Position numbers and translations under genes: made by a program. This document shows positions 1-5,870 of a DNA stretch of 5,870 bases, piece by piece. How positions within the stretch are numbered: position 1 is the first letter of the stretch; the number at the start of each line of letters is the position of its first letter. The DNA comes from Bacillota bacterium (lineage in GTDB: Bacteria > Bacillota_A > Clostridia > Clostridiales > Clostridiaceae), in assembly GCA_021780795.1 (NCBI GenBank), contig JAJXYA010000097.1:1-5870 (forward strand). Direction: 5' to 3'. The notes beneath the pieces are model-generated. The model was given only the letters and a program-made list of their open reading frames with translations. It ran no database searches and was not told the DNA's origin.

Positions 1-2440
1 ACTTAAGAAAAATGAGGCTATTTTTAATGACAAAATGGCAATGGGTAAAAAGCAGATAGAAAATGGCAAAGCACAGATACAAGCTGGAGAAGCTGAGATG
101 AATGCTAAATATAGGGATATAGAGAAAGGAAGGATTCAAATTGCTGAAGGCAGGAATAAGCTTAATGATAGTGAGAAGAGCCTTAATTTAGGAAAGCAGC
201 AAGCAGCAAATAATATTTCATCCTCAGTATCTGAAAAAGTATATGAAGCAAAAAAACAGTTGGAGTCGGACCCAACGAATTCTATGTATATGGCTCAGTA
301 TAACTTTCTAAACGAGACCTATGAAAAGGATATTAAGAATAGAGATTTTGACAGTATGTATAGCTCCTTAAAAAATGATAATAAGTTAGAGGCTATAAAG
401 GCCTATTTTGATATGGAAGCTTTAAAAAGTAACTTCGATAAGGCACTAGCTGATATAAGTGCTGGAAGGCTACAATTATCTAATACTGAAAAAGTTCTTC
501 AAGATGGAGAGGCTAAAATTATTGCTGGAAGAGCAGACCTTAAAGTGAATAAGGGAAAAATAGTAAGTTCAGAGATTCAGTTAAATGAAGGAAGGCAGCA
601 AGGATTATTAAAGCTTAATAAAGGAAGAAAAGAACTTGAAGACGGACAAATAGAAATTCAAAAAAATACTGAAAAACTAAAGGCTGAGGAAAAAAAGGCA
701 AATGCTAAAATTAAGGATGGAGAAGCTCAAATTCAGGAAAACAGGGATACGCTTGAAGAGATTAAAATCCCGGACTGGTATGTCCTTGGAAGGTCTGCTA
801 ATGTAGGATATGAAACTTACAGGCAAGATAGTGATAGGATTGATAATATAGGAAAAGCGTTTCCACTAATATTTTTCTTAGTAGCATCCCTAGTAAGTCT
901 TACAACTATGACAAGGATGGTTCAAGAAAAGAGAATAGAGATAGGGACATTTAAGGCCTTAGGGTATTCTAGAATATCAATAGTATCTCATTATCTTATA
1001 TACTCACTGTCTGCAAGTCTTATTGGCAGTTTAATTGGTGTGTCTGTTGGGTTCAGGTTATTTCCACCATTTATAATGAATGCCTATGATTCACTTTATA
1101 CTATAGGAGGATCAGTAACACCATTTAATACAGGACTTGCACTACAGGCATCTTTAATAGCTATATTGTTTACTGCAGCTGCTGCTGTAGCCGCAACATT
1201 AGAGGAACTAAGAGAAGACCCAGCTTCTTTAATGAGGCCTAAGCCACCTAAATCAGGGAAAACCATATTACTTGAAAGGGTTACTTTCATATGGAAAAGA
1301 TTGAATTTTACAAGTAAAGTAACTGCTAGAAACATATTTAGATATAAACAGAGGCTTTTCATGACGGTAATTGGGATTGCTGCTTGTACAGGACTCATGA
1401 TAACAGGCTTTGGCCTTAAAGAAGGAATAATTGGTGCAACAGAAAAACAATTTAGCGACATTTATAAATATGATATGCAGGGTACTCTTACAAAAAATGT
1501 AAGGGAAGCTGAAAAGAATAGTATAAAAGAAAAAGTAATAAAAGATTCTAATATTAAATCAGTATTATTTGCCTATTTAAAGAACGGCTCAGTTAAGATG
1601 GAGAACTCTAAAAGTCATGATGCTTATATAGTTGTCCCTGAGGATAAGGGGTCTCTAAATAGTTATATAAATCTAACAAAAAAAGATACAGATTTAAACC
1701 TTAATGATAATGGTGTAATTATAACTGAAAAACTTTCTAAGATTATTAATAAAAAGGTGGGAGATACCATTGTAATCACCATAGAGGATAAAGCCATAGA
1801 AGCTAAAATTTCAGAAATAACAGAGCATTATGTTCAACACTATATTTATATGAGTCCTGGGTATTATCAAAAGATAACTGGTAATAGGCCAGTCTTTAAT
1901 AGTTTTTATGGATTGATTAAAAATACTTCAGAAGCCTATGAGAATAACACATCAAGCAAATTAAAGGAAATTAAGAGTATAAACTCTATAGGCTTTAAGA
2001 ACAATGTGCATGTTGATTTTAATAAGAGTATTAAAAGTATAAATTCTGTGGTATTAGTGTTAATAGTATCAGCAGGGATTCTGGCCTTCGTTGTAATCTT
2101 TAATCTTACAAATATAAATATTAGTGAGAGAAAAAGAGAACTAGCAACGATAAAACTTTTAGGGTTTTATAATAATGAACTTGCAAAATATATATACAGA
2201 GAAAACATCATATTGACCATTATAGGAAGTTTAACAGGAATATTCATGGGAATTCTACTTAACAATTTTGTAATCACTACTGCAGAAACAGATGCAATTA
2301 TGTTTTTAAAAAAGATTAGTCCAATTTATTTCATGTATTCTGTTTTACTTACAATTCTATTTTCTGTAGTTGTAAACTTGGCTATGTATAATAGATTTGA
2401 TAAAATTGATATGATAGAATCACTTAAGAGTGCAGAATAA
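1..2440 (+). CDS. FtsX-family ABC transporter permease with extracellular coiled coil (5' partial)
   Basis: Membrane permease of an ABC transporter of the FtsX/MacB type. This family usually works with a separate ATPase in export, lipid or peptide handling, or antimicrobial-peptide resistance; the substrate cannot be told here. The frame is open from nt 2, before the first ATG (nt 35), which has no good ribosome binding site, so the true start and the first membrane helix lie outside the window. Counting from the nt 35 Met, residues 1-245 are charged coiled coil with Gly at heptad spacing (GKKQIEN, GKAQIQA, GEAEMNA). A first FtsX domain follows: helices near 276-297, 316-340 and 367-389, with the signature EKRIEIGTFKALGYS after the first. 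After a linker comes a helix at 440-462, an extracellular MacB-like domain (about 465-665), then a second FtsX domain with helices near 670-692, 723-747 and 763-786 and the matching motif SERKRELATIKLLGF. It ends at a TAA just before a terminator. No ATPase gene is visible; it may lie upstream. Confidence 0.9.
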   Translation, partial: LKKNEAIFNDKMAMGKKQIENGKAQIQAGEAEMNAKYRDIEKGRIQIAEGRNKLNDSEKSLNLGKQQAANNISSSVSEKVYEAKKQLESDPTNSMYMAQYNFLNETYEKDIKNRDFDSMYSSLKNDNKLEAIKAYFDMEALKSNFDKALADISAGRLQLSNTEKVLQDGEAKIIAGRADLKVNKGKIVSSEIQLNEGRQQGLLKLNKGRKELEDGQIEIQKNTEKLKAEEKKANAKIKDGEAQIQENRDTLEEIKIPDWYVLGRSANVGYETYRQDSDRIDNIGKAFPLIFFLVASLVSLTTMTRMVQEKRIEIGTFKALGYSRISIVSHYLIYSLSASLIGSLIGVSVGFRLFPPFIMNAYDSLYTIGGSVTPFNTGLALQASLIAILFTAAAAVAATLEELREDPASLMRPKPPKSGKTILLERVTFIWKRLNFTSKVTARNIFRYKQRLFMTVIGIAACTGLMITGFGLKEGIIGATEKQFSDIYKYDMQGTLTKNVREAEKNSIKEKVIKDSNIKSVLFAYLKNGSVKMENSKSHDAYIVVPEDKGSLNSYINLTKKDTDLNLNDNGVIITEKLSKIINKKVGDTIVITIEDKAIEAKISEITEHYVQHYIYMSPGYYQKITGNRPVFNSFYGLIKNTSEAYENNTSSKLKEIKSINSIGFKNNVHVDFNKSIKSINSVVLVLIVSAGILAFVVIFNLTNINISERKRELATIKLLGFYNNELAKYIYRENIILTIIGSLTGIFMGILLNNFVITTAETDAIMFLKKISPIYFMYSVLLTILFSVVVNLAMYNRFDKIDMIESLKSAE

Positions 2441-2444
2441 CTAG

Positions 2445-2483
2445 AAAAAAAGATGTGCTAGACTTGTCTAGCACATCTTTTTT
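2445..2483. terminator. Bidirectional intrinsic terminator between convergent genes
   Basis: A perfect 13-bp inverted repeat, AGATGTGCTAGAC (2451-2463) and GTCTAGCACATCT (2466-2478), is separated by only two bases. It is flanked by an A-run (2445-2450) on the left and a T-run (2479-2483) on the right. It can therefore end transcription of the permease gene on the + strand and of the lipoprotein gene on the - strand. The stop codon of the latter, at 2485-2487, sits directly against the T-run. Confidence 0.92.
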
Positions 2484-2484
2484 A

Positions 2485-2868
2485 TTATTTTGTATATTTG
2501 TCTGGATTTTTTGCCATTTCATTTGCAATAGAAGTGGCTACGTTACATACTCTTACAAGAGCATCTTTTTGAATGACTGAGATGTTATCTTTATCAGTAT
2601 GATAGCCTGTAAAAGGTCCGCACTCAAAGAAAACTTCACCTATTCCATTTTGGGCAAAAGGCACATGATCACTTCTGTCAAATTCATTTCTAGTGTAGGA
2701 ATATTTAAAGTCTTTTGCACAAGCCTCTGCTAGCTCGGCAGGAACTGTCTTAGAATCCTTAAGAAAGGAAACTTTAGTAGTACCGCTTTGATTTGAAGAA
2801 CAAGAGGTAAAAGTAAAAAGCAGAATAATTGTAAGTGTTAATGGACCCCAATTTTTTATTTTTCTCAT
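2485..2868 (-). pseudogene. Internally deleted M28-family peptidase lipoprotein (remnant)
   Basis: A 127-residue lipoprotein with an intact frame. Residues 1-23 are a lipoprotein signal peptide: basic start MRKIK, a hydrophobic core, and a lipobox-like FTSC with Cys23 as the lipidation site. From about residue 33 the protein resembles the C-terminal end of M28 zinc aminopeptidases: a helix (VPAELAEACAKDF), then RSDHVPFAQNGIGEVFFECGP and GYHTDKDN, matching the family pattern SDH.PF...GIP...GYHT..D. His90 would be the last zinc ligand. The earlier ligands (the HxD region, the EE pair and the next Asp) are absent, and the usual ~200 or more residues between signal peptide and this segment are missing. 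I infer an in-frame internal deletion near residues 28-32 (nt 2773-2784), so it is probably catalytically dead. Translation signals look intact (AGAGGGGGA seven bases before ATG), so a short secreted lipoprotein may still be made. It might instead be a naturally short protein that kept the fold fragment. Confidence 0.75.
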
Positions 2869-2871
2869 AAG

Positions 2872-2882
2872 AAATCCCCCTC
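2872..2882 (-). promoter_or_regulatory. Ribosome binding site of the M28-like lipoprotein gene
   Basis: Read on the - strand, GAGGGGGATTT lies just before the ATG at 2868-2866. The G-run ends seven bases from the start codon. This supports the chosen start and shows the translation signal has not decayed. Confidence 0.7.
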
Positions 2883-3031
2883 TTACATAGATTTATTACA
2901 ATAATTAATATGCAATGAATTCATTTAATATACAATTGCCGGATTAAATAGATTATGTCGCATATCATAACTTGTCGTACTTTTATATTGATAGAATGTA
3001 TTTATTTTACAAAGATTAAAAGGAAATTACG

Positions 3032-3118
3032 ATGAGAACCTTTTATTATTTTATGGTGAATATTGTAATTATAGATTTTTTATATTTTGTTTTATCTTTA
3101 CCCATAGGTATTGTTTAA
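3032..3118 (+). CDS. Possible 28-residue hydrophobic small peptide
   Basis: A short frame from ATG at 3032 to TAA at 3116-3118, preceded by AAAGGAAA with AGGA seven bases before the start. The predicted peptide begins MRTFYYFMVNIVIID and continues with a hydrophobic stretch ending SLPIGIV, so nearly all of it could span a membrane once. It has one basic residue near the start and one Asp in the middle. AT-rich DNA readily yields Phe/Ile/Tyr-rich frames by chance, and I see no well-spaced promoter directly upstream (TTGTCG at 2972 and TAGAAT at 2992 are only 14 bp apart). I do not recognise a family. The placed ribosome binding site is the main argument for it. Confidence 0.25.
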   Translation: MRTFYYFMVNIVIIDFLYFVLSLPIGIV

Positions 3119-3265
3119 TGCCATTTGCTAATATATATATATCCAAATTGATAGAATGAAAAACTCCAATTATTAGTGATAAGGTTTACATTTTATTATT
3201 ATAAAATATATTAGTAAAATAATTGATAAATTCTCAACAAAACTGAAAAATAACAAAAAAAAGTG

Positions 3266-3294
3266 TTGTTTCATTCTGATGTATTTGCTAAAAT
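3266..3294 (+). promoter_or_regulatory. Sigma-A-type promoter with extended -10 for the NifU-like/GGGtGRT operon
   Basis: TTGTTT (3266-3271) is followed after exactly 17 bp by TAAAAT (3289-3294). TG at 3286-3287 one base upstream of the -10 gives an extended -10. The -10 differs from TATAAT at one base. Transcription would start near 3301, giving a leader of about 105 nt before the ATG at 3406. This is the best promoter match in the intergenic region. Confidence 0.7.
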
Positions 3295-3308
3295 AAAACA
3301 GTTGGCAG

Positions 3309-3327
3309 TTACCTTCATGAAGGGTAA
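3309..3327 (+). promoter_or_regulatory. Palindrome/hairpin at the start of the operon leader
   Basis: A perfect 12-bp palindrome, CCTTCATGAAGG (3312-3323), is extended by TTA on the left and, across one extra G, TAA on the right. It lies about 10 bp after the predicted transcription start, so it could be a DNA operator for a dimeric repressor or a hairpin at the 5' end of the mRNA. A second small hairpin, AATCC-TTA-GGGTT, follows at 3355-3367. The leader does not match any riboswitch class I can recognise. Confidence 0.45.
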
Positions 3328-3405
3328 TAAAAAGACAATTGCAATATGTGGACAAATCCTTAGGGTTTTCATAAGCATTATTATCAAGGAGGGGGATTTT
3401 ATAAT

Positions 3406-4098
3406 ATGATGTATTCAACAGAAGTTGCACATATGTGCGTTCTAGCAAAAGGAGCAAATCATGGTCCAGCACCAATACCACAAGAAGGTAGATGGGTACA
3501 ATCTAAGGAAGTTTCAGACATATCAGGTTTAACTCATGGAGTGGGCTGGTGTGCACCACAACAAGGAGCTTGTAAATTAACACTTAATGTTAAAGCAGGT
3601 ATTATCCAAGAAGCTCTAGTTGAAACGATTGGATGTTCAGGAATGACTCATTCAGCAGCTATGGCAGCAGAAATTCTTACTGGAAAGACTATATTAGAGG
3701 CATTAAACACAGACTTAGTTTGTGATGCAATAAATGTTGCTATGAGAGAATTATTCTTACAAATAGTATATGGCAGAACACAAACTGCATTCTCAGAAGA
3801 TGGTCTTCCAATTGGAGCAGGTCTTGAGGATTTAGGAAAGGGTCTTAGAAGTCAAGTTGGAACTATGTATGGTACTTTAGATAAGGGACCAAGATATTTA
3901 GAAATGGCTGAAGGCTATGTAAACAGACTTGCTATAGGCGAAGAAGGCGATATCATAGGTTATGAATTCGTTCACCTAGGTAAGGTTATGGAAATGGTTC
4001 AAAAGGGAATAGATGCTAACGAAGCTATAAAGAAAGCTACTGGAACATACGGTAGATTTGATGAAGCTACAAAATACGTTAATCCAAGACACGAATAA
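3406..4098 (+). CDS. NifU/IscU-like iron-sulfur scaffold protein, partner of GGGtGRT protein
   Basis: A 230-residue cytoplasmic protein. Residues about 45-110 resemble the NifU N-terminal/IscU fold: CKLTLNVKAGIIQEALVETIGCSGMTHSAAMAAEILTGKT corresponds to the IscU stretch from the KLQI strand through the central cluster cysteine (Cys77 here) and the following helix ending GK.L.EAL. Cys49, Cys56 and Cys106 are also present, but the IscU C-G-D motif is replaced by WCAPQQGACK, and no HCS-type third cysteine is seen. Residues 115-230 (YGRTQTAFSEDGLPIGAGLEDLGKG onward) are not part of standard NifU and are of unknown function. Proteins of this kind are often annotated as Fe-S cluster assembly scaffolds; cluster binding here is inferred. 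The start is the first of two ATGs (3406, 3409) after AAGGAGGGGG at 3386-3395, a slightly long gap. It is followed 18 bp later by the GGGtGRT gene, with which it surely forms an operon. There are no membrane segments or signal peptide. Either ATG could be used. Confidence 0.85.
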   Translation: MMYSTEVAHMCVLAKGANHGPAPIPQEGRWVQSKEVSDISGLTHGVGWCAPQQGACKLTLNVKAGIIQEALVETIGCSGMTHSAAMAAEILTGKTILEALNTDLVCDAINVAMRELFLQIVYGRTQTAFSEDGLPIGAGLEDLGKGLRSQVGTMYGTLDKGPRYLEMAEGYVNRLAIGEEGDIIGYEFVHLGKVMEMVQKGIDANEAIKKATGTYGRFDEATKYVNPRHE

Positions 4099-4102
4099 TT
4101 AA

Positions 4103-4108
4103 AGGAGG
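4103..4108 (+). promoter_or_regulatory. Strong ribosome binding site between the two operon genes
   Basis: AGGAGG lies in the 18-bp gap between the TAA of the NifU-like gene and the ATG at 4117, eight bases before the start codon. It fixes the start of the downstream gene and suggests efficient co-translation from one mRNA. Confidence 0.85.
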
Positions 4109-4116
4109 GTGAAATT

Positions 4117-5118
4117 ATGGCTTTATTTGAAAGTTATGAAAGAAGAATAGGCAAAATAACAGAAGTTCTTAGAGCATATGGAATGGAAACTTTAGACGAC
4201 GCAAAGGCGCTTTGTGAAGCAAAAGGTTTCGATCCTTATACAATATGTAAGGAAATACAACCGATAGCATTTGAAAATGCTGCTTGGGCATACGTTTTAG
4301 GAGCTGCAATAGCAATAAAGAAGAACTGTACAAAAGCTGCTGATGCTGCAGTCGCAATCGGAGAAGGCTTACAAGCATTTTGTATCGCTGGATCAGTTGC
4401 AGATGATAGAAAAGTAGGTATAGGTCACGGAAACTTAGCTGCAATGTTACTTAAAGAAGAAACTAAGTGTTTCGCTTTCCTTGCAGGTCATGAAAGTTTT
4501 GCGGCTGCAGAAGGCGCAATTGGGCTTGCTAGATCAGCAAACAAAGTGAGACAAGAACCATTAAGAGTAATCTTAAACGGTCTTGGAAAAGATGCAGCTC
4601 AAATAATTTCAAGAATAAACGGTTTTACTTATGTTCAAACTCAATTTGATTATTTAACTGGTGAAGTTAAAATAGTTAAAGAGATTGCATATTCAAAGGG
4701 TGAAAAAGCTAAGGTTAGATGTTACGGTTCTGACGATGTTAGAGAAGGTGTTGCAATAATGCATTCAGAATCCGTTGACGTATCAATTACTGGTAATTCA
4801 ACTAACCCAACAAGATTCCAACATCCAGTAGCAGGCACATACAAAAAAGAATGTACAGAACAAGGTAAGAAGTACTTCTCAGTGGCATCAGGTGGTGGTA
4901 CAGGAAGAACTCTGCACCCAGATAATATGGGTGCAGGTCCAGCTTCATATGGAATGACTGATACTATGGGAAGAATGCATTCAGATGCTCAATTCGCAGG
5001 ATCATCATCAGTTCCAGCACATGTTGAAATGATGGGATTCATTGGAATGGGTAATAATCCAATGGTAGGTGCTTCAGTTGCTGTTGCAGTTGCTATCGAA
5101 GAAGCAATGAAGAAATAA
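4117..5118 (+). CDS. GGGtGRT-family protein
   Basis: A 333-residue soluble protein of the GGGtGRT family (Pfam), named for its signature, seen here at residues 259-265 (GGGTGRT) within SVASGGGTGRTLHPDNMGAG. The family has no established biochemical function that I know of. Other conserved-looking blocks are an N-terminal helical region (1-50, with Cys33 and Cys44), GIGHGNLAAMLL (101-112), FLAGHESFAAAEGAIGLAR (121-139), and a Gly/Met-rich C-terminus (SYGMTDTMGRMHSDAQFAGSS, then MMGFIGMGNNPMVGAS). There are seven cysteines (33, 44, 71, 89, 118, 202, 246) and several His next to Gly, which would suit metal, Fe-S or nucleotide contacts, but this is inference. No transmembrane segment or export signal is evident. 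It is the second gene of an operon with a NifU-like scaffold, so the two products probably act in one pathway or complex. Both genes use more TTC, AAC and GGT codons than the permease upstream, as expected for well-expressed genes. The length looks complete. Confidence 0.93.
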   Translation: MALFESYERRIGKITEVLRAYGMETLDDAKALCEAKGFDPYTICKEIQPIAFENAAWAYVLGAAIAIKKNCTKAADAAVAIGEGLQAFCIAGSVADDRKVGIGHGNLAAMLLKEETKCFAFLAGHESFAAAEGAIGLARSANKVRQEPLRVILNGLGKDAAQIISRINGFTYVQTQFDYLTGEVKIVKEIAYSKGEKAKVRCYGSDDVREGVAIMHSESVDVSITGNSTNPTRFQHPVAGTYKKECTEQGKKYFSVASGGGTGRTLHPDNMGAGPASYGMTDTMGRMHSDAQFAGSSSVPAHVEMMGFIGMGNNPMVGASVAVAVAIEEAMKK

Positions 5119-5138
5119 ATTTCTGTGTGTTCAATAAC

Positions 5139-5198
5139 AATAAAGTTTAGTCAAAATGAAACAAGTTTGGTTAAACATAATAAAGTTTAGTTAAGGCT
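5139..5198 (+). repeat. 20-bp tandem repeat array (three imperfect units)
   Basis: Three units with exact 20-bp period start at 5139, 5159 and 5179. Their cores are AATAAAGTTTAGTCAA, AAACAAGTTTGGTTAA and AATAAAGTTTAGTTAA. The array begins 21 bp after the GGGtGRT stop codon and runs into the left arm of the terminator. The core is the reverse complement of the AACCAAACTTTATT copies found further right. A 20-bp period places the units on the same face of the helix, as a protein-binding array might. Confidence 0.7.
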
Positions 5199-5244
5199 GA
5201 GCAACCATGAAGGGTTTCCCGTTCATTGGTTGCACAGCCTTTTT
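5193..5244 (+). terminator. Intrinsic terminator of the NifU-like/GGGtGRT operon
   Basis: A long hairpin. AAGGCTG (5193-5199) pairs with CAGCCTT (5235-5241), GCAACCA (5201-5207) with TGGTTGC (5227-5233), then TGAA with TTCA and GGG with CCC around a TTT loop (5215-5217), with an A/A mismatch and two bulges. A T-run (5240-5244) follows. It lies 75 bp after the stop codon and ends the two-gene operon. Confidence 0.92.
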
Positions 5245-5249
5245 AAATT

Positions 5250-5276
5250 CCCGCCTGTACACTCAAAAATAAGGCC
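5250..5276. repeat. 28-bp direct repeat, copy 1
   Basis: Starts CCCGCCTGTACACTC and ends AAAAATAAGGCC. It matches the copy at 5425-5452 at 25 of 28 positions, with two substitutions and one missing base. It lies directly after the operon terminator. Confidence 0.65.
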
Positions 5277-5367
5277 TTAAAAGAATAGATTTTCAAATAG
5301 ATTCCCATATAGAAAACCAAACAGAACACCTCACCGCACACCCCATAAAATCATGCTTTAGAAGAGA

Positions 5368-5421
5368 ATAGAAAATAAAATAGAAGAAAAATAGAAAGAA
5401 AAAATAGAAAAATAAATAGAT
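5368..5421. repeat. Imperfect ~12-bp A-rich array (ATAGAA repeats)
   Basis: ATAGAA occurs at 5368, 5380, 5391 and 5404, followed by ATAGAT at 5416, so the spacing is 12, 11, 13 and 12 bp. The intervening bases are almost all A and G on the + strand. Stop codons break any long frame on this strand, so it looks noncoding. Confidence 0.5.
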
Positions 5422-5424
5422 CAC

Positions 5425-5452
5425 CCCGCCTGTATACTCGAAAAATAAAGCC
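5425..5452. repeat. 28-bp direct repeat, copy 2
   Basis: Starts CCCGCCTGTATACTCG and ends AAAAATAAAGCC. It is the same element as at 5250-5276, 175 bp further on and in the same orientation. The two copies flank the A-rich array. Confidence 0.65.
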
Positions 5453-5501
5453 ATCATTTCCCCTTCTTCCTTGCAAGTTTTCACCTGCATTACTTTCAAG
5501 A

Positions 5502-5515
5502 AACCAAACTTTATT
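5502..5515. repeat. AACCAAACTTTATT repeat, copy 1
   Basis: An exact copy of a 14-mer that also occurs at 5577 and 5671. Its reverse complement, AATAAAGTTTGGTT, closely matches the 20-bp array units at 5139-5192. A half copy (AACCAAAC) is at 5315-5322. Confidence 0.7.
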
Positions 5516-5576
5516 CTCATTTATTTTTGTGGAATTTTGAATAGAAAAAGACTAGAAAAAGGTAGGAAATGGGGAA

Positions 5577-5590
5577 AACCAAACTTTATT
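5577..5590. repeat. AACCAAACTTTATT repeat, copy 2
   Basis: Second exact copy, 75 bp after the first and in the same orientation. It is preceded by a purine-rich stretch ending ATGGGGAA. Confidence 0.7.
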
Positions 5591-5670
5591 GTGATTCGGA
5601 AGAAAATGGAAAAATGGAGTGAGTGATACCAACGGTTGTAGGAGTCGGAAAAGAGGAAAAAAGGGGTTTT

Positions 5671-5684
5671 AACCAAACTTTATT
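5671..5684. repeat. AACCAAACTTTATT repeat, copy 3
   Basis: Third exact copy, 94 bp after the second. It is also preceded by a purine run with GGGG, and its last two bases overlap the -35 element of the promoter candidate at 5683. Confidence 0.7.
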
Positions 5685-5712
5685 GATTTTGTATACTGTG
5701 TTCCATAATAAT
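5683..5712 (+). promoter_or_regulatory. Candidate promoter at the right end
   Basis: TTGATT (5683-5688) is followed after 18 bp by AATAAT (5707-5712), or after 17 bp by TAATAA. The -10 matches TATAAT at five of six bases in the 18-bp register. Transcription would start near 5719, directly at the inverted-repeat pair. Confidence 0.45.
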
Positions 5713-5720
5713 AAGGTTCT

Positions 5721-5761
5721 AAAACTTATAAAATAGTTTCAAAAACTACTAAAATAGTTTC
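5721..5761. repeat. Tandem pair of 20-bp dyad elements (possible operator)
   Basis: AAAACTTATAAAATAGTTTC (5721-5740) and AAAACTACTAAAATAGTTTC (5742-5761) differ at two or three positions, with a 21-bp period. Each has inverted arms (AAACT...AGTTT), and a further dyad, TAGTTT-CAA-AAACTA (5734-5748), forms across the junction. The position just after a promoter candidate suits a repressor operator. Confidence 0.55.
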
Positions 5762-5778
5762 AGAATTAACAAAATATT

Positions 5779-5822
5779 AAGCCGCGTATTTAGCCTTAAT
5801 CGGTTAGGTACGTGACTTTTTT
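5779..5822 (+). terminator. Intrinsic terminator-like hairpin near the right edge
   Basis: CGCGTA (5783-5788) pairs with TACGTG (5809-5814), and TAGCC (5791-5795) with GGTTA (5802-5806) around TTAATC, including G-T pairs. Outside a C/A mismatch, AAG pairs with CTT. A six-base T-run (5817-5822) follows on the + strand. With the promoter at 5683 this would give a transcript of about 100 nt, or an attenuator ahead of a gene beyond the window. On the - strand the following bases are only partly T-rich. Confidence 0.6.
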
Positions 5823-5840
5823 ATTTCTGAAATATCCAAT

Positions 5841-5870
5841 ATGAAATTATTCACTCAGCCCTCAATTCCT
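5841..5870 (+). CDS. Possible start of a gene running off the right edge
   Basis: ATG at 5841 opens a frame (MKLFTQPSIP) that stays open to the window end, 18 bases after the T-run of the terminator-like hairpin. No clear ribosome binding site precedes it, and ten codons are too few to identify a family. If real, the hairpin at 5779-5822 would lie in its leader. Confidence 0.2.
   Translation, partial: MKLFTQPSIP

Follow-up and report, generated by a model that had tools for sequence, protein, structure and literature searches.

The two proteins studied here resemble two described families: the IscU, NifU N-terminal and SufU scaffolds (PF01592), and GGGtGRT (PF14057). The latter is a widespread and highly conserved family that is repeatedly listed in gut and rumen surveys without a function, and the passages of the literature that mention the name state none, in agreement with an earlier sequence-only reading of this DNA, which had called it a family without established function. 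A third described system is the fluoride-riboswitch regulon, whose members are crcB, CLC-F, DUF190, HAD and PAP2 phosphatases, Na/H antiporters and enolase.

Excerpts of published studies report iron-dependent expression of both proteins. In the iron stimulon of Bacteroides thetaiotaomicron, BT0173-BT0174 (GGGtGRT, NifU) change by -12.8 to -11 fold (PMC10434189). In Clostridium pasteurianum grown with iron, the GGGtGRT spot is up 7.1-fold early and 2.2-fold late; the corresponding increases for one NifU-like spot are 3.7- and 2.9-fold, another NifU-like spot also being tabulated (PMC5395762). Such regulation may merely track growth state. One or both proteins also appear, in the excerpted text, in protein surveys of chicken gut, rumen and human gut (PMC11204068, PMC7035244, PMC12643325, PMC13041051, PMC12014591, PMC12101220).

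The window, by which we mean the whole 5,870-nucleotide stretch of DNA that was analyzed, contains the following features of the pair:

3260..3405, + strand: leader of the NifU-like/GGGtGRT pair (Rfam search, Clostridium leader model R1 search)
3387..3395, + strand: ribosome-binding site of the NifU-like gene, AAGGAGGGG (read from the sequence)
3406..4098, + strand: NifU-like gene, 230 aa (ORF list, Pfam)
4102..4109, + strand: ribosome-binding site of the GGGtGRT gene, AAGGAGGG (read from the sequence)
4117..5118, + strand: GGGtGRT gene, 333 aa (PF14057)
about 5193..5245, + strand: terminator-like hairpin, then a T run (by eye)

The ORF list confirmed the two ORFs where the sequence-only reading had placed them, with 18 nt between the NifU-like stop and the GGGtGRT start, and the strong ribosome-binding sites that it had described were read, one before each gene. 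Both ORFs are judged to be real genes rather than chance, because at least 8000 and at least 7999 candidate relatives, respectively, all have E ≤ 0.001. The same reading had assigned the pair one promoter and one terminator. The scan did not support the single promoter: the window contains 15 promoter-like sites versus 13.3 ± 4.5 in shuffles, with no excess of consensus matches. As for the terminator, the hairpin at about 5193-5245 is plain by eye and is absent from the output of the scanner, which was restricted to loops of 3-8. No cysteine desulfurase, ATPase or carrier was seen by eye among the 12 listed window ORFs (three window proteins were scanned with Pfam), as had been stated, and the claim that the locus is of no standard isc, suf or nif type is supported as well. 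Rfam yielded no match at gathering score in the whole window and none up to E 5 in the leader region, 3100-3420.

The flanks hold two other features. At 2485-2868 (-), a 127-aa ORF has a Peptidase_M28 match confined to profile positions 110-189 of 193, and by this match it is a truncated peptidase gene. The non-coding region downstream of the pair, 5125-5690, has three direct AAACCAAACTTTATT-like 21-mers, with inverted copies closer to the pair.

The first protein had been read as a divergent NifU/IscU-like protein, and an IscU-type core is indeed supported at residues 38-125, the C-terminal remainder being less conserved. The IscU fold was recovered, and PF01592 (NifU_N) matched with E 1.5e-4 and 22.3 bits (cut-off 22) over residues 56-102 only. 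C49, C77 and C106 are invariant. In the profile alignment, the position of the canonical first cysteine (Cys37) is occupied by Gln53, flanked by Cys49 and Cys56, and the canonical Asp39 has no counterpart; the set of three cysteines and an aspartate at canonical scaffold positions was thus not found, with the first Cys displaced and the Asp unmatched. Of the NCBIfam scaffold equivalog models (IscU, NifU, SufU), the highest score was 25.2 bits, where 187.9 are required. That the canonical first Cys and Asp are missing could also signal lost cluster binding.

The second protein matched PF14057 over model positions 1-327 of 327 (E 1.2e-194, 646 bits, cut-off 27), with the GGGTGRT motif at residues 259-265, as reported before. 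Its predicted architecture comprises a helical N-terminal part and a Rossmann-like alpha/beta part at about 113-260, and the most conserved segment, residues 259-299, is modeled with low confidence. Among 13 diverse members, 125 of 333 residues are invariant. Comparison of the predicted model with known folds gave no confident match; SIS, universal-stress and CO-dehydrogenase-like folds were considered, and no match indicates a substrate. We had considered a three-cysteine cluster on this protein, as one alignment has C89, C118 and C202 in all of its 75 rows, and rejected it because divergent members do not keep these residues; with those members included, GGGtGRT has no invariant cysteine. 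A model of the two proteins fused (pTM 0.73, mean pLDDT 73.8) has scores that do not settle whether they would be in contact. Of the 120 matches listed for the fused query, 81 cover at least 94% of it and are candidates for natural fusions, nearly all from one contig each. Seven were read: in two, a short linker keeps the frame open, frame errors have plainly garbled one, and others are truncated joins. We give these fusions little weight because sequencing error may explain them.

To describe how the two genes occur across genomes, we collected 93 loci via GGGtGRT; 6 are annotated records of a plasmid collection, 7 are viral contigs, and 80 are the best among 587 confirmed genome matches. The NifU-like partner lies directly upstream in 88 of them, and in the remaining five (L035, L048, L090-L092) the contig starts no more than 55 nt from GGGtGRT. 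The partner is partial or interrupted in three of the 88 (L017, L075, L082), others being clipped by a contig end. Most spacings in the 93-locus set fall between 2 and 63 nt; the outliers are 111, 193, 472 and 492 nt. Surveys within taxa gave the same picture. In one phylum (249 genomes), the 15 genomes and 16 copies with GGGtGRT are the same 15 and 16 that have a full-length partner, all adjacent; the partner matches score 365-461 bits, and the next match scores 32.6 bits. The single GGGtGRT and single partner in 198 Bacteroidota come from the query's own genome. Among 149 Bacteroidales, GGGtGRT was found in 26, the partner in 25, and intact pairs in 24, the exceptions being G549, with remnants of both genes after a deletion, and G476, where the contig breaks off 86 nt before the start of GGGtGRT. 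In the phylum of Geobacter G611, 8 of 297 genomes have GGGtGRT, one of them as a fragment, and all six further full copies that were retrieved have the partner. Of 68 genomes of the genus Clostridium, 58 gave a match, full length in 56, and the partner is present in 33 of 33 loci examined. No full-length GGGtGRT with sufficient upstream sequence lacked the partner in the surveyed sets. The check that the sequence-only reading had proposed, a search for homologues without the partner, did not refute its view of the pair as a unit. We conclude that the NifU-like and GGGtGRT genes form one unit, almost inseparable, in very different anaerobic bacteria.

Several loci depart from the simple arrangement. 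In Parabacteroides (L004 5800-5991), the two genes are separated by a 64-aa gene, and in some Bacteroidales the interval between them measures 200-540 nt. In G549 (G549:C33:34763-35456, L104), a deletion fused NifU-like residues 1-66 to GGGtGRT residues 163-327; here the two genes decay together. One genome carries the complete pair twice, once in normal and once in divergent form (the latter G198:C94, L110).

Clustering of neighboring genes and an Rfam scan of the loci revealed a link to fluoride, which is missing from the sequence-only reading and is not visible in the window, where no fluoride riboswitch (RF01734) lies upstream of the pair. We searched 67 pair-bearing genomes or records for RF01734 (72 loci given, some in the same genome; L024 not included) and then 7 more genomes, one with a pair fragment only, for a total of 73 with a full pair; duplicate loci (L094-L102, L113, L114) were removed before counting. 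Over the cut-off were 28 switches in 18 genomes or records, and because the filters were strict these counts are lower bounds. In 8 of the 73, a switch lies no more than 4.3 kb upstream on the same strand as the pair; in this non-random sample and with these strict filters, the other 65 have no switch at the pair. Six of the eight loci have CrcB, CLC or DUF190 genes in the cluster, and in three nothing comes between the switch and the pair. In Vibrio (L001), the switch is 113 nt before the pair, which constitutes the only genes behind it. In a Bacillota locus (L051), it lies 47 nt before the NifU-like start and is followed by NifU-like, GGGtGRT, DUF190, CrcB and CrcB. In G178 (L112), it lies about 30-60 nt before the pair, with CrcB, CrcB and DUF190 after it, and the same three genes follow the pair in G092 (L111), where a TauE gene comes between switch and pair. 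Intervening genes are also present in G847 (L124; CrcB and DUF190, with a second switch preceding a CLC gene), G003 (L026; phosphatase-type genes, CrcB, DUF190 and a sulfatase), Persicobacter (L003; a CLC gene) and G874 (L126; a dynamin-like GTPase, the pair being followed by a second switch and a Na/H exchanger). Pfam confirmed CRCB, DUF190, Voltage_CLC, PAP2, HAD and Na_H_Exchanger in the scanned neighbors. In L112, the 3' end of the aptamer coincides in part with a terminator hairpin, and a like overlap was read from the sequence in L051; no terminator hairpin was listed at the aptamer of L001.

Uniform placement predicts 0.023 such linkages, compared to the eight observed, with the 4.3 kb limit chosen after the data were seen and the genomes a non-random sample; the p-value computed with it is not to be read at face value. 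On a tree of 83 GGGtGRT proteins, which does not include L124 and L126, the fluoride label (7 rows) needs 5 changes, and the starred branches force at least 4. Thus, the fluoride link arose at least four times on this tree. A search of open-licence literature (CC0, CC BY, CC BY-SA), with the original fluoride-riboswitch paper outside it, found no fluoride riboswitch linked to NifU or IscU. The pair is not named in the available parts of a review (PMC11139923) and of PMC2864571, and crcB, NifU and fluoride co-occur in one paper, on a Virgibacillus genome. As far as that literature goes, the linkage of the pair to fluoride riboswitches is new in this analysis.

Related arrangements were seen elsewhere. 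CrcB and DUF190 precede the pair in Geobacter (L018), where the RF01734 search gave no match. A weak 'pan' RNA motif lies just downstream of GGGtGRT in this metagenome-assembled genome (L018 3318-3411; 38.3 bits, cut-off 36.2), followed by ORFs that resemble panB and panC by eye. A Myxococcales locus (L011) has a switch on the downstream side, 2.5 kb from the pair and directed away from it, beside a gene that is enolase-like by sequence; the identity of an enolase gene was confirmed in Clostridium (L008). We did not count L056, whose CLC gene (433-1662) is far from the pair (NifU-like start 4285).

In Clostridium, 31 of 33 leaders contain, upstream of the NifU-like start, the motif TAGGATAAA, a hairpin with CCC/GGG, and TTTTTGACC, for example:

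L138:3289-3329 (-): conserved leader motif (Clostridium leader comparison)

The leader alignment omits L010 and its near copy L146, and the structure alignments omit L021, then L001-L006. In a hand-drawn two-helix structure, 74.1% of cells pair, and the covariation score is 0.212, a value reached by 2 of 500 shuffles (0.165 ± 0.017); it drops to 0.181 when the structure is slid by +1. Pairs changed on both sides showed no excess (7 versus 6.6 in shuffles; 287/500), nor did further pair types (198/500), and RNAalifold predicted no structure for these leaders. The motif had no Rfam match at E ≤ 1 in 16 loci. The leader model recovers L007, whose leader (as L094) belonged to the training set, and matches L010 263 nt upstream with E 0.025; model R1 gave nothing above 7.9 bits in the window. 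Together, the comparison is suggestive, and not proof, of a conserved structured leader RNA before the Clostridium pair. Across a set of 77 leaders, the sharing of upstream 9-mers did not exceed that in shuffles.

The 3' end of the GGGtGRT gene has features of its own. In 13 of 103 loci it is followed, at no more than about 400 nt, by a phage-type integrase gene (three types, one a fragment). A 170-178 bp stretch of this end is repeated at 94-97% identity about 24 kb away in Bacteroides fluxus or 2.1 kb away in Phocaeicola, and short fragments of it recur in Clostridium genomes. From these repeats and integrases, it looks like an insertion site of mobile elements, as in these loci:

L006 5990-8300; G002:C13 (L113, L114): GGGtGRT 3'-end insertion-site loci

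Our best explanation, to which we give roughly even chances, is that the pair is a two-subunit, cofactor-dependent unit that is important under fluoride stress and in iron-rich anaerobic metabolism and is not a standard Fe-S scaffold locus. The pairing, fluoride linkage, IscU-type core and conserved residues behind it were computed; iron-dependent expression and abundance come from papers. The IscU-fold subunit would hold a metal or Fe-S cofactor on C49/C77/C106, usually also C56, and GGGtGRT, with its conserved His, Asp, Glu, Asn and Arg, would be the substrate-binding and probably catalytic subunit. In iron-rich anaerobes, the pair would be part of ordinary metabolism; in fluoride-exposed lineages, it would have been set behind fluoride riboswitches, alongside exporters, and be induced with them, because its activity takes the place of, protects or repairs a component poisoned by fluoride. 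A bolder proposal, which we hold only tentatively, makes the pair an unrecognised fluoride-tolerance enzyme of two subunits, dependent on an iron cofactor, that takes over or repairs a fluoride-blocked step in Mg-dependent central metabolism. It would be constant in iron-rich anaerobes and fluoride-induced elsewhere, and the undescribed leader RNA of Clostridium could sense the same or a related signal.

The earlier idea of a dedicated Fe-S cofactor system is not supported as stated, given the replaced first Cys and Asp, a GGGtGRT protein without invariant Cys, and a fused model that does not show an interface. In its present form, it would make the NifU-like protein a scaffold or carrier that assembles or stores a cluster for GGGtGRT or other enzymes and occurs in fluoride operons since fluoride stress disturbs metal handling. 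The IscU core with three invariant cysteines, the reported iron-dependent expression, and a Collinsella locus with the pair 1.9 kb behind a sufBDSU cluster speak for this. We nevertheless consider it unlikely: no sulfur donor is adjacent in the window, Gln53 stands in place of Cys37, Asp39 is unmatched in the profile alignment, the NCBIfam scaffold models stay at or below 25.2 bits (cut-off 187.9), and the partner is always GGGtGRT, which offers no invariant Cys. The NifU-like protein might instead be a SufU-like relative, of sulfur-transfer or zinc type, that modifies or activates GGGtGRT without an Fe-S cluster; this seems very improbable, as GGGtGRT lacks an invariant cysteine to accept sulfur and no desulfurase partner was seen in the window.

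The excerpted reports that the pair is higher with iron in two phyla and recurs in gut and rumen protein surveys would also fit an iron-sulfur or metal store or buffer, made in abundance under iron-rich conditions to sequester iron and sulfide and, where it sits in fluoride clusters, to counteract metal-fluoride complexes. The conservation of GGGtGRT (125 of 333 residues in 13 diverse members) is enzyme-like rather than store-like, however, and no repeated metal-binding motif was seen by eye, making such a store quite unlikely. Least probable of all is that the fluoride link is hitch-hiking, the pair having entered fluoride clusters at random or with mobile elements inserting at its 3' end. 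The nearby downstream integrases of 13 among 103 loci and the duplicated 3' ends in two Bacteroidales are consistent with this, but none of the 13 integrase loci is among the eight fluoride loci, the link has at least four separate origins, about 0.02 linkages are expected, and the pair stands first behind the switch in three cases and is the sole cargo in Vibrio.

Returning to the two-subunit, cofactor-dependent unit, the fluoride switch supplies the GGGtGRT family with a defined inducer and a testable phenotype, and if the IscU-fold subunit carries a cofactor, this would be a case of a scaffold turned permanent enzyme subunit. Compared with the known systems, the GGGtGRT protein is a full PF14057 member, with no difference from the family that it defines. 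The NifU-like protein scores weakly against PF01592 and has an extra C-terminal part of about 100 residues, and, unlike in IscU/NifU/SufU loci, desulfurase, ATPase and ferredoxin genes are not adjacent to its gene. Relative to fluoride-riboswitch regulons, most copies of the pair, including that of the window, differ in having no fluoride switch, whereas 8 of 73 share the aptamer family and most of these share the same exporters; in L112 and L051 the aptamer/terminator overlap is as in on-switches. The pair itself differs from the known members of these regulons, being neither exporter, phosphatase nor known fluoride target, and its place behind the switch suggests a fluoride-tolerance protein of another kind.
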